The notes under the pieces: model-generated
Database searches by the model: none
Told to the model about the DNA's origin: nothing
What the model saw: only the letters and a program-made list of their open reading frames with translations
Shown here: in pieces, positions 1 through 64,000 of the stretch
Position numbering within the stretch: the stretch's first letter is position 1
Layout: the number at the start of each line of letters is the position of its first letter
Source: Candidatus Obscuribacterales bacterium
GTDB lineage: Bacteria; Cyanobacteriota; Vampirovibrionia; Obscuribacterales; Obscuribacteraceae
Assembly: GCA_019744775.1 (NCBI GenBank)
Contig: JAIETZ010000003.1
Location: 558,001 to 622,000 of the forward strand
Reading direction: 5' to 3'
Length of the DNA stretch: 64,000 bases
Program-made: the position numbers and the translations under genes

Positions 1-562
1 GACCTTCTTCGCAGTTGAGCATGCCAAAGTAACCGGAGTCGGCTAGTTTGATGCCTGTATCGGTAATTAGAATATTGTCTGGTCTAATGTCGCCATGATA
101 TTCATAGGTGGTTCTAGATAGCTCGTCCAAATGGCCGGCGATTTCGATGAATGTGCTAATGGGCAGCTCTGAAGACTTAATCAAATCTCTCAGAGTAAGT
201 CCCTCTAGAAATTCCATCTGGAGAAAACAAACACCCGGTTCGTCAACAATGGATTCAATTTTAATTAGGGCAGGGTGGTGGCACTCTTGCATTTTGTCAT
301 AGTGAGTAAGAAGTACTTCTCGTGCATCAGGAAGTACATCGGCAACTCCACCTTCAAAAATGGTTGTAGCTTGTGTGCGTTCAAGGACATCACCGGTGTT
401 AATCTCCAAGCTCTCATTCGGCTTGGCTACCTTGAAGGCAGCACTAGGTCCGCCATCTAGATCAGTGCCCTTATAAACCCAGGAGAAGGGACCATCATTG
501 ATCATTGAGTCAATTAGGTAATTGCCGACTTTTAGTCCAACCCATGTAAGTTCTTGTGTCAT
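1..562 (-). CDS. Serine/threonine protein kinase, partial (C-terminus off the window)
   Basis: The first 187 residues of a Hanks-type protein kinase are present; the rest runs off the left edge. The glycine-rich loop (NDGPFSWVYKG), the ATP-binding lysine in AFKVAK, the catalytic loop HGDIRPDN (about residue 156; usual form HRDLKPxN) and the metal-binding DSG (usual DFG) are all in order. The catalytic Asp and Asn are kept, so it is probably active although divergent. The start is an ATG 11 bp after the stop of the upstream alpha/beta hydrolase on the same strand, so the two are probably cotranscribed. Substrates cannot be predicted, and any C-terminal sensor or membrane domain lies outside the window. 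Confidence 0.85.
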   Translation of the reverse strand, partial: MTQELTWVGLKVGNYLIDSMINDGPFSWVYKGTDLDGGPSAAFKVAKPNESLEINTGDVLERTQATTIFEGGVADVLPDAREVLLTHYDKMQECHHPALIKIESIVDEPGVCFLQMEFLEGLTLRDLIKSSELPISTFIEIAGHLDELSRTTYEYHGDIRPDNILITDTGIKLADSGYFGMLNCEEG

Positions 563-573
563 TGGTTCTCTAA

Positions 574-1635
574 TTAGTTCAGGCTGACTTCTTCAATAGA
601 AGGCTCAGCTTGTCCAACATGATGATTCGGCACTGAAACCGCGTGGTGGTATTGAGGTGCTGATTTGGAATGTGTATCCAGCCAGTGTCCTAATACTTCA
701 AGCACTTCCGGACGCAATACAGGTGTTTCAACCAGCAAGTGACCGCGCTTAGGGATTACAGCAAAGGTTTTGTCCTGTGCGGGAATTTTTGCAAATAGTC
801 TTTTTGTGGACCAAAGCGCGCAAAGTTTGTCACGCTCGCCGTGGATCATCAAGACTGAAGAGTCAGCCGGAATAGTTGTGGCAAAGTGTTTTCCATGACG
901 ATTAACATTCATGCTCTGAAACATTTCTTTCATCGTCTGGTGATCTCTGGCCATTGGATCAGCTAGGTGCTGTAGAGAAAATTGCTTTGTGTCCGAAAGG
1001 CGGGATTTGATGTACGGCACCATGCTCTGCTGGCTGAATGGATGATGCAAAAACTGCAGGGCGCTGAGTATCATGTAGGGTCTAAAGTACAAACTCGGCA
1101 GCGAATAAGTGCTGCACAGAATGGCGCCGTCTGCTAAGTGTTTGTAATCGCCAATCATGTGCAAGCTCATGTTGGCACCAAGGCTTTCACCAATAAAGTA
1201 AACCGGTACGCCGGGATAAGCTTCTTTGAGTCTCGTTACTATTAAGGCTAAATCTTTTTTGCTTTGCTTATAATGGAATGTCTTGTTGTACTGTCCACCA
1301 AAATCTTCGTAGTACCATTTGCCGTAACCGCGTAAGTCGGTTGATACAACCATTACGTTCTTGGCTGACAAAGCTTCGCCTAGTGCTTCGAAAGTTTTGC
1401 CGTGTAAACAGCCACCGTGTATTGCCACAACAATGGCGTTTGGGTCGCTAATCCCTTTTGACCAAACATACATCGGTAAGTGAAGATCGCCGAAAAGTGA
1501 TTCGTTAATCTCGCCGCGAATTGGACTGTATGCAGCCATTGCATCTGGTGCAAGGTATTGTGCACCGATTAAAGAGATAAGAGTGACACCAGCTGCTAGT
1601 AAGTTTTTCAAATTGAATGTGTTGATTATCTTCAT
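574..1635 (-). CDS. Alpha/beta hydrolase (lysophospholipase-like), exported
   Basis: A 353-residue serine hydrolase of the monoacylglycerol lipase/lysophospholipase type. It shows an oxyanion-region HGG, the nucleophile elbow GESLGA, an acid in HGERDKLC and a late His in KRGHLLVE, the usual Ser-Asp-His order. The chosen ATG gives a clean signal peptide or anchor (MKIINTFNLKNLLAAG followed by a hydrophobic stretch ending in AMA). A longer reading frame exists upstream, but its extra 15 residues would spoil the signal. A short GGA lies just upstream of the ATG. It probably acts outside the cytoplasmic membrane on lipids or other esters; the substrate is unknown. It is followed closely by the kinase gene. 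Confidence 0.8.
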   Translation of the reverse strand: MKIINTFNLKNLLAAGVTLISLIGAQYLAPDAMAAYSPIRGEINESLFGDLHLPMYVWSKGISDPNAIVVAIHGGCLHGKTFEALGEALSAKNVMVVSTDLRGYGKWYYEDFGGQYNKTFHYKQSKKDLALIVTRLKEAYPGVPVYFIGESLGANMSLHMIGDYKHLADGAILCSTYSLPSLYFRPYMILSALQFLHHPFSQQSMVPYIKSRLSDTKQFSLQHLADPMARDHQTMKEMFQSMNVNRHGKHFATTIPADSSVLMIHGERDKLCALWSTKRLFAKIPAQDKTFAVIPKRGHLLVETPVLRPEVLEVLGHWLDTHSKSAPQYHHAVSVPNHHVGQAEPSIEEVSLN

Positions 1636-1868
1636 AGTGATTCCATGAAAAGTAAAAAAGTTCTGACGCTTTTGTTTCATTCCACGACCGAAGTTGCTAT
1701 ATGCACTAGTCGGTCGTATGTATCAAAGATTGTTTCGTTATCCGACATAGTGGGAATGAGAAGAGATAGAATGAAGATGCAGGGTGACAATCAACGCTGT
1801 CAATATGTCGATAAATGCCTGCAGGTGACACCAGTAGTAATTGGCTGTTGAGCCTGTCAGGAGATCGC

Positions 1869-2651
1869 ATGAACAAAACAGTATTAATCACAGGTGCTTC
1901 CTCCGGGATAGGGAAAGAACTGGCTAAACTGTTTGCAGGGGATAATTGTAACCTAGTTTTAGTCGCTCGCCGAGTGGATGTCTTGGAAGAGCTGGCGTCG
2001 GAATTAAAAGCGAAAAATGGCATAAAGGCCCAGGTATTCGGGGTTGACCTCACGCAGCCGGCCGAAATTGCCAATCTCCACAGTGAACTAAAAAAACATA
2101 AGCTACACATCGATGTACTAGTAAATAATGCCGGCTTTGGTGCCAGCGGCAAATTTGCTGAAATTGACTTCCAGACGCAGCTGGATCAGATAAATGTAAA
2201 TATCTCGGCTCTAACGGAATTGACGTACCGCCTGGTCCCGGCGATGGTCAAGAGAAAGTCCGGCGGCATCATGAACATAGCTTCCGTGGCAGCGTTCTCG
2301 CCTGGTCCATATATGGCTGTCTACTACGCAACCAAAGCCTATGTTCTTTCCCTCTCTTCCGCCCTTGCCAACGAGTTGGGAGATGCCGGCATCCAAGTCA
2401 CTTGTGTATGTCCTGGACCAACCAAGACGGGTTTCGGGGAGCGTGCCCGTGTTGCTAAAGGCAGCATATTCAATAGCCCGCTGGTAATGGGTGTTGAGCC
2501 TGTGGCAAGGCAGGCCTATGACGGTTTTAAAGCAGGTGATGACTTGGTCGTTATCGGTGTCCAAAACAAAATATTGGCTTTAGCAAGTCGAATCACACCG
2601 TTCAAACTCTCAGCGTACGTAACACGCAAATTCAACCACAAGATAATTTAG
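1869..2651 (+). CDS. Short-chain dehydrogenase/reductase
   Basis: A 260-residue classical SDR. The Rossmann motif TGASSGIG (residues 9-16), NNAG (86-89), catalytic Ser139 and the YxxxK pair Tyr152/Lys156 are all present. ARR after the second strand suggests NADPH preference. The ATG is preceded by AGGAG at a good distance; an in-frame ATG 54 bp upstream has no such site and was not used. The sequence resembles DltE/YqjQ-type SDRs, whose substrates are mostly unknown. The gene converges with the next one and their 3' ends overlap by 4 bp. Confidence 0.87.
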   Translation: MNKTVLITGASSGIGKELAKLFAGDNCNLVLVARRVDVLEELASELKAKNGIKAQVFGVDLTQPAEIANLHSELKKHKLHIDVLVNNAGFGASGKFAEIDFQTQLDQINVNISALTELTYRLVPAMVKRKSGGIMNIASVAAFSPGPYMAVYYATKAYVLSLSSALANELGDAGIQVTCVCPGPTKTGFGERARVAKGSIFNSPLVMGVEPVARQAYDGFKAGDDLVVIGVQNKILALASRITPFKLSAYVTRKFNHKII

Positions 2652-4597
2652 CGAGTGGCTGATGCGGCTTTGCCTTTGATTTTGCCGACGAGCGTGCACA
2701 TGTCGTCATAACGACCGAAGGACGGGACGACGTACATGCCTGTGGCGATGTGGCGCACTTCTTCGATTAGCTCTTCGGCTAATTCGAGTCCGACTTTGGC
2801 GCCTTCTTCTCCGGCTTTCTCCATGGCTTTGCGTACGTGATCGGGAATTGTTATACCCGGGACTTCGTTATGCAGATACTCTGCGTGTTTGAAACTGTGC
2901 AAAGGCATGATGCCGACGAGAATTGGAATGGGACAATCACCGAAATCGTCTAGGAAATCGGTTAAGTCACTTAGTTGATAAATTGGTTGTGTCATTGTCC
3001 AGTGAGCACCGGCTTCTATTTTCTTTGCGAATCGTTCTTTTTCTAAAGTGCGGTTTTCTGCGGTTGGATTCAACGCGCAGGCAATAGACAAGCGGGTTGG
3101 TGATCCAATTGAGTTGCCGGCGATGTCTTCGCCTTGGTTCAGTTGATTGATGATTTTGATCAAGCCAACGGAGTCAACGTCATAAACTGCTGTTGCGTGA
3201 GCGTAGTTGCCCACACTTGGTGGATCACCTGTAAGTGCGAGTATGTTATTGACCCCCAGTCCTTGGGCGCCGAGTAAATCAGCTTGAATGCCCATGAGAT
3301 TTCTGTCGCGAGTGGTGAAGTGAATGATTGTAGGAATTTCTGCTTGTTGTTGAATTAAGTGGCAAGTGGCAAGCGATGACATGCGTACGCGTGCCATTGG
3401 ACTATCGCCTACGTTGATACAATCGGCTCCGACTTTGCGGAATTCTTCGGCTGCTGCAATTATCTTGCGGGCGACTGTACCTTTGGGTGGATCCAATTCA
3501 ACGCTGATGAAGAAGTCCTTGCCGCGCTGCATATTTCTAATCGTGTCAGCAAATCCAAGAAGCGGTTTGAGCTCTTTCTTTTCTTCCTTGCTAACAACTT
3601 CAATAACGGCGCCTTTTTTCTTCTCGGATGTTACTTCTACCGGATTGACGGCCTTTGCCGCTGGCTTCATGCCGTGACCGGCGATGTAATTGTCCAGCGC
3701 TTTGCGCATGATGGAAATGTGTTCAGGGGTGGTACCGCAGCAGCCGCCAATGAGTCTTGCGCCGGCATCAACAAAGGGCTCGACGAAGGTTGCGCAATAA
3801 TCCGGACGCGACATGTACATGAAGCGACCGCCGACAATAGTCGGCATGCCGGCGTTCGGCAAACAGGAATAGACGATTCTGTCTGCTGGAATATCAGAGG
3901 CCTTAATCGCGGCAGCCATGCGTGTGAGGCTGTCCATCACTGAACCTGGACCGGCTCCGCAATTTATGCCAATGATGTCCGGCATGTCATCGCCTAATTC
4001 GTGCAGTAATTTAACTGCATCTTCCGGTGTGACTCCCATAAGAGTCTGTCCTTCGACGGAGAAACTAAGTTGTGCAACTACAGGCAACTTGCTAACTTTG
4101 CGAGCGGTACGAACAGCAATTGCTGTTTCACGCAAGTGCGACATTGTTTCAATCATAAACAAATCGACGCCGCCGGCTAGAAGCGCCTCCATTTGTTCCT
4201 TGAAGGCTTCTTCGAGATCAGCTCTTGTCACATCGCCGAATGGATACAGTAGTTTGCCTGTTGGTCCAATTGAACCTGCCACAAATGTAGGCTGTCCGGC
4301 AACTTCTCTTGCGTTGCGTGCGACTTTTGCCGCCCAGAGATTTATCTTCCAAACATCTTTTTCCAGACCAAACGCAGCAAGCCGGTATCTATTGCCATTG
4401 AATGAGTTAGTCTCGACGACATCTGAGCCGGCGTTTATGTAATCAATGTGAACCTGTTGGACCAAGTCTTGGTTGGTCAAATTGAGCTGTTCAAAACCGG
4501 CTTCCGGCGACGCTCCGCGAGCGTAAAGCAGTGTACCCATGGCGCCGTCGGCTAGTAGTGGTCTCTGTTTAATAGCTTCCAAAAATGGGTGCGACAT
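2648..4597 (-). CDS. Bifunctional homocysteine S-methyltransferase / methylenetetrahydrofolate reductase
   Basis: A 649-residue two-domain enzyme. The N-terminal half is a MetH/MmuM-type homocysteine methyltransferase barrel with zinc-ligand cysteines in GINCGAGPGS and GGCCGTTPEH. The C-terminal half, from about residue 345, is a MetF-type flavin barrel (FFISVELDPPKG, ALTGDPP, then the WTMTQPIY region). A Lys/Glu/Val-rich linker of about 45 residues joins them. This fused form is known from Firmicutes and other phyla. It lacks the MetH cobalamin and reactivation domains, so the methyl donor is either a small molecule or a separate corrinoid protein. It links one-carbon metabolism to methionine synthesis. 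It is divergent from lepA. Confidence 0.92.
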   Translation of the reverse strand: MSHPFLEAIKQRPLLADGAMGTLLYARGASPEAGFEQLNLTNQDLVQQVHIDYINAGSDVVETNSFNGNRYRLAAFGLEKDVWKINLWAAKVARNAREVAGQPTFVAGSIGPTGKLLYPFGDVTRADLEEAFKEQMEALLAGGVDLFMIETMSHLRETAIAVRTARKVSKLPVVAQLSFSVEGQTLMGVTPEDAVKLLHELGDDMPDIIGINCGAGPGSVMDSLTRMAAAIKASDIPADRIVYSCLPNAGMPTIVGGRFMYMSRPDYCATFVEPFVDAGARLIGGCCGTTPEHISIMRKALDNYIAGHGMKPAAKAVNPVEVTSEKKKGAVIEVVSKEEKKELKPLLGFADTIRNMQRGKDFFISVELDPPKGTVARKIIAAAEEFRKVGADCINVGDSPMARVRMSSLATCHLIQQQAEIPTIIHFTTRDRNLMGIQADLLGAQGLGVNNILALTGDPPSVGNYAHATAVYDVDSVGLIKIINQLNQGEDIAGNSIGSPTRLSIACALNPTAENRTLEKERFAKKIEAGAHWTMTQPIYQLSDLTDFLDDFGDCPIPILVGIMPLHSFKHAEYLHNEVPGITIPDHVRKAMEKAGEEGAKVGLELAEELIEEVRHIATGMYVVPSFGRYDDMCTLVGKIKGKAASATR

Positions 4598-4624
4598 TGC
4601 CTTATTTCCTAGGTGTTGAAAAAC

Positions 4625-4672
4625 TTATCTTATCCCGTTGACAAGATTTCTGGCATTCTCCTGATAAGATAA
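4625..4672. promoter_or_regulatory. 10-bp perfect inverted repeat spanning the lepA promoter
   Basis: TTATCTTATC (4625-4634) and its exact complement GATAAGATAA (4663-4672) flank 28 bp. A sigma70-type promoter for lepA lies across it: TTGACA at 4638-4643 and TGATAA at 4662-4667, with an 18-bp spacer. The right arm therefore overlaps the -10 box. The site lies between the divergent methionine/folate enzyme and lepA genes and could regulate both, or could provide paired divergent -10 elements. The function is inferred from position only. Confidence 0.5.
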
Positions 4673-4732
4673 CTTGGTTGCTCTGGGCAGCTCGTATTGC
4701 CCGTGAGCAGCTGAAATCGAGTTTAATTTCCC

Positions 4733-6535
4733 GTGCCTACAGATCCCAAATTTATCCGGAACTTCTCCATCATTGCCCACATTGACCACGGCAAGTCGAC
4801 TTTGGCCGACCGCCTGCTGGAAAACACCGGTACGGTGTCAAAGCGCGATATGCAAGCACAGTTGCTGGATACGATGGACATTGAGCGCGAGCGCGGCATA
4901 ACCATCAAAGCGCAGCCGGCGCGCATGGACTACAAAGCCAAGGATGGCAAGAACTACGTCTTAAACCTCATTGATACGCCCGGACACGTGGACTTTGGAT
5001 ATGAAGTTTCGCGAAGCTTGGCCGCCTGTGAAGGCGCCCTTTTGGTGATTGACTCAACGCAGGGCGTAGAAGCTCAGACACTGGCAAACGTCCACTTAGC
5101 GGTTGAAAGCAATTTAGAGATTGTGCCGGTCATTAACAAAATCGATTTGCCGAGTGCGGATCCCGAAAGAATTAAAAATGAAGTAGAGGAGATAATCGGA
5201 CTACCTTCCGATTATGCGGTACTTGCTTCAGCCAAGAGCAATATCGGTATTGAGGATGTTCTCGAAGCATTGGTGCAACACGTGCCACCACCGCCAGATA
5301 CTGCGGACAAGCCGCTCAGAGCTTTGGTGTTTGATAGCTTTTACGAAAGCTATCGTGGCATCATCGTCTATTTCCGAGTCAAAGACGGAAAGATAAAGCT
5401 TGGTGACAAGATTCGCTTTATGGCCAACGAGAAGAACTTTGAAATACAAGAACTTGGTGTTCTAAAGCCTCAACAGGTAAAAGTTGAAGAGCTTGGTCCC
5501 GGCGAAGTAGGTTATCTCGCTGCTGCCATTAAGGACGTGGCAGTTCTCGTTGGCGATACTATTACCCATGTAGAAAGACCAGCAGCTGAAGCTCTGCCTG
5601 GTTATCAACCAGCTAAGCCGATGGTTTTTGCAGGCATCTATCCAGTCGACAATGATCAGTATCCTGATTTGCGAGAAGCTCTGGAAAAACTCAAACTCAA
5701 TGACGCTTCCCTATTCTTTGAAGCAGAGTCATCGGAAGCTTTAGGATTTGGTTTCCGCTGCGGATTCTTGGGACTCTTGCATATGGAAATTATTCAGGAG
5801 CGCCTGGAACGCGAATACAACCTCACGCTAATCACCACAGCGCCATCCGTAATTTATCGTGTGACAAAAACCGATGGCACTGTAATTATGGTGGACAATC
5901 CGGCACATTTGCCGGCGCCTAATTATCGCGAAAAAATTGAAGAGCCTTTTGTAAACGCCAACATCATGACGCCTAATGATTACACGGGCACCTTGATGGA
6001 GTTGTGCCAGGGCAGGCGCTCTGTCTTTAAAGACATGAAATATCTCGATACTCGTCGAGTCATGCTGCATTACGAAATCCCATTGGCTGAAATCATCACC
6101 GATTTTTATGACGAGCTAAAATCCCGCTCGCGTGGCTATGCCAGCTTGGATTACCATTTCCATGAGTACCGTGAGGAGCGTCTTGTAAAACTCGACATTC
6201 TTATTGGCGGTGAACCAGTAGATGCTTTGTCGGCAATCGTGCACTTTGATAATGCGCAATCGGTTGGCAGGCAATTGACGGAAAAGCTAAGAAAACTGAT
6301 CCCGCGTCAAATGTTTGAAGTACCCATTCAAGCTGCCATCGGCGGAAAAATTGTCGCCCGCGAAACCATTTCTGCTCAACGCAAAAACGTTCTTGCAAAA
6401 TGCTATGGCGGTGACATCAGTCGTAAGCGCAAACTTCTTGAGAAACAAAAAGAAGGTAAGAAGCGCATGAAGAACGTGGGCAAAGTGGAAATCCCACAAG
6501 AAGCTTTCATGGCATTGTTGAAGCTGGAGAAGTAA
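4733..6535 (+). CDS. lepA: Elongation factor 4 (LepA)
   Basis: A full-length 600-residue LepA/EF4, a translational GTPase that back-translocates or remodels stalled ribosomes. The G1 loop AHIDHGKST, the switch II motif [14 protein letters not shown] and the SAKSNIG motif are in place, and the LepA-specific C-terminal domain ends in [16 protein letters not shown]. Translation starts at GTG, giving [20 protein letters not shown], the normal family start; no good Shine-Dalgarno is visible. The gene ends one base before the stop of the convergent epimerase gene, with no intergenic DNA. Confidence 0.97.
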
Positions 6536-7576
6536 TTACTTCGCAGTTACTGCGACTTTGTCTTTCTTCTCTTCCAGAGTCCAGTACTTGTCGCGATGCT
6601 CTCTGTAGTATTCGAGAGTCTGCCTAATGCCGTCTTCGAGATTGGTTGTTGGTTCCCAACCGATTGTGCGGCGAATCTTAGTGATGTCTGAATAGAAATC
6701 GCCTTGCTCAAGTGCTTTGCGCTCTGGCGAGTATTCAGCAAATTTCCAGCTGCCTGTGCCGGCAGTTTCGACAATTTTCTTCACCATTTCTAGGAAGCTA
6801 ACTGGAATATCCGAGCCGACATTGAATATTTCGCCGTAGCATTTTGGTTCGATTGAAGTGCGCAAAATTGCATCGACGCAATCGTCAATGTAGACAAAGT
6901 CACGCAATACGCTGCCGTCGCCGAAAACTTGAATTGTTTGGTTGTCTAAAGCCAGACGAATAAACCAATTGAATACGCCAAAGCGTGAGTGCATCATTTG
7001 CGAGCGCTGGCCATAAATATTGGTCAGGCGCAAAAGTACTGACCTGATGCCGTGCACATCGTTGTAGACCTTGATGATTTTCTCAGCGGTCAAATTGGAA
7101 ATTTCGTATATGCCTTTGGGATTTGTCGGCGATTCTTCATTGGCAGGTAATGAAAGCGAGGGGCCGTATTGTCCACGTGTGCCGGCGTATACAACAATGG
7201 CTTCGCGGTTGTGTTTCTTTAGTGCTTCCATTATCACGGCAGTGCCGGTGATGTTTATCTCAATATCCGGAAATGGATTTACAAGGCTTATGACGTGGCA
7301 ACCTTGCCCAGCCATATGAAAAACAAAATCCTTATTTCGAACTAAGTATTCAACGGCGTTGCTGTCACGAATGTCACAGTAATTTACGTGCACTCGGTCG
7401 CGCACTGGGAAGATGTTAAATTCGTTTGCGCCAGAGTCAGGAATCATGGCGTCAAGAACAGTCACATTGGCGCCCATGTCGGCTAGTTTGATGGCTAAAT
7501 TGGAGCCTATGAAGCCCATTCCACCAGTGACCAATACGTTTTTGCCGGCAAATGCTTTGGCGTTTAATTCAACCAA
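6536..7576 (-). CDS. NAD-dependent sugar-nucleotide epimerase/dehydratase, YxxxN variant
   Basis: A 346-residue extended SDR of the GalE/UDP-glucuronate epimerase group. GGMGFIG (residues 18-24) binds NAD, and the YGQR and late FNVGSD motifs are family-typical. The catalytic motif is odd: Tyr157 is followed by Asn161 where YxxxK is expected (YEISN; codon AAT read directly), and the usual Ser region reads TRGQYG. A Lys is present five residues later. It may be a divergent catalyst or a binding protein. The start is TTG, supported by AGGAG 8 bp upstream. It lies next to an aminotransferase and a GT2 gene, suggesting a surface-sugar pathway. Confidence 0.85.
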   Translation of the reverse strand: MVELNAKAFAGKNVLVTGGMGFIGSNLAIKLADMGANVTVLDAMIPDSGANEFNIFPVRDRVHVNYCDIRDSNAVEYLVRNKDFVFHMAGQGCHVISLVNPFPDIEINITGTAVIMEALKKHNREAIVVYAGTRGQYGPSLSLPANEESPTNPKGIYEISNLTAEKIIKVYNDVHGIRSVLLRLTNIYGQRSQMMHSRFGVFNWFIRLALDNQTIQVFGDGSVLRDFVYIDDCVDAILRTSIEPKCYGEIFNVGSDIPVSFLEMVKKIVETAGTGSWKFAEYSPERKALEQGDFYSDITKIRRTIGWEPTTNLEDGIRQTLEYYREHRDKYWTLEEKKDKVAVTAK

Positions 7577-7785
7577 GGGATTAACTCCTGCTTATGTAAT
7601 CACCGCTATAGAAAAGCGCGATCTGATTACTGTGGCAATACAAGGGGAAATTCTAGCACCTTGATAACCGAAATTATAGTTCAACTAAAGCCTCATTAAT
7701 TCAGTATTGACGCCTTTCTACTACTATTTACAAGTTGAAGTTCAGCCCACAGTATATTGGGGCAGACCAGAATAGGGGTAACTAG

Positions 7786-8940
7786 ATGACTCAAGTTCCT
7801 TTTGGCGACATGAAAGCTCACTATCAACAGTTCAAGTCGGACATTGATACTGCAGTCAACCGCGTGCTTGCAAGCGGTCACTATATTCTTGGCCCCGAGC
7901 TGGATAAGTTCGAAAAAGATTTCGCTAAATTCGTTGGTGTCAATTACGCCGTTGGTTGCTCATGCGGCACCGAAGCAATTTATTTGGCACTAGCAGCGAT
8001 GGGTGTTGGACCTGGTGATGAAGTAATCACTGTTGCCCACACTGCAGTACCGACCATCAACGCAATTTCTATGACCGGTGCAACACCGGTATTTGTCGAC
8101 ATCGATCCTGTGACTTATGTGATGGATGTGAATTCGGCTGAGTCGAAAATTACTGAGAAGACAAAAGCAATTGTTCCAGTGCATCTGTATGGACAGATGG
8201 TAAACATGGAACCTCTGATGAAGCTTTCTCTCAAGCACAGAATTCCTGTGATGGAAGATATTGCGCAAGCGACAGGTTCTTTGTTTAAGGGCGCAATGGC
8301 AGGAACAATTGGCGAGTATGGTGCTTTTAGTTTCTATCCAAGCAAAAACCTCGGTGCGTTTGGTGATGGCGGTATGGTCGTCACTAATTCCAAAGAAAAT
8401 TACGAGCTTTTGCTCAAGCTGAGAAACATGGGACAGTCGCAGCGCTACCACCACGACATTGTGGGCATCAATAGCAGACTTGATGAAATTCAAGCGGCAA
8501 TACTTGGTGCACAACTGCCTTATGTAAACCAGTGGAACACACGCCGTCGTGAAATCGCTAAGCGTTATAACGAAGGACTGAAGGGTTTGGTCAAAACGCC
8601 TCAGGAAGCTTCTTACGGTGCGCATGTTTATCACTTGTATGTAATTCAAACTGAAAATCGTGATGAAATGCAGAAGTATTTGTCCGACAAAGGCATACAG
8701 TGTTTGATCCACTACCCAATACCGGGTCACCTCCAGAAGGCTTATGCTTTCCTCGGTTACAAGAAAGGTGATTTGCCTGTAACTGAACATGCAGCCAATC
8801 ACATATTGAGCCTGCCTATGTATCCGGAATTGACCAATGAACAAGTAGATCAAGTAATTGCCGCTGTCCGCGATTACTGCAAGGAAAAGAACACCGCTCC
8901 GGTGGCAACACCAATGAGCGCACAAGTTGCTGGACGATAA
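7786..8940 (+). CDS. DegT/DnrJ/EryC1/StrS family sugar aminotransferase
   Basis: A 384-residue PLP enzyme that typically transaminates a keto-sugar nucleotide. Lys187 in SFYPSKNLGAFGDGG is the Schiff-base lysine, Asp158 in VMEDIAQ binds the PLP nitrogen, and CSCGTEAIYLAL is the phosphate-binding region. GDMKAHYQ at the N-terminus is typical of the family. The ATG has AGGGG 8-9 bp upstream. It is followed by a GT2 gene 31 bp downstream on the same strand, and the divergent epimerase lies behind it, so the three probably serve one glycan or aminosugar pathway. Confidence 0.92.
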   Translation: MTQVPFGDMKAHYQQFKSDIDTAVNRVLASGHYILGPELDKFEKDFAKFVGVNYAVGCSCGTEAIYLALAAMGVGPGDEVITVAHTAVPTINAISMTGATPVFVDIDPVTYVMDVNSAESKITEKTKAIVPVHLYGQMVNMEPLMKLSLKHRIPVMEDIAQATGSLFKGAMAGTIGEYGAFSFYPSKNLGAFGDGGMVVTNSKENYELLLKLRNMGQSQRYHHDIVGINSRLDEIQAAILGAQLPYVNQWNTRRREIAKRYNEGLKGLVKTPQEASYGAHVYHLYVIQTENRDEMQKYLSDKGIQCLIHYPIPGHLQKAYAFLGYKKGDLPVTEHAANHILSLPMYPELTNEQVDQVIAAVRDYCKEKNTAPVATPMSAQVAGR

Positions 8941-8971
8941 TCTCGAACCGACAAACAACAGGTAAACAACA

Positions 8972-9715
8972 ATGGCGATAATGACAAACTCAGGAATTAA
9001 GAGCGCAAAAGCTAAAGAAGCAGTGACCCTGCCGCTTGCCTCTCTGTCCTTGATAATCCCTGCCTACAACGACGAGACAACCGTAGGACGTTTGATAACA
9101 GACGCCGATGGTATCTTGCACAACATCTGTAGCGATTACGAAATTGTTGTTATCAACGACGGTAGCAAGGACAACACGCTCGATGTCTTGAAAGAAACCG
9201 CCAAGCGTATACCGCGTATGACGCTAATCAATCACGAAGTGAACCAAGGCTTCGGCGCCACAATTCGCGAATTGTATTTGACCGGCAGCAAAGAACTTAT
9301 CTTCTCCTTGCCTGGTGACTACCAATATCATCCAAAAGAGCTCTTGAAGATGATTGAAGGCTTGGCTGACGGAGATTTGATTATTGGTCGCCGTGTGAAG
9401 CGTAATGACCCATTCAAGCGTCGTATGCAATCACATGTGTACAATGCCATCATGCGTATCCTTTATGGCGCATGGTTTACCGACGTAAACTCAATCAAGC
9501 TTTTCAGAAAATCCATTCTCGACTCAATCAAGCTCGTCTCGCATACACCTTTCGTAGATGCTGAGCTTTGCATTCGTACCGAGAAAGCAGGCTTCCGTGT
9601 TCGCGAAATAGACATCGAGCACTTGCCACGCGAATCGCAAGGCGCCTCTGGCGGCAAGCTTTCAGTAATCTGGGAGACATTCTCCGACTTGATTACGATG
9701 CGTAAGCACTTCTAA
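8972..9715 (+). CDS. Family 2 glycosyltransferase
   Basis: A 247-residue GT2 enzyme of the polyprenyl-phosphate mannosyltransferase type. SLIIPAYNDE starts the GT-A fold, VVINDGSKDNT carries the first nucleotide-binding Asp, and LPGDYQYHP is the metal-binding region. No membrane segment follows the catalytic domain, unlike many polyprenyl-phosphate GT2s. It starts 31 bp after the aminotransferase and is probably cotranscribed with it. The sugar and acceptor are unknown. Confidence 0.85.
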   Translation: MAIMTNSGIKSAKAKEAVTLPLASLSLIIPAYNDETTVGRLITDADGILHNICSDYEIVVINDGSKDNTLDVLKETAKRIPRMTLINHEVNQGFGATIRELYLTGSKELIFSLPGDYQYHPKELLKMIEGLADGDLIIGRRVKRNDPFKRRMQSHVYNAIMRILYGAWFTDVNSIKLFRKSILDSIKLVSHTPFVDAELCIRTEKAGFRVREIDIEHLPRESQGASGGKLSVIWETFSDLITMRKHF

Positions 9716-9719
9716 ATAC

Positions 9720-10031
9720 TTATTTTTTCTCGGGAACTAGGTCGTCCTCGTGGATTCGGCTTCCTGTCGGGATGGCGTGAATAGGTATGCGTCCGACTGC
9801 TAGAGCGTATGAATCTAGCGTGCCTGGCTTTGGTTCGGTGCGCGATTCTTCTTCTTTTACGCAGTCCGATGTTATTGGTTTTCCGGCTGGCAGATCGACT
9901 GCTGCAACTACAACGGTTGGCCCGTGCTCTGCCTGCTGTATGTTTCCCGTTTGTCCGAATAGCAAACATGCGCCCAAAAACGCTAACGCGGCTAAAGTCA
10001 CGAAAATAATGATGCGTTGATTTGGACGCAT
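9720..10031 (-). CDS. SAF-domain membrane protein (CpaB/FlgA-like)
   Basis: A 103-residue protein with one N-terminal membrane segment (about residues 8-24) and a SAF-type fold: VVVAAVDLPAGKPIT followed by VGRIPIHAIPTGSRIHEDDLV, the two halves typical of CpaB/RcpC, FlgA and antifreeze-like domains. It is far shorter than CpaB (usually 230 or more residues), so it is a minimal anchored SAF domain facing outward. The gene begins 15 bp after the PATAN/zinc-ribbon gene on the same strand and is probably its operon partner. The function is unknown. Confidence 0.7.
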   Translation of the reverse strand: MRPNQRIIIFVTLAALAFLGACLLFGQTGNIQQAEHGPTVVVAAVDLPAGKPITSDCVKEEESRTEPKPGTLDSYALAVGRIPIHAIPTGSRIHEDDLVPEKK

Positions 10032-10046
10032 AACTTATGCGCTTCT

Positions 10047-12326
10047 CTAGTGAGATCCAGCTGCTTGCGATGCGACCATGTTGTTGATTGTCGACAGCGA
10101 CTCCATGTAGTTGAGGTCTTGTCCGGCTGTATAAGGACGAGCAACAACTACTACGGTCTTGCCGCCCGATGGAGCCTTGTAGGCGCAGACCATAGCCATT
10201 TCATTGCCGCCGCCCTTGCGTGGGTAACGTCCGACGAACCAGTCCATGTTCTTGCCGCCGACAGTTACTTGTCCTTTGGCCACTTGTACGCTTTGCAGAT
10301 TGCTCACTTTCTGGAAGTTGGCAAATGGTACTTGTTTTGCAACTGTGTCTAGACTCTGCAGCGGTGCATTATTGCCCCAGATTGTGAACAACATCTTTTG
10401 ATTTTGTTCTTGGGAAACCATTCCAAAAGAAGGCATTGGCTCTGTCCGGAATGATGTGTCTTCAAATGAATAGGCGGTAAGTGGTTGAGACTTTAGTCCG
10501 GATTGAGAGATCAATGATTCCATTGATACTTCCGGTACAACACCTTGATCGGTTGAAGCTTCCTGAATTACGCCGTTATCGTGCGAAACTGGCTTGACAC
10601 CGCCATTTGGATTGGAGGCAACAGCTGGTTGATTGTGATTGCCGTTGGGTCTCGGATTTGATACAGCTCCGTAGACGAAATATAGAACTAGTCCAATTAT
10701 GGCTATGCTCAAAGGCAGCATTACCAGTGCGCCTGGGTGTAAGCCGGATTTAGTTTGTGACGACTCACGCAGTCTTCTGGCATTTTCCATCTTTTCGGCC
10801 GGGTCTTCGCCTAGCGCCGCTTCTTCCATGTCGACACCGCAGCTTCTGCACATCCCAACTTCTACATTTCGTGCATGGCAGTTTGCGCAAATGAAACGAC
10901 CTAATGGTTGTGAAGCTTCGGCTACTGCTTTTAGTGTGGCAGCAGCTGCTGCTTTTTCTTGAGCCTCGGCAGCCAATTCTTCAGCAGTTGGCGGAGCCGG
11001 CTCCTTGCGAATATTTTCAATGTCCTGCAGAGCGGCTACCCAAACAGAGCGATAGAGCTTTTGTGGTAATGGTGTGTGACCAGGTCTGCCGGAGTAGATG
11101 CCTGTGTAAAGGCCAATCAAGTAATTGTCTTTCAAAACAAGTGCACCATAACCCCAGTGTGGCACAGGTACTGTGTGCAAGAGGACGTTGGTGTCTACTA
11201 GTCGGCTTGGACCGAAGAAGTTGCCTTGATTAACGATTGGTCTTCCTGACAGTGGATCAAGATAGAAAGCATTCAATTCATCCCAAACTTCGATATTCAT
11301 ATCGACTGTTGGAACCAAAGGCGTGCCTATTTGTCCGCTTCTGACAAATGGTGACTTTCTATAAATATCAATCAAATGATTGTTGAGCATGTCTTGCAAT
11401 GCTTGCACGATTGAATAGGTATCTACTCCAATGCGTTGCGTTAGTTTTTCAATTGATAGATAACCATCCAGCCATGGCCAGAGTCTTTCGGCAACCCAAC
11501 GTAAGTTTGGATTGACTAGATTTGGATCGAAGGCTCCATTGCCTGCCAGATAACGAGCTTCCGGACCACCTAATGCATGAATGATTGGTCTGACTTGCTC
11601 CGCTCTCAATATGGCTTCGCCTATTAGTGCGTCTGCGCTTTGATCTAAGTTGCGCACGTTTGGCCAAACAAAGCTGTGGCTTGTCTGGAAGAGGAATGAA
11701 CCAGCAGGTTTTTGATAGATGAGTTCGAATACTGCTGCTTCGTTGGTCAAATGCTTGTACGTGGCGCGTCTTATCTTGCCGCCGTGAATGTCTAATCGCG
11801 CAATAGGAATGTTGCGGCTGTCGACGACGGTAAGCAAACCATCTGTGCCGATTGAAATAGTGCGCTTGATGATGGAAGGCATGTCTTCGCCTTTGAATCC
11901 GTGCGAGACATCCATGTCGGAGATTGGCAATTGAATTGCCAGTTTCATATTGAGCTCTGCTGCCAGTTGTGGATCGAGGGGACGCAGGCGCGGCTCGACT
12001 TCAATAACAGCTATATCGTTTTCTGGAAGATAGATAGGATCTTGTGGTGAGCCTGTTTGTGAGAGATAACACCAGTGAGCCTCTGTGGTGTTGAAGGTTG
12101 GGTGCAGTGCTATTGATTTAACCGCGTACTGCAAATCAGCGTGTGGGAAGTTAACCGCTAATGCCCACGGAGCTTCGATGTATTTGAATACGGCACTGGC
12201 ATTCACCAGCATTCGGTTTGTTGAAATAAGACAGGCAGGACCAAGTGTTTTCTCTGGATTAAGTGTGCGATCCACTACAAAACCAACAGAGTCGTAAATG
12301 GATTCCCAAGACTTATCGATTTCCAT
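10047..12326 (-). CDS. Multidomain PATAN (DUF4388)/zinc-ribbon membrane protein
   Basis: A 759-residue protein of unusual build. Residues 1-120 resemble a trypsin-like fold (ENDIAVIEVE fits the catalytic-Asp strand) but no catalytic His is seen. About 155-215 matches PATAN/DUF4388 (a two-component-associated domain named from cyanobacterial PatA), followed by a winged-helix-like stretch near 285-330. An Ala/Glu-rich helix leads to a zinc ribbon (CANC then CRSC, near 480-500), then one membrane segment and an outward domain of about 190 residues. The ATG has GGAG 10 bp upstream. It probably relays a signal between cytoplasm and envelope; the function is inferred. The SAF gene follows at once. 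Confidence 0.65.
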   Translation of the reverse strand: MEIDKSWESIYDSVGFVVDRTLNPEKTLGPACLISTNRMLVNASAVFKYIEAPWALAVNFPHADLQYAVKSIALHPTFNTTEAHWCYLSQTGSPQDPIYLPENDIAVIEVEPRLRPLDPQLAAELNMKLAIQLPISDMDVSHGFKGEDMPSIIKRTISIGTDGLLTVVDSRNIPIARLDIHGGKIRRATYKHLTNEAAVFELIYQKPAGSFLFQTSHSFVWPNVRNLDQSADALIGEAILRAEQVRPIIHALGGPEARYLAGNGAFDPNLVNPNLRWVAERLWPWLDGYLSIEKLTQRIGVDTYSIVQALQDMLNNHLIDIYRKSPFVRSGQIGTPLVPTVDMNIEVWDELNAFYLDPLSGRPIVNQGNFFGPSRLVDTNVLLHTVPVPHWGYGALVLKDNYLIGLYTGIYSGRPGHTPLPQKLYRSVWVAALQDIENIRKEPAPPTAEELAAEAQEKAAAAATLKAVAEASQPLGRFICANCHARNVEVGMCRSCGVDMEEAALGEDPAEKMENARRLRESSQTKSGLHPGALVMLPLSIAIIGLVLYFVYGAVSNPRPNGNHNQPAVASNPNGGVKPVSHDNGVIQEASTDQGVVPEVSMESLISQSGLKSQPLTAYSFEDTSFRTEPMPSFGMVSQEQNQKMLFTIWGNNAPLQSLDTVAKQVPFANFQKVSNLQSVQVAKGQVTVGGKNMDWFVGRYPRKGGGNEMAMVCAYKAPSGGKTVVVVARPYTAGQDLNYMESLSTINNMVASQAAGSH

Positions 12327-12459
12327 ACCCGGTTATCTCCCATGTAATGACTGGCTCCCGAGATACATACCCGCGCAGCCTAATTTTCAAAATGGGATCT
12401 TACGGAAGTAACATTAACTTCTTGGCTTGCCAAGAGGCTTTTGGCTGTTTACCAAATGG

Positions 12460-12876
12460 CTATGAACGCCAGAATTGCCACCAGTGCTTCTTTTGGGCTT
12501 TGGCAGGCTCATCGGAGCCAGTCTCGGGTGTAGCGACCGGGATTTCAACTGTCTTGGTGAAGGCGATTTCGACGTCGGCGTTCTGCTTTTGTCCGCCTTC
12601 AGGGGTTATCTCTAAATGGTAGATGCCGGGCATCAGGTAAAAGCTTGATGTACGGTATAGACCTTCTTGACCCTTTTTGTCGTAGACGCGTGTTTCGATA
12701 GCGGTGACTGGGTGGTCGGTCTTGAGCTTCACTTCGCCGGTGTAGAAGTTGGCTGTCAGCCAGACAAGGACGGTGCCGGCAGCGCCTACTATGGTTATGA
12801 CTTTGGTGACGACGCCGAGGGTTTTGTCGGCGTGTTCCACTTTTGTGGGGGTGGGTTTTTCAGCTTGAATATTCAT
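12460..12876 (-). CDS. Small membrane protein with PEGA-like outer domain
   Basis: A 138-residue protein with a charged N-terminus, one membrane segment (VVTKVITIVGAAGTVLVWL) and a beta-rich outer domain that includes YLMPGIYHLEITPEGG, similar to PEGA-type beta domains that often bind carbohydrate or the cell wall. The C-terminus is Lys/Trp-rich (KKHWWQFWRS). The ATG was chosen over an in-frame TTG 18 bp upstream, which has AAGG only 3 bp away; either is possible. The gene is 133 bp upstream of the PATAN gene on the same strand. No specific function is recognised. Confidence 0.6.
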   Translation of the reverse strand: MNIQAEKPTPTKVEHADKTLGVVTKVITIVGAAGTVLVWLTANFYTGEVKLKTDHPVTAIETRVYDKKGQEGLYRTSSFYLMPGIYHLEITPEGGQKQNADVEIAFTKTVEIPVATPETGSDEPAKAQKKHWWQFWRS

Positions 12877-12938
12877 TTCACTTGATATTAGCAAAGACCT
12901 TCAAAGGGATCTTTGATTCTGGCTAAACTTGCTATAGC

Positions 12939-13026
12939 AGAGCAAAGAGCGGCGATAGAGCCGGTCGCAGCGATGCGTGGAAGAGCGGGCAGCAAGCGAA
13001 GTTGCCGGCTCGGCGGCAACGGAGCA
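12939..13026 (+). repeat. Dispersed structured repeat, copy A
   Basis: This is one of four related elements in the window (others near 15282, 17584 and 51298). Its first 30 bases are nearly identical to copy B (GAGCAAGAGCGGCGA then GAGCCGGTCGCAG). The 3' part has the family core GCAAGCGAAG, a perfect 6-bp hairpin (TTGCCG/CGGCAA) and the closing CGGAGCATAA. It lies next to the groEL terminator. No reading frame is evident. Confidence 0.65.
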
Positions 13027-13029
13027 TAA

Positions 13030-13058
13030 AAAAGAGGTGGGGGGTACCCACCTCTTTT
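13030..13058 (-). terminator. Rho-independent terminator of groESL
   Basis: A perfect 12-bp stem (AAAAGAGGTGGG and its complement CCCACCTCTTTT) closes a 5-base loop. Read on the minus strand, the stem is followed by a T tract. It lies about 55 bp past the groEL stop codon. Confidence 0.85.
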
Positions 13059-13075
13059 ATTTCATCTTGGTCCGT

Positions 13076-13099
13076 TGTAGGGGCGCATTGCATGCGCCC
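13076..13099 (+). repeat. 24-bp palindromic repeat (PR24), copy 1
   Basis: The element has arms GGGCGCA and TGCGCCC around TTGCA, with the one-sided leader TGTAG. It is an exact consensus copy, located between the groEL stop and the groESL terminator. Confidence 0.85.
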
Positions 13100-13113
13100 T
13101 TTATGAGTTCTTG

Positions 13114-14769
<1,656 letters not shown>

Positions 14770-14789
14770 CTACGTGTGTAAAGAGTATC

Positions 14790-14813
14790 GGGCGTATGCA
14801 ATGCGCCCCTACA
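14790..14813 (-). repeat. PR24 repeat, copy 2, between groES and groEL
   Basis: This is the reverse-orientation palindromic repeat with one arm mismatch (GGGCGTA instead of GGGCGCA). It sits inside the groES-groEL gap, about 50 bp before the groEL start, so it will form a hairpin in the dicistronic mRNA. Confidence 0.8.
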
Positions 14814-14821
14814 AAAGCTGC

Positions 14822-15133
14822 TTAGCCGACAATTGCCAGAATGTCGCGCTCTTGAAGAATCAAATACTCGACGCCATCGATTTTGACTTCGGTGCCGGAG
14901 TACTTAGCAAAGAGAACCTTATCGCCAGCTTTGACTTCCATTGGTTGGCGGTTGCCTTTATCGTCAAATCTGCCAGGACCTGCAGCCAGAACTTCGCCTT
15001 GCTGTGGCTTTTCTTTGGCGGTGTCAGGCAGGACGATTCCACCGGCGGTCTTTTCCTCGGCTTCGAGTTTTTTGACGACAACGCGGTCGGCTAGTGGTTT
15101 CAAACTGAGTTTATTAGGTGTTGCTGTAGCCAC
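14822..15133 (-). CDS. groS: Co-chaperonin GroES (10 kDa)
   Basis: A 103-residue GroES that caps Gro[14 protein letters not shown], the mobile loop [21 protein letters not shown], and the C-terminal [13 protein letters not shown] are typical. The start is GTG, with AGGAG seven bases upstream. An in-frame TTG five codons earlier lies inside the Shine-Dalgarno itself and cannot be the start. It is the first gene of the groESL operon. Confidence 0.95.
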
Positions 15134-15176
15134 TGGAACTCTCCTCAAATTGGTTTAGATTGGAACGAAAGGTGAG

Positions 15177-15198
15177 ACGGTTTTCAGAAGAAAACTGT
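15177..15198. promoter_or_regulatory. Short inverted repeat upstream of groES
   Basis: A 9-bp stem with one G-T pair (ACGGTTTTC / GAAAACTGT) and a 4-base loop lies about 45-65 bp before the groES start. It is not a CIRCE element (no TTAGCACTC half-site), but it is in the right place to be an operator or an mRNA structure. Confidence 0.3.
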
Positions 15199-15281
15199 TC
15201 TCGCCCGACAAATAGAAGTTTATCTATTAGAAACCGCTGGAGAGCTGCTTTAGCTACATTTTTTAAGGATTTTTGACGCAC

Positions 15282-15380
15282 CGAAGCGGAGCAAGAGCGG
15301 CGAAGAGCCGGTCGCAGTGGAGCGGCCGGGCACAGCCGGATGGCAAGCGAAGGTGTAGGCGTTAGCCGAAACCGGAGCTA
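15282..15380 (+). repeat. Dispersed structured repeat, copy B
   Basis: This copy shares its 5' part with copy A and its 3' part with copy D: AGTGGAGCG, CCGGATGGCAAGCGAAGG, then a short hairpin (GGC GTTA GCC) and CCGGAGC. It directly abuts the stop codon of the GGDEF gene, in the groES upstream region. Confidence 0.65.
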
Positions 15381-17051
15381 TTAGTCAGATTTCTTCTTGA
15401 ACAAAGTCGGCGCCGAACGCATCCAGGGAGAGAACTCCTCCTTAGCGTTTATTACATGTTTCATCTTGGCTTGCCGCTCGCCGACCACAGCCAATCGGGC
15501 TTTGGTAGCCAGCTCTTCCCAGGCAATTGGACCCTGGTTCTGTTGCCCCAACTCAGCCAATTTGACTCTATCTCGGCCTTCGTATTTAGCCACGTCCAGA
15601 GCCTGTTCAGCAGCCTGCAGAAGCTGTTCTGCGTCGGTGGCATTATAAGGACAAGCCGCTAAGCCGATGGAGACTGTCACCATGCCGATTCCGGGGGCTG
15701 TTTTTCCCCGTATCTTCTGGCGCAGGCGGTCAGCCACGTCATTGGCATTTTGCAGAGGTGTTTCCGGCAAGATTATTCCGAATTGCGCCCCGGCTGTGCG
15801 ACAAGGAATATCTATGTCGCGAAGCGTCTCTTTGATAATCGCTGCTGCGTGTTTAATTGCTTCATCGCCTTTGTCTTGTCCGAAGTATTCGTTGACATGC
15901 GAAAGGTGATCAATGTCTATTAGCATAACTGCTAAATCGCGCTTGTGGCGCTGCGATCTCTCAATCTCTTTAGCCAATGATTCTTCAAAGTGCCAGCGAT
16001 TGTAGAGACCGGTATGCGCATCTTCAATTGCTTGAGCAGTCACTGACTCGTGAGTGAGTGCTGTCGACAGGGCTGTCGAGACTTGCGCAACAAGTGATTC
16101 TAATAGTTCAATTTGTTCGCGATGGAAAGCGCGCTGTTCAACAGCGAATACGAGAATTGCACCTAGTGCTTTACCGTCGTGAATCATGGGAATAGCTAAA
16201 GCCGAACCAAAGTTGCTACCGTCGGCAGCCCTTGGCAAGCCATGAGCATGATTGCTGGCATCGGGTAAATATTCCGGTTTGCCGGAGGACATTGCTCGTC
16301 CGGTAATTGTATTGCTTAGCGATAAATCCAATTGATCCATGCCGCGTCCGTCGAAACCTTTGAACGCAGTTACCTTCAGCGCATTTTCCTTTTCCGGATC
16401 GTTGAGCAAAATCATGCAGTCTGAAGTGTTACTTAAAACAAGCACTGTGTCCGCAGCAATTTGCAGAACTTCCGCCACTTTTAAGACACTGGAATTAAGC
16501 GCGCAAGTCGTTTTGTAGAGAGTATTCAGACGCTCACGCTCGAATTCGCTGCGTCCAAAGAGAATGGCATTCGCCACAGCTAGAGCAATAATGTCTGCTA
16601 CTTCTTGCAATATAGGAGCTTGAGCTGCGCCCATTGGATCGGAGAGATCGATGAGTAATGCGCCAACCATTAGTTTGGATGCGATAAGCGGCAAAGCAAT
16701 TTGGGTTTTAGAGTTTTCTCGCTGCATAACTGTATGCGAAATATCAGGGGCAGGTCTTCCTTGACCGGCAGTTGCCGACGCTCTTTTTTGAGCAACTTCT
16801 TTCAATAAGCTTTCAGCCGTAAAAGGAACAATTCGCAATTGCTCCATAGAGGCTTCGGAGTATCCGCGAGCCGACATTAGCTTAAATGCCAAGCCTTCGT
16901 TATCGGCAAGAAAAATGGCTACCTTAGCTCCGCCGGGCAACTCGGACAAGTGCTGGGTTGCAGCTTCCAAGACGTCCTTGAGGCGTAATGAGGTAATGAG
17001 AGCCTTTTGCATGGCCATATAACGCTGCAAAAGGTTGGTATCGCTTATCAT
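15381..17051 (-). CDS. GAF-GAF-GGDEF protein with degenerate active site
   Basis: A 556-residue soluble signalling protein: two GAF domains (about residues 20-170 and 190-340) and a C-terminal GGDEF fold starting at AHTGLYNRWHFEESL. The signature loop is AGAQF instead of GGDEF, so diguanylate cyclase activity is unlikely. The upstream inhibitory motif RxxD (RDID) is preserved at the right spacing, so the domain may bind cyclic-di-GMP as a receptor. The codons were checked in the sequence. No membrane segment is present. The neighbours are groES upstream of its 3' end and a divergent HIT gene. Confidence 0.88.
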   Translation of the reverse strand: MISDTNLLQRYMAMQKALITSLRLKDVLEAATQHLSELPGGAKVAIFLADNEGLAFKLMSARGYSEASMEQLRIVPFTAESLLKEVAQKRASATAGQGRPAPDISHTVMQRENSKTQIALPLIASKLMVGALLIDLSDPMGAAQAPILQEVADIIALAVANAILFGRSEFERERLNTLYKTTCALNSSVLKVAEVLQIAADTVLVLSNTSDCMILLNDPEKENALKVTAFKGFDGRGMDQLDLSLSNTITGRAMSSGKPEYLPDASNHAHGLPRAADGSNFGSALAIPMIHDGKALGAILVFAVEQRAFHREQIELLESLVAQVSTALSTALTHESVTAQAIEDAHTGLYNRWHFEESLAKEIERSQRHKRDLAVMLIDIDHLSHVNEYFGQDKGDEAIKHAAAIIKETLRDIDIPCRTAGAQFGIILPETPLQNANDVADRLRQKIRGKTAPGIGMVTVSIGLAACPYNATDAEQLLQAAEQALDVAKYEGRDRVKLAELGQQNQGPIAWEELATKARLAVVGERQAKMKHVINAKEEFSPWMRSAPTLFKKKSD

Positions 17052-17123
17052 TTAAGATCTCCCTTCTTTAGCCTCATATACCCTGTTCTCTTTAATTAGC
17101 ACATTCCTATAAGACATATGGAA

Positions 17124-17147
17124 TAGGGGCGCACTATTATCAGGCGC
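17124..17147 (+). repeat. PR24 repeat, degenerate copy
   Basis: TAGGGGCGCA is followed by a changed centre and a partial right arm (CAGGCGC). It lies in the gap between the GGDEF and HIT genes, which also holds a loose direct repeat ending in AAAAATA. Confidence 0.35.
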
Positions 17148-17193
17148 TCGATAGATAAAAATACGTCGGTAGACAAAAATAAACGGAGCATCA

Positions 17194-17538
17194 ATGACTA
17201 AAAAAATAGACGACTGCCTTTTCTGCAAAATTGCCGCAAAGGAAATTCCTTCCAATATAGTGCTTGAAGGTGATGACTTCGTGGCTATCCGGGACATTCA
17301 TCCACAGGCGCCGACTCATATGCTGATTTTGCCGAAAAACCATTACGACAATTTGGCACAAGCCGAAGATGCTGAAGAATTAGGCCGGCTCTTTATGGTT
17401 GCTAAACAATTGGCTGAACTGGACAAATTAAAAGGGTTCAGAGTTGTGGTCAACAACGGGCGTGAATCAGGTCAAACCGTCGACCACCTACATATTCATG
17501 TGCTCGGCGGGCGCTTCCTCAAATGGCCACCAGGTTGA
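17194..17538 (+). CDS. HIT family nucleotide hydrolase (HinT-like)
   Basis: A 114-residue histidine-triad protein. His98, His100 and His102 in DHLHIHVLGGR form the triad, and CLFCKIAAKEIPS at the N-terminus is typical of HinT/PKCI proteins. Family members hydrolyse nucleoside phosphoramidates such as aminoacyl-AMP. The ATG follows GGAG at five bases. The gene is divergent from the GGDEF gene, and a structured repeat follows it. Confidence 0.92.
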   Translation: MTKKIDDCLFCKIAAKEIPSNIVLEGDDFVAIRDIHPQAPTHMLILPKNHYDNLAQAEDAEELGRLFMVAKQLAELDKLKGFRVVVNNGRESGQTVDHLHIHVLGGRFLKWPPG

Positions 17539-17583
17539 AGAATGTTTCCTTAAGTAACGAGCCTGGCTAAAGTCACAAAAAAT

Positions 17584-17713
17584 AGCGAGAACGAGCGTTG
17601 CGGGTAGCGAAATAGCGACGAAGGAGCTATGGAGCGGACTTGTGAGAATCCAATGCGAGTGGAGCGCGGGGCGCCGGAGGCAAGTGAAGGTGCCATTCAT
17701 GGCACCGGAACAT
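17584..17713 (+). repeat. Dispersed structured repeat, copy C
   Basis: The longest copy. It begins AGCGAGAACGAGCG, like copy D, and ends with GTGGAGCG, GGCAAGTGAAG, a perfect 7-bp hairpin (GTGCCAT/ATGGCAC) and CCGGAACATAAG. It lies downstream of the HIT gene and may act as its 3' structure. Confidence 0.6.
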
Positions 17714-17717
17714 AAGT

Positions 17718-18032
17718 GTGTTTCATAACCTCTTGAAATGGGTATTACTTAAGTGCAAGGCATGGTGGGAGTCTATTAGTGGGAAAGCTTGCAGGTCTCA
17801 AAAAGATGGTGCAAAACCGATGGTTACCCAGGAGAAAAATGATCATGTATTGTGGATGGCGGATTGCTACACGCTAGCAAAACGCTTTCCTGAAGTGACC
17901 ACCTGGATGTCACTGTTGGAGAAAATTGCCCCTAAAACCTGCAGTCTAAGCCCATTCCACTATTGGTTGTGGAAAGAAATTTGGCTTGCTTCGCATTCAA
18001 CAGATGCAGAAGAAAAACCTGCTTTGGTATAG
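17718..18032 (+). CDS. Small hypothetical protein, Trp-rich
   Basis: A possible 104-residue protein starting at GTG; an internal ATG at 17820 would give 70 residues. It is rich in Trp and Lys, with a helix-like middle (LAKRFPEVTTWMSLLEKIAP). There is no convincing Shine-Dalgarno, no signal peptide and no recognised domain. It fills the gap between the structured repeat and the convergent GT2 gene and ends 8 bp from it. It could be chance coding. Confidence 0.35.
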   Translation: MFHNLLKWVLLKCKAWWESISGKACRSQKDGAKPMVTQEKNDHVLWMADCYTLAKRFPEVTTWMSLLEKIAPKTCSLSPFHYWLWKEIWLASHSTDAEEKPALV

Positions 18033-18040
18033 GCGGAAAT

Positions 18041-18838
18041 TTAAGGACGGAAAAGTGGACTTGCTTTGAGTCCATTCTTTGCTGCCCAGAAGCTCATTAG
18101 GCTGCGCAATACGCCTAAGCCATACTTGACGCTATTCATAAAATTGATTGATGAAGCTTCAGCGAAATAACGTGTTTCGACTGGAATTTCTTCGATGTTG
18201 AATCCGAAGTAGACAGCCTGGCAAAGTATTTCCGCATCGAAAACAAATGCGAGTGAATTGCGCAGGAATGGAACTGTCTCGAGGAAACGACGGCTGTATG
18301 CTCTGTAGCCCGTGTGGAACTCAGATAAGTTTGTGCCGAGAATTGTGTTTTGTGTAGTTGTCAAAAAGCGATTGGCGATGTATTTGTACATCGGCATTCC
18401 GCCTTTAAGTGCACCACCACCGAGGAAGCGTGAGCCTAATACGATATCTGCACGTCCTTCAACAATTGGTGCAATCATTTCCGGAATTTTGCGTGGATCG
18501 TATTGGTAATCCGGGTGCAACATGATGACGATATCGGCACCATCACGCAGTGCTTCGAAATAGCAAGTCTTTTGGTTGCCACCATAACCAAGGTTATGTG
18601 GGTGTTTAACAACCTTGATCGGCAATGTGCCGGCAACTGCAACTGTGTCGTCTTTGCTGCAGTCGTCTACGAGAATCACTTCTGAGAATGTGCCCTTCGG
18701 CATGTCTTCAAAGGTCTTCAGTAACGTTTTGGCAGCATTGTATGCCGGCATAGTGACTATGACCTTAGGATTTTGGGGAACAGAGCTAGTGGTGCTAGCG
18801 GTCTGGCTGGATTGATAAGTAGTCGTGCTATTAACCAT
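18041..18838 (-). CDS. Family 2 glycosyltransferase (dolichol-phosphate-mannose synthase-like)
   Basis: A 265-residue GT2 enzyme. VIVTMPAYNAAKT, ILVDDCSKDDT and MLHPDYQYDP are the nucleotide-sugar and metal-binding segments. The C-terminal part (FHTGYRAYSRRFLETVPF, then IEEIPVETRY) is typical of DPM-like enzymes. No membrane segments follow, so it is a soluble or peripheral enzyme. The ATG at MVNSTTTYQ was chosen; a longer frame adds 27 residues without a ribosome site. It is divergent from a membrane TPR gene. Confidence 0.85.
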   Translation of the reverse strand: MVNSTTTYQSSQTASTTSSVPQNPKVIVTMPAYNAAKTLLKTFEDMPKGTFSEVILVDDCSKDDTVAVAGTLPIKVVKHPHNLGYGGNQKTCYFEALRDGADIVIMLHPDYQYDPRKIPEMIAPIVEGRADIVLGSRFLGGGALKGGMPMYKYIANRFLTTTQNTILGTNLSEFHTGYRAYSRRFLETVPFLRNSLAFVFDAEILCQAVYFGFNIEEIPVETRYFAEASSINFMNSVKYGLGVLRSLMSFWAAKNGLKASPLFRP

Positions 18839-18943
18839 ATCGATTCTGCAAATTCCTAAGTAAGAGTCTAATAAATTCCCAAACCCTAGCATGTTAAGAG
18901 GACTTGGCTTCAAAGTCAATTTTCAAAGGGGTACATTAGGTTA

Positions 18944-20137
18944 ATGAAGGGCTTGTCAACCTCGCTGAGCCATCGCTTGTATACGCTCCTGGGCGCCACT
19001 TTCGTCGTTTTCGAAGGAGTGTTTCTCACCCTTTGGGCAAATGACTTTTGGTTTAGGATTAATCTAGTCTTACTGGCACTGCCTGTTTTGGCTGTTGCGT
19101 GCGGAATGGCTCACCTATTTCTCTGCTGGCAGGAAAGCCCGCGTGGAATTGCATTTTTTGCGTGGCTTTTTAAAGGTCAGGCACCGATTACTTATCGTCG
19201 TTGGTTGAGCCTGGACGACAGTGGAATTGTGGTTGGATCAAGGCGGGTAATTTGGGAAGCAATTGATGGATTGACTGCCACTTTTTTCGGCAATTTGCAA
19301 ATTCGTTCATTCGCTCTATCTGGAACAGCAGTAAAAGAACCGGAAGTAATATTGAAATTCCCCTTGGGTGCAGCAAATGTAAGTGAGCAAATTGCGCTTG
19401 TTACAGCCATAAAAGAACACAAGCCAAATCTCATTACCAATAAGAAAATTGAAAAAGTAGTAAGTGCAAAACCACTAAAAGGCGAAGTGATATTGCGTTA
19501 TCTCTATGCTGGATTCATAGTGCTTTTACTCTGTGATATTGCATTTTCAACATTCTCGTATTTGGAGATGATGAAGCAATATCATCAGGCGCAAACAGCA
19601 GCAAAAAATCACGAGATGGAAAAAGCAAAAGAATATCTTGCCGCTGCTGAGAAAATTCAGGACAACCCGCCGGCGTTTTCGTATACTGCGCCAAAATTAT
19701 TGAAAGATGGTTCGGTTGCAGGTGGTGCATTGCGTGTACGTGCTGAAACACTTTATGCCCTTGGTGATAAACAGGGCGCAATTGATGCGGCTTACAGAGC
19801 GCAGAAAGCTCAACCTGCTAGTTATAAAACAAATTTGTTGCTGGCCCGTCTCTTGGTTGAGGATGGAAAATTGGCAGAAGCACGCGCTCAGGTGATATCA
19901 GCAATCGATGCAAGAGCCGATGAGCTTATGCCATACCTGTACATGATGGCTATTTACTGCCAGATGGATAAACGTCCAGAGGCTGAACGCCTTTATAAGC
20001 AAACTATGAACACTTTAATAGACCAGTTCTTTGGGGAGGAGCCAATTTGGCCCCCAGGCGGCAATCGCACTCTCCATGAGCTTTTCTCCTCAGATGACGT
20101 TAATTTCCTCTTTGTGCGTCTCCTTAAGTGCCCCTAA
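18944..20137 (+). CDS. Membrane-anchored TPR protein with PH-like segment
   Basis: A 397-residue protein with two N-terminal membrane helices, a beta-rich cytoplasmic segment (WLSLDDSGIVVGSRRVIWEAIDGL) like a bacterial PH domain, a third membrane helix near residue 190 (YLYAGFIVLLLCDIAF), and a C-terminal TPR solenoid (LGDKQGAIDAAYRAQKAQP and the next repeat). The same order is seen in the protein at 34846-35982, so the two are probably paralogues. It is followed after 66 bp by an SGNH protein gene on the same strand. Confidence 0.7.
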   Translation: MKGLSTSLSHRLYTLLGATFVVFEGVFLTLWANDFWFRINLVLLALPVLAVACGMAHLFLCWQESPRGIAFFAWLFKGQAPITYRRWLSLDDSGIVVGSRRVIWEAIDGLTATFFGNLQIRSFALSGTAVKEPEVILKFPLGAANVSEQIALVTAIKEHKPNLITNKKIEKVVSAKPLKGEVILRYLYAGFIVLLLCDIAFSTFSYLEMMKQYHQAQTAAKNHEMEKAKEYLAAAEKIQDNPPAFSYTAPKLLKDGSVAGGALRVRAETLYALGDKQGAIDAAYRAQKAQPASYKTNLLLARLLVEDGKLAEARAQVISAIDARADELMPYLYMMAIYCQMDKRPEAERLYKQTMNTLIDQFFGEEPIWPPGGNRTLHELFSSDDVNFLFVRLLKCP

Positions 20138-20203
20138 TGGTCTCTCAATAACCCTTGGCTGCCGGTTATAATTGGCAGGTCACAGAGCCAGTTTGAGAGC
20201 CGC

Positions 20204-21406
20204 GTGCAGCAATCAACCATATCCAGAATTCTGTTCAGCACAACGGTATTGTCCGTGGTGCTTGTTGTTGCTTTCGATCTCTGGATAGGACTTGCGCATC
20301 CGTTAGCAAAATCACCGACTGCAAGTTTGGATCGCACTGAAGTTTATTGCGCGACAAATACATACGAGAAGGAAGTGAAGTCACCTCCTGTAGTTGTATT
20401 GGGTTCGTCGCTTGTAACTGCGCCAATCATGCAAGCGGAATCTAACTATCACAAGACTGCGATACCGCGCTTTTTGCATAGACGCTCGCATGTTCTAGAA
20501 AATGCGATTGCAGAGAAATTGGGAAGCACACCCGATGTCTATTGCATGGCAGTAGGTGGAGAGATGGCATCGGATGCTTATCTCATCACGAAACGCTTAC
20601 TGAAAAAGACAACGCCTATCGCTGTTGTGTATGGCGTTGCGCCAAGAGACTTTCAAGACAACTTGATGCCTGGCATTCAATCCAGTGAGACATTCAGAAT
20701 TTTGTCTGACATCGATGATGTTAAAGACCTGAGTCAAAAAACCACCTTGTCTTTTGAAGAACAAGGCGGACTATTTGTTGAGCGTATTAGCGCATTGGCT
20801 CGTTATCGCGCAGACATTCGCTCATATGTTGCATTGAGAGCAAAGAAAATTATCGACGCACTTTCGCCAGTGCCACTCTTTGAAAAGATGGGCCCCGATT
20901 TGCAAGTGCGCGTGCGCCGTGATGGCTGGTTTCCTGAAGAAGCACTGGGAACTCCACCGGCTGTACCTGGCTATGCCGTGGAGCACACGCCCGAGAAGCA
21001 AGTCACTTATGAATACATCCGTCGCTATAACCCAATCGCACCAAAATTCGTAGACGCTGAATTCGGTTATCTAAACAAGCTATTTCAATTGTGCGATGAG
21101 AAAGGCGTATCCGTAGTCGTCGTCAACATGCCGCTGAGCGCCTTCAACAAAAAGCTGATGGCCAAAGGCTTCTACACCGAGTACATGTCCCGCATGAAAA
21201 ACGTCTGCGCCCAAGCCAACGCCGAATTCGTCGACCTCAACACAACAGAGTGGGACGCAGCCGACAACTTCGTTGACTCCGTGCACTTAAAACCGGAAGT
21301 AAGCCAGAAATTCCTCGAGACTCTAGCCGACGTCGTCTCCAAATCACAAGCCGCCATTGCCATCAAGTCCGGCAAAACCATCGCCGCAACCACACAGACG
21401 CGTTAG
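20204..21406 (+). CDS. SGNH/DUF1574-like envelope protein (paralogue 1)
   Basis: A 400-residue protein with an N-terminal membrane anchor (residues 8-30) and an outward SGNH-hydrolase-like domain. VVVLGSSLVT holds the presumed Ser nucleophile (Ser69) and FVDSVHLKPEVSQ the late Asp-xx-His pair. GDAR-like acid residues and YGVAPRDFQDN are shared with the three paralogues at 23820-27665. By analogy with AlgX/AlgJ-type proteins it may move acetyl groups onto a polysaccharide. The start is GTG after GAGAG. This copy is separated from the MBOAT operon by about 2.4 kb. Confidence 0.75.
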   Translation: MQQSTISRILFSTTVLSVVLVVAFDLWIGLAHPLAKSPTASLDRTEVYCATNTYEKEVKSPPVVVLGSSLVTAPIMQAESNYHKTAIPRFLHRRSHVLENAIAEKLGSTPDVYCMAVGGEMASDAYLITKRLLKKTTPIAVVYGVAPRDFQDNLMPGIQSSETFRILSDIDDVKDLSQKTTLSFEEQGGLFVERISALARYRADIRSYVALRAKKIIDALSPVPLFEKMGPDLQVRVRRDGWFPEEALGTPPAVPGYAVEHTPEKQVTYEYIRRYNPIAPKFVDAEFGYLNKLFQLCDEKGVSVVVVNMPLSAFNKKLMAKGFYTEYMSRMKNVCAQANAEFVDLNTTEWDAADNFVDSVHLKPEVSQKFLETLADVVSKSQAAIAIKSGKTIAATTQTR

Positions 21407-21418
21407 TTCCGGTACTTC

Positions 21419-21441
21419 GTAGGGGCGCATTGCATGCGCCC
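21419..21441 (+). repeat. PR24 repeat, copy 3
   Basis: GTAGGGGCGCA, TTGCA and TGCGCCC follow the stop of the SGNH gene by 12 bp. It is an exact arm copy, with C in place of the leading T. It lies just past the 3' end of the response-regulator remnant. Confidence 0.8.
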
Positions 21442-21443
21442 GT

Positions 21444-21758
21444 CTAGCTCGCTCTCGGCGCTAGTCTCTGTAGGCTGGACAAAAAGTTGGGATCCACCAT
21501 ACACAGCCCATCCCGACAATTGCTCGACGCAACTACCTCCAAAACTTCCTCTTCCTCATGCGTTAACACTGGACTCGTCTTCGTATGCGCATTAGCGGCA
21601 AACAGCACTCGCCGTGCAATCAGCGGATCCAGCCACACTGACCCAAACTGCACCGACCTGACCGATGTCTCAAGCGCCTGAAGCATTGCCGTTCCCAGCC
21701 GAATGACCACGTCAACCTCGACAAGCAGTATTTTTACAGGTTCTGTTTGTGTTCGCAT
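21444..21758 (-). pseudogene. Internally deleted NarL-type response regulator remnant
   Basis: A 104-residue reading frame. The start (VKILLVEVDVVIRLGTAMLQALE) looks like the first strand and helix of a receiver domain. The text then jumps to a linker (SVWLDPLIARRVLFAAN) and the start of a LuxR-type helix-turn-helix (LTHEEEEVLEVVAS). The middle of the receiver, including the phospho-Asp and the Thr/Lys residues, is missing and the HTH is incomplete. AGGAG lies nine bases before the ATG, so a small protein may still be made. It could be a decayed gene or a genuine miniature regulator. Confidence 0.5.
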
Positions 21759-22021
21759 AACCGCTAACTCCTCGTTCCCAAGGGTAATGTAGTCGATTAA
21801 GGTGCAAGATTTGTGGAAAAGTTTCAGACTTTTGGATTGTAAATTAATCTGTTGTGAAGATGCAGAAAATCTACCATCAAGCCAAGAAGATAGACGGTGA
21901 GTTCGCTTAATGCAAGACTATTTAACGCGGCGGCCATTCTACTTTTGTTGCATATGAAACATTGTTGGAAAATCGATTTTCCATTGGGAATAAAAATTGA
22001 TGTATCTGTTGATGGTGAAGT

Positions 22022-23032
22022 ATGGCTGATAAGAAAAAGATGGTCCCCGGGAATGTGCCAGGCGATTTTTTCGTCGATACGACTTGTATTAATTGCGACA
22101 ACTGCAGGGCTTTGGCGCCTACGGTGTTCGGGGAGTTTGGGGATTATGCGGGTGTTAAGAAACAGCCGGAAAATGATGAGGAAGTGCGGGCGGCGTTGCA
22201 TGCGCTTGTTTGTTGTCCGACTGGCTCAATTGGGACTGCCGAGAAGCATGATATTAAGGCGGCGATGGCCGACTTGCCGATTCATATAGACGGTGGGATT
22301 TATTATTCGGGGTTCAATTCGCCAAAGGCTGCCGGCGGACAGAGTTATTTGATGTTGCATGATGGCGGCAATTGGATGACGGATTCGCCGAAGTTTCATC
22401 CGCATGTGACTAATTGGATTGATGAGCATGGTGGGTTGAAGTACATATTTCTGACGCATAGGGATGATGTGGCGGATGCGAATAAGTATGCAGAGAAGTA
22501 TGGGGCTAAGCGAATTATTCATAGAGAGGATTTGGAAGCGCAGCCAGATGCTGAGATTGTTATTGAGGGCATTGAGCCGGTGCAAATTGATAACGATTTT
22601 CTGGTAATTCCAATGCCGGGACATACGGAAGGGCATTGCATGATGCTGTACAAGAACAAGTATTTGTTTTCCGGTGATTCGCTGACGTCGAATTACTATC
22701 GTAAGGATGGGCTGGAATGCTGGGGTCCATTGTGGACTTGGTATTCGTTTGATGTGCAGACAGAGTCGTTGGAAAAGCTACGTAAATACGATTTTGAATG
22801 GATTCTGCCGGGGCATGGGCGTCGCTGGCATGTGGATTCGGCAGAGATGAAGCGTCAGGTGGAGAATATGCTGAATCAAGCTCAGCACGAGCCGCCACCT
22901 AATTGGAAGATTAAGCTAGCCCATGTGGAAGCCTATGCGGACTATATGGAGAAGTCTCACCAGCCAATTTATGCGGCTAAACAGCGCAAGATAGCCGAAG
23001 AAATCCGGGCCCAGATGGCGATTACGAAATAG
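22022..23032 (+). CDS. Ferredoxin-like domain fused to metallo-beta-lactamase fold hydrolase
   Basis: A 336-residue fusion. The N-terminus carries a 4Fe-4S ferredoxin motif (Cys22, Cys25, Cys28 and Cys64 or Cys65 before PTGSI). The rest is a metallo-beta-lactamase fold: THRDDVAD is the variant of HxHxDH, MPGHTEGHCMM and SGDSLTS follow, and LPGHGRRWH is late. The first His is the only one of the first HxH pair, so metal binding is atypical. Similar fusions are found in cyanobacteria and plants; the reaction is unknown, and redox-linked hydrolysis is a guess. The ATG follows GGTGAAGT. Confidence 0.82.
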   Translation: MADKKKMVPGNVPGDFFVDTTCINCDNCRALAPTVFGEFGDYAGVKKQPENDEEVRAALHALVCCPTGSIGTAEKHDIKAAMADLPIHIDGGIYYSGFNSPKAAGGQSYLMLHDGGNWMTDSPKFHPHVTNWIDEHGGLKYIFLTHRDDVADANKYAEKYGAKRIIHREDLEAQPDAEIVIEGIEPVQIDNDFLVIPMPGHTEGHCMMLYKNKYLFSGDSLTSNYYRKDGLECWGPLWTWYSFDVQTESLEKLRKYDFEWILPGHGRRWHVDSAEMKRQVENMLNQAQHEPPPNWKIKLAHVEAYADYMEKSHQPIYAAKQRKIAEEIRAQMAITK

Positions 23033-23040
23033 TTTGTTTG

Positions 23041-23119
23041 TCCTGTCCAATATTGAGCCTGTCCGTATAGATAAAGTCACGAGGGTTCATATTTCTGTTG
23101 CCGTCTAAACGGACAGAAA
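23041..23119 (+). promoter_or_regulatory. Leader with direct repeats and hairpin before the 23134 gene
   Basis: CCTGTCC occurs twice, at 23042 and 23058. CTGTCCGT (23059-23066) has its exact complement ACGGACAG at 23109-23116. The latter also forms a tight local hairpin: TTTCTGT and CCGT (with a 2-base bulge) pair with ACGG and ACAGAAA around CTAA (23092-23119). The hairpin ends just before the AGGGGAGG ribosome site, so two folds are mutually exclusive. Confidence 0.4.
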
Positions 23120-23133
23120 CAGGGGAGGACTAA

Positions 23134-23823
23134 ATGTCAGGACTGGATACTATTGAGTCAAATGATAAGCAAGCTGGTGCAACAGTTGATGCGTCGAGAT
23201 TTACTGATTACATAGCGTCAAATGATGTTGGAAGTGCTGGTTATCGTCAGATGAGTGGGGCGAAGTATGATTCGGCGAAGCCGGTCGGTGGGCAGGTTAT
23301 GGTGCCTAAAATGGACGAATCCATTTATCCGAAGGCGCAAGAAAAACCAAAATTACTTCAAGGACATGCTTCAGTAGTTGATCCTGATGCCGGTAATGAA
23401 GACGTTATGATTGGTTGGAATAAGTGGGCGAAAGACGTTCAACTACAGAGCAAGAAGAATCTCAATGAGTTTTTGACCCATCCAAGCAAATTGACGATAA
23501 ATGATGAGGCTGTGACACAAGCTGACATGCTGGAAGGGATTGATCAGCAGAATAGATTTGCGGTTAAATTCGATCGCAACGGGCATGTCGCGCAAATCAA
23601 AAAGATGCAGAGTTCCGGTAATAAGATATTCGACAAAATATCCGAGACAGCGATAACGGATTTGGATGGTACAGATACTGTAGATTTTCCGACGGGATCG
23701 CATCGCCAGGTTAGTGATGTTCTTGAATTTGGTTTTCGTCCAGGTGCTGGGCGTGATGATTTACGACAAATGAGCGCTGAGCGTGTCACTCGTCCGAGAA
23801 ACTACTACGATTCAGACAACTAG
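23134..23823 (+). CDS. Hypothetical protein, hydrophilic
   Basis: A 229-residue protein not recognised. It has no signal peptide or membrane segment and is rich in Asp, Lys and Gln. A segment FAVKFDRNGHVAQIKKM resembles the short beta repeats seen in the 42882-43640 protein, which may hint at a lineage-specific family, but this is weak. A very good ribosome site (AGGGGAGG) precedes the ATG, so it is a real gene. It converges with the SGNH operon and overlaps its last gene by 4 bp. Confidence 0.7.
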   Translation: MSGLDTIESNDKQAGATVDASRFTDYIASNDVGSAGYRQMSGAKYDSAKPVGGQVMVPKMDESIYPKAQEKPKLLQGHASVVDPDAGNEDVMIGWNKWAKDVQLQSKKNLNEFLTHPSKLTINDEAVTQADMLEGIDQQNRFAVKFDRNGHVAQIKKMQSSGNKIFDKISETAITDLDGTDTVDFPTGSHRQVSDVLEFGFRPGAGRDDLRQMSAERVTRPRNYYDSDN

Positions 23824-25058
23824 TGAACTTGCTTGATGGCAACTGGCTGATTGGTCAGTCCGGCAGTTAGATTGCGATCGTCTGAAATTGAGTTTGCGAT
23901 ATTGGTCAGCAACTTCAATCCGCCGTTTGCGTTCAAGTGCACAGTGTCTAGATAGTCTTCTAGAACAAAGTCAGGACTGGTCGACATGTCTGCAAGGGTT
24001 GCATTGTTCTTATTGCACAAAGTTGAAATGTTGGTGCGGAAGACCTTCCAGAAGGTATCGGGTAACAGTGCTCTATTTGGTCCAAGGCTGGGCATCATGA
24101 CGATAAGTGTTGGCACTTTTGATGCATTGAGACGTTCCAGCAAGTCACTAAAGAATGCAAGTTCGCTTGCATACAATGGTGGGTTTGGATTTGTGTAGCG
24201 ATTTACGTATTCAGCAGTGTTGTCTTTGAATAAGTAAGGCATAAAGGCTGGGACAAACCAAGAGTCTTTCTCTACCTTGGTAGAAGAGGCGAACATGCCC
24301 TTCATGAAGTCTGCTTCTTGAGTTGATTTTTTAGCGACAGCTGTTGTCTTGGGAAGAAACTTGGCTGGCGAATAAGTTGTTTGCATTTCGGTTTTCAAAC
24401 GACCTAGCGGTAGGTACTTATTGATGTACCAATTCATTTGACCGAAGTAATCGCCAAATGCGAGTTGGGCAAGATTGCCTGGATCCGCACATTGGGAGAA
24501 GAAGCGAAATGGTTCAGTTGTGCCGGCAGAAGGAAGCGTATTGTCGATGAAGATGCGTGGCGAGATGCCTATGACTACAAGCTTTGGTTTCTCTGTGTCT
24601 GCATTGTCTAAGAACAGACTGCGGGCGATAAGGTTGTGATCAGAAGCCATTGAGCCGGCCATAGCTGCGTTAAACACAGATACAGGTCGTGCCAGCTTGT
24701 TGGAAAGTCTTTGCTCAAGTCCTTCTACATGGCGATGAGCAATAACATCAACCTTCTTGCCTGATGCTTTAGCATCAGCTGTGAAGATAGCCGTTGCCAT
24801 TTGTGAGTCGCCAAGGACGACAACATCGGGAGTTCGCTTCTCATCGAGATAGGCTTTGGCAATCCACCACGGCCAAGTTTTAGACATACTTGTCGTGTCT
24901 GATTCGTCGTTTTGTTGGACGAGTTGTTGCAAGTCTTTCTGTGGCGTGAATAATCCGAATGCGGATGTTTTCCAAACAACAAGATTAACCAAAGCAAAAC
25001 CAGCCAGGGCATAAATGAACCGGCTGGATAGTTTAGAGGTGTTGTTGTTGTCTGGCAT
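23820..25058 (-). CDS. SGNH/DUF1574-like envelope protein (paralogue 4)
   Basis: The last gene of the MBOAT operon encodes 412 residues: an N-terminal membrane anchor (FIYALAGFALVNLVVW) and an SGNH-like domain. It has the most canonical block I of the four paralogues (VVVLGDSQMA, with the classic GDS), VIGISPRIFIDN in the middle, and YLDTVHLNANGG as block V. GAGGATA precedes the ATG. It starts 6 bp after the previous SGNH gene. It probably acts outside the membrane in polysaccharide O-acetylation, inferred from the MBOAT partner. Confidence 0.8.
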   Translation of the reverse strand: MPDNNNTSKLSSRFIYALAGFALVNLVVWKTSAFGLFTPQKDLQQLVQQNDESDTTSMSKTWPWWIAKAYLDEKRTPDVVVLGDSQMATAIFTADAKASGKKVDVIAHRHVEGLEQRLSNKLARPVSVFNAAMAGSMASDHNLIARSLFLDNADTEKPKLVVIGISPRIFIDNTLPSAGTTEPFRFFSQCADPGNLAQLAFGDYFGQMNWYINKYLPLGRLKTEMQTTYSPAKFLPKTTAVAKKSTQEADFMKGMFASSTKVEKDSWFVPAFMPYLFKDNTAEYVNRYTNPNPPLYASELAFFSDLLERLNASKVPTLIVMMPSLGPNRALLPDTFWKVFRTNISTLCNKNNATLADMSTSPDFVLEDYLDTVHLNANGGLKLLTNIANSISDDRNLTAGLTNQPVAIKQVH

Positions 25059-25064
25059 TATCCT

Positions 25065-26345
25065 CTACATTGTGGGTTCAGATTTCTTCTGATCTTTTTC
25101 TTTTTTTTGTTCGGCAAGCGCTTGGTGTTTTTCCAAATTCTGTCCGGACATGACCAGAAGGCTTGAGCTACGCTCGTTCACTTGCAGTGTGGCAACTAGG
25201 GTGTCGAAGAATTTCTTGGCGCCAAAGGCATTTAGGTGTACGGAGTCGTGGAAGTCGCCGCGTTGATCGTATTGAGGGAAGCTCGCCATGTTGTACAAGC
25301 TTGTATTGTTGTTGATTGAAAACTGTTGTAGGTCACTTAGGTAACGAACATAAGCACCTTGTGGTAGCATGCCGACGTTGTAGAGAGTAATTGGCATATT
25401 TACGATGATAAGTTCCATGCGCTCTTTGTGACAGAAATCAGCAAGCTCTCTCAAGAAATGGAATTGCAATTTATAAGTGTGTGGGTCCGGATTGCGGTAG
25501 CGGGACATGTATTCGACTGTGTTGTCCTTGAATTCCGCTGTTTGTTTTGTGATTGGCCCAGCCATGACGGCTTCCGGATGAATCTCGCCAGGCATGTAGC
25601 GTGGTAGAAGTTTGACTCTGTCCCACCAAGTAAAAGGCGTTTTCGTCCATGGTGCAGGAAGCGCGGCAGCGAGGAATTTGTTCGCTCCGTCAACGAAAGC
25701 AAGTCTGAAGTCGAGGGATGAACCGTATAAATAGACGGCGCGTTGCAACCACCATTCAAGTTTGTCGTCAGATTTGCGGAAGGCGACATCGGTTAAGTCG
25801 TCGGCGTTGACCAGACGGCGCAAATAACGAAATGGTTCAGTATCGGCAGGTGATGACAAAGTGCTGTCGATAAAGTCACGCGGAGCTACGCCATAGATGA
25901 CGATGTCGGGGCGCTGAGCGGTGTTGACCATCGCTTTGAGTGTAAGCAGCGCATCCGAAGGCATTTGTCCGGGAGCCGCCAAGCTAAAGGTGTTGAATGT
26001 GCCGCCGAAGCGTGTGCGAAGTAAATGTTCTAGGTAGCTTGCCTTGTGATAGTTGGCGAGATCTAAGCCTTTGCCGAGGTAGTTGGAATCACAGCCTGCT
26101 ATGGCGCTCACCATCAAAGATGAGCCAAGTAAAGCAACGTTATTTGTTTGCTGTTGCTTGCGCAAGTCATTCATCGTCCACCAAGCCCAGCCGCGATAAC
26201 CAAACTTGTATGGATCAAAATTAAAAGGTGTATAGAAAGACAAAGCCCAGTTTAGAGCTAGGAAAAGACCCATAGCAAAGAAGAAGGAACTTCTAAATGG
26301 ACGAAATGCCTGTTTTTCAGCTGGTTGTTGTGAACCGGGTTCCAT
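25065..26345 (-). CDS. SGNH/DUF1574-like envelope protein (paralogue 3)
   Basis: A 426-residue paralogue with a membrane anchor near residues 20-38 (FFFAMGLFLALNWALSF). The nucleophile region reads VALLGSSLMV, the middle IYGVAPRDFID and block V FHDSVHLNAFGAKK. The C-terminus is Lys/Glu-rich (EQKKEKDQKKSEPTM). The gene starts at the base next to the previous gene's stop, implying translational coupling. Having three such proteins beside a single acyltransferase suggests either separate targets or a hetero-complex. Confidence 0.8.
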   Translation of the reverse strand: MEPGSQQPAEKQAFRPFRSSFFFAMGLFLALNWALSFYTPFNFDPYKFGYRGWAWWTMNDLRKQQQTNNVALLGSSLMVSAIAGCDSNYLGKGLDLANYHKASYLEHLLRTRFGGTFNTFSLAAPGQMPSDALLTLKAMVNTAQRPDIVIYGVAPRDFIDSTLSSPADTEPFRYLRRLVNADDLTDVAFRKSDDKLEWWLQRAVYLYGSSLDFRLAFVDGANKFLAAALPAPWTKTPFTWWDRVKLLPRYMPGEIHPEAVMAGPITKQTAEFKDNTVEYMSRYRNPDPHTYKLQFHFLRELADFCHKERMELIIVNMPITLYNVGMLPQGAYVRYLSDLQQFSINNNTSLYNMASFPQYDQRGDFHDSVHLNAFGAKKFFDTLVATLQVNERSSSLLVMSGQNLEKHQALAEQKKEKDQKKSEPTM

Positions 26346-27665
26346 TTAGAGCGAGTTGCCTTTGCGTTGTGCTAGGGATTTAGTATCGATTTCTACATTG
26401 CCTTTGTTCAAGTAAGACAAAGTGGTGCTGTCCAATCTAATAGTTTCAACCAAACAGTCGAGCATTTTCTTTCCGCCATCCGGACTCAAGTGAACAGTGT
26501 CCATAAAGTCTGTGACTTGAAATGCGCCGCTGTTGTGCAAGTCGACATAACTTGCGCCTTTGGCTTTTGCCAGGGCTTTGACGCTGTTCATATATGCGCC
26601 CCAGGCTCTGTCTGAAAGCAACGAGCGATTTACATCTGTGATTGGCATCGCCATGACGACAACGTGAATACCTCGCTGTTTAGCAACGTCCAAGAAGCTG
26701 GCAAAGAATTGCATTTGGGTAAGGAAAGTGTCCCACTTCAATTCTTTGTAGCGCTTGCGATATTCAGCGAGGTTGTCGAAGATGCCGCGCTTTTTGTCTT
26801 CAGCTGTTTCAGGGCGGAAGAAGGCTTCGCCAACTTCAAGCTCTGCAGGACGATAGGCCGGAAGCAATTGGCGGCGGTCAAATATCGAAAATGGCTTAGC
26901 CCCTTTTGGTGCAGGCAATACATCATTGATGACGGTATTGGCAAGCTTTGCCAGTTTGTCAGTTATCTTCTCGCGGTCTTTGTAGAAATAGAAGACTTTG
27001 CCAAGTTCGTAGTCTAAACGAGCTTGCCAGTCAGGCAAGAACAGCGATGCATGGTCGTCAATTGAACCAAGTTGACTCAATAAACGAAACGGATCTGTTG
27101 CTGATGGACTGGGCAACAAGTTGTCCATGAAATCACGTGGACCGACTCCATAGACAATTACATCGGGCTGCTTGTCATCTTTCAACAAGAAGTTGGTCAC
27201 CATGTAAGCGTCAGATGGCATTTCACCAGGCAAGGCAAACGTATAAGCACTCGCTGAATAGCCTGTGCGGCGCTTCAGTTGATCTTCGAAATATTGTGAA
27301 TGGTGATGCTTTGATCCGTCCAATTTCTTGTTCAGGTAGTTAGCGTCGTTGCCTGAAAGCGGCACGAGCATTAAGGATGAGCCAAGAAAGACAACGTTCT
27401 TGCGATCGGGTGCATTGATGAAATCATTCACTGCCCAGCCAACCCAAGACTTGTCCAGCTTGTAATTGTTGGCGTTTTCCTTGCTCTTTCCGGCGATGTA
27501 ATAGTTCAGTGCAAGAAAGATCATTAGGGCAACCACCGCAGTGCTGCCCTTTAGGAGGCGTGTTATGGGACAACCTGAAGACTGTGCGCAACTCGCCAAC
27601 TCTGACGGAGTTGATTCACACAATCTTTGAGCCGCCGCATTCTTTGTAGCTTCGGTCTCTTTCAT
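26346..27665 (-). CDS. SGNH/DUF1574-like envelope protein (paralogue 2)
   Basis: A 439-residue paralogue and the second gene of the operon, 12 bp after the MBOAT gene. A cytoplasmic N-terminus of about 40 residues is followed by a membrane helix (STAVVALMIFLALNYYI). The nucleophile region is VVFLGSSLML, the middle is VYGVGPRDFMDN and block V is FMDTVHLSPDGGKK. The sequence is closest to paralogue 3 by shared phrases (GEMPSDAYMV compared with GQMPSDALLT). The role is as for the other copies. Confidence 0.8.
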   Translation of the reverse strand: MKETEATKNAAAQRLCESTPSELASCAQSSGCPITRLLKGSTAVVALMIFLALNYYIAGKSKENANNYKLDKSWVGWAVNDFINAPDRKNVVFLGSSLMLVPLSGNDANYLNKKLDGSKHHHSQYFEDQLKRRTGYSASAYTFALPGEMPSDAYMVTNFLLKDDKQPDVIVYGVGPRDFMDNLLPSPSATDPFRLLSQLGSIDDHASLFLPDWQARLDYELGKVFYFYKDREKITDKLAKLANTVINDVLPAPKGAKPFSIFDRRQLLPAYRPAELEVGEAFFRPETAEDKKRGIFDNLAEYRKRYKELKWDTFLTQMQFFASFLDVAKQRGIHVVVMAMPITDVNRSLLSDRAWGAYMNSVKALAKAKGASYVDLHNSGAFQVTDFMDTVHLSPDGGKKMLDCLVETIRLDSTTLSYLNKGNVEIDTKSLAQRKGNSL

Positions 27666-27677
27666 GTGAATCTACCG

Positions 27678-29135
27678 TTAGAACTGGAAGTAGATGAACT
27701 TTGGTGATGTGTCTGGGCTGAATACGGTCAGTACGCACATCAATGCCACCATTACGCAGACTTGGAGAGCCCACGGTGGGGATTGGTAGAAGCGCTTGTC
27801 GTTCATCCAGTCGATAACGACTTGAGAGATCATCAAGATTGGCAGAATGATAAGTAGTGCCGGGAAGATGATTGGATCTCTTATCTGCAGAATGTTCAAC
27901 TGGCTGGCTGTGAAGTGGAGAAGATCCACTGGAGCCATCATCATTTTGCTGAGCATTTGGCCGGCGATGTTCATATCTTCAGCTCTGAAGAATACCCAGC
28001 CGATAACAACCAGGTGGAAAGTTACGACCACTGATACCCAGTGATACACCTTCGAGTTGACCAACTTTTTGGCAACACCTAATGCTTCGCAAAGTTTTTG
28101 ATATTCCTTGTGCAAGACAAGTAAGATGCCGTGGAATGCGCCCCAGATGAGGAAGTGCATAGCTGCACCGTGCCAGAGTCCGCCTAACGCCATTGTTACG
28201 AATAGGTTTCTGTAGCTCTTCCACTGGCTGCACTTGGAGCCGCCCATTGGAATGTAGAGGTAATCGCGCAACCAGGTTGACAGCGAAATGTGCCAACGAT
28301 GCCAGAAATCTGAAACGTTTGCCGAGATGTATGGCAGATTGAAGTTGATCGGTACTTTGTAGCCGAAGAGCAACGCCGAACCACGAGCGATATCCGTATA
28401 ACCGGAGAAGTCGAAGAAAATTTGGAAGGCATATGCGTATGCGATAAGCCAAAGATCAACTGAACCAAAATTTGCCGGATGAGCAAATCCTGCCTCAACT
28501 GCTAAAGCCAAATTGTCGCCAAGGATGAGCTTTTTGAACAAGCCCATGAGAATGAGGTTCATGCCCTGGTCAACGTATTCCCATTTGAATTTTGCCGGAA
28601 TGGACAATTGTGGAATGAAGTCCATGTAACGCTTAATTGGACCAGCAATTTGTGTTGGGAAGAATGAAGCGAACAATGAGAAGTCGATGAGTGACTTAAC
28701 TAATGGCTTGCCGCGATAGACTTCGACTGCGTAGTGAATAAATTCGAATACGAAGAAGGAAATACCTAACGGCAACAAGATGTGCAAGTGTGGCTCTCTC
28801 CAAGCTACACCGAATAAATCCAAGCTGTCTTTGAGGCAGGTGATTGTGAAGGTTGCGTATTTGAAAATGCCCAAGGTGATTAAGTTGGCGGCGACGATAA
28901 GTCCGACCATCCACTTTTTGCCCTTTTCGGTTTTTGCTTTTGTGATTAAAGGCACCAAAAGGAAATTGCCGAGCGTGAGACCGGCAATGAGAAGTCCGTA
29001 GATTGGACGCCACGACATATAAAAGATATAGCTTGCCACCAAAAGTAGTGGCACGCGCAATCTGTGTGGACAAATCCAGTAAAGGAGGAAAACCGTTGGT
29101 AGAAAAACCAGATACTGAAGGCTTGTGAATAACAA
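27678..29135 (-). CDS. MBOAT family O-acyltransferase (AlgI/DltB-like)
   Basis: A 485-residue polytopic membrane O-acyltransferase. It begins MLFTSLQYLVFLPTVFLLYW, the typical AlgI start. It carries the family signature GYTDIARGSALLFGY, followed by SDFWHRWHISLSTWLRDYLYIP, and the catalytic-His region LGGLWHGAAMHFLIWGAFHG. Known members pass acetyl groups across the membrane to alginate or other polymers. The start is TTG with GGAG seven bases upstream. It is the first gene of an operon with three SGNH-like proteins, matching the AlgI plus AlgX/AlgJ design. Confidence 0.93.
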   Translation of the reverse strand: MLFTSLQYLVFLPTVFLLYWICPHRLRVPLLLVASYIFYMSWRPIYGLLIAGLTLGNFLLVPLITKAKTEKGKKWMVGLIVAANLITLGIFKYATFTITCLKDSLDLFGVAWREPHLHILLPLGISFFVFEFIHYAVEVYRGKPLVKSLIDFSLFASFFPTQIAGPIKRYMDFIPQLSIPAKFKWEYVDQGMNLILMGLFKKLILGDNLALAVEAGFAHPANFGSVDLWLIAYAYAFQIFFDFSGYTDIARGSALLFGYKVPINFNLPYISANVSDFWHRWHISLSTWLRDYLYIPMGGSKCSQWKSYRNLFVTMALGGLWHGAAMHFLIWGAFHGILLVLHKEYQKLCEALGVAKKLVNSKVYHWVSVVVTFHLVVIGWVFFRAEDMNIAGQMLSKMMMAPVDLLHFTASQLNILQIRDPIIFPALLIILPILMISQVVIDWMNDKRFYQSPPWALQVCVMVALMCVLTVFSPDTSPKFIYFQF

Positions 29136-29310
29136 AGCTTTGTCTCCCTATAGGTCGGCTTGTCAAGCGCTCGCAAATCAGCGCAACACCGAAATAATCG
29201 CTTACCGGTTTCCAGTAAGCGTCTGACCAATAATAATGTCTAGATTTCAAGGATGTCTAGTCAAAACTAGTTCTCTTAATCTAAAAGCTTTTATATAGAA
29301 GAAAGTAAAA

Positions 29311-29333
29311 GGGCGCATGCAATGCGCCCCTAC
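29311..29333 (-). repeat. PR24 repeat, copy 4
   Basis: A reverse-orientation copy with perfect arms, ending CCCCTAC. It is intergenic. Confidence 0.85.
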
Positions 29334-29364
29334 GAGAACTATGCGCTCTTGACAGCTTGAATTT

Positions 29365-29472
29365 GTCATTCTGCGGCGATAGCCGAAGAATCTGCCGTGG
29401 CTATCTCTGGCGCAAGTGATGCAACTCGAACGTGCTGACTTACGGCAGATCCTTCACTTCGTTCAGGATGAC
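29365..29472. repeat. MITE-like inverted repeat of the GTCATTCTG type
   Basis: The ends GTCATTCTG and CAGGATGAC are near-perfect complements, and the inner segments GAATCTGCCGT and ACGGCAGATCC pair too. The total is 108 bp. It resembles a widespread bacterial family of short non-coding palindromic elements with TCATTCTGAG-type ends. It lies beside, and probably downstream of, the response regulator gene. Confidence 0.6.
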
Positions 29473-29473
29473 G

Positions 29474-30235
29474 CTAGTCGTTGTTGTCGCCAGCGGTTGA
29501 ACGGGAAAAGCCTTCGGCTATTAGCTGGTAGCCGCCGCCATAGACGGTTTTGATGTACTTGCGGTCGCCTGTCTCAAGGCGTGTGCGCAAATGGCGAATA
29601 TGCACGCGTATCGTGTCCACATCGTCATCTGGCGAGTATCCCCAGACTTCTTCCAGAAGCTTGCCTGTGGATACGGTCTGACCGTGATGCTGCATCAAGC
29701 AGTGGAGAATTTCAAACTCGGTTGGTGTCAGCTTGACGATGCGTTCTCTGACCTTCGCCTGCAGGTTTTCCGGAATTAGCGTTATCTCACCGGCAGTGAG
29801 AATTTCCGGTAGCGAAGCCGACGGTGGAACGGTACCTGCACGGCGCAGAAGCGCTCTGACGCGTACTTGAAGCTCGGGAATCTCAAATGGTTTGACCAAA
29901 TAGTCATCAGCACCTGAATCAAAGCCGCTGACCTTGTCATGAGTCATGCCAAGAGCTGTAAGCATCAAAACAGGAATTGTTTGGGTTGTTGGATTTTGAC
30001 GGAGGCGTTGGCAAACAGTGAAGCCATCCAAATCTGGCATCATGACATCCAGGACGATTAAGTCCGGACGATTTTGCTGAGCAAGCGCCAGTCCCTTGAT
30101 ACCATCGGACGCCGTTGCTACCTGGTGTCCCAAGAGTTCAAGGTTTACTTTGACCAATTCGGCAATAGCCTGGTCATCATCGATTACGAGAATCCTGCTC
30201 AAGTTCAAACTCCCTTTTTCGGGCTTACTTGCCAT
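29474..30235 (-). CDS. OmpR-family response regulator
   Basis: A 253-residue two-domain regulator. Its receiver has the acidic pair in VIDDDQ, phospho-Asp in [10 protein letters not shown], Thr in MLTALG and Lys in YLVKPFE. The C-terminal winged helix ([22 protein letters not shown], then [14 protein letters not shown]) is of the OmpR/PhoB type. No histidine kinase is adjacent, as for cyanobacterial RpaA/RpaB regulators. AAGG precedes the ATG, 16 bp after the PlsY-HtrA gene on the same strand, so it may be cotranscribed with der and plsY-htrA. Confidence 0.92.
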
Positions 30236-30251
30236 ACTTACCTTTCACTAT

Positions 30252-31949
30252 TTACCCGGCATTTCCTACAGTCAATTTTACCGGCACTTTAATTAATTTG
30301 CCGTGCCTGAGAACAGTCAATGTAACTAATTGTCCTGGTTTCAATTTATCAACATAAGACAACAGGTCATCTGCTGAGCGAACTTGTTGATTATCAACCA
30401 TTGTTATGACGTCGGCTTGCGTGCTGTCCACCGATTGGATGGTGAATGCACCTTGCTGATAAACAACATTTTTTGGTCCTTGCAGTCCGGCTTTGGCGGC
30501 AGGACCATTTGGATCAAGTCTCATCACGCGTAAGCCAACATCGAGTTGTTGAACGGCTTCGATGCCGGTGTCCGGGCGAATAATGCGGTGATGAGCAATA
30601 AGCTCAGGCACCAAATTCTTCGCGATGTTTATCGGAATGGCAAAACCAAGACCGGCAGATTGTCCAGAGCGCGAGAAAATTGCTGTGGTGATGCCGACCA
30701 TTTGTCCTGACGAATCAAGTAGAGGTCCGCCTGAATTACCGGGATTTATCGCAGCATCTGTCTGAATAATGCCTTTGATAAGTCTTCCTGAGCCTGTCTG
30801 CATTGTTCTGCCTGTCGAGGAGATAATTCCTACAGTCAGTGTGCGTTCTAAACCAAACGGATTACCGATTGCCAAAACTTTTCTTCCGACTTCCATCTTG
30901 GAAGAATCACCGAATGGAACAACAGTGAGTTTTGTATTTGCCGGCGGTACGATTTTGACAATCGCCAAATCATTTGCCGGATCAGTGCCGACAATCTCAG
31001 CAGGTACATTGGCTCCGTTAAATAGCGTGACGCGCAAGCGCTGCGCCCCTTCAATCACGTGATTGTTGGTGAGGATATATCCTTCGGGGCTGATAATTAC
31101 GCCGGAGCCAAAACCTTCTCTGGGAATTGCATTCAAGAAGAAGTCGCTTTGTATCGACTGAGTGGAAATGTTGACCACAGCCTGATTGGTTGCTTTGTAG
31201 ACTCTGATGTTGACCGCTTCGTCGGGTAACAATCCTGTCGTGCCGTTTGTGGCAGCAGGCTTTGCCCAGACTGCAGATTGGCAAACCAATAACGTTGTTA
31301 GGAAAAAGAGGATCAGTGAGCTGAACAAGCGCTTTTCTTCTCCTCGCATAATGCGACCAATGTTGTCTTTGTGTCTGAATATTACATATGATGCGCCCAT
31401 GGCGATGTAGAGGACAAAACTAATCGGTGCTTTATAGGGATAAGTAACTGTTGCAACTGATATGACGGCAACGACAGCGGCAGTCATTGATGCAATGCTT
31501 ATGATGCGTGTTGTCAGTCCAATTAAAGCGAAGATAGCGAATGTAATTGCAGCAGCTACAGGTTGCATGGCGATCACATTACCGAGAGCAGTTGCCGCGC
31601 TCTTGCCGCCTTTGAAGTTCAAAAATATTGACTTGCTGTGACCAATGAGTGTCATTGCTGCCACTATCGGCGGTATTATCATCCAGTCTCCGTATGGTAT
31701 CGCATCGAGCACTCTTGCTTTCTGCAAATAGATAGCAAGCCAGACTGGGAAATAACCTTTGAATACATCAGCAATCAGCACAAAAACACCAGGGCCTTTG
31801 CCGACTGTTCTGGCAACGTTAGTTGCGCCGGTTGAGCCGGAGCCGACTTCTCTTATGTCTATGCCTTTTAGGAGTTTACCGACCCAATAGCCGGTCGGAA
31901 TTGAACCTAGTAAATAACCTAATGCAATCAGCCCGAGTGCTGTCAGCAT
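30252..31949 (-). CDS. plsY: PlsY glycerol-3-phosphate acyltransferase fused to HtrA/DegP serine protease
   Basis: One 565-codon frame encodes two complete proteins. Residues 1-205 are PlsY, the acyl-phosphate-dependent first acyltransferase of phospholipid synthesis: GSGSTGATN (36-44), GHSKSIFLNFKGGK, and the usual end FRHKDNIGRIMRGEEK. A new membrane anchor (209-225) then leads into an HtrA protease with His297, Asp327 and Ser406 (PGNSGGPL) and one PDZ domain (about 440-565). There is no stop or frameshift between the halves. PlsY is thought to have five helices with its C-terminus inside, so the extra helix would place the protease outside. AGGAG 11 bp before a TTG codon at residue 208 could allow separate HtrA translation. 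Confidence 0.9.
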   Translation of the reverse strand: MLTALGLIALGYLLGSIPTGYWVGKLLKGIDIREVGSGSTGATNVARTVGKGPGVFVLIADVFKGYFPVWLAIYLQKARVLDAIPYGDWMIIPPIVAAMTLIGHSKSIFLNFKGGKSAATALGNVIAMQPVAAAITFAIFALIGLTTRIISIASMTAAVVAVISVATVTYPYKAPISFVLYIAMGASYVIFRHKDNIGRIMRGEEKRLFSSLILFFLTTLLVCQSAVWAKPAATNGTTGLLPDEAVNIRVYKATNQAVVNISTQSIQSDFFLNAIPREGFGSGVIISPEGYILTNNHVIEGAQRLRVTLFNGANVPAEIVGTDPANDLAIVKIVPPANTKLTVVPFGDSSKMEVGRKVLAIGNPFGLERTLTVGIISSTGRTMQTGSGRLIKGIIQTDAAINPGNSGGPLLDSSGQMVGITTAIFSRSGQSAGLGFAIPINIAKNLVPELIAHHRIIRPDTGIEAVQQLDVGLRVMRLDPNGPAAKAGLQGPKNVVYQQGAFTIQSVDSTQADVITMVDNQQVRSADDLLSYVDKLKPGQLVTLTVLRHGKLIKVPVKLTVGNAG

Positions 31950-31961
31950 GAGTGTCCTCCG

Positions 31962-33326
31962 TCATTTTCTTTCTTTGGGTCGTGTAATAAGTCTAATTGG
32001 CGTACCGGAAAAACCAAATGCTTCTCTGATACGTCTTTCGAGATAAGTCTTGTAGTTGTCAGTCAAAAGTTTGTTGTCGTTGACAAACAATACAAATGTC
32101 GGTGGGAGAACTGATACTTGCGTGCTGTAGTACACCTTGAGGCGTGTGCCGCGCTTGGATGCCGGCGGTGGTGTAATGGCTACTGCTTCATTTACAACCT
32201 GGTTGATTAAAGAGGTTGAAATGCGTCTGGTGCTTTCTTGCAAGGCGCGGTCGGCTGCTTCAACAATCTTGGGTAAGCGCTGCTTCGTGTGTGCAGAGGT
32301 GAAGACAATCTCTGCATAATTTAAGTGGCGCAGTTCTCGTTTCGTCTCTTCAATAAGATCGTTCATTTGCGCCGAAGATCTATCTGGAATTAAGTCCCAT
32401 TTGTTGAGTACTAATACTACCGGTTTGCCGGCCTCTTCAATCTTGCCGCCGATTTTTTGATCTTGATCAGAAATCGGTTGGCTGACATCAAGCACCAGTG
32501 CCACCACATCTGCTCTGCTTATTGCTCTTAAGGAGCGTACAACAGAAAATGCCTCAATGCCGTAATCGACTTTCGATTTGCGCCTAATTCCGGCTGTATC
32601 GATGAGGGTGATTTCGTGACCCTTGAATTTGAACTTGGTATCGATTGCATCACGAGTCGTACCTGGCTCTGCGCTGACGATCATGCGTTGCGTGCCTGTC
32701 AACACATTGACGATTGATGACTTGCCGACATTCGGCTTGCCGACAATTGCCAGTGAAAAGTCTTTTTTGGCTTGAGGCTCTGCGTTTTCGTCTTCTTCGG
32801 TGAATTCAACCGGCTTGTCTTCTTTGGGTGGGAAGAATCCAATTATTTTATCGAGAAGGTCGCCTACACCACCAGAACCTCTTAGAGCTGAAAGCGAATT
32901 TGGTTCGCCTAGCCCCAGACTGTAGAAATCGCTTAAGTTGATTTCTTCTTTCGGCTCGTCAATTTTGTTGACGGCAAGAATAATTGGTTTCTTTGACTTG
33001 CGCAGCATATTTGCTACGTCTTTGTCGTGTCCGGCAACACCGGATTTACCGTCAACCAGGAAGACAATGACGTCAGCTTCTGCTACTGCTTCAGCGACCT
33101 GTTCAGATACTGCTGAGGAAATGTGCTCCTTGCTGTCTGGTACCAGACCACCGGTATCGACAAGAATGAAGTCACGCCCTGACCAATCGCATTCGCGATA
33201 CAAACGGTCGCGCGTGACACCAGGGCTATCATCAACGATAGCGGCTTTGTCACCGACACAACGATTGAAAAATGTGGATTTCCCGACATTGGGGCGCCCG
33301 ACAATGGCGACCACTGGTTTGAGCAT
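31962..33326 (-). CDS. der: Ribosome biogenesis GTPase Der (EngA)
   Basis: A 454-residue double-GTPase for 50S subunit maturation. Two complete G domains are visible: GRPNVGKST with DTGG and NKID in the first, GKPNVGKSS with DTAG and NKWD in the second. The KH-like C-terminal domain ends in GTPIRLITRPKERK. An acidic/Lys linker (PPKEDKPVEFTEEDENAE) joins the G domains. It lies 12 bp upstream of the PlsY-HtrA gene and 47 bp downstream of the J-domain gene. Confidence 0.97.
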   Translation of the reverse strand: MLKPVVAIVGRPNVGKSTFFNRCVGDKAAIVDDSPGVTRDRLYRECDWSGRDFILVDTGGLVPDSKEHISSAVSEQVAEAVAEADVIVFLVDGKSGVAGHDKDVANMLRKSKKPIILAVNKIDEPKEEINLSDFYSLGLGEPNSLSALRGSGGVGDLLDKIIGFFPPKEDKPVEFTEEDENAEPQAKKDFSLAIVGKPNVGKSSIVNVLTGTQRMIVSAEPGTTRDAIDTKFKFKGHEITLIDTAGIRRKSKVDYGIEAFSVVRSLRAISRADVVALVLDVSQPISDQDQKIGGKIEEAGKPVVLVLNKWDLIPDRSSAQMNDLIEETKRELRHLNYAEIVFTSAHTKQRLPKIVEAADRALQESTRRISTSLINQVVNEAVAITPPPASKRGTRLKVYYSTQVSVLPPTFVLFVNDNKLLTDNYKTYLERRIREAFGFSGTPIRLITRPKERK

Positions 33327-33373
33327 GAGGAACTACCTAAGTTCTGTTTGTTTCATTTGTGAACACTATTGTG

Positions 33374-34465
33374 TCACATGCTTGGTTCAGTTTCATCTGG
33401 GTCGGATTCGGCGCCAGGCTGGGGTTTAGACTGGGTTCCGAACTGCTTGCCAAGCTTTGGCTCTTGAGTTTCCCACCATCTGAGCAAAACATCCTTGGCT
33501 GTATTTAAGTAAACGGCAATTTCGGAGTCTCCGCCTTGATCCGGGTGGGTACCGGGGCGTGTAATTTCGCGCTTCCAAGCCTCCATAATTACCTGCCTGC
33601 TGAGTTCTTCGGGTCTTATGCCTAATACCAAACAAGATTTACGAATATCCGGTGGAACAGTTCGTAATATAAAGCCCTTAGGCGCCTGTTCTGAAGTGCG
33701 CGCAAATCCTGAGGCGGCCAAACCCTTACCTTTGCCTTGAGCAGGATCAGCCTCTGTTTTGTCTCGATGCTGCTTCAAAATGTTGCGCAACTCTTCGGTG
33801 GAAATGGTATTTCCCATCTCGTCGTGCTGCTCGTCTTGCCCTTCCGTTTGATCTAATTGTTGATCGTGAGACTGTATTTCACTCTGATATTGTAGGTCTT
33901 CCGACCAAGCGGGAGGCGGTGCTTCTTGTGGTTCATCATACGAATAGTCAAAGCTTTGTGGCGCTGAGTACTGCTCGCTTCTGTCGTAAGCGTTGAATGT
34001 GTTTTCTTCAGCAGGCGGTTCACTGGGTGCTTCTTCTGTGAATGCGCTGCGGCTTTCCTCTGGGAAAGGAGCACCATCGACTAAGTAAATGGATGCTTCG
34101 TCCCAACCTGCTTTGTAGCCGCGCTGCCAGTTGTCTTTTTGCTGTTCTAAAAGTTCGGTGTTTTCCAATTCCAACTGGTGAACTCGCTCTTGCAGAGCAG
34201 CCACACTTTGAGTGCCTTCCGATGTCTCGTGGGGTGCGTCAGGAACTGCTTCATCAGTGTGAATCATTGGCAGTCCTGCTTTCTGGCGTGCTTCGTTTAT
34301 CAACTCCATCGCTTCACTGTTGCGATAGATGTTGGTGCGAGCGGTTTTCATCTCGTCAGCTACAGTGTACGGGTTGATATCCCACGCTCTTGAGCGCAAT
34401 GCAGATATCGCAGCAAGTACAACTTGCTTGTCTATTTTTTTCGGGTTGGTTAAATCGCGTAGCAT
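33374..34465 (-). CDS. J-domain protein with N-terminal HTH-like segment
   Basis: A 363-residue protein. The N-terminus (LAAISALRSRAWDINPYTVADEMKTARTNIYRNSEAM) looks like a DNA-binding helix-turn-helix. A coiled coil and a long Glu/Gln/Pro-rich disordered region follow. The C-terminus is a J-domain with intact HPD (THPDQGGD), which would stimulate a DnaK ATPase. The J-domain lies at the C-terminal end, unlike DnaJ, and there is no zinc finger. It may direct DnaK to a DNA-bound target. It is upstream of der on the same strand. Confidence 0.72.
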   Translation of the reverse strand: MLRDLTNPKKIDKQVVLAAISALRSRAWDINPYTVADEMKTARTNIYRNSEAMELINEARQKAGLPMIHTDEAVPDAPHETSEGTQSVAALQERVHQLELENTELLEQQKDNWQRGYKAGWDEASIYLVDGAPFPEESRSAFTEEAPSEPPAEENTFNAYDRSEQYSAPQSFDYSYDEPQEAPPPAWSEDLQYQSEIQSHDQQLDQTEGQDEQHDEMGNTISTEELRNILKQHRDKTEADPAQGKGKGLAASGFARTSEQAPKGFILRTVPPDIRKSCLVLGIRPEELSRQVIMEAWKREITRPGTHPDQGGDSEIAVYLNTAKDVLLRWWETQEPKLGKQFGTQSKPQPGAESDPDETEPSM

Positions 34466-34578
34466 GTACTCTAAATATGCCCCAGTCCTCTTTATCGTAA
34501 TTGCTGAGCGTGTTTTCTACAAGAAATTTCATGTTTCCAACAATGGCTGGAATGCCCGACTGGCATAGAATTCTAGCT

Positions 34579-34890
34579 ATGGAGCAAACAGTTACCTTTG
34601 TCAGGCTAGTAGTAAAAGGTCGCGTGCAGGGTGTTTTTTACCGGCAAACGACTAAGGAAAAGGCGCGCCAGTTGTCCCTTCGGGGCTGGGTGGCGAATGC
34701 TGACGATGGTAGCGTCGTCATCGAAGCTTCGGGTCCGGTAAAGTCATTGGAAGCGCTTATCAGCTGGTGTTGGCAAGGACCGCCTGCCGGCAAAGTTGAG
34801 TCGGTTGATGTTGATTGGCTCAGCGAAATTGCTGACAAGTCCTATTCATCGGGGTTTGAGGTTAGACCGGACATTGCGGGCCTTGGCTAA
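34579..34890 (+). CDS. Acylphosphatase
   Basis: A 103-residue acylphosphatase that hydrolyses carboxyl-phosphate bonds. KGRVQGVFYR carries the phosphate-binding loop and catalytic Arg22, and GWVANADDGSV carries Asn40. These are the positions expected from the family. A longer frame starts at 34501, but the family begins just before FVRLVVKGRVQG, so the ATG at 34579 was used. The last 45 bp overlap, on the opposite strand, the end of the TPR gene. The Shine-Dalgarno is weak. Confidence 0.9.
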   Translation: MEQTVTFVRLVVKGRVQGVFYRQTTKEKARQLSLRGWVANADDGSVVIEASGPVKSLEALISWCWQGPPAGKVESVDVDWLSEIADKSYSSGFEVRPDIAGLG

Positions 34891-35982
34891 AACATCTGCG
34901 GCTAGTGGATTGTCGGGTTCAAAGGTCAGCACGAAACGCGCTATGCGTAAGGCTTCTATTGAATTGCCCGTTTTTAAATTGATGTCTGCCAGATTCAGTA
35001 GAGCGGCACTATTGCGGGGATCGCGTCGCAGTGCGCGATTCAGCAATTCTTTTGCCTCGGGCAATTTCCCTTCTTGAATAAGTAAGTACGCCAATCCGAC
35101 TTTCGGTTCGACGAAATCAGGCTTCAAGAATAAGGCTTTGCGCCAGTTTTTCGCAGCAGAAGGAAAGTCGTTTAAGTGAAACTCCGTTGCAGCAAGACTT
35201 GCCCAGGCGAAGGTGAACATAGGATCAATTCGAAGTGCCTTCTCGTAGAAGTCTTTTGCTTCCGGATAGTTGCCTGCGTGATAGTAGTGGTTGCCGGAAT
35301 TGTATAAGTAGTTGACTGTAGTCTTGCGTCCCATAACAAAGACAAGTCCTATTGCGATAACGCAGATGATAAGGATTCTTTGACGTCCTTTGGCAGCGTA
35401 AGCGCGTTTGAGATCTTTGTTGGTTTCACTGAATACAAATGCATTGAGTGTATCTGGTTTTGTATTGGCGATTTGCCTGCAAATAAGTTCGACCAATTCT
35501 TTGAACTTGGGTTGCGTATAAAAGAAGGACGGCAGGTCATAGCTGGCTAACTTGTTTTTGCGTCTTTCAAATACCGTTAGGCGCAGCACGTTTGGCTTGA
35601 GCCGGCAGACTTTGGAGAAAAGCGGCTGTGGCTCAATAGCGATTGCCGCAATTTTGTCCCAGCTGATCAAATGTCCAAAATGACCCAACTTGAGACCTGA
35701 GTCACTTACTTTGATTGAGCCCAAAACCAAGCCGAGGGTGTGGATGATGATTTGGAAACTGACATACCAAAGGATAAGAGCTGAAATCCAGAGCCCGACA
35801 AAGTCTATAAGTAAGGAAGTAAGGTCAGTGGCTGATGGAATCAGGGCGATCGTGTCCAGAAACGCAAGCAGGGTGGCAACTATAGCCGCTGTCCCTTGCG
35901 CCAAACGGGCGGTTGCCTTGAAGTCAAAGCCAAGGTCTTTCCATCTGATTTCTTTGCTCGGAGGCAATTTGGTTGTATCCAA
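34846..35982 (-). CDS. Membrane TPR protein with PH-like segment
   Basis: A 378-residue protein with two N-terminal membrane helices, a PH-like cytoplasmic stretch (IKVSDSGLKLGHFGHLISWDKIAAI), a third membrane helix (ILIICVIAIGLVFVMG) and three or four TPRs (YNSGNHYYHAGNYPEAKDFYEKALRIDP and following). It has the same domain order as the protein at 18944-20137. The C-terminal end overlaps the acylphosphatase gene antisense. The role is unknown; TPRs suggest a scaffold at the outer face of the membrane. Confidence 0.72.
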   Translation of the reverse strand: MDTTKLPPSKEIRWKDLGFDFKATARLAQGTAAIVATLLAFLDTIALIPSATDLTSLLIDFVGLWISALILWYVSFQIIIHTLGLVLGSIKVSDSGLKLGHFGHLISWDKIAAIAIEPQPLFSKVCRLKPNVLRLTVFERRKNKLASYDLPSFFYTQPKFKELVELICRQIANTKPDTLNAFVFSETNKDLKRAYAAKGRQRILIICVIAIGLVFVMGRKTTVNYLYNSGNHYYHAGNYPEAKDFYEKALRIDPMFTFAWASLAATEFHLNDFPSAAKNWRKALFLKPDFVEPKVGLAYLLIQEGKLPEAKELLNRALRRDPRNSAALLNLADINLKTGNSIEALRIARFVLTFEPDNPLAADVLAKARNVRSNLKPR

Positions 35983-36295
35983 GTGGCAGTTTTTCTCTAT
36001 TTTTCTTTATTGACAAGCTGGGTAGATAGTAGCCAGGCAACAATTTCGCAGTAATTGATAACCTCCCCCTTTTCACTAGATTAAACACCTGGTAGATTAG
36101 TGGGACATTAACCCAATTATGAAATGGTAAGGTCTTAACAACGTAAGTCGTTCGGATATGCGATATATGGGCTTTTCGCAGTTTGTTGTGTATTAGCTTG
36201 TAACAATTTCGACATGCTCGACGATAAAGATTAAACCGGTTCAAATTGATTGGGGTTTAATATTAAATGCTGGCGTTTAATGATGAGGTGCCTCC
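35983..36295. promoter_or_regulatory. Intergenic region with repeated GTTTAAT motifs before the response regulator
   Basis: This 313-bp AT-rich gap separates divergent genes. ATTAAACC (36230-36237) and GGTTTAAT (36254-36261) form a perfect 8-bp inverted repeat. A second GTTTAAT begins at 36275, 20 bp (about two helical turns) after the first at 36255. The ribosome site of the 36296 gene follows. Repeats on one face of the helix are typical of OmpR-type regulator sites, so this may be an autoregulatory site. Nothing else is seen in the gap. Confidence 0.4.
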
Positions 36296-36970
36296 TTGAA
36301 GATTTTGATTATTGAAGACGATGTCAATATTGCGCGTCTAATTGAGCTGGAGCTTGGTTACGAGGGATACCAGGTCAATGTTGCGCATGAAGGCAATCAG
36401 GGCATCGAGCTGTTCAAGAAAGAGCAGCCGGATTTGGTTCTTTTGGACATCATGCTTCCTGGATTGGATGGCGTCGAAGTTTGTAAGAAGCTCCGCGCTA
36501 TCTCCAAAGTGCCTGTCATCATGTTGACAGCCAAGGACGGCGTTCAAGACCGCGTAGTCGGTTTGGACAGCGGTGCTGACGATTACTTGACCAAGCCTTT
36601 TGCTACAGAAGAGCTTCTGGCAAGAATTAGAGCCGTTATGCGCCGTAAGCCACAAGAAGGCATCCTTACTTATGCCGACCTGTGGATGGACCAGTTGAAC
36701 CGTGTTGTTAAGCGTGGCGAGCGTCAATTGGATCTCAGAGCCAAAGAATTCGATCTGTTGAGACTGTTCATGCAGTACCCAGAACAAGTTTTGTCCCGCG
36801 AATTCATTTTCGACAAAGTCTGGGGCTACGACTTCATTGGCGAATCAAACGTCATCGAAGTGTATATCCGTTACTTGCGCTCTAAGTTGGAAGATGCCAA
36901 CTCCAAGCGCCTTATCCAGACGGTAAGAGGCGAAGGCTACGTCCTTCGTGAAGAAGAACCGTCGAGATAA
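36296..36970 (+). CDS. OmpR-family response regulator, orphan
   Basis: A 224-residue response regulator. It has the acidic pair IIEDD, phospho-Asp in LVLLDIMLPG, Thr in MLTAKDG and Lys in DYLTKPFA. The winged helix includes LDLRAKEFDLLRLFMQYPEQVLSREF and the recognition helix NVIEVYIRYLRSKLE. It is close to the cyanobacterial RpaB/ManR type. The start is TTG with GAGG seven bases upstream. There is no neighbouring histidine kinase. A strong terminator follows. Confidence 0.93.
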   Translation: MKILIIEDDVNIARLIELELGYEGYQVNVAHEGNQGIELFKKEQPDLVLLDIMLPGLDGVEVCKKLRAISKVPVIMLTAKDGVQDRVVGLDSGADDYLTKPFATEELLARIRAVMRRKPQEGILTYADLWMDQLNRVVKRGERQLDLRAKEFDLLRLFMQYPEQVLSREFIFDKVWGYDFIGESNVIEVYIRYLRSKLEDANSKRLIQTVRGEGYVLREEEPSR

Positions 36971-36995
36971 TCGAAGGAACTGACAGCTAAACAAA

Positions 36996-37030
36996 GAGAC
37001 GGCATCCATTTAGGTGCCGTCTCATCTTAT
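36996..37030 (+). terminator. Rho-independent terminator
   Basis: A perfect 9-bp stem (GAGACGGCA and its complement TGCCGTCTC) has a 10-base loop and a short T-rich tail. It lies 25 bp past the response regulator stop. Confidence 0.8.
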
Positions 37031-37054
37031 TGTAGGGGCGCATTGCATGCGCCC
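37031..37054 (+). repeat. PR24 repeat, copy 5
   Basis: An exact consensus copy immediately after the terminator and 5 bp before the stop of the convergent LRV-repeat gene. Confidence 0.85.
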
Positions 37055-37059
37055 GAATT

Positions 37060-37563
37060 CTAGAAAGCAAATCCAGGCTGCATTACCATGTTGAGTCGTG
37101 ACTGCACTTCCGGGCTGAGCATTCTTACAGTTTTCATTGCCCGGCATCTGACATAAGGATTGTCGTCCTGAGCCAAGAGCAAGAGAATTTGCTCGGGCAT
37201 ATGTGGGCTTTCAGCCACGCCATAACGAACATCCGAATCTTCATCCTCTGCAAGTCTCACCAGGATGTCTGTCGATGCGTTGGGGTTCTCCGCTACAGCC
37301 AGGCGGACATCTGAGTGAATGTCACCGGCCAGCTTTCTCAAAACTTCTATGGGGGTATTAGGATTTTCGGCTATGCGCTGCCGAATCATCGGGTTTGTAT
37401 CTTCCGACAAGCGACTTAAGACGTGACCAGGAGTATTTGGATTTCCTGCAACTACTCGCCGAATATGCAGCATGTCGTTGCTATCAGCGTCCGTTTTTGA
37501 GTATAGGTCCGAATCTTCCGAATCGAGGCTCAGCCCGCCACCAAACCTTTCTTTATCGGTCAT
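37060..37563 (-). CDS. Leucine-rich-repeat-variant (LRV/HEAT-like) protein
   Basis: A 167-residue solenoid protein. Four near-identical units of about 24-26 residues begin VAGNPNTPGHVL, IAENPNTPIEVL, VAENPNASTDIL and VAESPHMPEQIL, each followed by a LAxDxxxxVR helix. This matches the LRV repeat, first described in an Azotobacter Fe-S protein, but the Cys cluster of that protein is absent. There is no signal peptide. It probably binds another protein. The start is ATG. The upstream region contains a perfect 7-bp hairpin (37588-37604). Confidence 0.8.
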   Translation of the reverse strand: MTDKERFGGGLSLDSEDSDLYSKTDADSNDMLHIRRVVAGNPNTPGHVLSRLSEDTNPMIRQRIAENPNTPIEVLRKLAGDIHSDVRLAVAENPNASTDILVRLAEDEDSDVRYGVAESPHMPEQILLLLAQDDNPYVRCRAMKTVRMLSPEVQSRLNMVMQPGFAF

Positions 37564-37587
37564 GTACTACTCCTTGCGAAGGGGTTA

Positions 37588-37604
37588 GGACTAGGAGCTA
37601 GTCC
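37588..37604. promoter_or_regulatory. Perfect short hairpin upstream of the LRV gene
   Basis: GGACTAG and its complement CTAGTCC surround GAG. The site lies 25 bp before the LRV start codon on the minus strand, in a position for an operator or leader structure. Confidence 0.35.
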
Positions 37605-37721
37605 GTATCTGTCTTTTACCCCCTGACAATGCCTTCAAAACGCCACAGGACACTAAATGAGCAAAAATTCAACCGGTTGCGGAAATCACCAATTAGTACG
37701 AGAAATCACCCACTTCACCCC

Positions 37722-37750
37722 TTGGCCATTATGCTCTGTAAAGTTATGAT
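37722..37750 (+). promoter_or_regulatory. Predicted sigma70-type promoter for the 37817 gene
   Basis: TTGGCC (37722-37727) and TATGAT (37745-37750) are separated by 17 bp. The transcript would carry a PR24 hairpin in its leader. Confidence 0.5.
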
Positions 37751-37767
37751 AAATCTAAGGTTGTCTC

Positions 37768-37791
37768 GGGCGCGTGCAATGCGCCCCTACA
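37768..37791 (-). repeat. PR24 repeat, copy 6, in a 5' leader
   Basis: A reverse-orientation copy with one arm change (GGGCGCG). It lies between the predicted promoter and the ribosome site of the small gene at 37817. Confidence 0.8.
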
Positions 37792-37816
37792 GAAAAAAGA
37801 CCGAAGGGACTTCTCA

Positions 37817-38083
37817 GTGACACCAGTTGTAGAACTAAACAAACAACCAGCGGATCTGGAAGGTCGTCTCTGGTTGGAAATTTTGGCCAACAATGGCAAT
37901 GACACCAAGTATCAACTGCCGGCGCAGTTGCGCATGCATGAAGCTGAGCTCGAAGTTTTAATGGGCAAAGTCTTTCGCGGCAGATCGCGTGGACCGGAAA
38001 ACATCGACTTAGCTCGACAGATGTATCTAAACTGGTGCCTTTCGAAGAGTCGCCAGCTTGGTATTACATTCGACGCGCAATAA
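37817..38083 (+). CDS. Small conserved-looking hypothetical protein
   Basis: An 88-residue soluble protein starting at GTG, with AGGGA eight bases upstream. It looks mostly helical (LRMHEAELEVLMGKVFRGRSRGPENIDLARQMYLNWCLSKSRQ) with no signal peptide. No domain is recognised. The convincing promoter, ribosome site and protein-like composition argue for a real gene. It converges with gyrA. Confidence 0.65.
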   Translation: MTPVVELNKQPADLEGRLWLEILANNGNDTKYQLPAQLRMHEAELEVLMGKVFRGRSRGPENIDLARQMYLNWCLSKSRQLGITFDAQ

Positions 38084-38084
38084 G

Positions 38085-38106
38085 CCGCGGCGCATTTTAT
38101 GCGCCC
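38085..38106 (+). repeat. PR24 repeat, degenerate copy
   Basis: CGGCGCA, TTTTA and TGCGCCC remain just after the stop of the 37817 gene and before the gyrA stop. The leader is lost. Confidence 0.4.
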
Positions 38107-38111
38107 GATCC

Positions 38112-40598
38112 TTAGCCTTCGGTGGCTTCAACATCCGTTGCATCTTCTTCAACAAGCGGTGTGACGGAGATGACTGAATCGTCTTCGCCCAATTGTTGGA
38201 TGCGTACGCCTGTGGCCATGCGGCTTTGCGAGCTTATCTCTTTGCACTTCTGTCTGACGACTACACCGTTGGCGGTGGCGATAATCACTTCGTCATCCAT
38301 GTTGATGATGCGCAAGCTTGCCAGTCTGGACTGTGCGTTCTTGAACTTGATACCGATTAGACCGATGCCACCACGGTTTTGACGTCTGAAGTTGTCGTCA
38401 GTCAATGGCACGCGCTTGCCGAAACCATCGTTGGTTACAACAAGTACAAATACATCATCTTTCGGCTCAAATACATCGAAGCCGACAATCTTGTCGCCTT
38501 CACGCAAGGTGATCGCTTTGACACCGCGAGCTGTACGTCCCAGTTCGGATACGCCTAATTCGTCGTAGCGAATACACATACCTTCGGAAGTACCGATCAT
38601 GATGTCGCACTTGCCTGTGGATGGACGTACCCAACCGAGTTCATCACCGGCGCTCAATGTTATGGCTATGATGCCTGAGCGACGTACGTTGGCAAATTCG
38701 GTGAGCGGAATACGCTTGATGTATGCCTGACGTGTGAGCATGGTCAAGTATTGATCTTGGCGATACTCAGATACAGGAATAACAGCCGTAACAGTGTCGT
38801 TTTGTCCAATCGACAACAGATTGACGATTGCCAGACCGCGAGCGGTTCTGCCGCCTTCCGGAATGTCCATTACTTCAAGCGCAAATACTTGACCGCGGTT
38901 GGTGAAGACCAACAATCGGTCGTGCATGTTGGCACTGAAGAAATGTTCGAGATCGTCTTCTTCGCGAGTCTTCACACCGGATACGCCACGTGTATTTCGA
39001 CGTTGACGGCGGAAAGTATCAAGCGGTAAGCGCTTGATGTAGCCTTGCTTGGTGATGAAAATGACCATCGGCTCGTTAGGAGTTAAATCCTTAGCGGATA
39101 TATCCATATCAGCCGAGCGTTCAATCTTGGTGCGACGCTCATCGCCGTACTTGTCGCGAATCTCAGTCAATTCTTTTTTGATGAGATCAAGAACAAGATT
39201 GCGATCTTTGAGGATAGCTTTGTATTGCTTGATCTTGGCGGTAAGTTCTTTGTATTCCTTCTCGATCTTGCCGCGTTCCAATCCTGTCAATCTGCGCAGT
39301 TGCATTTCCAGGATGGCGTTTGCTTGAGGTTCGCTTAATTCGAACTTCTTCATCAAGCCAGTGCGCGCTTCTTCAGTTGTCTGAGCTGCACGGATGAGCT
39401 TAATTACTGCATCGAGATTTTCTAGTGCCTTGAGATAGCCTTCTAAGATGTGAGCGCGCTCTTCGGCTTTCTTCAATAGGTATCGCGTACGTCTGGTTAC
39501 GACTTCGATTCTGTGGTCGATGAACTCTTGAATCATGTCAGCCAGCTTCAATGTAGCTGGGCGATTGCGTACCAGAGCCAGTGTGTTAACTGGGAAGGAC
39601 TGTTGCAATTGTGTTTGCTTGTACAAGTTGTTCAATACGACTTGTGGATTAGCATCACGTCTCAATTCAATTACGACGCGCAATCCTGTGCGATCTGTTT
39701 CGTCGTTGACGTCGCTTATACCTGTGAGTTTTTCGTCTTTGACCAGATCGGCAACTTTCTTAGCGAATGCTTCCGGTCCGACAAGATACGGCAACGAGGT
39801 GATGACGATAGCCTGACGTGTCTGTCTTCCGCCGCCACCGGGAATTGTCTCGATGGTTGCGTCACCGCGCATCGGTATTGAACCTTTGCCGGTTTCGTAG
39901 GCTTCGGTAATACCTTCGGAGCCCATGATGGAACCGCCCGATGGGAAGTCCGGTCCCTTGATGTATTGCATCAAGCCTTTGGAATCCAATTCCGGATTAT
40001 CAATTTTTGCAATTGTTCCGTCGATAACTTCTTTCAAGTTATGCGGTGGGATATTGGTCGCCATACCGACTGCAATACCGGCTGAACCATTTAAGAGCAA
40101 GACTGGAACTTTAGATGGCAGTACGACAGGCTCACGGCGGCTGTCATCGAAGTTAGGACGTGTATCAATTGTTTCTGCTTCGATATCGGCCAAAATTTCC
40201 ATAGCTAACGGAGCAAGTCTGGCTTCCGTATAGCGCATAGCAGCTGGTGGGTTGTCTAAGTCACCGAAGTTGCCGTGACCGTCAACCAATACATAGCGTG
40301 ATGCTGATGGTTGAGCCAAGCGGACCAAAGATTCATAGATTGCTGAGTCGCCGTGTGGGTGGTAGTTACCCATAACGTCACCGACGGTCTTTGCTGACTT
40401 ACGGTAGCGCTCGTTAGGAGCCAAGCCCAATTCGTACATGCCGTAAATAATTCGGCGGTGTACTGGCTTCAATCCGTCCCTGACATCCGGAATGGCGCGG
40501 CTTACGATGACCGACATTGCATAGTCAATGAATGACTTGCGCATCTCATCGCGAAGTTCAACTGTTACGATTCTCTCGCCACCAGCTTGCTGACTCAC
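38112..40598 (-). CDS. gyrA: DNA gyrase subunit A
   Basis: An 828-residue type II topoisomerase subunit that cuts and rejoins DNA to introduce negative supercoils. The N-terminal [18 protein letters not shown], the quinolone-region [18 protein letters not shown] and the catalytic Tyr in [10 protein letters not shown] are intact. The C-terminal pinwheel has QRRNTRG as the GyrA box, a variant of QRRGGKG, which favours GyrA over ParC. The start is GTG with GGAG eight bases upstream. It is divergent from lysS. Confidence 0.95.
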
Positions 40599-40711
40599 GT
40601 GTGTATCTCCTACGAATATCCGATCGACAAAAACAGCCCAACGGCTTGCTTAAATTACCCTAAGACTTGCGGGCAATCCAGCTTTTGCTAGGTCATAGAT
40701 TGTATCACGCT

Positions 40712-40752
40712 TATAATAAGAACTTCCGCTGAAACGATGTTCAGAAGCGGAA
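40712..40752 (+). promoter_or_regulatory. lysS -10 box and leader hairpin
   Basis: A perfect TATAAT lies at 40712-40717; the -35 is not clear. A hairpin with TTCCGCT (40724-40730) pairing to AGCGGAA (40746-40752) follows at once, with a further GAA/TTC pair inside. It is near the expected transcript 5' end. No T-box features are seen. Confidence 0.4.
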
Positions 40753-40793
40753 AAGCCAAGCATTAGCTTTTGAGTTGGTAAGGAATAAATCAA

Positions 40794-42284
40794 ATGACGG
40801 TATTAGATATCGAAGAAACACGGCTGAGAGCCGAGCGCCTGCGAAAACTGCAGGAACTCAAAGAGCAAGGTATTAATCCTTACCCATATAAATTTGAGCG
40901 CACTCATACAGCTGAGCAACTGAAAAACCTTTACAAGGACTTGCCAGCAGGTGAAGAAACCAAGGACGAGGTCAAGGTTGTCGGGCGGGTTTTGAACGAA
41001 CGCAACACCTGGATGTTTGCCGATATATATGACGAGACAGGCAAGATGCAAATTTTCTGCCACAAAGAAAGCCTGCCGGAAGCCGATTTGAAGCGATTGC
41101 GCTTGATGGACAAAGGGGATTTCATTGGTGCAATAGGAACAATTCGCCGGACAAAGCAAGGCGAATTATCCGTTCGCGTCACCAGCTACGAAGTGCTGTG
41201 TAAGTCGTTGCAGCCGTTGCCTGATAGTTGGGAAGGCTTCAAGGATGTGGAAGCACGCTATCGTCACCGTTATGTAGATATGATCATGAACCCGAGTGTG
41301 CGCGACACTATCCGCAAGCGCAGCGTTGCTGTACGTACAATTCGTGAGTTTCTTGATTCGCGTGGGTTTTTGGAAATTGAAACACCATGCTTGCAAGTTG
41401 AAGCAGGCGGAGCTGATGCACGTCCCTTTATCACTCATCACAATGCGCTTGATCTGGAATTGTTCTTGCGCATTGCCACAGAATTGCACTTGAAGCGTTT
41501 GATTATCGGTGGCTTTGAGCGCGTCTACGAAATTGGCCGTATCTTCCGCAATGAAGGAATAAGCACAAAGCACAATCCTGAATTCACCATGCTTGAGCTT
41601 TACCAAGCATATGGTGACTATCATCAATTGATGGACTTCACGGAAGAAATGCTCGTGAATGTTGCTGAAAAAGTCACCGGCTCGGGCAAGCTTACCTATC
41701 AAGGAAGCGAAATTGACTTCAAATGTCCGTTTATCCGCCTGAGCATGCGTGATGCCATCCTCAAGGAGACAGGCGTTGATGTGGACACAATCTCTGATTT
41801 TGCTGCGGCAAAAGAAGTAGCCAAAAAGCTTGCCGTAGAAACCAAAGATTTGGATTCTCGCGGAGCTGTTATCAACGCAATCTTTGAAGAAAAGGTTGAA
41901 CACACTTTGATGCAGCCGACATTCATCATGGATTATCCGGTGGAGATTTCACCGTTAACCAAGATGCACCGTGAAAAACCAGGGGTGGTTGAGCGTTTTG
42001 AGTTGTTTGTATTTGGTCGCGAGTTAGGCAACGGCTACAGTGAGCTTACCGATCCGCAAGATCAAAGAGCGCGTCTAGAAGACCAGGCACGCAAGAAGGC
42101 TGCCGGGAATGAAGAAGCTCAGCCACTTGATCTCGACTTCATATTAGCTATGGAATATGGCATGCCGCCAACAATGGGTGTTGGTATCGGAATTGACAGG
42201 CTTGTTATGTATTTGACCGATTCAGCTTCGATTCGTGACGTAATTGCTTTCCCAACCATGAAACCACTACCAAGAGACAACTAA
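40794..42284 (+). CDS. lysS: Lysyl-tRNA synthetase, class II
   Basis: A 496-residue class II LysRS. It has an OB-fold anticodon domain (VKVVGRVLNERNTWMFADIYDETGKMQ), motif 1 near FLDSRGFLEIETPCL, motif 2 FRNEGISTKHNPEFTMLE and motif 3 GVGIGIDRLVMYL. AAGGA precedes the ATG at a good distance. The stop codon overlaps the start of the next gene (TAATG), suggesting coupling. Confidence 0.97.
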   Translation: MTVLDIEETRLRAERLRKLQELKEQGINPYPYKFERTHTAEQLKNLYKDLPAGEETKDEVKVVGRVLNERNTWMFADIYDETGKMQIFCHKESLPEADLKRLRLMDKGDFIGAIGTIRRTKQGELSVRVTSYEVLCKSLQPLPDSWEGFKDVEARYRHRYVDMIMNPSVRDTIRKRSVAVRTIREFLDSRGFLEIETPCLQVEAGGADARPFITHHNALDLELFLRIATELHLKRLIIGGFERVYEIGRIFRNEGISTKHNPEFTMLELYQAYGDYHQLMDFTEEMLVNVAEKVTGSGKLTYQGSEIDFKCPFIRLSMRDAILKETGVDVDTISDFAAAKEVAKKLAVETKDLDSRGAVINAIFEEKVEHTLMQPTFIMDYPVEISPLTKMHREKPGVVERFELFVFGRELGNGYSELTDPQDQRARLEDQARKKAAGNEEAQPLDLDFILAMEYGMPPTMGVGIGIDRLVMYLTDSASIRDVIAFPTMKPLPRDN

Positions 42285-42769
42285 TGAATTTACTTCGCTG
42301 TTACCTGAGAAAGAAACAGGTAATTATTCCAACTATTGCCAAAGCTGATGCAGGCTTCTATTTAGATGCCGAGCCGGTACATGTGTTTGATCTTTCCGAT
42401 GCTTCCGGAATTAAGAAGGAACTTGTGAAGCAACAAAAAGAACAAGAACACGAAATTCCAACACCGGCTTCCGGCAAAGCTCCCGGCTCGGTCATTTTGG
42501 AAAAGCTACATCTTACTAATTGGCAAAATTTCGAGAAAGAGACAGTGATGTATACATTGCACAGAGGCAATGAAGGTGCTGCCTTGTATGTGACAGGACG
42601 CGCTGCCAACGGTCTCTGGTCGCACAACAAAGATTTCGAGCATAAGTTTCCTGAATCGGCTTCGGCAGAAGAAATTGCCGATTCAATTATGGAAAGGATG
42701 GTCTGGCAAGCTCAAATCGAGTGGCCGGACAAGCCTGCCGCAATGTTGGCGCCACCTTCAAATAATTGA
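42284..42769 (+). CDS. Hypothetical protein coupled to lysS
   Basis: A 161-residue soluble protein that begins in the lysS stop codon, so it is translationally coupled. A charged linker (KKELVKQQKEQEHEIPTP) separates two parts. The C-terminal part (ILEKLHLTNWQNFEKETVMYTLHRGNEGAALYVTG, then the SHNKDFEHKFPE region) is globular-looking, and the end is Pro-rich. No family is recognised. Confidence 0.7.
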   Translation: MNLLRCYLRKKQVIIPTIAKADAGFYLDAEPVHVFDLSDASGIKKELVKQQKEQEHEIPTPASGKAPGSVILEKLHLTNWQNFEKETVMYTLHRGNEGAALYVTGRAANGLWSHNKDFEHKFPESASAEEIADSIMERMVWQAQIEWPDKPAAMLAPPSNN

Positions 42770-42881
42770 AACCTGCAGGGCGTTGGGCAACAAATAAAAA
42801 TTAGAGTAACACTGGTTCATTAAACAGATAATTTGATCTTCCAACCGGGTAAATCTTGCTAGTGGCGTGGAGGAATACCCC

Positions 42882-43640
42882 ATGGGTCGCGAACTTGATG
42901 ATGAGAGAATTTTGGTTGCCCAGGCTTTTGATTCGCAGAGCACCGGCTATCAGGCAGAGCAGTTAAACAAGGCAGGATTCCCGATTCAAGGCACAGGCAT
43001 GTACCAACTTGGTACGGACCTGGAAGGCAACGGACGCATTACGCAAATCGACAGGGAAGACGCAAGTAACTGTACAGTCACTCTAGACAACAAGGCTAAG
43101 CTGAATTTTTGCAGCGATCATATTGTCAAAATCGAATGTCCTAATGGATCCGCATATGAACTGAAGCACGATGACGACGGTGGACTCTCTGAAATTAAGA
43201 TGCTCAACGGTGAAATACTCAAGCATAAGGATGGTCACTGGTACACAGAAACAGGTGAAAAGACCGATAGACAGTTTGATATGAAAAGGGTCGGTACACT
43301 GCTTGAATGGAGCAGCAAAGACGAGAATATTGGGACGTATCATTATCCCAACGGCATCTCTATCTCAGGAAGAATTTTCCATCTGAAAGACCGGACAAAT
43401 ACGGCAATCACAAAAGTTGAACGATTTGGACATATGCTGGCGGAGTGTGGACATGACGATGAAGGCTACTACAACCACATAAAGCTTCAATCCGGCGAAG
43501 AATGGAAGAAGCAAGGACCGATGCTTTGGAAATCAAACAGCGGTGATGTCTATGAAGGTACTTTCTATTTTGAAGATGGGCGTCATCTGCGCCGCAGAGA
43601 CATACACGGCAACAGAGACTCGTTTTACAAGCCGTTTTAG
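42882..43640 (+). CDS. Hypothetical protein with MORN/YD-like beta repeats
   Basis: A 252-residue protein made of short beta repeats such as HIVKIECPNGSAYELKHD, IGTYHYPNGISISG and SGDVYEGTFYFEDGRHL, which resemble MORN or Rhs/YD-type strands. No signal peptide or membrane segment is visible. The ATG has GGAGG eight bases upstream; an in-frame GTG 15 bp earlier overlaps that site and was rejected. It converges with the glycosyltransferase gene, overlapping by 4 bp. The function is unknown. Confidence 0.7.
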   Translation: MGRELDDERILVAQAFDSQSTGYQAEQLNKAGFPIQGTGMYQLGTDLEGNGRITQIDREDASNCTVTLDNKAKLNFCSDHIVKIECPNGSAYELKHDDDGGLSEIKMLNGEILKHKDGHWYTETGEKTDRQFDMKRVGTLLEWSSKDENIGTYHYPNGISISGRIFHLKDRTNTAITKVERFGHMLAECGHDDEGYYNHIKLQSGEEWKKQGPMLWKSNSGDVYEGTFYFEDGRHLRRRDIHGNRDSFYKPF

Positions 43641-45442
43641 TTGCGCGTTTTAAATCGCTCAGGCAAATTCAGATTACCGCCACTGTAATAGTCGGTAAGC
43701 ACGCCGTACTTTTTGTTATCCATGTTTATCATGTCCATCATGGATAGACGTTTGAACGTGTCTTCCAATGGAGCGTTTTTAGCTAGAGTACCGCCCTGCA
43801 CATAGTAGAGTCCCCACTTTGGGGTCCGGCACATTGGATGCATGATGATTTTGGGATTAATGGATAACGCCGCAGCTTCGTTTGTGCGAGCGATAATATA
43901 AAGCTTTTGCGAGTCGGGCTTACTTGGCACAATTTGCGCTGCGTTGAAGAAGCAATCTACAGGACCTTGCGTGTAATACATGGTGGCAGGTAGGTAGTGC
44001 ATAAAGAGTCCCACTTGAGCGGGAGTCTTTTTGATGTTGCTCACCAGTTGATGTATTTCTTTTTGTGTGTTGTTGTAAAACTGTTCAATGCACATTGGTA
44101 CTGAAAGAGTTGAGAACAGGCACATGGTGGTTGTCATAACGACCAAGCTTTTTTCGATGCGTTCTGACCTTAATAGCTTGTATTGCCAGTTGAAACCTAA
44201 AGCGAGGATGAGTCCTGCAGCAGGCATTCCAAAAGCTAGCCAGGGTACTAGATCCTTGAAGTACCAAGGTGCCACAAGTCCTGCGATAAAGCCAATCCAG
44301 CCCATGAATCTGAGTACTGTGCTAATACCTCTCAGCCATTTCACGCCAAAGAGATTGAAGCCCTTGCACCAATCCACAACTGTCAGTCCGACGGCTAGAG
44401 CTAAAGGTGGGCAAGCAGGTAGCACATATGTCTCTAATTGGGTCGATGAAAACGAGAAGAAAGCAATTACAACAGCAGCGAAGCTAAGGCAAACAACACG
44501 CGGGTCTAGCAGCGAACTTGTTGGTTTTCTGTTTTTGAATGTATCGAAGAATACAGCCGGTAAATAAAGTGACCATGGAAGAAGCCCCACGGCGATGACG
44601 ACGAGATAGCGCCACCAGAATGTCCTGCGTAAAACAACGTGTCCCAAGTATCTGTTGATGTTTTCGTAGCAAACGAATACTTCCGGGAATAGTCCCTTGG
44701 TGGCAATGCCTACCGCAATCCACCAGGGTAAAACAACTGCGAGAAATAACAGAGAACCGGCAATCGGATGCAATCTGTCTGACAATAATTTGGTGTCTGC
44801 TAAGCTCGGGCGAAGAACAAGCAAAGCTAGTGCGATGCCGCCGCCAAACAAGACTAACGCCGCTGGACCTTTTGTTAGAACAGCTAGTCCCAGACAGATG
44901 TAAACGAGGGGCCATGCTTTCTTTGAGCCGTTGCTAACAACGTGCAGAAAGGCGCACAGCGTCAATCCAAGAAACACCGTAAAGAAGGAATCAATTGATG
45001 ACGCACGCGTAAAAATAAGTAGAAATGGAGAGCTTATTAAAAAGGCTCCCGTCAAATACCCGGCGAGATTGCCTTTCATCTTGCGAGCAACATAGAAACA
45101 AGCCATGACTAAAACTACAGTCAACGCTGCTTGAGCAAATCGCCCACCGAAATCATTGAGACCAAAAACGTTGTAAGAGGCTGCCATCAACCAAAAAGTC
45201 ATGATGGGCTTTGAAAAATAAATCTGATAATTGAGTTGCGGGATGACGTAACTATTGGCTTCGATCATCTCTCTGACCGATGCTGGATAAAAGGATTCAC
45301 ATATATTGATAAGTCCGGCATCGCCCAGACGGAAGAAAAGCAAGCCTATGGCTAAGACAAAAAGAGCCAGGGGAGCTAGCCAGTTTTTAGCTGAGTTTAT
45401 GCCTGCCGCGGCTTTAGCGGCTGGTCTCCTAAGCGTTAACAA
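43637..45442 (-). CDS. GT83/PMT-type membrane glycosyltransferase (ArnT-like)
   Basis: A 601-residue polytopic enzyme that uses a lipid-phosphate sugar donor. The first periplasmic loop carries the GDAGLINICESFYPASVREM region (ArnT has DE/RY here; the acidic pair is changed), followed by the SKPIMTFWLMAASYNVFG and ARASSIDSFFTVFL segments typical of the family. About 12 hydrophobic segments and a 170-residue outward C-terminus follow. The start is TTG with GAGAGG upstream. The acceptor may be lipid A, a protein or a glycan. Confidence 0.85.
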   Translation of the reverse strand: MLTLRRPAAKAAAGINSAKNWLAPLALFVLAIGLLFFRLGDAGLINICESFYPASVREMIEANSYVIPQLNYQIYFSKPIMTFWLMAASYNVFGLNDFGGRFAQAALTVVLVMACFYVARKMKGNLAGYLTGAFLISSPFLLIFTRASSIDSFFTVFLGLTLCAFLHVVSNGSKKAWPLVYICLGLAVLTKGPAALVLFGGGIALALLVLRPSLADTKLLSDRLHPIAGSLLFLAVVLPWWIAVGIATKGLFPEVFVCYENINRYLGHVVLRRTFWWRYLVVIAVGLLPWSLYLPAVFFDTFKNRKPTSSLLDPRVVCLSFAAVVIAFFSFSSTQLETYVLPACPPLALAVGLTVVDWCKGFNLFGVKWLRGISTVLRFMGWIGFIAGLVAPWYFKDLVPWLAFGMPAAGLILALGFNWQYKLLRSERIEKSLVVMTTTMCLFSTLSVPMCIEQFYNNTQKEIHQLVSNIKKTPAQVGLFMHYLPATMYYTQGPVDCFFNAAQIVPSKPDSQKLYIIARTNEAAALSINPKIIMHPMCRTPKWGLYYVQGGTLAKNAPLEDTFKRLSMMDMINMDNKKYGVLTDYYSGGNLNLPERFKTRN

Positions 45443-45539
45443 CTTGAGCCTCTCTGTGCAGCTCTCTGCAACCCAGGTAAGGTCACTAGGGTAGCAAATA
45501 CTTCCGCATTGGTATACGTTTTGATTACATGCAGCTTAA

Positions 45540-46205
45540 TTAGACTGCGTCAATTGTGAGCGAAATCTGACCATTGGAACTTGGGTTAACCTGAACCATT
45601 TCCAGTGAATCAACTACGTGCGTAGCTCCTTCAAGCTCGTGTTTTTTATGCGTGGTCAAAACAGCCAAGCATCTCATGCCTGCCGTTAGTGCCGCCTTCA
45701 GTCCATTAGGCGAATCTTCCACAACAAGACAATCAGCTGGTGCAACACCAAGAATCTTTGCCGCTGCTAAATAGCCTTCCGGATCAGGCTTGCCTTTTTT
45801 GACGTGATCAGCAGAAATCAGTATTTTGGGTGCGTTAAGTTCGACATGTGCTAATCGAGCAAGCGCAAGCTTATGTCCGCACGATGTAACTATCGCCCAC
45901 TTCTCCGCAGGCAAATTACTAGTGAATACTGCCGCTCCGCCAATAGGAAACACGCCGACTAAATCTTCGCACTCATATCGCTCATATTCAGCAGCTTCTT
46001 TGTCGTGATCCAAGTGGGGCACCATGCGTTGCATTGTCTCTTTTGATGGTGTGCCATGAGCGACTGCAATCACGTCCTCATATTTAAGTCCATGTTTTTC
46101 CGCCCACTCTCTCCAATGCCGTTCTACAGCCGGTGTTGAATCGAGCAAGACTCCGTCCATGTCAAACAGGATTGCCGAACAAGTCACTATGGTGGCATTC
46201 TTCAT
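45540..46205 (-). CDS. HAD-superfamily sugar phosphatase/phosphomutase
   Basis: A 221-residue HAD subfamily IA enzyme. The nucleophile motif is LFDMDGVLLDST (Asp15 and Asp17), motif II is the Thr/Ser in WAIVTSCG, Lys is in KKGKPDPE, and the acidic pair is in VVEDSPNGLKAALTAG. It resembles 2-deoxyglucose-6-phosphate or glycerol-phosphate phosphatases (YfbT/GPP) and beta-phosphoglucomutases. It starts 19 bp after the CGNR-like gene on the same strand. Confidence 0.88.
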   Translation of the reverse strand: MKNATIVTCSAILFDMDGVLLDSTPAVERHWREWAEKHGLKYEDVIAVAHGTPSKETMQRMVPHLDHDKEAAEYERYECEDLVGVFPIGGAAVFTSNLPAEKWAIVTSCGHKLALARLAHVELNAPKILISADHVKKGKPDPEGYLAAAKILGVAPADCLVVEDSPNGLKAALTAGMRCLAVLTTHKKHELEGATHVVDSLEMVQVNPSSNGQISLTIDAV

Positions 46206-46224
46206 GGGTTTGAAATTCTCCGGG

Positions 46225-46926
46225 TTAAGCTTTGCCGCTTTGTTGATTCTGTCTATAGCGTCGCTGTTTGTCAGCCAGGTAATCTGGGTCCGTTAGTTGT
46301 TTGTTTAATTGGAATGTGCGGAAGCGGCAGGCTTCGGAGCAGAAGCGGGCTTTGGCTTTGCCGATGAAGAAGTCGCCGCAACGGTGGATGTCTGTTGAGG
46401 ATAAGAGTTTGCATTCGATGAGGATGGGGATTTCTTTGCGCCAGCGTTTTTCTGTTTCCATTGGTGGCGCTAGGCTTTCGCTGTCGAATGATCTTTGCTC
46501 TTTGAAGAGTCCTTCGCAGCGGTTGAGGGATGATTCATTGTCGTCTGCCAGAAAGTCGCTTAGAAAAGAAGCGAATTGGACAAGAATGGTTTCTTCCATT
46601 GCTTTCAGTAAGTCTGCGTCTGAGGTGCCGTTAGCTTTGGCGTGTAGGGTTGGAAGTGCAGTTGCTTTTGCCATGCTTAGTTCTATGCCGGACAATTTCT
46701 TGTCGAGCGTTTTTAAATCCACTGGCTCGTCGAAGTGCAATGCAGACACTTGATCGCGGATGAAGTTCAAACACTTCTGGAATTCATTTATAGATGCTTT
46801 GGAAAAGTCCGTCTGTTTGCCGGTAAGTTTGGTAAACCAGCTCTTTAAGTCATCGGTGGTGTTCCATTCGAATTGTTCGTTTAGAACGTCCATCCAGTCT
46901 AGTTTTGGGGGCGCTGCTGCCGGCAT
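46225..46926 (-). CDS. CGNR-like zinc-finger protein
   Basis: A 233-residue protein. The C-terminus (HRCGDFFIGKAKARFCSEACRFRTFQLNKQ) resembles the CGNR/ABATE-type zinc finger, which is C-x(n)-C-x3-C and often DNA-binding. The CGNR tetrad itself is not conserved (SEACRFR). The N-terminal 170 residues are helical and acidic. The ATG has a GGAA site. It may be a transcription regulator; this is uncertain. Confidence 0.6.
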   Translation of the reverse strand: MPAAAPPKLDWMDVLNEQFEWNTTDDLKSWFTKLTGKQTDFSKASINEFQKCLNFIRDQVSALHFDEPVDLKTLDKKLSGIELSMAKATALPTLHAKANGTSDADLLKAMEETILVQFASFLSDFLADDNESSLNRCEGLFKEQRSFDSESLAPPMETEKRWRKEIPILIECKLLSSTDIHRCGDFFIGKAKARFCSEACRFRTFQLNKQLTDPDYLADKQRRYRQNQQSGKA

Positions 46927-47050
46927 TGCTAAGGTTCCTAAGAGGCTGGCTTGACTACAACGATTGTGCGTGGTAACGTGTTACAACGCCTGGGCGTGAT
47001 ATACGCAATATAGTGCATAAGTTCCCTTTCTGCAAGGGTTGGAAAATCAT

Positions 47051-48475
47051 ATGAATAATGAAGTAAGTGCGGCTTTTGAGCCGTGCCAGACTGAGCCGTC
47101 CGAAAATGTTTTTACCGAAGGTTCGATTGGACGTGCCGTGTGGCAAATGGCTTGGCCATTATTGCTGACGTCCACGTTAAGTTCGTGTGTTGGATTAGTT
47201 GATATGTACATAGCAGGCTTCATGGGTGATGCTGCACAAGCTGCTATCGGTATCGGCGAGCAATTTATTTTCCTTGCTGTGACAATCGGCACAGGATTGT
47301 GCATCGGTTGCCAGGCTTTAATTTCGCGATGTGTTGGCGCTCGACAATTGCAGCTTGCTTGGTTGTACATAAAGGACAGTCTCTATGCTACGACGTTAAT
47401 CGGATTGTTAGCTACGGTGATTGGCATAGTTTTTGCGAAGCAAATATTTTCGTGCTTCGCTGCCGAGCCTGCAGTCACTGAACTTGGTGTTCGCTATCTG
47501 CAGCTAACGTCGCTAGGTAATTTGCCGTTTGTGTTGGCAATGACATTGACGGCGATATTCCGCGCTTATGGCGTACCTCATTATGCGTTGTATGTTTGGA
47601 CAATCATTACGGTAGTAAGTATCGGCTCGGCATTTGCATTTGTATTTAGTGACATGCCGTGGGGTGCGATGTCTGTAGATTCGCTTGCCTGGTCGTGGAA
47701 TCTAGGTGCCACGCTTGGGGTTATTTGTGGTTTTGTATTGTTGGTGAGAGAAGCGGGCGCATGCAATGCGCCCCTACAGGACAAATTTCGCACAATGCTA
47801 CCGTCAGTTACGCGCATGCGTGAGATTCTTGCTCTCGGGTTGCCGGCAACGATAGCCGAGCTGTCTTGGGTTATTTCGAATTTTCTGATGTTTGTGCTGT
47901 TTGCTAATTTCCCGCATGCAACAGAGGCGCAAGCTGCTTGGTCGGTGGCGCATAAGCTCGAAGAGACAGTAGCTTCGTATCCGCTATTGGCTCTGAGTCT
48001 GGCCGCAGCAGCAGTCGTGGGACAAAATCTTGGTGCGGGTAAAACATCGCGTGCATTCAAAGCCGCTTTGGTAATGGCTATCTACGCGGGCGTTGCTATG
48101 TTTGCTGTAGGCTGTATTTTGACTTTGGCATCTGCTCCGCTTGTTTCACTTTTCTCGCAAGATCAATTGGTAGTTCATTACGGGCAATTATTGCTTTCTG
48201 CTTCGCCGATTGTTTTGCCGTTGCTAGCAATATGGCTTGTCTTCTTCGGCGCAGTCGAAGGCGCTGGAGTGACAACTGTACCGATGATTTTCAATGCTGC
48301 TGGTTATCTGCTTGTGCGCTTACCGTTGGCGTGGGCATTGGCAATGCCGGCAGGGCTTGGAATGAACGGCGTGTTCATTGCGCTCTTTGTATCAAGATTC
48401 TTACTGAGCCTGATAGCCGGAATGGTGTTTTTGCGGCGCAGGTGGCTTAAGGTCGGCTTGTTACAGGCTGCTTAG
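47051..48475 (+). CDS. MATE family efflux transporter
   Basis: A 474-residue NorM-like antiporter with 12 predicted helices. The N-half starts SIGRAVWQMAWPLLLTSTLSSCVGLVDMY, and the C-half begins ILALGLPATIAELSW. The ATG was chosen with GGA seven bases upstream; an in-frame TTG four codons earlier is too close to its AAGGG. The loop between helices 6 and 7 is partly encoded by a 24-bp palindromic repeat inserted in frame (47755-47778). The neighbours give no substrate. Confidence 0.92.
   Translation: MNNEVSAAFEPCQTEPSENVFTEGSIGRAVWQMAWPLLLTSTLSSCVGLVDMYIAGFMGDAAQAAIGIGEQFIFLAVTIGTGLCIGCQALISRCVGARQLQLAWLYIKDSLYATTLIGLLATVIGIVFAKQIFSCFAAEPAVTELGVRYLQLTSLGNLPFVLAMTLTAIFRAYGVPHYALYVWTIITVVSIGSAFAFVFSDMPWGAMSVDSLAWSWNLGATLGVICGFVLLVREAGACNAPLQDKFRTMLPSVTRMREILALGLPATIAELSWVISNFLMFVLFANFPHATEAQAAWSVAHKLEETVASYPLLALSLAAAAVVGQNLGAGKTSRAFKAALVMAIYAGVAMFAVGCILTLASAPLVSLFSQDQLVVHYGQLLLSASPIVLPLLAIWLVFFGAVEGAGVTTVPMIFNAAGYLLVRLPLAWALAMPAGLGMNGVFIALFVSRFLLSLIAGMVFLRRRWLKVGLLQAA
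47755..47778 (-). repeat. PR24 repeat, copy 7, inside the MATE coding sequence
   Basis: An exact copy in reverse orientation, 24 bp, so it adds eight codons without a shift. The encoded loop reads EAGACNAPLQDK. It is the only copy inside a gene in this window. Confidence 0.9.
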
Positions 48476-49878
48476 AGTTTGCCGTCTAGAGTGTATGGAA
48501 ATTCGAAAATTGCATTACCGACTGTGACTTGCAGATAGGCTTCATCAAAGGGCTTGTGTTCAAAGTAGACAATACCTGTTTTTGATTGACCAGGATTAAG
48601 CACTTGTGGCTTGAGTGCAGTGCCGCGCATGGTGTTGGCTGTGGCAATGCCTGTTGCTTCAATGGCGTTAGCTTTGGCGTAATAAGCTTCGCGGGCGGCA
48701 TAATCAGGAACATCGTAAACACTTGTCCACTGCTGATATGGAATTCCCCACGCGCCCCAATAGGGTCCTGGAGTGTAACCAGAGTAGTTGGTGATGATGC
48801 GTTGGCGTTGCATGTTGCCGAGAAGGCGATTCCAGGCTGCTTTGGATTCGGCTTTGTCTTGAATCACATCAGCTATGACATTAGGGTCAAGCCTGAATAA
48901 TTCCTCTTGCTTCGGTTTGCGATTGAAAAGTTTTACCGGGCCGACTCCGACAGCAATTGGTTTGTCGCTGTTGTTGGACATGGACACCATTACGTTTAGC
49001 CTTATGCCGTCATCATATATTGCTGTAGCTACGCGCAAGCCGTTAGCGCTCATGTATTTGACGGTGCGATCTGGTTCGTTTAGTTGCCGGCAGCGCGGTG
49101 AGCCTTCTGACCAGTTTAAGGTGACTCCGCCTTTTGCGTAGATTGATTGATCTAGCGCGACAAATTCTTCTTTGGCGGCAAAAGACTTAGCGAAAAGATC
49201 GGCTGCTTCGTCTCTGTTGCCTTGACGTTGATAAAGCGTGGCACAGTCTTGCATGACGTCGGCAAGAAGTAGTCCCTGATAATCAGGATTGTTTTGCAGA
49301 ATAGTAATTGCTCTTCTGTAGAGTGGTTCGGCTTGATCAGAAAAGCCTTGCTTGTCCAAGCACTTACCCAGAGTGTAGATGCTTCTGGCTAATTGCGGAC
49401 TATTGTCTGCGAGTTTTTGTCTAATAGCTATCGACTGCTTGGCTAAAGTTTCCGCTTTGGCAAACTTGCGTTGCCCCGTGTAAATCCAGGCAAGACCATT
49501 TAAGCATTGAGCGGCTTCTTCGCTTTCCGCACCTTTGAATTTCTTTGCTAATTCCAAGGATTTGTCAAAGAGCCATTCAGCATCGGTGTATTGCCAGGTG
49601 CCGAGATAGACTTCTCCCAGAGCAAGGCGTGCCAACATCAGTTGCTCATTTTGTGTGCCGCGCTTTTTTGATTCTCTTATGGCGCGCATCAATTTTTCAT
49701 CGGCTTCGCCGTAGTTGCGCTTAGCCAGAGCGGACATGCCGGCTTTGTAGTAACGACCCCAAGGAGTTGTTTCAAATACGGCACTGCCTTTGAGCACGTC
49801 ATCAGTAGATGGAGTTTGCGCAAAAGCAGATTGCTGAAGCACTAGAAGCAGGCTCAGCGATAAAAGTATTTTGTTCAC
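48472..49878 (-). CDS. Exported TPR protein
   Basis: A 468-residue protein with a clear signal peptide (MNKILLSLSLLLVLQQSAFAQTPS) starting at GTG, then about five TPRs (YGEADEKLMRAIRES to ADLFAKSF), and a C-terminal beta domain of about 200 residues. A longer frame, to 49947, would translate through a PR24 repeat and hide the signal peptide, so the GTG was preferred. It is probably an envelope scaffold. It converges with the MATE gene, overlapping by 4 bp. Confidence 0.75.
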   Translation of the reverse strand: MNKILLSLSLLLVLQQSAFAQTPSTDDVLKGSAVFETTPWGRYYKAGMSALAKRNYGEADEKLMRAIRESKKRGTQNEQLMLARLALGEVYLGTWQYTDAEWLFDKSLELAKKFKGAESEEAAQCLNGLAWIYTGQRKFAKAETLAKQSIAIRQKLADNSPQLARSIYTLGKCLDKQGFSDQAEPLYRRAITILQNNPDYQGLLLADVMQDCATLYQRQGNRDEAADLFAKSFAAKEEFVALDQSIYAKGGVTLNWSEGSPRCRQLNEPDRTVKYMSANGLRVATAIYDDGIRLNVMVSMSNNSDKPIAVGVGPVKLFNRKPKQEELFRLDPNVIADVIQDKAESKAAWNRLLGNMQRQRIITNYSGYTPGPYWGAWGIPYQQWTSVYDVPDYAAREAYYAKANAIEATGIATANTMRGTALKPQVLNPGQSKTGIVYFEHKPFDEAYLQVTVGNAIFEFPYTLDGKL

Positions 49879-49890
49879 AGAGATCTCTTT

Positions 49891-49913
49891 TGTAGGGGCG
49901 CATTGCATGCGCC
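49891..49913 (+). repeat. PR24 repeat, copy 8
   Basis: TGTAG, GGGCGCA, TTGCA and TGCGCC, with the last base changed. It lies between the TPR gene start and the DUF1292 gene stop, in the leader of the TPR gene. Confidence 0.85.
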
Positions 49914-49919
49914 TAAATC

Positions 49920-50264
49920 CTAATGGTCTGAGCAGCCTTCGCCACAACCATGTTCGTCGCCGCCTTCGATGGTTTTCGCCATTGATTCAACGTGGGCAAC
50001 TACCTTTTGAAATTCTTCTTCTGTTTCAATTGTCTGGAAGATCGCTTGATCGCCCTTCTGTATCAGGCGCATGATGACGAGCGAACCTTTTTCGTCGGCG
50101 CCTTCCCCTTCTTCTTCGCCGTCTTCACCGCCAAGGTTCAAGAGCAACGCATATTCTTTCTCATCGAAATCGAATATATCAATAATTTGGCAGGAATATG
50201 AATGTCCGTCCTCACCTTCGAGCGTGACTATTGTGTCTTCCGATTGAAGTTGTTCTTCGTTCAT
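49920..50264 (-). CDS. DUF1292 family protein
   Basis: A 114-residue acidic protein. IVTLEGEDGHSYSCQIIDIFDFDEKEYALLL and the later VIMRLIQKGDQAIFQTIETEEEFQKV are typical of DUF1292 (YrzB-like). The Gly/Glu-rich insert and the C-terminal HGCGEGCSDH, which could bind metal, are additions. The ATG overlaps the stop of the upstream K+ channel gene (ATGA), so they are coupled. Confidence 0.85.
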   Translation of the reverse strand: MNEEQLQSEDTIVTLEGEDGHSYSCQIIDIFDFDEKEYALLLNLGGEDGEEEGEGADEKGSLVIMRLIQKGDQAIFQTIETEEEFQKVVAHVESMAKTIEGGDEHGCGEGCSDH

Positions 50265-51283
50265 TTCATTTCCTCAAGAATGAGAGCTCCTGCCAGTTCA
50301 GAAAGCTTTTTCAGTTGTTCTTCCGTGCCTAACGCAATTAGTTCGTCCGATTCGGCAAATGTATGGTCAGGTGCCGGGTTCGTAATGAGCTTACCATGTT
50401 TGCTAACCGCCAAAATCATGGCACCGGAAATCTGTTTTACGTTGGCATCTTTTAAGCTCATACCGACGAGTTTTGAGCCTTTTTTAAGGGAGACTTGTTC
50501 CATGCGCAGGTCATAGCCTGGTGTGTGCATGGCAACGTCAAGAAATTCCAGCACTAGCGGATGCGTTACGGCAGTTGCCATGCGTCTGCCGCAAATGACA
50601 TACGGTGAGATAACCTTTTGGGCGCCAGCGCGAATCATTTTGGCTTCTGAGCCGGGATTGCCGGAGCGGGAAACGATGTGGATATCCTTATTTAGCTCGC
50701 TGGCGGCCAGGGCTATAAAAGTATTGGCTGTGTCGTCAGGCAGGGTGCAGACTATGCCGCTGGCAGCTTCAATTCTGGCATCTCTTAGGATCTCGTCGGC
50801 TGTGGCGTCACCTTGAATGATGAGCATGCCGTCTTGTTCGGCGCGCTTGGCGCGCAGTGGGTCTTGTTCAATGACCAAAAAAGGAACTTTGCTGTCCTTA
50901 AAGTGGTTGGCGACTTCTTGTCCGGTCCGACCATAGCCGCAAACTATTTTGTGTCCTGACAACCCGTTGATTTGTCTTTTCATATACCGACGTCCAAATA
51001 TGGCTGTGGGGTTAGCCTCCAGCAAGAGTTGTACCATGTTGCCGACAATAGAAAGGAATACACCGACGCCGGCCAATATAAAGAAAATTGTGAAGATGCG
51101 TCCGGCATCGTCCAGCTTGAGCTCGCCGTAGCCGACAGTTGCCAGCATATTTACGGTCATCCACAAGGCGTCAAGAAACGTCCAGTGCTCGATAAGCATG
51201 TAGCCCATCGTGCCGAATGCTACGAGCAGAACTATTCTTATTGAATAGGAAACGATGCGTCCCTGTGTGGATGCGGGTTTCAC
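50261..51283 (-). CDS. Two-helix potassium channel with RCK (TrkA-N/TrkA-C) domains
   Basis: A 340-residue channel subunit. Two membrane helices flank a selectivity filter TVGYGE (residues 49-54). A cytoplasmic RCK domain follows with the nucleotide-binding GYGRTGQEVANHF and the later acidic EQDPLRAKR, then a TrkA-C domain (MEQVSLKKGSKLVGMSL). The layout matches MthK and cyanobacterial channels gated by Ca2+ or nucleotides. The start is GTG with AAGG seven bases upstream. It is divergent from atpD. Confidence 0.93.
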   Translation of the reverse strand: MKPASTQGRIVSYSIRIVLLVAFGTMGYMLIEHWTFLDALWMTVNMLATVGYGELKLDDAGRIFTIFFILAGVGVFLSIVGNMVQLLLEANPTAIFGRRYMKRQINGLSGHKIVCGYGRTGQEVANHFKDSKVPFLVIEQDPLRAKRAEQDGMLIIQGDATADEILRDARIEAASGIVCTLPDDTANTFIALAASELNKDIHIVSRSGNPGSEAKMIRAGAQKVISPYVICGRRMATAVTHPLVLEFLDVAMHTPGYDLRMEQVSLKKGSKLVGMSLKDANVKQISGAMILAVSKHGKLITNPAPDHTFAESDELIALGTEEQLKKLSELAGALILEEMK

Positions 51284-51297
51284 TTGGTTACCTTTTT

Positions 51298-51405
51298 CTT
51301 ACGCTCCGGCTCCAGCTAACGCTTCCGCCTTCGCTTGCCATCCGGCAATCCACGCTCCACTTCGCATCGCTCCTCGCGACGCTGCGTTCTCGCTGTGGCC
51401 TGTGA
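51298..51405 (-). repeat. Dispersed structured repeat, copy D
   Basis: Reverse orientation. Read on the minus strand it has AGCGAGAACGCAGCG (as in copy C), AGTGGAGCG, CCGGATGGCAAGCGAAGG (as in copy B), a short AGC GTTA GCT hairpin and GCCGGAGCGTAAG. It lies between the divergent K+ channel and atpD genes. Confidence 0.65.
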
Positions 51406-51476
51406 AATGAGCATACAGTCTACGTTTCCCTTTGTAAATAATCTGAAATTCATTACAGGTATATAGATGTACGTAG

Positions 51477-52978
<1,502 letters not shown>

Positions 52979-52979
<1 letters not shown>

Positions 52980-53683
52980 TGACTAAGAAACACGAGCACA
53001 CAACCGAGCAACCGGAATCAAATCCGCAACCAAAGGCATCCAGCCGCCGAGTATATTTATTCGGCAGATTGGAAAATGAAGTTGCTATGCCTGTTATTGC
53101 TCGCCTGCTGAAACTAAACGATCGTGACAGCAGCCGTCCAATCGACTTGTATATCAACTCAGCCGGCGGCAACGGATACAACGCTGATGCGATAATTGCC
53201 GTTATGCACTCGATAGATGCCCCAGTAAACACGATTTGCTTGGGACATGCGCTATCCGGTGCTTGCGAAATTCTCGCCTCTGCTACAGGCAAACGCCAAG
53301 CATATGAATTTTCCACATTGATGTTCCACCAGACCCTCTGGGAAGCTGATGGCGATATCACCAATTTGGAAATTCAAGCTCAGCAGGGTCAACGTTTCCG
53401 TGAAGCGCAAATTGAACTTTTGCATCGCTGCACCGGTAAAGACAAAGATACGATCCGTACAGATATTGAACGCGATCACTATATGTCTGCCGGTGAAGCG
53501 TTGCGCTATGGACTAGTCGATGAAGTGATACCACATACGTCTAAACGTGGACGCAGCGGTAAGAAGGCTAAGTCCGGCAGCAAAGTTCGCAGCATCTCTA
53601 AAGCTGCTAAGCGCGCAAGCAAGGTTGCCGCTTCTTACAAACCGAAGAAGTCCGCTCGTACAACTCGTAAATCGCGCAAGTAA
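52979..53683 (+). CDS. ClpP-like serine protease with basic C-terminal tail
   Basis: A 234-residue ClpP-family protein. Ser93 (GHALSGACE), His117 (LMFHQTL) and Asp166 (IERDHYMSAGEA) form a complete triad, and YINSAGGNGYNADAI is the oxyanion region. It differs from housekeeping ClpP by a Gln/Pro-rich N-terminus and a 47-residue tail with 20 Lys or Arg (188-234). The start overlaps the atpD stop and atpC follows 17 bp later. It may be translated with, and possibly act on, ATP synthase subunits, or be a pseudo-subunit of another Clp particle. The tail could bind nucleic acid or acidic lipids. Confidence 0.88.
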
Positions 53684-53700
53684 AATCCTGGAGAATTACA

Positions 53701-54135
53701 ATGGCTAACAAGCTAATGCTTCGCATCATCACCCCAGAGCGTGTTGTTCTTGAACAAGAAGTCGAGCAAGTAGTTGCTCGCGCCGTTGACGGTGAGCTTT
53801 CAATTCTTCCGAATCACGAACCGCTTCTAACAGCGCTTTCAATCGATGTGATGCGCTGGCAGGTTGATCAAAAGCATGAAGAGACAGCAGCTGTTATGGG
53901 CGGCATCATGGAAGTCAACAAAAACGAAGTGACGATCCTTTCGGATTTAGCTGAGTTGGATACTGAAATTGACGAAGCTGCTGCGCATCAAGACAAGTCT
54001 CGCCTCGAAGCTGAGAAGACGCAGAAGCTCGATAAGCTCGATGCTTACATCACTGAAATGGGTATTGCTAAGAGCATGGCCCGCTTGAAGGCAGTGGAAA
54101 TCCGCCGCACGAAGCGTGGTAAGGCATCGCACTAG
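53701..54135 (+). CDS. atpC: F0F1 ATP synthase subunit epsilon
   Basis: A 144-residue regulatory subunit of the rotor stalk. The beta-sandwich (LMLRIITPERVVLEQEVEQVVARAVDGELSILPNHEPLLTAL) is followed by two C-terminal helices with Ala/Lys/Glu composition. GGAG precedes the ATG. It is the last gene of the atpD-clpP-like-atpC operon and converges with a TadG-like gene. Confidence 0.95.
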   Translation: MANKLMLRIITPERVVLEQEVEQVVARAVDGELSILPNHEPLLTALSIDVMRWQVDQKHEETAAVMGGIMEVNKNEVTILSDLAELDTEIDEAAAHQDKSRLEAEKTQKLDKLDAYITEMGIAKSMARLKAVEIRRTKRGKASH

Positions 54136-54169
54136 AAAGTCAATAACTTGGTGTGAGCAATTGCGCTTC

Positions 54170-57100
54170 TTACGTAGCGTAGATACTCGGGGTCGGAGGA
54201 ATGTGCAAGATTGCTCCAAATCTTCGAATTTGCCATAGTCCAGCAGGTGTCTTTAATGCTCCATCGCCTGGAACTATTGTGGCGATGCCCCATGGATACC
54301 AGGCTAATCCCCACCAGGCTATGCCTGTGGCTGGATGGCAGTAGTAATACTGGTAACCAACTCCGGATTTGAATGTCGTGAAAAGAGGAATTTCATCGGG
54401 TGGCTTCGGTGGAGGCGGCGGTGGGATTTGTGGACATGTTATTGCCCAGATAGCAGCAACGGGTGCTCCTTGAGGTGTCAGGCTGCCAAAGTAATCAGAA
54501 GCTGCGCTGGGATTTGGGGACGACTCGGACTCAGTACTCGGATAGGCGTTGGCAAATTGGTCTTTTGCCTGAATTTGATAACTGACTACTGCTTTGGCGC
54601 TATCCGAACTAGCATCGGAAACTAGTCCTGATGTGCTCTGATAAATGGTCTGCCCCTTACCGGTCGGAACATTTGTATAAGGACTATTCTTATCCATCAC
54701 TACTTTTGCTTCAAACTTGCCGGGTTCTTTTGAACTGGTACCGACTAGTTGATAGTGAAAGAATGCAGCTAATGGGGGTGCCGCACTTTGTGCCAGAACA
54801 GGAGGCAGGAAGTGCGAATCCGAATTCTTTGTTTGCAGAGTAATTACGGGATTGGAATTGTGCTTGTAAATATTCAGTGCTGAAGTTGCCAGTCCATTAA
54901 CTGATACCGGTGCTGCGCACCAATCACTTATTGTAGTTGCAGGTGGTTGCAGTTGAACAGGAAATTTTGTGTCCTTTGCGAGTATGAAATTCTTGGCGGC
55001 ACCGGGAGCATTGGCGCCAAAATTCATGTATCCGTGTCCGTCTACCCAAATGCTGTTGCCGAACGGCCATGGATATTGTGCCGGGTAAAAGTCCGCTCCG
55101 CCTATAATGAAATGATTTGGAGCAATTTTCTTGACACCAGTTCCAGTTAGGGACTTCAAATTGTTTATCATGGAATTGGTAATTTCCAGAACATAAGTTG
55201 AATTGACTAGTGCTGCCACCACGCGAGCGGCTTCTGGCTTTTGTAAGTATTGAATCGCTGTTTTTCCTATAGACGATTCGTCTTGTGTCGATGCTTTTAC
55301 TTCGGCAATTTCGTTTACCAGAGATTGTCTGGCCGCGGCACCTGTTGTTTTTGAAAGCTGTGTGTTAAGGGCAGCAACTTTCTCATTAACCTCTTTGATG
55401 TGGACATCTTTCAAAATGTCCATAACCGCTTGATTGACTACGACTGCTGAACTATTGGTGTAATCCAACGCATTTAGAAAATCGAGAAGGTCCTGATAAG
55501 GATTGCCGTCACTAGTTTTTAGTGTGCCGTCATAGCCTATGCTAACTACAGCTGCACCGGCAGGCAAAGTGCCATCCGCAGGCAGATAACCCCACATGTT
55601 GGCCTGTTGGCGATCAAAAGCGGCTGCATTGCTGTTGTATTCACTAAGATCGCGAGGGTCCTTGATAGTGCCCAGACTCTGGCGAAGTGCATCGCCTATA
55701 GTTGCGTTGGGTACTTTGAGTGTTTCCGGCAGAATAGTTAGAATTGCTGTAGTTACAGCAGGAGCAGTTGGGGCCATTACAGCAGGAACAGGTCGTGCCG
55801 GCGCAGAAGGAGGTGCTTGCTGTGCATAAGTCGGTTGGAATAGGTTGTTGGCTAATGGCGACGGCGTGACCGTATTTGAGGACATGCTCAAGGTGAATTT
55901 GGTGTCAAGCACGTCCAGTACTTTCTGGACATTGGGTAGGTTAGTGCAACTGCGCAGCCAGTCATAAACACAACAGTTTAGCGCTAATGAAGGATCTCCC
56001 TCGTCCAGACCCTTTATCCCTTTGAAGGCCGCTTGTTCTAGTGTTCCTCCGCCTGGGTTGGGACCGCCTTTTACTTGATACCATTTACCCGAGTCAGTCC
56101 AACCTGTTTTGCTGCTTTGTAGTTGTCCATTCAATACGTCAGATGTAGAGCTGTTCATTATTGACTTAACGCTGGAAAAATCTACGGCTCCCCCAGTGAC
56201 GGATACCGGATTGGTCGGTATGCCCGCAGGAAATGCCATTTCTAAAACACCCGGTTGCTGAAGCACAGCTCTGTTGCCGGCTTGCGCATAAGAAATAGTG
56301 TGAACTGCAGTTTTCGATGTCTCAGCTTTTGGATCCGCAACTGCTTTTACCGGTTGGTCACAAGAGACTTGAACGGCGACCGGGATATCATTACTCGAAA
56401 GCAGACTAAAAAGACCTTGCTCCAGTAAAGCTGGCTCGTTGCCGACTGGAGCAAATCTAACTGTCGAAGCACTACTGCTGGCTACTGGCATGCCGGGAAC
56501 TGGAATATCGATATTGCCCAAGTAATATTTTTGGGAGCCTTTGGAGTAAGAATTAGTCGCGTTGAAGGAAACTGTATCAAGCGATTCCGGATTTGGTACA
56601 GGTGTATTGGTTTTGGCTTGACCCGACGCTGCAGAAATCGTACCGACAGTAACGGAGAAATTTTGTGGTGCATCGGTCGTGCCGGCCAACACTTTACTGC
56701 TGGCTAAATAGGCGTCATAGGCCTTTTGGCGAATGTTGACTTGTTTTCCATTCCTATCATAGGCGGATGTACCACCGGCAGCAGATGACTTAATTCTCTG
56801 AGTTAGTACTGATAAAGCTTGGTTGGTCTGGTTGAGGTCGTTTTGAACGAGATATGCCAAGGTTTTATTGTTGAGTTCCCGGGCAATTATGGCGTCTACT
56901 CGCAAAGTTGCCATAACAGTGTTAACACCATACACAGGCCATTTGCTGTCGCCTTCAGGGTCTTCTGCCAGAGCCATACGACCCATTGGGCCATCGACAA
57001 CTATGGACGTCATTTCCTTGGCTGCTGCCAAAGACGAGGCATCAATGGCATTCTGTGCTTCTTTGTGTAAGCCCTGGAGCTGGTTGGTGTTCCAAACCAC

Positions 57101-57193
57101 AAAAGCAATGATAAATGCCATGACCGCAAACAGGGCTATGACCAATATTGTTGTATTACCTGCCTGCTTTAACCGTCCTGGCTTGAATGTCAT
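54170..57193 (-). CDS. Giant TadG-like envelope protein 1
   Basis: A 1007-residue protein. The N-terminus (AGNTTILVIALFAVMAF, helix at about 13-34, then HKEAQNAIDASSLAAAKEM) is the TadE/TadG pattern of Flp-pilus assembly proteins. The rest is a long outward region with Pro/Ala-rich spacers (PPSAPARPVPAVMAPTAPA), a FQPTYAQQ segment and a C-terminal Trp/Tyr-rich part after PPPPPKPPDE. It is far larger than known TadG proteins. It is divergent from, and paralogous to, the protein at 57526-60651, sharing TTIxxD-type text after the helix. Its function in adhesion or surface display is inferred. Confidence 0.72.
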   Translation of the reverse strand: MTFKPGRLKQAGNTTILVIALFAVMAFIIAFVVWNTNQLQGLHKEAQNAIDASSLAAAKEMTSIVVDGPMGRMALAEDPEGDSKWPVYGVNTVMATLRVDAIIARELNNKTLAYLVQNDLNQTNQALSVLTQRIKSSAAGGTSAYDRNGKQVNIRQKAYDAYLASSKVLAGTTDAPQNFSVTVGTISAASGQAKTNTPVPNPESLDTVSFNATNSYSKGSQKYYLGNIDIPVPGMPVASSSASTVRFAPVGNEPALLEQGLFSLLSSNDIPVAVQVSCDQPVKAVADPKAETSKTAVHTISYAQAGNRAVLQQPGVLEMAFPAGIPTNPVSVTGGAVDFSSVKSIMNSSTSDVLNGQLQSSKTGWTDSGKWYQVKGGPNPGGGTLEQAAFKGIKGLDEGDPSLALNCCVYDWLRSCTNLPNVQKVLDVLDTKFTLSMSSNTVTPSPLANNLFQPTYAQQAPPSAPARPVPAVMAPTAPAVTTAILTILPETLKVPNATIGDALRQSLGTIKDPRDLSEYNSNAAAFDRQQANMWGYLPADGTLPAGAAVVSIGYDGTLKTSDGNPYQDLLDFLNALDYTNSSAVVVNQAVMDILKDVHIKEVNEKVAALNTQLSKTTGAAARQSLVNEIAEVKASTQDESSIGKTAIQYLQKPEAARVVAALVNSTYVLEITNSMINNLKSLTGTGVKKIAPNHFIIGGADFYPAQYPWPFGNSIWVDGHGYMNFGANAPGAAKNFILAKDTKFPVQLQPPATTISDWCAAPVSVNGLATSALNIYKHNSNPVITLQTKNSDSHFLPPVLAQSAAPPLAAFFHYQLVGTSSKEPGKFEAKVVMDKNSPYTNVPTGKGQTIYQSTSGLVSDASSDSAKAVVSYQIQAKDQFANAYPSTESESSPNPSAASDYFGSLTPQGAPVAAIWAITCPQIPPPPPPKPPDEIPLFTTFKSGVGYQYYYCHPATGIAWWGLAWYPWGIATIVPGDGALKTPAGLWQIRRFGAILHIPPTPSIYAT

Positions 57194-57525
57194 AAATTTC
57201 TTTGCGGACGAAAAATTCGCCTTTATTGCATTCCGTGTAGAAGGGTTGTTCCCCTGTATAGGGTTGTTTTAAACGTTATTGACTGAAAAATTTAAGTAGA
57301 CACGGATGGCTGATTTCTGATTGCCGGACGGCAACTAGCGAGGTTTTCGGCCGGTTTCTGTTGCTTGAGAGTGATACTAAATATGGTGGCAGTTTTGAGC
57401 GTGCGCCCGAAGTTTTAAAAACACGCAAACAGTCTTAAGTTGGGCTTTTCAACTTGCCCCAACTTGACGAGCAGGGCCACTCGGTGTACATTGGAAAAAG
57501 TTAATAAATCCACCAGGAGGATCCG
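57194..57525. promoter_or_regulatory. Divergent promoter region of the TadG-like pair
   Basis: This 332-bp gap holds a good promoter for the right-hand gene: TTGACG (57464-57469) and TACATT (57487-57492) with a 17-bp spacer. An 8-bp perfect inverted repeat AAGTTGGG/CCCAACTT (57437-57444 and 57458-57465) touches the -35 box and could be an operator. The AGGAGG ribosome site follows at 57514. Towards the left gene, GGGTTGTT is repeated 18 bp apart (57243 and 57261). No left promoter is clear. Confidence 0.5.
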
Positions 57526-60500
57526 ATGGCAAAATCGCGCCATTCCGCCGGTAATACACTGGCCCTTATCGCTGTGGCAGTTGGCATAATACTTATCATT
57601 GGTTTCTTTGTACTAAATTTCAATCTCTTGTTCTCCCTTAATAAGGAGGCAAAAACCGCCGCCGATGCCGCAGCCCTGGAAGGCGCAAAGCAAATAGCCA
57701 TGGTCACGGTTGATTCTCGCCTGGGCAAACTTGGGCTTGTCGATCAATCGGGTGCTGACCCCAACAATCCCTTTAAGCCGGCGCCGGTTATAAGCTTCAA
57801 TACTGCTCTGGCTACAGCACGCCTGGATTTACTGGTAGCTGAAGATTTGAAGAATAACCAAATGGTCACTTTGGCAAAAAGCGATCTCGATGAGTTGAGA
57901 TCAAAATCGGACCTTCTAGCCAAAACCGTCGAAGATAAATTTGCGCCCGGAGCTCCGGCATATGTTGCTGTTAAAAATGCATTCACTGCCAATGCTTTAC
58001 GTGGCGGTTCAAATAAAGTCGATGATGTAACCATCAAAGTTTCCGTCGGTCGTGTTCAGGAAGGTTTGACCAATGTGCCAATACCAACTCCTCCTGATGA
58101 TGCGGCCAAGACAAATAGCATTGGTGGAATGTATAAGGCTTGCGTCAACATTCCTGCCTACAATGTGCCGGTTGCTTTTGCTGCAATTAGCTCGCAACCA
58201 AGACTAGTTGAAGAAAAGTCCTTTATTGACAGTAAAGACGGTGGATATGAAATAGCTGGTTTCGGTAAGCTGCCGCCGTCAGTTGTTAAGGTAGAAGCTG
58301 ACTTTGCAGTAAGTAGTTTGACTGTCGATTCAGAAGGTAAACAGGCAACTGAAAAGTTACACCAGATAGCTTGTGCCATGACTGGTGGCAATAGAATGTC
58401 GCAGTCGTCTTCAACTGCTTTTGCGGTGAGCTTCCTTGGAGGGTTGCCTGCCAGTCAGGCTTTCAACGGAAAGATTTCTATTCAAAATCTGATGACGATG
58501 GATAGTCCCTGGAAAATGCCGTCCGGACAAGATTCTACTTGGCTGCAAGCCGATCCCAAAGGCAATGGATTCCCTGGTTCTTCAATGACAGCCAAAGCTT
58601 TTCCCGGAAAAGAAAGCTCCGACAAAATGGATTTGCCTTCAGAAGCACTTTCTTACGGACTTTATGACTGGCTGCGAAATCAGGGGCTGACCCTTGATCG
58701 TCAGTCTGTAGTAAATGCGTTTTCCGCCGACTTAGCTGCCATCGCTAAGGCAGGAAAGACAGGCAAAGTAGTCGGCATGACCGGCTCGGACAAATTCTCT
58801 GCTAATAAATCACTTTTGCAACCAGCATTGGCTGCTGACGATGTTGATGATGAAGAGACTGCTGACGATAGCGATGACAATGACGATTTTCCAGTATTCG
58901 GTTGCATGGTCAGCGACGATTCAATGAATGCAACGTATGCAGCATTGCTCGCTGGAGACAGCGCCGGCGTCGACTATTATCTAACTTCATTCAATTACGA
59001 TCTTGCCTGGCAGATGTGTCCGGAAGAAGCCATGTCAATTTTGGTTGATCCGGTTACGGGAAATGCAATTTCTCCTGCAGGCAACGACATAATTGAATGC
59101 TGCAAATTAGTCGAGGGTACTATTGCCACAAATAGAGCCGGCAATGTCAGCGCGTATGCTGGTTTGCGTGCCATGGTGGAAGCTAAACGCGCCATGAAAG
59201 TTCTGCACAAGGGACTTCATGATGCTGAGGATATTCAAAAGGAGGAGAGCAAAGCAAATCCTAATGCTGATCACATTGCAGAGATGGAACAAAGTTTTGC
59301 TGAGAATGCATCAAGCCCTGACTGGACGCTTCCTGATTTGCGTAAGGTCGTGCGACCAATCTCTACAACCATTACTAAAGTAGACGATGAGGCTACTCGC
59401 CAAAAAGCTATTTTCTTCCGAGCTAAGCAAGTGAAGCAAAACGGTACACAGGCGTCCCAGAAGACTTATAGACTGGTCAGACAACTAAGAAAGTGGTCTG
59501 CAAAAGGTATCAGACAACTCGATAATGTCACTGCCACTGATGATTCCACAAATGGCTATATGTTTGTGGTCAAAATACTGGGAAGAGGACCAAGGCTGGT
59601 TAACATCATGCCCGATGATTCGACAAGCTGTATACGCAGTAAGCCAGGCTACACGGGACCACATTTTTACGACATTGAGGCCTATGATGATGCTGGAATC
59701 GAACGATTTAGAGACGAAGTAAAAAATGTTCAATTATCGTCTTTCCCGGGCAGTGAAGATTTGACTGACGATGTTTTAGAGCCGGATTCTAAGATTCCGC
59801 CTGGTAAGTATCGGGCAAAATTGCTCGGCTCCGGTAATAAGATCATGACTGTTAGAGACAAGAAAGGGAATGGCAAGCCGGAACAGTTTCGCGCTTGGGA
59901 TTCTAGAAACCTTGGCCGTAAATTCTTGCAGCGCTATACAGAAAGGGATGCCGACACATATTACAAGGACATCAAGCAGTTGAAGGCAGAAGTTTATCAT
60001 GCGATGGAGAAATTGGGTCTGAAAGTACCGAAGAAATATCGCACGACAACTGCTCACTTTTTCATGCAGCCGGCATATGCCCAAGCTCAAGAAGAATTGC
60101 CGATTGCACAAGAGAAAATTTTCTTGCTCACTTGTGACAATAAAGGGCAGGTGGTTGTTAACTACCAATCGGGACTAGGAAAGTATCCATTCAGTCAGGT
60201 TAAATTGCAGCCTGGGCAAATGCTCTATTTTGCAAATGCCGCATTAGTCCAGGGTGATGATCCAACTAAGCTTACTTATAGATCAGTATTGGCTCGAGAT
60301 CAGTTTGCTGATTTAACTGAGGGCAAGAGCTATGAGAAGCAAGGTACCGGTGATTGGTGCCACGATCCCAATTATCAGTTGGGAGAAGGCAGCTCAGATA
60401 GGCAGTCTTGTCCGCAACTAGCCGGTGAATGGCAACTGCAGCCTCCGTTTGCGGTTGGTTGTTGCAAGCTAAACCCAAACAAAAAGCACTTGGGTGTCAA

Positions 60501-60651
60501 AAGAGGATTCACCAAATGGGAAGTGCTCAATACGGAATTGGATCCGGAAGACCGCATTCCGCCTGAGATACTTGCTGATATGGAAACCGAGACAAGTCTC
60601 TGCCCACCGCTTATTCGAAAACCAATACGTAGAGGCGGTCGTCCACACTAA
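57526..60651 (+). CDS. Giant TadG-like envelope protein 2
   Basis: A 1041-residue protein with the same N-terminal plan as its neighbour: SAGNTLALIAVAVGIILIIG (helix about 10-32), then NKEAKTAADAAALEGAKQIA. The body has an acidic stretch (DDEETADDSDDNDDF, near residue 450), many Cys in the C-terminal half (DWCHDPN, RQSCPQLA, CCKLNPN) that could form disulphides, and a Lys/Arg-rich end. AGGAGG before the ATG is the strongest ribosome site in the window, so expression may be high. No catalytic motif is recognised. Confidence 0.72.
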   Translation: MAKSRHSAGNTLALIAVAVGIILIIGFFVLNFNLLFSLNKEAKTAADAAALEGAKQIAMVTVDSRLGKLGLVDQSGADPNNPFKPAPVISFNTALATARLDLLVAEDLKNNQMVTLAKSDLDELRSKSDLLAKTVEDKFAPGAPAYVAVKNAFTANALRGGSNKVDDVTIKVSVGRVQEGLTNVPIPTPPDDAAKTNSIGGMYKACVNIPAYNVPVAFAAISSQPRLVEEKSFIDSKDGGYEIAGFGKLPPSVVKVEADFAVSSLTVDSEGKQATEKLHQIACAMTGGNRMSQSSSTAFAVSFLGGLPASQAFNGKISIQNLMTMDSPWKMPSGQDSTWLQADPKGNGFPGSSMTAKAFPGKESSDKMDLPSEALSYGLYDWLRNQGLTLDRQSVVNAFSADLAAIAKAGKTGKVVGMTGSDKFSANKSLLQPALAADDVDDEETADDSDDNDDFPVFGCMVSDDSMNATYAALLAGDSAGVDYYLTSFNYDLAWQMCPEEAMSILVDPVTGNAISPAGNDIIECCKLVEGTIATNRAGNVSAYAGLRAMVEAKRAMKVLHKGLHDAEDIQKEESKANPNADHIAEMEQSFAENASSPDWTLPDLRKVVRPISTTITKVDDEATRQKAIFFRAKQVKQNGTQASQKTYRLVRQLRKWSAKGIRQLDNVTATDDSTNGYMFVVKILGRGPRLVNIMPDDSTSCIRSKPGYTGPHFYDIEAYDDAGIERFRDEVKNVQLSSFPGSEDLTDDVLEPDSKIPPGKYRAKLLGSGNKIMTVRDKKGNGKPEQFRAWDSRNLGRKFLQRYTERDADTYYKDIKQLKAEVYHAMEKLGLKVPKKYRTTTAHFFMQPAYAQAQEELPIAQEKIFLLTCDNKGQVVVNYQSGLGKYPFSQVKLQPGQMLYFANAALVQGDDPTKLTYRSVLARDQFADLTEGKSYEKQGTGDWCHDPNYQLGEGSSDRQSCPQLAGEWQLQPPFAVGCCKLNPNKKHLGVKRGFTKWEVLNTELDPEDRIPPEILADMETETSLCPPLIRKPIRRGGRPH

Positions 60652-60654
60652 GAT

Positions 60655-61803
60655 CTACAAAGATTTAAGAAAGGCTAACAAGTCAGCCTTTTGCTGCGTA
60701 TCCAAGGACGAGAATTTTTCTTTGACGCTCTGTGCTTGTCCGGCATGAGCTGAAATGGCTTCCTCTAAATTGTTAGTGCGTCCGTCATGAAGATAGTACT
60801 TGCGAAAGCGTAATCCCCAAAGAGGAGCCGTGCGCAAGCGTCCATCTGAGACCCCATCTGAAATGTCGTGCAGTAGAAGATCGGAATAGGCATTAACTTC
60901 ACGATTTTCCAAGGCGGTGATACGTAAATATCTCTTTGTTGGAAACTGACTATCCGGATCCAGGACGATGTATTGAGGACCGGTTTGCAGAGTTGGAATA
61001 TGGCATTGAGCGCAGCCCAACTTTTCAAAAGTAACACGACCGCGATTACACGCTTCGTTTATTTTGCCTCTTTTAGGAGGTGCTGTTAGAGCAAGGAAGT
61101 AATTCAGTTTTGCCAATATGCTGCCATTGTCATTTGGTTCTTCCGGCAAAAATGCGCGTAAACAATCCGGAATGACCGATCGTTGGTATCTACTGGTGAG
61201 TCCGAGTTCTGTGCTCATTTGTTGAACGACAGCATCCAGCAGGCTCGTGTATTGGTTCTTGTAGCCAAATTTACCAATTCTGTCTTGATGACTGACGTGA
61301 CTTCTATGGCTGACACTTGTTCCGGTTGTTGATAAGTTTTCGTCAGTTTGATTGAGTTCGATATCCTCTATGGTGTCGTCCGGTATGGCATCAATAAGTC
61401 CGGCGCCCCAGAGAGCCGGTGCCAAGCTTGCAGAGACAACGCCGTCTTTAGGCGCAGATATTTTACAGTCGGGAGGAAAGCTCTTCGCAAATGTGTCGGT
61501 TACGGATTTGATTGATTCGGCTTTTACGGCTTGTGAGCCTTGATTGCCTACAATTCCTGGAAAACCGTGACATGAATAGCAGCTTTCGCGGTTATAGAGA
61601 GGACCGAGCCCTTCCTTGACGGTAAATGTTTTTTTGAAGATGTCTCTGGCTTCATAGAATTTTTTGAGTTGAACAACGGATAGTCCATCTATAGGTCCAC
61701 CTGGTTGTCCGACATCAGGGGCATAGACGTAGAAGTTGCTGACTGCGAAAAATGCCAACAGTCCGAGGATAAGGGACAGAATTATGTTGGCGCGATTTTT
61801 CAC
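60655..61803 (-). CDS. Di-haem oxidoreductase (DUF1111/cytochrome c peroxidase-like)
   Basis: A 382-residue exported or anchored di-haem protein. Two CxxCH haem sites lie at Cys75-His79 (CYSCH) and Cys264-His268 (CAQCH). LYNRESCYSCHGFPG, APLWGLRFRKYYLHDGRTNNLEEAI and the C-terminal LLAFLKSL are typical of the DUF1111 group, related to MauG and bacterial cytochrome c peroxidases. One N-terminal helix serves as anchor. The start is GTG and overlaps the stop of the TPR gene (GTGA), so the two are coupled. Confidence 0.87.
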   Translation of the reverse strand: MKNRANIILSLILGLLAFFAVSNFYVYAPDVGQPGGPIDGLSVVQLKKFYEARDIFKKTFTVKEGLGPLYNRESCYSCHGFPGIVGNQGSQAVKAESIKSVTDTFAKSFPPDCKISAPKDGVVSASLAPALWGAGLIDAIPDDTIEDIELNQTDENLSTTGTSVSHRSHVSHQDRIGKFGYKNQYTSLLDAVVQQMSTELGLTSRYQRSVIPDCLRAFLPEEPNDNGSILAKLNYFLALTAPPKRGKINEACNRGRVTFEKLGCAQCHIPTLQTGPQYIVLDPDSQFPTKRYLRITALENREVNAYSDLLLHDISDGVSDGRLRTAPLWGLRFRKYYLHDGRTNNLEEAISAHAGQAQSVKEKFSSLDTQQKADLLAFLKSL

Positions 61804-62942
61804 CGGTCACCGCCATCCAGGTAAAACCGTAGCCAGCCGAATAGATCATATTTGGACTGTTTCAATTTGCTCTTGATTAAAAGTGCATGCTTGTTATCCG
61901 GATTGAGTTCAAGACTTTTGTTTATTTGATAATAAGCTTCAACGAATTTACGGCTCTTCCTTAGATCCAGAGCGTATTTGTAGCGAAGCTCGGCATCATT
62001 GGGACTAACCAAGACGGCTTGCCGCCAGCACTCTTCCGCTAATGTGTGCCAGGCATATCTTTTCTCTAGATAATCCGGATCAGATCTTCTGGTTGTGATT
62101 GCCTGACGATCAAATGCTTGAGCTAGTTTCGACAAAACATAGGACTTTTGAGTAGCCGATTGCTTGGCTGACTTGACTAAATCAATTGCATTGTAGAGTC
62201 CGGAATGAGTCGCTACAAAACATTCAGACAGTAGAACATATGCTCCGGATTTGGTTGGATCGCTTTTAATTAGTTCATTGGACAAAAGAATGGCAGCAGG
62301 CAAATTTCTTCGTTCGAAATTGATTTGAGCAATAAGAAGTTTTGCTTGATAGTCATTGGATTTCTCGCGAAGAATACTTTGTGCAGTTGCTTCTGCTTGA
62401 TCCATGTCGCCAAGGCTAAAATATATTTTGGCTAGCTGCAATTGCAGCTGGGGATTGTTGCTAGCGTTTATCTTCTCAAGAAAATCTAGAGCCTCTAATG
62501 GGTTGCCGAGCTGGGTCAAAGAATTGGCTTTACCAATTAGAGCCGGCACTGATGATGGATTTATCTGTAAGGCTTTATTGTAAAAGTGTAGGGCTCTGGC
62601 TGGTTTGTCCATAGACAGGTTAAGCTCAGCTAGATTGAAGTTGTTAGAAAAACTATTTGGATTTAGTTGAAGTGCTTGTTTGGCTGCCGTAATTGCCTCG
62701 TCATACTTTTCTTGTTGGGCATAGATTATGGCTAGTCCTTCTAAGGCAACTGCATCGTTGGGATTTTCCTTGAGAGCATTCCTTTCCAGCTCTTCAGCGA
62801 GATTCAACTGACCTGCCGACATTGCTCGCATGGCTTGTTTGTGCAGGTTTTTGTCGGCTGCAAATACGACATTAGTTGCCAGGCTAATGCTAATTGCCAA
62901 GAATGTTAATGCTGGAATTGTCTTATACTGATGATGATGCAA
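61800..62942 (-). CDS. Exported TPR protein
   Basis: A 380-residue protein with a signal peptide (LTFLAISISLATNVVFAADKN) and about six to eight TPR units (AEELERNALKENPNDAVALEGLAIIYAQQEKYDEAITAAKQAL, and on). The start is TTG followed by His-His-His-Gln. It overlaps, head to head, the first 12 bp of the HMA gene on the other strand. It is coupled to the di-haem gene downstream, so it may assemble or hold the haem protein. Confidence 0.78.
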   Translation of the reverse strand: MHHHQYKTIPALTFLAISISLATNVVFAADKNLHKQAMRAMSAGQLNLAEELERNALKENPNDAVALEGLAIIYAQQEKYDEAITAAKQALQLNPNSFSNNFNLAELNLSMDKPARALHFYNKALQINPSSVPALIGKANSLTQLGNPLEALDFLEKINASNNPQLQLQLAKIYFSLGDMDQAEATAQSILREKSNDYQAKLLIAQINFERRNLPAAILLSNELIKSDPTKSGAYVLLSECFVATHSGLYNAIDLVKSAKQSATQKSYVLSKLAQAFDRQAITTRRSDPDYLEKRYAWHTLAEECWRQAVLVSPNDAELRYKYALDLRKSRKFVEAYYQINKSLELNPDNKHALLIKSKLKQSKYDLFGWLRFYLDGGDR

Positions 62943-63362
62943 GCAAGTTATTACCGGAAAATTCCCTCGTTCATTATTTTACTCGTGGCCGTTTGGTTTA
63001 CGGCTGCCAATTTAATGGTCTTAGCCGCCAAACCAACCGATAAGTATTCAATACTGAGCTTTTCAGTGCATGGAGCAACTTGTGCTGCCTGCATTATTGA
63101 AATAGATAGGTTGTTGCGTGCGGTGAAAGGTGTTCGAGCGGTTAACATCAATCCCAAGAATCGCCCGCTTAAGGTTGCTGTAGTCATTGACAGCGCCCAA
63201 GTGCATCCAAGAGTAATAGTTCAAGTATTGGTTGAACACAAATATCAAGTAGCTGATCAGTTGGTATTACCTTACGCCAGAGATACAGTCGCCAAATATT
63301 TGCCTATGCCTGCAAATAAAAACGATAGTTTAAATGACAAACCCAGGCTGATGATTCCATAG
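62931..63362 (+). CDS. Exported heavy-metal-associated (HMA) domain protein
   Basis: A 143-residue protein with a signal peptide or anchor (FIILLVAVWFTAANLMVLA) and one HMA domain: SFSVHGATCAACIIEIDRLLRAVKGVRAVNI, with metal-binding Cys51 and Cys54 in CAAC. HMA domains usually carry Cu(I) or Zn(II) in the cytoplasm; an exported one could deliver metal to envelope proteins. The ATG run (MMMQ) allows start choice within 6 bp. It is divergent from the TPR/di-haem operon. Confidence 0.78.
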   Translation: MMMQASYYRKIPSFIILLVAVWFTAANLMVLAAKPTDKYSILSFSVHGATCAACIIEIDRLLRAVKGVRAVNINPKNRPLKVAVVIDSAQVHPRVIVQVLVEHKYQVADQLVLPYARDTVAKYLPMPANKNDSLNDKPRLMIP

Positions 63363-63373
63363 AAATTTTCGTT

Positions 63374-64000
63374 CTACTTACCAGGCATTACCAGAATTGC
63401 TGATTTCACTTTGGTCTCGGGTAACTTGGTGAGCACAGTCTTGCCTCTTGGGGGCATTGTTGGTTGATCAGCAGCTTCCGGTCTCAGGCGTACGTACATG
63501 CTTGTGGAAGTACCGCCGTCTAAGTTTATTGCTTTCGTGCAACCCAAACTCGTCATAAGGTCGGCAAGTGCTTTTAGCGTCAATCCTGGCGAACCTTCTT
63601 CTTGTCCGGGGCCAGCGACGCAAAGCAGTAAAGCATTTCCGTCATCAGTGATACCAATTGCCGTTCGTGCAGCCGGTCTCAAGCAGGAAATTGAATCCGC
63701 TTCCTTCCCGTCGGATTCGGTGCGCACAAAAGCTTCGTCTTTTTCAGTTAGTTTCGGCACGAGTTGCGGTCCTGCTTGCAGTGAACTGACTAGTTTTGTT
63801 CCTTCAGGAATAGGTGCATTGTGCAATGCGATGTCGATATAAGGCTGGTGCTTTTTGTCTTCTAGAAAACGAATTTCGCTGCGATTGAAAATGGTTTCCA
63901 GGAAATTTGCCAGCTTTGGATTTTTTATCAGGGCTTCATTGGTTTTTGGATTGGTTGCTTCCTTGCCGTCTATGACAACATAACTTGTGCTGACACCATC
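63374..64000 (-). CDS. Phosphodiester glycosidase (NAGPA-like) domain protein, partial
   Basis: The last 208 residues of a longer gene whose start is off the window. The text RTAIGITDDGNALLLCVAG, GLTLKALADLMTSLGCTKAINLDGGTSTSMYVR is the signature of the NAGPA/DUF2233 phosphodiester glycosidase domain; NLDGGTST is its hallmark. The reading frame stays open to the right edge (upstream text includes LANFLETIFNRSEIRFLEDKK), so the short internal start is not used. Family members act on exported glycans. It converges with the HMA gene. Confidence 0.85.
   Translation of the reverse strand, partial: DGVSTSYVVIDGKEATNPKTNEALIKNPKLANFLETIFNRSEIRFLEDKKHQPYIDIALHNAPIPEGTKLVSSLQAGPQLVPKLTEKDEAFVRTESDGKEADSISCLRPAARTAIGITDDGNALLLCVAGPGQEEGSPGLTLKALADLMTSLGCTKAINLDGGTSTSMYVRLRPEAADQPTMPPRGKTVLTKLPETKVKSAILVMPGK

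Follow-up and report, generated by a model that had tools for sequence, protein, structure and literature searches.

The window, the 64,000-nucleotide stretch of DNA analysed here, contains a cassette in which one MBOAT acyltransferase gene is followed by three tandem genes for SGNH proteins, S1, S2 and S3. The best explanation of this arrangement, which we hold to be somewhat probable, is a vertically inherited MBOAT–SGNH O-acyltransferase system whose single membrane donor supplies several dedicated transferases. In known MBOAT–SGNH pathways the number of SGNH partners is one or two; the new feature is the 1:3 cassette, which is old and well kept. No paper describing three SGNH partners per MBOAT was found in a literature search of partial coverage, the accompanying genome search being one of this phylum. 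The host is an uncultured Obscuribacterales bacterium, and the close relatives of the locus among named genomes are Candidatus Obscuribacterales MAGs, such as Ca. Obscuribacter phosphatis EBPR_351. The cassette predicts an acylated envelope polymer in Obscuribacterales, an order for which the literature search returned no work on envelope acylation.

All four cassette genes lie on the minus strand. The MBOAT gene, of the DltB/PatA/AlgI type, occupies 27678..29135 and begins with a TTG start codon. It is followed by S1 (26346..27665), a predicted membrane-anchored SGNH transferase, S2 (25065..26345), predicted to be an SGNH transferase from its alignment and clade, and S3 (23820..25058), a predicted SGNH transferase with a GDS site. 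The intervening gaps measure 12, 0 and 6 bp in window coordinates, and the layout given in the preliminary description, an MBOAT gene with three closely spaced SGNH genes behind it, was confirmed at every coordinate. The same description counted a fourth paralogue at 20204. This gene, S4 (20204..21406, plus strand), is indeed a paralogue; it does not belong to the operon, being on the opposite strand, convergent with the cassette and 2.4 kb away from it.

The 27678..29135 product is an MBOAT with certainty: it matches PF03062 with an E-value of 2.5e-28 and 99.8 bits against a Pfam cut-off of 27, and its closest solved structures are those of DltB (E 3e-35). The GGLWHG and W.RWH (WHRWH-type) histidine motifs are invariant among cassette MBOAT orthologues. 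At the C-terminus, two extra transmembrane segments precede the hexapeptide FIYFQF (27681..27698, minus strand), which matches FXYXXF and places Tyr482 as the predicted acyl carrier. FIYFQF is found in 42 of the 43 family MBOATs examined, and the remaining one has FVYFQF. FXYXXF is an acyl-shuttle motif that PatA-type MBOATs carry on two extra C-terminal transmembrane segments; its tyrosine is acetylated in PatA, and the acetyl-tyrosine peptide serves as acetyl donor to PatB (PMC12148441). Two further MBOATs in the host genome, at C8:76132 and C13:169877 (L059 and L060), have the shuttle motifs FIYFQF and FVYFQF, and no SGNH homologue was detected within several kb of either.

The SGNH proteins S1–S4 share 25–33% pairwise identity. 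The alignment bears out the earlier report that all four keep a GSS or GDS nucleophile site (GSS in S1, S2 and S4; GDS in S3) and a D-x-V-H-L block, here D-[TS]-V-H-L. The predicted catalytic triads are Ser97, Asp389 and His392 in S1; Ser76, Asp367 and His370 in S2; Ser85, Asp371 and His374 in S3; and Ser69, Asp358 and His361 in S4. Across an alignment of 100 sequences from the S1–S4 family, the nucleophilic serine, the aspartate and the histidine are 100% conserved, indicating that the motif sharing exceeds chance. Each protein has one hydrophobic N-terminal segment, which is weakest in S2, and S2 is the most conserved of the three cassette partners across the family. All four copies are under purifying selection, with dN/dS values of 0.024–0.042 for S1–S3 against the closest relative and of 0.056 for S4 against a more distant relative, at which dS is near saturation. 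Degenerate paralogues acting as scaffolds are ruled out by the triad conservation and the low dN/dS.

A PDB sequence search with an SGNH profile yielded nothing useful, and a fold search was therefore used. AlphaFold models of S1 and S3 (pLDDT 88.0 and 89.4) both have DltD as their best fold match, with E-values of about 1e-5 (6e-6 for S3) and a probability of 1.00. PatB (7tjb) ranks sixth for S1 and 38th for S3, so that the SGNH fold, which the preliminary description had proposed checking by structure prediction, is recovered through matches to both DltD and PatB. Full-length TM-scores to the fold matches are modest, at about 0.35–0.45, which shows a common fold class with DltD and PatB rather than close kinship. 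In both models the helix that follows strand 1 has the serine at its start, and the Asp..His pair lies just before the last core helix. The earlier label of an AlgI-like MBOAT with SGNH/DUF1574-like partners thus needs changing in its first half, the closest solved MBOAT being DltB, while the partners do have a DltD/DUF1574-like SGNH topology.

DUF1574 (PF07611) is an SGNH family without a characterised member or an assigned function (PMC9487903), and a literature search of partial coverage found none for it. S1 (37.0 bits) and S4 (42.9 bits) individually exceed its cut-off of 29.1; S3 falls below it at 14.4 bits, and S2 gives no match. Among the aligned relatives, 53 of 77 match DUF1574 at E<=0.001. 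The cassette ties this family, catalogued without function, to an acyl-shuttle mechanism.

The distribution of the system was surveyed with the S1–S4 proteins as queries in 50 genomes of the host family and a phylum sample of 386 genomes. Homologues occur in 3–25 copies in every same-family genome examined; none was found in another family of the order or among the class genomes sampled, and the relatives picked up in the phylum sample outside the host family were all weak and most of them partial. The MBOAT-S1-S2-S3 order is fixed, and 35 of the 50 family genomes contain the whole cassette. Contig ends cut it in four (G020, G035, G438 and G443), S2 is missing in four (G004, G026, G005 and G022), S1 is missing in one (G007), and the cassette was not found in the remaining six (G018, G021, G030, G031, G441 and G446). 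A 4-nt overlap between S1 and S2, seen in 17 of 25 complete loci, is consistent with translational coupling.

In the phylogenetic tree, S1, S2 and S4 each form a clade of their own (100/100), and the S3 clade (100/100) also holds one stray paralogue of the host genome. It follows that the duplications are older than the family's radiation. The phylogeny proposed earlier as a check on recent duplication accordingly points to an ancient one, and recent tandem duplication is ruled out by the tree together with the identities. Vertical inheritance of the cassette is proposed as one part of the best explanation. The stray member of the S3 clade is a solo SGNH paralogue without an adjoining MBOAT (L056 8909-10126; C3:668944 in the host genome).

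Orthologues of S4 are present in 24 of the 50 family genomes. In 12 of these carriers the gene is linked to the cassette and in the others it lies elsewhere; in G018 the orthologue adjoins a different MBOAT. S4 is probably an extra, exchangeable and facultative partner. A plasmid search with S4 returned no match.

By analogy with PatAB and Dlt, the MBOAT would convey an acyl group towards the cell exterior and load it onto Tyr482 of the shuttle peptide, which would in turn charge the active-site serine of S1, S2 or S3. These three proteins are predicted to be periplasmic, with a single N-terminal helix as membrane anchor in each case, and each would pass the acyl group to a hydroxyl, perhaps that of an envelope glycan. 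The group itself may be acetyl, as in PatA. Most likely, S1, S2 and S3 would work in parallel on different positions or acceptors; two observations favour this over a fixed relay and over an obligate trimer, namely that some loci lack S1 or S2 and keep the other genes, and that one cassette-type MBOAT is accompanied by S2 alone (L198). Tentatively, a single shuttle tyrosine may be a hub that supplies three or four paralogous transferases, each with its own acceptor; the envelope would then be acylated combinatorially throughout the family, and DUF1574-type SGNH proteins would gain a first function. With its catalytic residues intact and its natural one-gene losses, the 1:3 cassette offers a comparative system for studying how a donor chooses its partners.

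The alternative that survives best, although unlikely, is a serial relay in which the MBOAT acylates one or two SGNH proteins and these in turn pass the group on to a terminal SGNH protein. S3 is the candidate for that terminal position, as it alone of the partners is never missing from an uncut cassette, and alginate offers a precedent in the proposed series AlgI-AlgJ-AlgX (PMC10641220). However, the persistence of S1+S3-only and S2+S3-only systems argues against a fixed three-step chain, as does the MBOAT with S2 alone. In addition, the remaining MBOATs of these genomes are, a few exceptions apart, followed by a single SGNH gene, so that 1:1 pairing of family members is the rule elsewhere. 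The MBOAT of L198 (G023:C63) is a second cassette-type copy, 65% identical, and adjoins an inverted MBOAT–SGNH pair.

The parallel use of several dedicated transferases can also be compared with the alginate and cellulose systems. AlgI/AlgJ/AlgX/AlgF and WssH/WssI/WssF/WssG each have more than one SGNH-type protein per MBOAT and acylate an extracellular polymer. They have two SGNH proteins, whereas the window system has three or four, and the earlier statement that its partners outnumber theirs holds, with the triad kept in every one. AlgX and AlgJ have a domain organisation different from that of the window partners. Membership of the alginate type is rejected because the partners are DltD-like; a search of the host genome for the AlgX family (PF16822) gave no match, the control set being likewise silent.

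A second, still less probable alternative is the transfer of a group other than acetyl (for example amino-acyl, as in Dlt) to a lipid or phosphopolymer acceptor. The Dlt system (DltB/DltX/DltD), which carries out teichoic acid D-alanylation, provides the closest solved structures for both the window MBOAT and the SGNH models, and PlsY is a conserved neighbour of the cassette; both points favour this possibility. Yet the proteins score below the curated TIGR04091/TIGR04092 equivalog cut-offs, with 200 against 375 bits for DltB and 18.4 and 15.4 against 150 bits for DltD, and Dlt membership is rejected on this ground. In Dlt the shuttle motif resides on the separate protein DltX, whereas here it is part of the MBOAT, which is the arrangement of acetyl-CoA systems (PMC12148441). 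Next to the cassette, no gene for DltA, DltC or a DltX microprotein was observed. A further difference from Dlt lies in the host group, which is diderm by description and has lipid A genes (PMC4040986).

Among acetyl systems, PatA/PatB peptidoglycan O-acetylation of Neisseria and Campylobacter (PMC12148441) has an MBOAT with a C-terminal FXYXXF, as here, next to a membrane-anchored SGNH protein with a Ser-Asp-His triad. Like S1–S4, PatB has an N-terminal serine and a C-terminal D..H. PatAB, however, has one SGNH partner against three plus S4 in the window, and PatB belongs to DUF459 (PF04311) with its block II glycine replaced, whereas S1–S4 are not DUF459 proteins and retain the canonical glycine. 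A search of the host genome with a positive control gave no DUF459 match. A more distant relative of the system occurs in a photosynthetic cyanobacterium (L180 2945-7522), where the C-terminal domain of a 996-aa protein is a distant SGNH homologue, encoded 87 bp upstream of an MBOAT with PYIYFDF at its C-terminus; its single partner with a long N-terminal extension is unlike the window system.

Two explanations are improbable. One is that S1, S2 and S3 form an obligate hetero-oligomeric transfer complex with a single MBOAT. The fixed gene order and the close or overlapping genes, which suit stoichiometric co-expression, would fit it, but three points speak against it: some genera have naturally lost S1 or S2 and keep the remaining genes, S4 is unlinked to the cassette in half of its carriers, and all members have full triads, which leave no pure scaffold. 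Ape1 is an editing esterase that acts beside PatAB. That one SGNH paralogue similarly removes groups added by the others is equally doubtful: the canonical block II glycine is compatible with hydrolase activity in one member, and thus counts against the best explanation, and the majority of characterised SGNH proteins are esterases (PMC12148441), yet all members share an N-terminal membrane segment, a DltD-like architecture and a conserved core, and the partners of 1:1 MBOATs belong to the same family.

The conserved neighbourhood bears on the polymer involved. In family loci, the order is a gene corresponding to that at 33374, Der, PlsY, HtrA, a response regulator and then MBOAT-S1-S2-S3. In the window these neighbours, all on the minus strand, are a Der-like double GTPase (31962..33326; recognised by eye from its sequence and by synteny), a PlsY–HtrA fusion (30252..31949; Pfam domains and synteny) and an OmpR/PhoB-type response regulator (29474..30235; nearest NCBIfam models RpaB and PhoB). 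From the other side of the cassette come a TPR gene, often S4 and sometimes a GT2 gene. The TPR membrane protein (18944..20137, plus strand) is encoded 66 bp upstream of S4 and has a homologue by the cassette or S4 in 19 relatives; the GT2 (18041..18919, minus strand) resembles polyprenyl/dolichyl-phosphate sugar synthases and adjoins the TPR gene in six relatives.

GT2 and aminotransferase genes had been described as nearby, and an undescribed exopolysaccharide had been suggested. The GT2 at 18041, two genes from S4, does lie close, but the second GT2 (8972) and the DegT aminotransferase (7786) are more remote, at about 11 kb past S4 and about 18–20 kb from the MBOAT. The exopolysaccharide suggestion is weakened, as the conserved neighbours are housekeeping genes and form no polysaccharide cluster, and an exopolysaccharide operon is rejected for this reason and for the distance of the aminotransferase and second GT2 from S4.

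In the fused gene, a PlsY glycerol-3-phosphate acyltransferase is in frame with an HtrA-type protease (trypsin + PDZ). Most of the family has the two as neighbouring, unfused genes; besides the window, G001 and G002 carry the fusion, as does a second group (G008, G013, G028, G035 and G440), suggesting perhaps two fusion events. Between S4 and the cassette, a gene at 22022-23032 (plus strand) encodes a protein that joins a ferredoxin-like 4Fe-4S domain to a metallo-beta-lactamase-like one, with homologues at the same place in two relatives only.

Upstream of the MBOAT gene, a promoter-like site (29230..29259, minus strand) has a 10/12 match, with sites of this kind as frequent as in shuffled sequence, and a palindromic, terminator-like hairpin (29309..29331, minus strand) lies between the response regulator and the MBOAT gene. 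Given these two elements, the cassette might conceivably be its own transcription unit. The hairpin is one instance of a dispersed repeat, GGGGCGCATTGCATGCGCCC, which forms a perfect or near-perfect palindrome. Copies in the window lie at 13081, 14790, 21423, 29311, 37036, 37768, 47755 and 49896, and the host genome has 110 matches in forward and 104 in reverse orientation, where the control gives 0.

Follow-up and report, generated by a model that had tools for sequence, protein, structure and literature searches.

A GTAG-class REP lying in frame in a MATE transporter gene of an Obscuribacterales bacterium is shared letter for letter with a sister species

In the 64,000-nucleotide stretch of an Obscuribacterales genome analysed here (the window), a gene for a MATE family efflux transporter carries within its reading frame one copy of a dispersed 23-bp palindromic repeat, a REP of the GTAG class. 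Taken as a whole, the account that we favour is very probably correct: a single GTAG-class REP would have inserted into the MATE linker in the common ancestor of this genome and its sister species, after the third member of the genus had split off. As a single case the MATE REP is ordinary, REP-decorated proteins having been catalogued in 2013 (available text of PMC3733652). What is less ordinary is that the sister species has the same REP at the same place of the MATE gene without a single base changed, although the gene around it has diverged. The two central features of the window are the following:

47051..48475, plus strand: MATE family efflux transporter gene, 474 aa, holding the REP in frame in its predicted inter-lobe loop
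47755..47777, minus strand: MATE copy of the REP, GGGCGCATGCAATGCGCCCCTAC, GTAG-class, with GTAG first on the minus strand

Our comparison within the genus involves three genomes, two of them incomplete: the source genome (G000; 4.1 Mb, 13 contigs, 97.8% complete), a Candidatus Obscuribacterales MAG representing a sister species (G001; 77% complete) and a third congener (G002; 88%). Read on the minus strand, the REP consists of GTAG and, next to it, a perfect stem of 8 bp (GGGCGCAT/ATGCGCCC) that, when folded, encloses the 3-nt loop TGC, which makes a unit of 23 nt with a hairpin stability of about -13 kcal/mol on either strand. Among 102 copies sampled within 341,705 bases of the source genome, 92 match this unit perfectly over all 23 bp. 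Base 24, which follows it, is mostly A (49) or G (48) in 101 sampled copies, the base just before it is C or A in 95 of 101, and sequence more than about four bases upstream or two downstream is close to random. The conserved unit is therefore 23 bp long, and not 24 bp as an earlier reading of the sequence alone (the sequence-only reading) had proposed. With it falls the argument that a length divisible by three keeps the element in frame, since the MATE copy owes its frame to the bases around the REP; the related idea of spread as a fixed 24-bp unit finds no support either, A and G being about equally common at base 24. As a side observation, the motif AGGAC occurs within 20 nt 3' of CTAC in 17 of 101 sampled copies against 1.2 expected, the enriched downstream stretch including window positions 47778-47783. 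We rejected AGGAC as part of the element because it lies at varying distances and does not define a longer unit. Rfam gave no match anywhere in the window.

Altogether the window holds eight copies of the 23-mer, five perfect and three with one mismatch, and none at two to four mismatches. Apart from the MATE copy these are (strands given by the GTAG-first reading):

13077..13099, plus strand: REP copy, perfect
14790..14812, minus strand: REP copy with one mismatch
21419..21441, plus strand: REP copy, perfect
29311..29333, minus strand: REP copy, perfect; common to the sister species (one difference), absent from the third congener
37032..37054, plus strand: REP copy, perfect; identical in the sister species, absent from the third congener
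37768..37790, minus strand: REP copy with one mismatch; perfect in the sister species, where a short tandem array follows
49892..49914, plus strand: REP copy with one mismatch; the third congener lacks it at the orthologous site, and in the sister species the site could not be matched on both of its sides

Recurrence on this scale is beyond chance: the 19-bp core at up to three mismatches gives 14 matches in the window against 0.02 expected, which correspond to nine places, since a palindromic copy can score on both strands. Genome-wide, the 23-mer at up to one mismatch occurs 203 times in the source genome, 227 times in the sister species and five times in the third congener, a reversed-sequence control giving 0 matches; at up to three mismatches it occurs 229, 240 and 11 times, so that only five of the 11 copies of the third congener lie within one mismatch. 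The copies of the source genome are dispersed over several contigs and mostly solitary, 94 of the 102 sampled having no neighbour inside 200 bp (84 of those 94 are perfect) and eight having one. By a simple home-made codon-usage caller, 94 of the 102 lie outside called genes, four overlap gene ends and four lie inside, in DNA with a called coding fraction of 0.756; one of the four genic copies sits at codon 18, which a wrong start call may explain. At three sites of the source genome (C2:253367, C2:417834 and C2:588864) a called gene apparently takes as its stop codon the TAG within the REP's GTAG end or within a variant of that end. Further dispersed repeats, about 100 bp long and of other families, occur in the window (15283-15381, 29362-29472 and 51290-51406) and have many matches in the sister species and the third congener. 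Furthermore, exact REP copies occur on two IMG/VR contigs classed as viral, IMGVR_UViG_3300002895_000009 (four matches) and IMGVR_UViG_3300035041_000037 (two; L239-L241 for both), which could derive from the host or from a provirus of this lineage.

We assign the repeat to the GTAG class on its architecture and not on a match to any of the 24 published consensuses. GTAG-class REPs have an unpaired GTAG, a stem of 5-13 bp and a loop of 2-20 nt, with which our 8 bp and 3 nt agree; they are dispersed in high copy number, as are the copies found here throughout the 4.1 Mb, and they are mainly extragenic, again as here. An associated gene for a REP-associated tyrosine transposase (RAYT), which such families often but not always have, was not found with PF01797 in any of the three genomes of the genus. 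In their available text, Di Nocera et al. (2013, PMC3733652) describe GTAG-tagged REPs in 24 families, with Cyanobacteria included, and document in-frame copies within genes, DNA repair genes among them. Our family resembles theirs in its 5' unpaired GTAG, short perfect stem, 3-nt loop, roughly 200 copies and mostly intergenic placement, in having some copies in frame, with an Lhr-like helicase as our counterpart of the repair genes, and in a GTAG that supplies TAG stop codons; it differs in that nearly all copies are singlets, no tyrosine transposase was found and the host belongs to Obscuribacterales. The Sm REP of the Stenotrophomonas maltophilia REPtron, as described in the accessible part of PMC8266576, is likewise 23 nt long with GTAG, a perfect 8-bp palindrome and a 3-nt loop, but its loop sequence differs, and TnpA-REP cleaves there at CT, whereas no such enzyme was found here.

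Two other classes share single traits with the family. REPINs, as presented in the portion of Bertels and Rainey (2011, PMC3116915) available to us, are also built of REP palindromes that are presumed transposase substrates, but they are inverted doublets forming a unit and, in Pseudomonas, doublets are better conserved than singlets, whereas the great majority of our sampled copies, like the MATE copy of the source genome, are solitary. Rickettsia palindromic elements likewise show palindromes tolerated in frame in functional proteins, yet they are about 150 bp long and often intragenic, against 23 bp and 4/102 inside called genes here (PMC10969869 and PMC3733652, as far as their available text goes). 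Our literature queries, only one of which named the lineage, returned no description of such repeats from Obscuribacterales.

The host gene belongs to the MATE family: its product matches Pfam MatE (7e-42; PF01554, 143 bits, in two stretches over both halves) and scores 170 bits against TIGR00797, above the cut-off of 147. The REP enters the frame at offset 704, in phase 2, and its plus strand encodes AGACNAPL, residues 235-242. When the product is aligned to the solved MATE Aq128, the REP-coded stretch falls at the gapped junction between the halves, which we take to be the loop that connects helices 6 and 7 of the MATE fold. Alignments of relatives also gap there, and by hydropathy the REP-coded residues lie in a hydrophilic trough, the preceding hydrophobic stretch ending near residue 233. 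Homology and hydropathy thus support a location in the loop that would join the two six-helix halves, where the sequence-only reading had placed the repeat, and its central claim of a palindromic repeat in frame within a MATE coding sequence stands. An AlphaFold model with the sister orthologue (L061) as its sole homologue has a pLDDT of 37, too low to be informative. Between the source genome and the sister species, dN/dS of the MATE gene is 0.065 by NG86 (dN 0.061, dS 0.94) and 0.081 by YN00 (dN 0.056, dS 0.69); the gene is under purifying selection even with the REP and, in the sister species, with an added array. It is therefore plausibly a working gene, as had been supposed.

Relatives place the insertion in time. 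The MATE orthologue is 91% identical to that of the source genome in the sister species and 79% in the third congener; the former has the REP at the identical codon and with identical nucleotides, and the AGACNAPL segment is absent from the latter and from eight more distant homologues. Presence in the one and absence from the other indicate that the insertion is derived and older than the split between the source genome and its sister. A simple gain of eight residues, which had been expected, is not what the linker records, its length from a conserved Leu to a conserved Pro-Ser being 22 residues in the source genome against 21 in the third congener; in addition, three residues just before the REP in the sister species are missing from the source genome. 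The alignment of orthologues that had been suggested as a check yields neither a clean empty site nor a target duplication from the congeners, because the gene of the third congener is too diverged and its linker differs in length by one residue. The outcome that had been named as a refutation, orthologues writing the same residues with other codons, did not appear.

These data also bear on the reading in which AGACNAPL belongs to the ancestral protein and its likeness to the REP arose by chance or through later gene conversion from REPs. A linker only one residue longer than that of the third congener would suit it, as a REP could have overwritten existing linker sequence. Chance, however, does not produce an exact 23-bp match to a 203-copy family, given the 0.02 core matches expected in the window, and both the absence of the residues from the third congener and the eight distant homologues and the identity of the codons in the sister species argue against an ancestral peptide, which we regard as exceedingly improbable. 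The earlier suggestion that the gene bears a copy of a dispersed palindromic repeat is supported.

In the sister species the site has gone further. The REP, single in the source genome, is paired only there: it is followed by an in-frame tandem array of 54 bp x 4.1 with an inverted REP at its end (array and end REP at L061 3714-3986), which shows a genic REP site growing an in-frame tandem repeat and leaves the exporter loop a net 83 residues longer, bearing out the tolerance claimed for this loop. A mis-assembly or chimera in place of a real expansion is conceivable in a MAG contig of 9.7 kb from a genome that is 77% complete, but the array units differ from one another (95% matches), the reading frame is uninterrupted over the entire product and the gene sequence is intact on both flanks, so an artefact seems very unlikely. 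The core of the array was found only in this MATE gene when searched across all three genomes, and we rejected the 54-bp unit as a dispersed mobile element on that ground. The array is likewise missing from the MATE gene of the third congener and from the eight more distant homologues. A second case of array growth beside a REP was seen at the sister site of window 37768-37790 (L103/L096), where the REP is followed by a tandem repeat of about 24 nt with degenerate palindromes.

The MATE gene is one of three clear internal genic cases in the sample. The other two, also in frame and identical in the sister species, lie in an Lhr-like helicase (G000:C4:65888-65910, L123), whose counterpart in the third congener is 36 nt shorter at the site and without the REP, and in a protein with a Pro/Thr-rich linker (G000:C3:673764-673786, L188). 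Within the three REPs, all 15 fourfold sites are unchanged between the source genome and the sister species, against expected fourfold identities of 0.51 (MATE), 0.69 (Lhr) and 0.64 (third gene), a result biased by the choice of one of the three sister loci for its perfect REP. The MATE REP alone, with six of six fourfold sites unchanged (P = 0.017), is a weak test.

The earlier reading also suggested that the element spreads, and ongoing spread finds no support in the comparison. Of 21 sites of the source genome in three regions, the sister species allowed a match on both flanks for 16, and the REP is present at 14 of these, the remaining two being rearranged and not cleanly empty; for the same 21 sites in the third congener, 10 were matched and none has the REP. 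This distribution points to an expansion of the family before the source genome and its sister split, either after the third congener had separated or with later loss there. The Y1 transposase model PF01797, which finds matches in five of 14 control genomes, E. coli included, has 0 matches at E <= 0.001 in the three congeners. In the wider family, a Y1 transposase occurs in four of five REP-bearing genomes searched. In another genus of the family (G019:C105, L236), a Y1-type frame of 195 aa has inverted GTAG hairpins of related stem sequence near positions 248 and 907, a REPtron-like arrangement; with a Y1 gene flanked by such hairpins, the usual system exists nearby.

It follows that an actively mobile 24-bp element, with the MATE copy as a recent insertion, is very unlikely. 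The near-identity of the copies (92/102 perfect) would by itself suggest recent spread, and copy number does differ sharply between species. Nevertheless, the unit measures 23 bp and base 24 varies, the MATE copy and 13 of 15 other mappable sites are common to the sister species despite a flank difference of about 10% and a MATE synonymous divergence of 0.7-0.9, no clean species-specific site appears among the 16, and no Y1 transposase was found in the congeners.

Copies at shared sites hardly differ between the two sister species. Over the 14 sites REP identity is 320/322, and at nine sites with undisturbed flanks, chosen for their freedom from large indels after the alignments had been viewed, it is 206/207 against 962/1074 (89.6%) in the flanks, compared over 60 bp on each side (Fisher p = 3e-8). 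The five sites left out (618806, 625720, 627729, 595768 and 605755) have REP identities of 23, 23, 23, 22 and 23 of 23 and flank identities of 0.57, 0.89, 0.56, 0.70 and 0.62, the latter depressed by indels. A raw Fisher test over all 14 sites (REP 304/322, flanks 1338/1635, p 8e-10) includes one MAFFT misalignment and array-disturbed flanks; the misalignment is the 7/23 that MAFFT gives at C2:627729, for which the 23/23 of the direct comparison was used. Direct comparison mapped 29 of the 102 sampled sites on both sides; C3:512851, mapped across a wide gap and probably paralogous, was left out, and at C4:58013 the REP agrees at 23/23. Loci L198-L229, picked for a perfect REP, were left out of the invariance statistic.

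Neutrality, under which REP and flanks would be equally identical, is disfavoured by these counts; the gap between them suggests that shared REPs are subject either to homogenisation or to constraint on copies that no longer move. Gene conversion between REPs was reportedly proposed long ago, by Higgins et al. in 1988. On the other hand, the near-identity could stem from selection and not conversion: each copy may be under purifying selection for a hairpin function, such as binding a host DNA-binding protein or folding in the mRNA, which would also account for the retention of the copy inside the gene. This possibility, which competes with gene conversion over how the copies are maintained and not with the identification of the REP, is in our view real but on the unlikely side. 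Near-invariance at the 14 shared sites, the lack of decayed intermediates in the window and a hairpin that is stable on either strand speak for it, while the copies vary in orientation and in position relative to genes, it is hard to see what a copy in the linker of a membrane protein would regulate, and three genomes do not separate selection from conversion.

Returning to the insertion of a single REP into the MATE linker, we can sketch a course of events that would fit these observations. By analogy with other GTAG REP families, the original copying would have been done by a RAYT, whose gene is now presumably absent or unrecognised in the genus. The MATE insertion may have become fixed because this linker tolerates extra or changed residues, copies elsewhere in genes having probably been mostly eliminated (94/102 outside genes in DNA that is 76% coding). 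Since the split of the two sister species the family would have stayed in place without spreading, its copies being kept near-identical through ectopic gene conversion or because selection acts on the hairpin sequence. The MATE site of the sister species additionally bears the local 54-bp in-frame array and the inverted second REP.

The point of possible importance is the constancy of the REPs against their diverging flanks and the synonymous sites of their host genes, in a genus in which the usual transposase was not found. Tentatively, and at somewhat less than even confidence, we propose that several hundred mostly solitary REPs are kept letter-perfect at shared, fixed positions, coding sequence included, without a recognisable RAYT, and that concerted evolution or host selection maintains them. 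Orthologous genic REPs, set against the synonymous clock of their host genes, make conversion, selection and continued copying directly testable. If the proposal is true, ectopic gene conversion between copies of only 23 bp, or host selection, would keep up a population of REPs that do not move, at odds with the view that inverted doublets are the conserved, transposase-dependent form.
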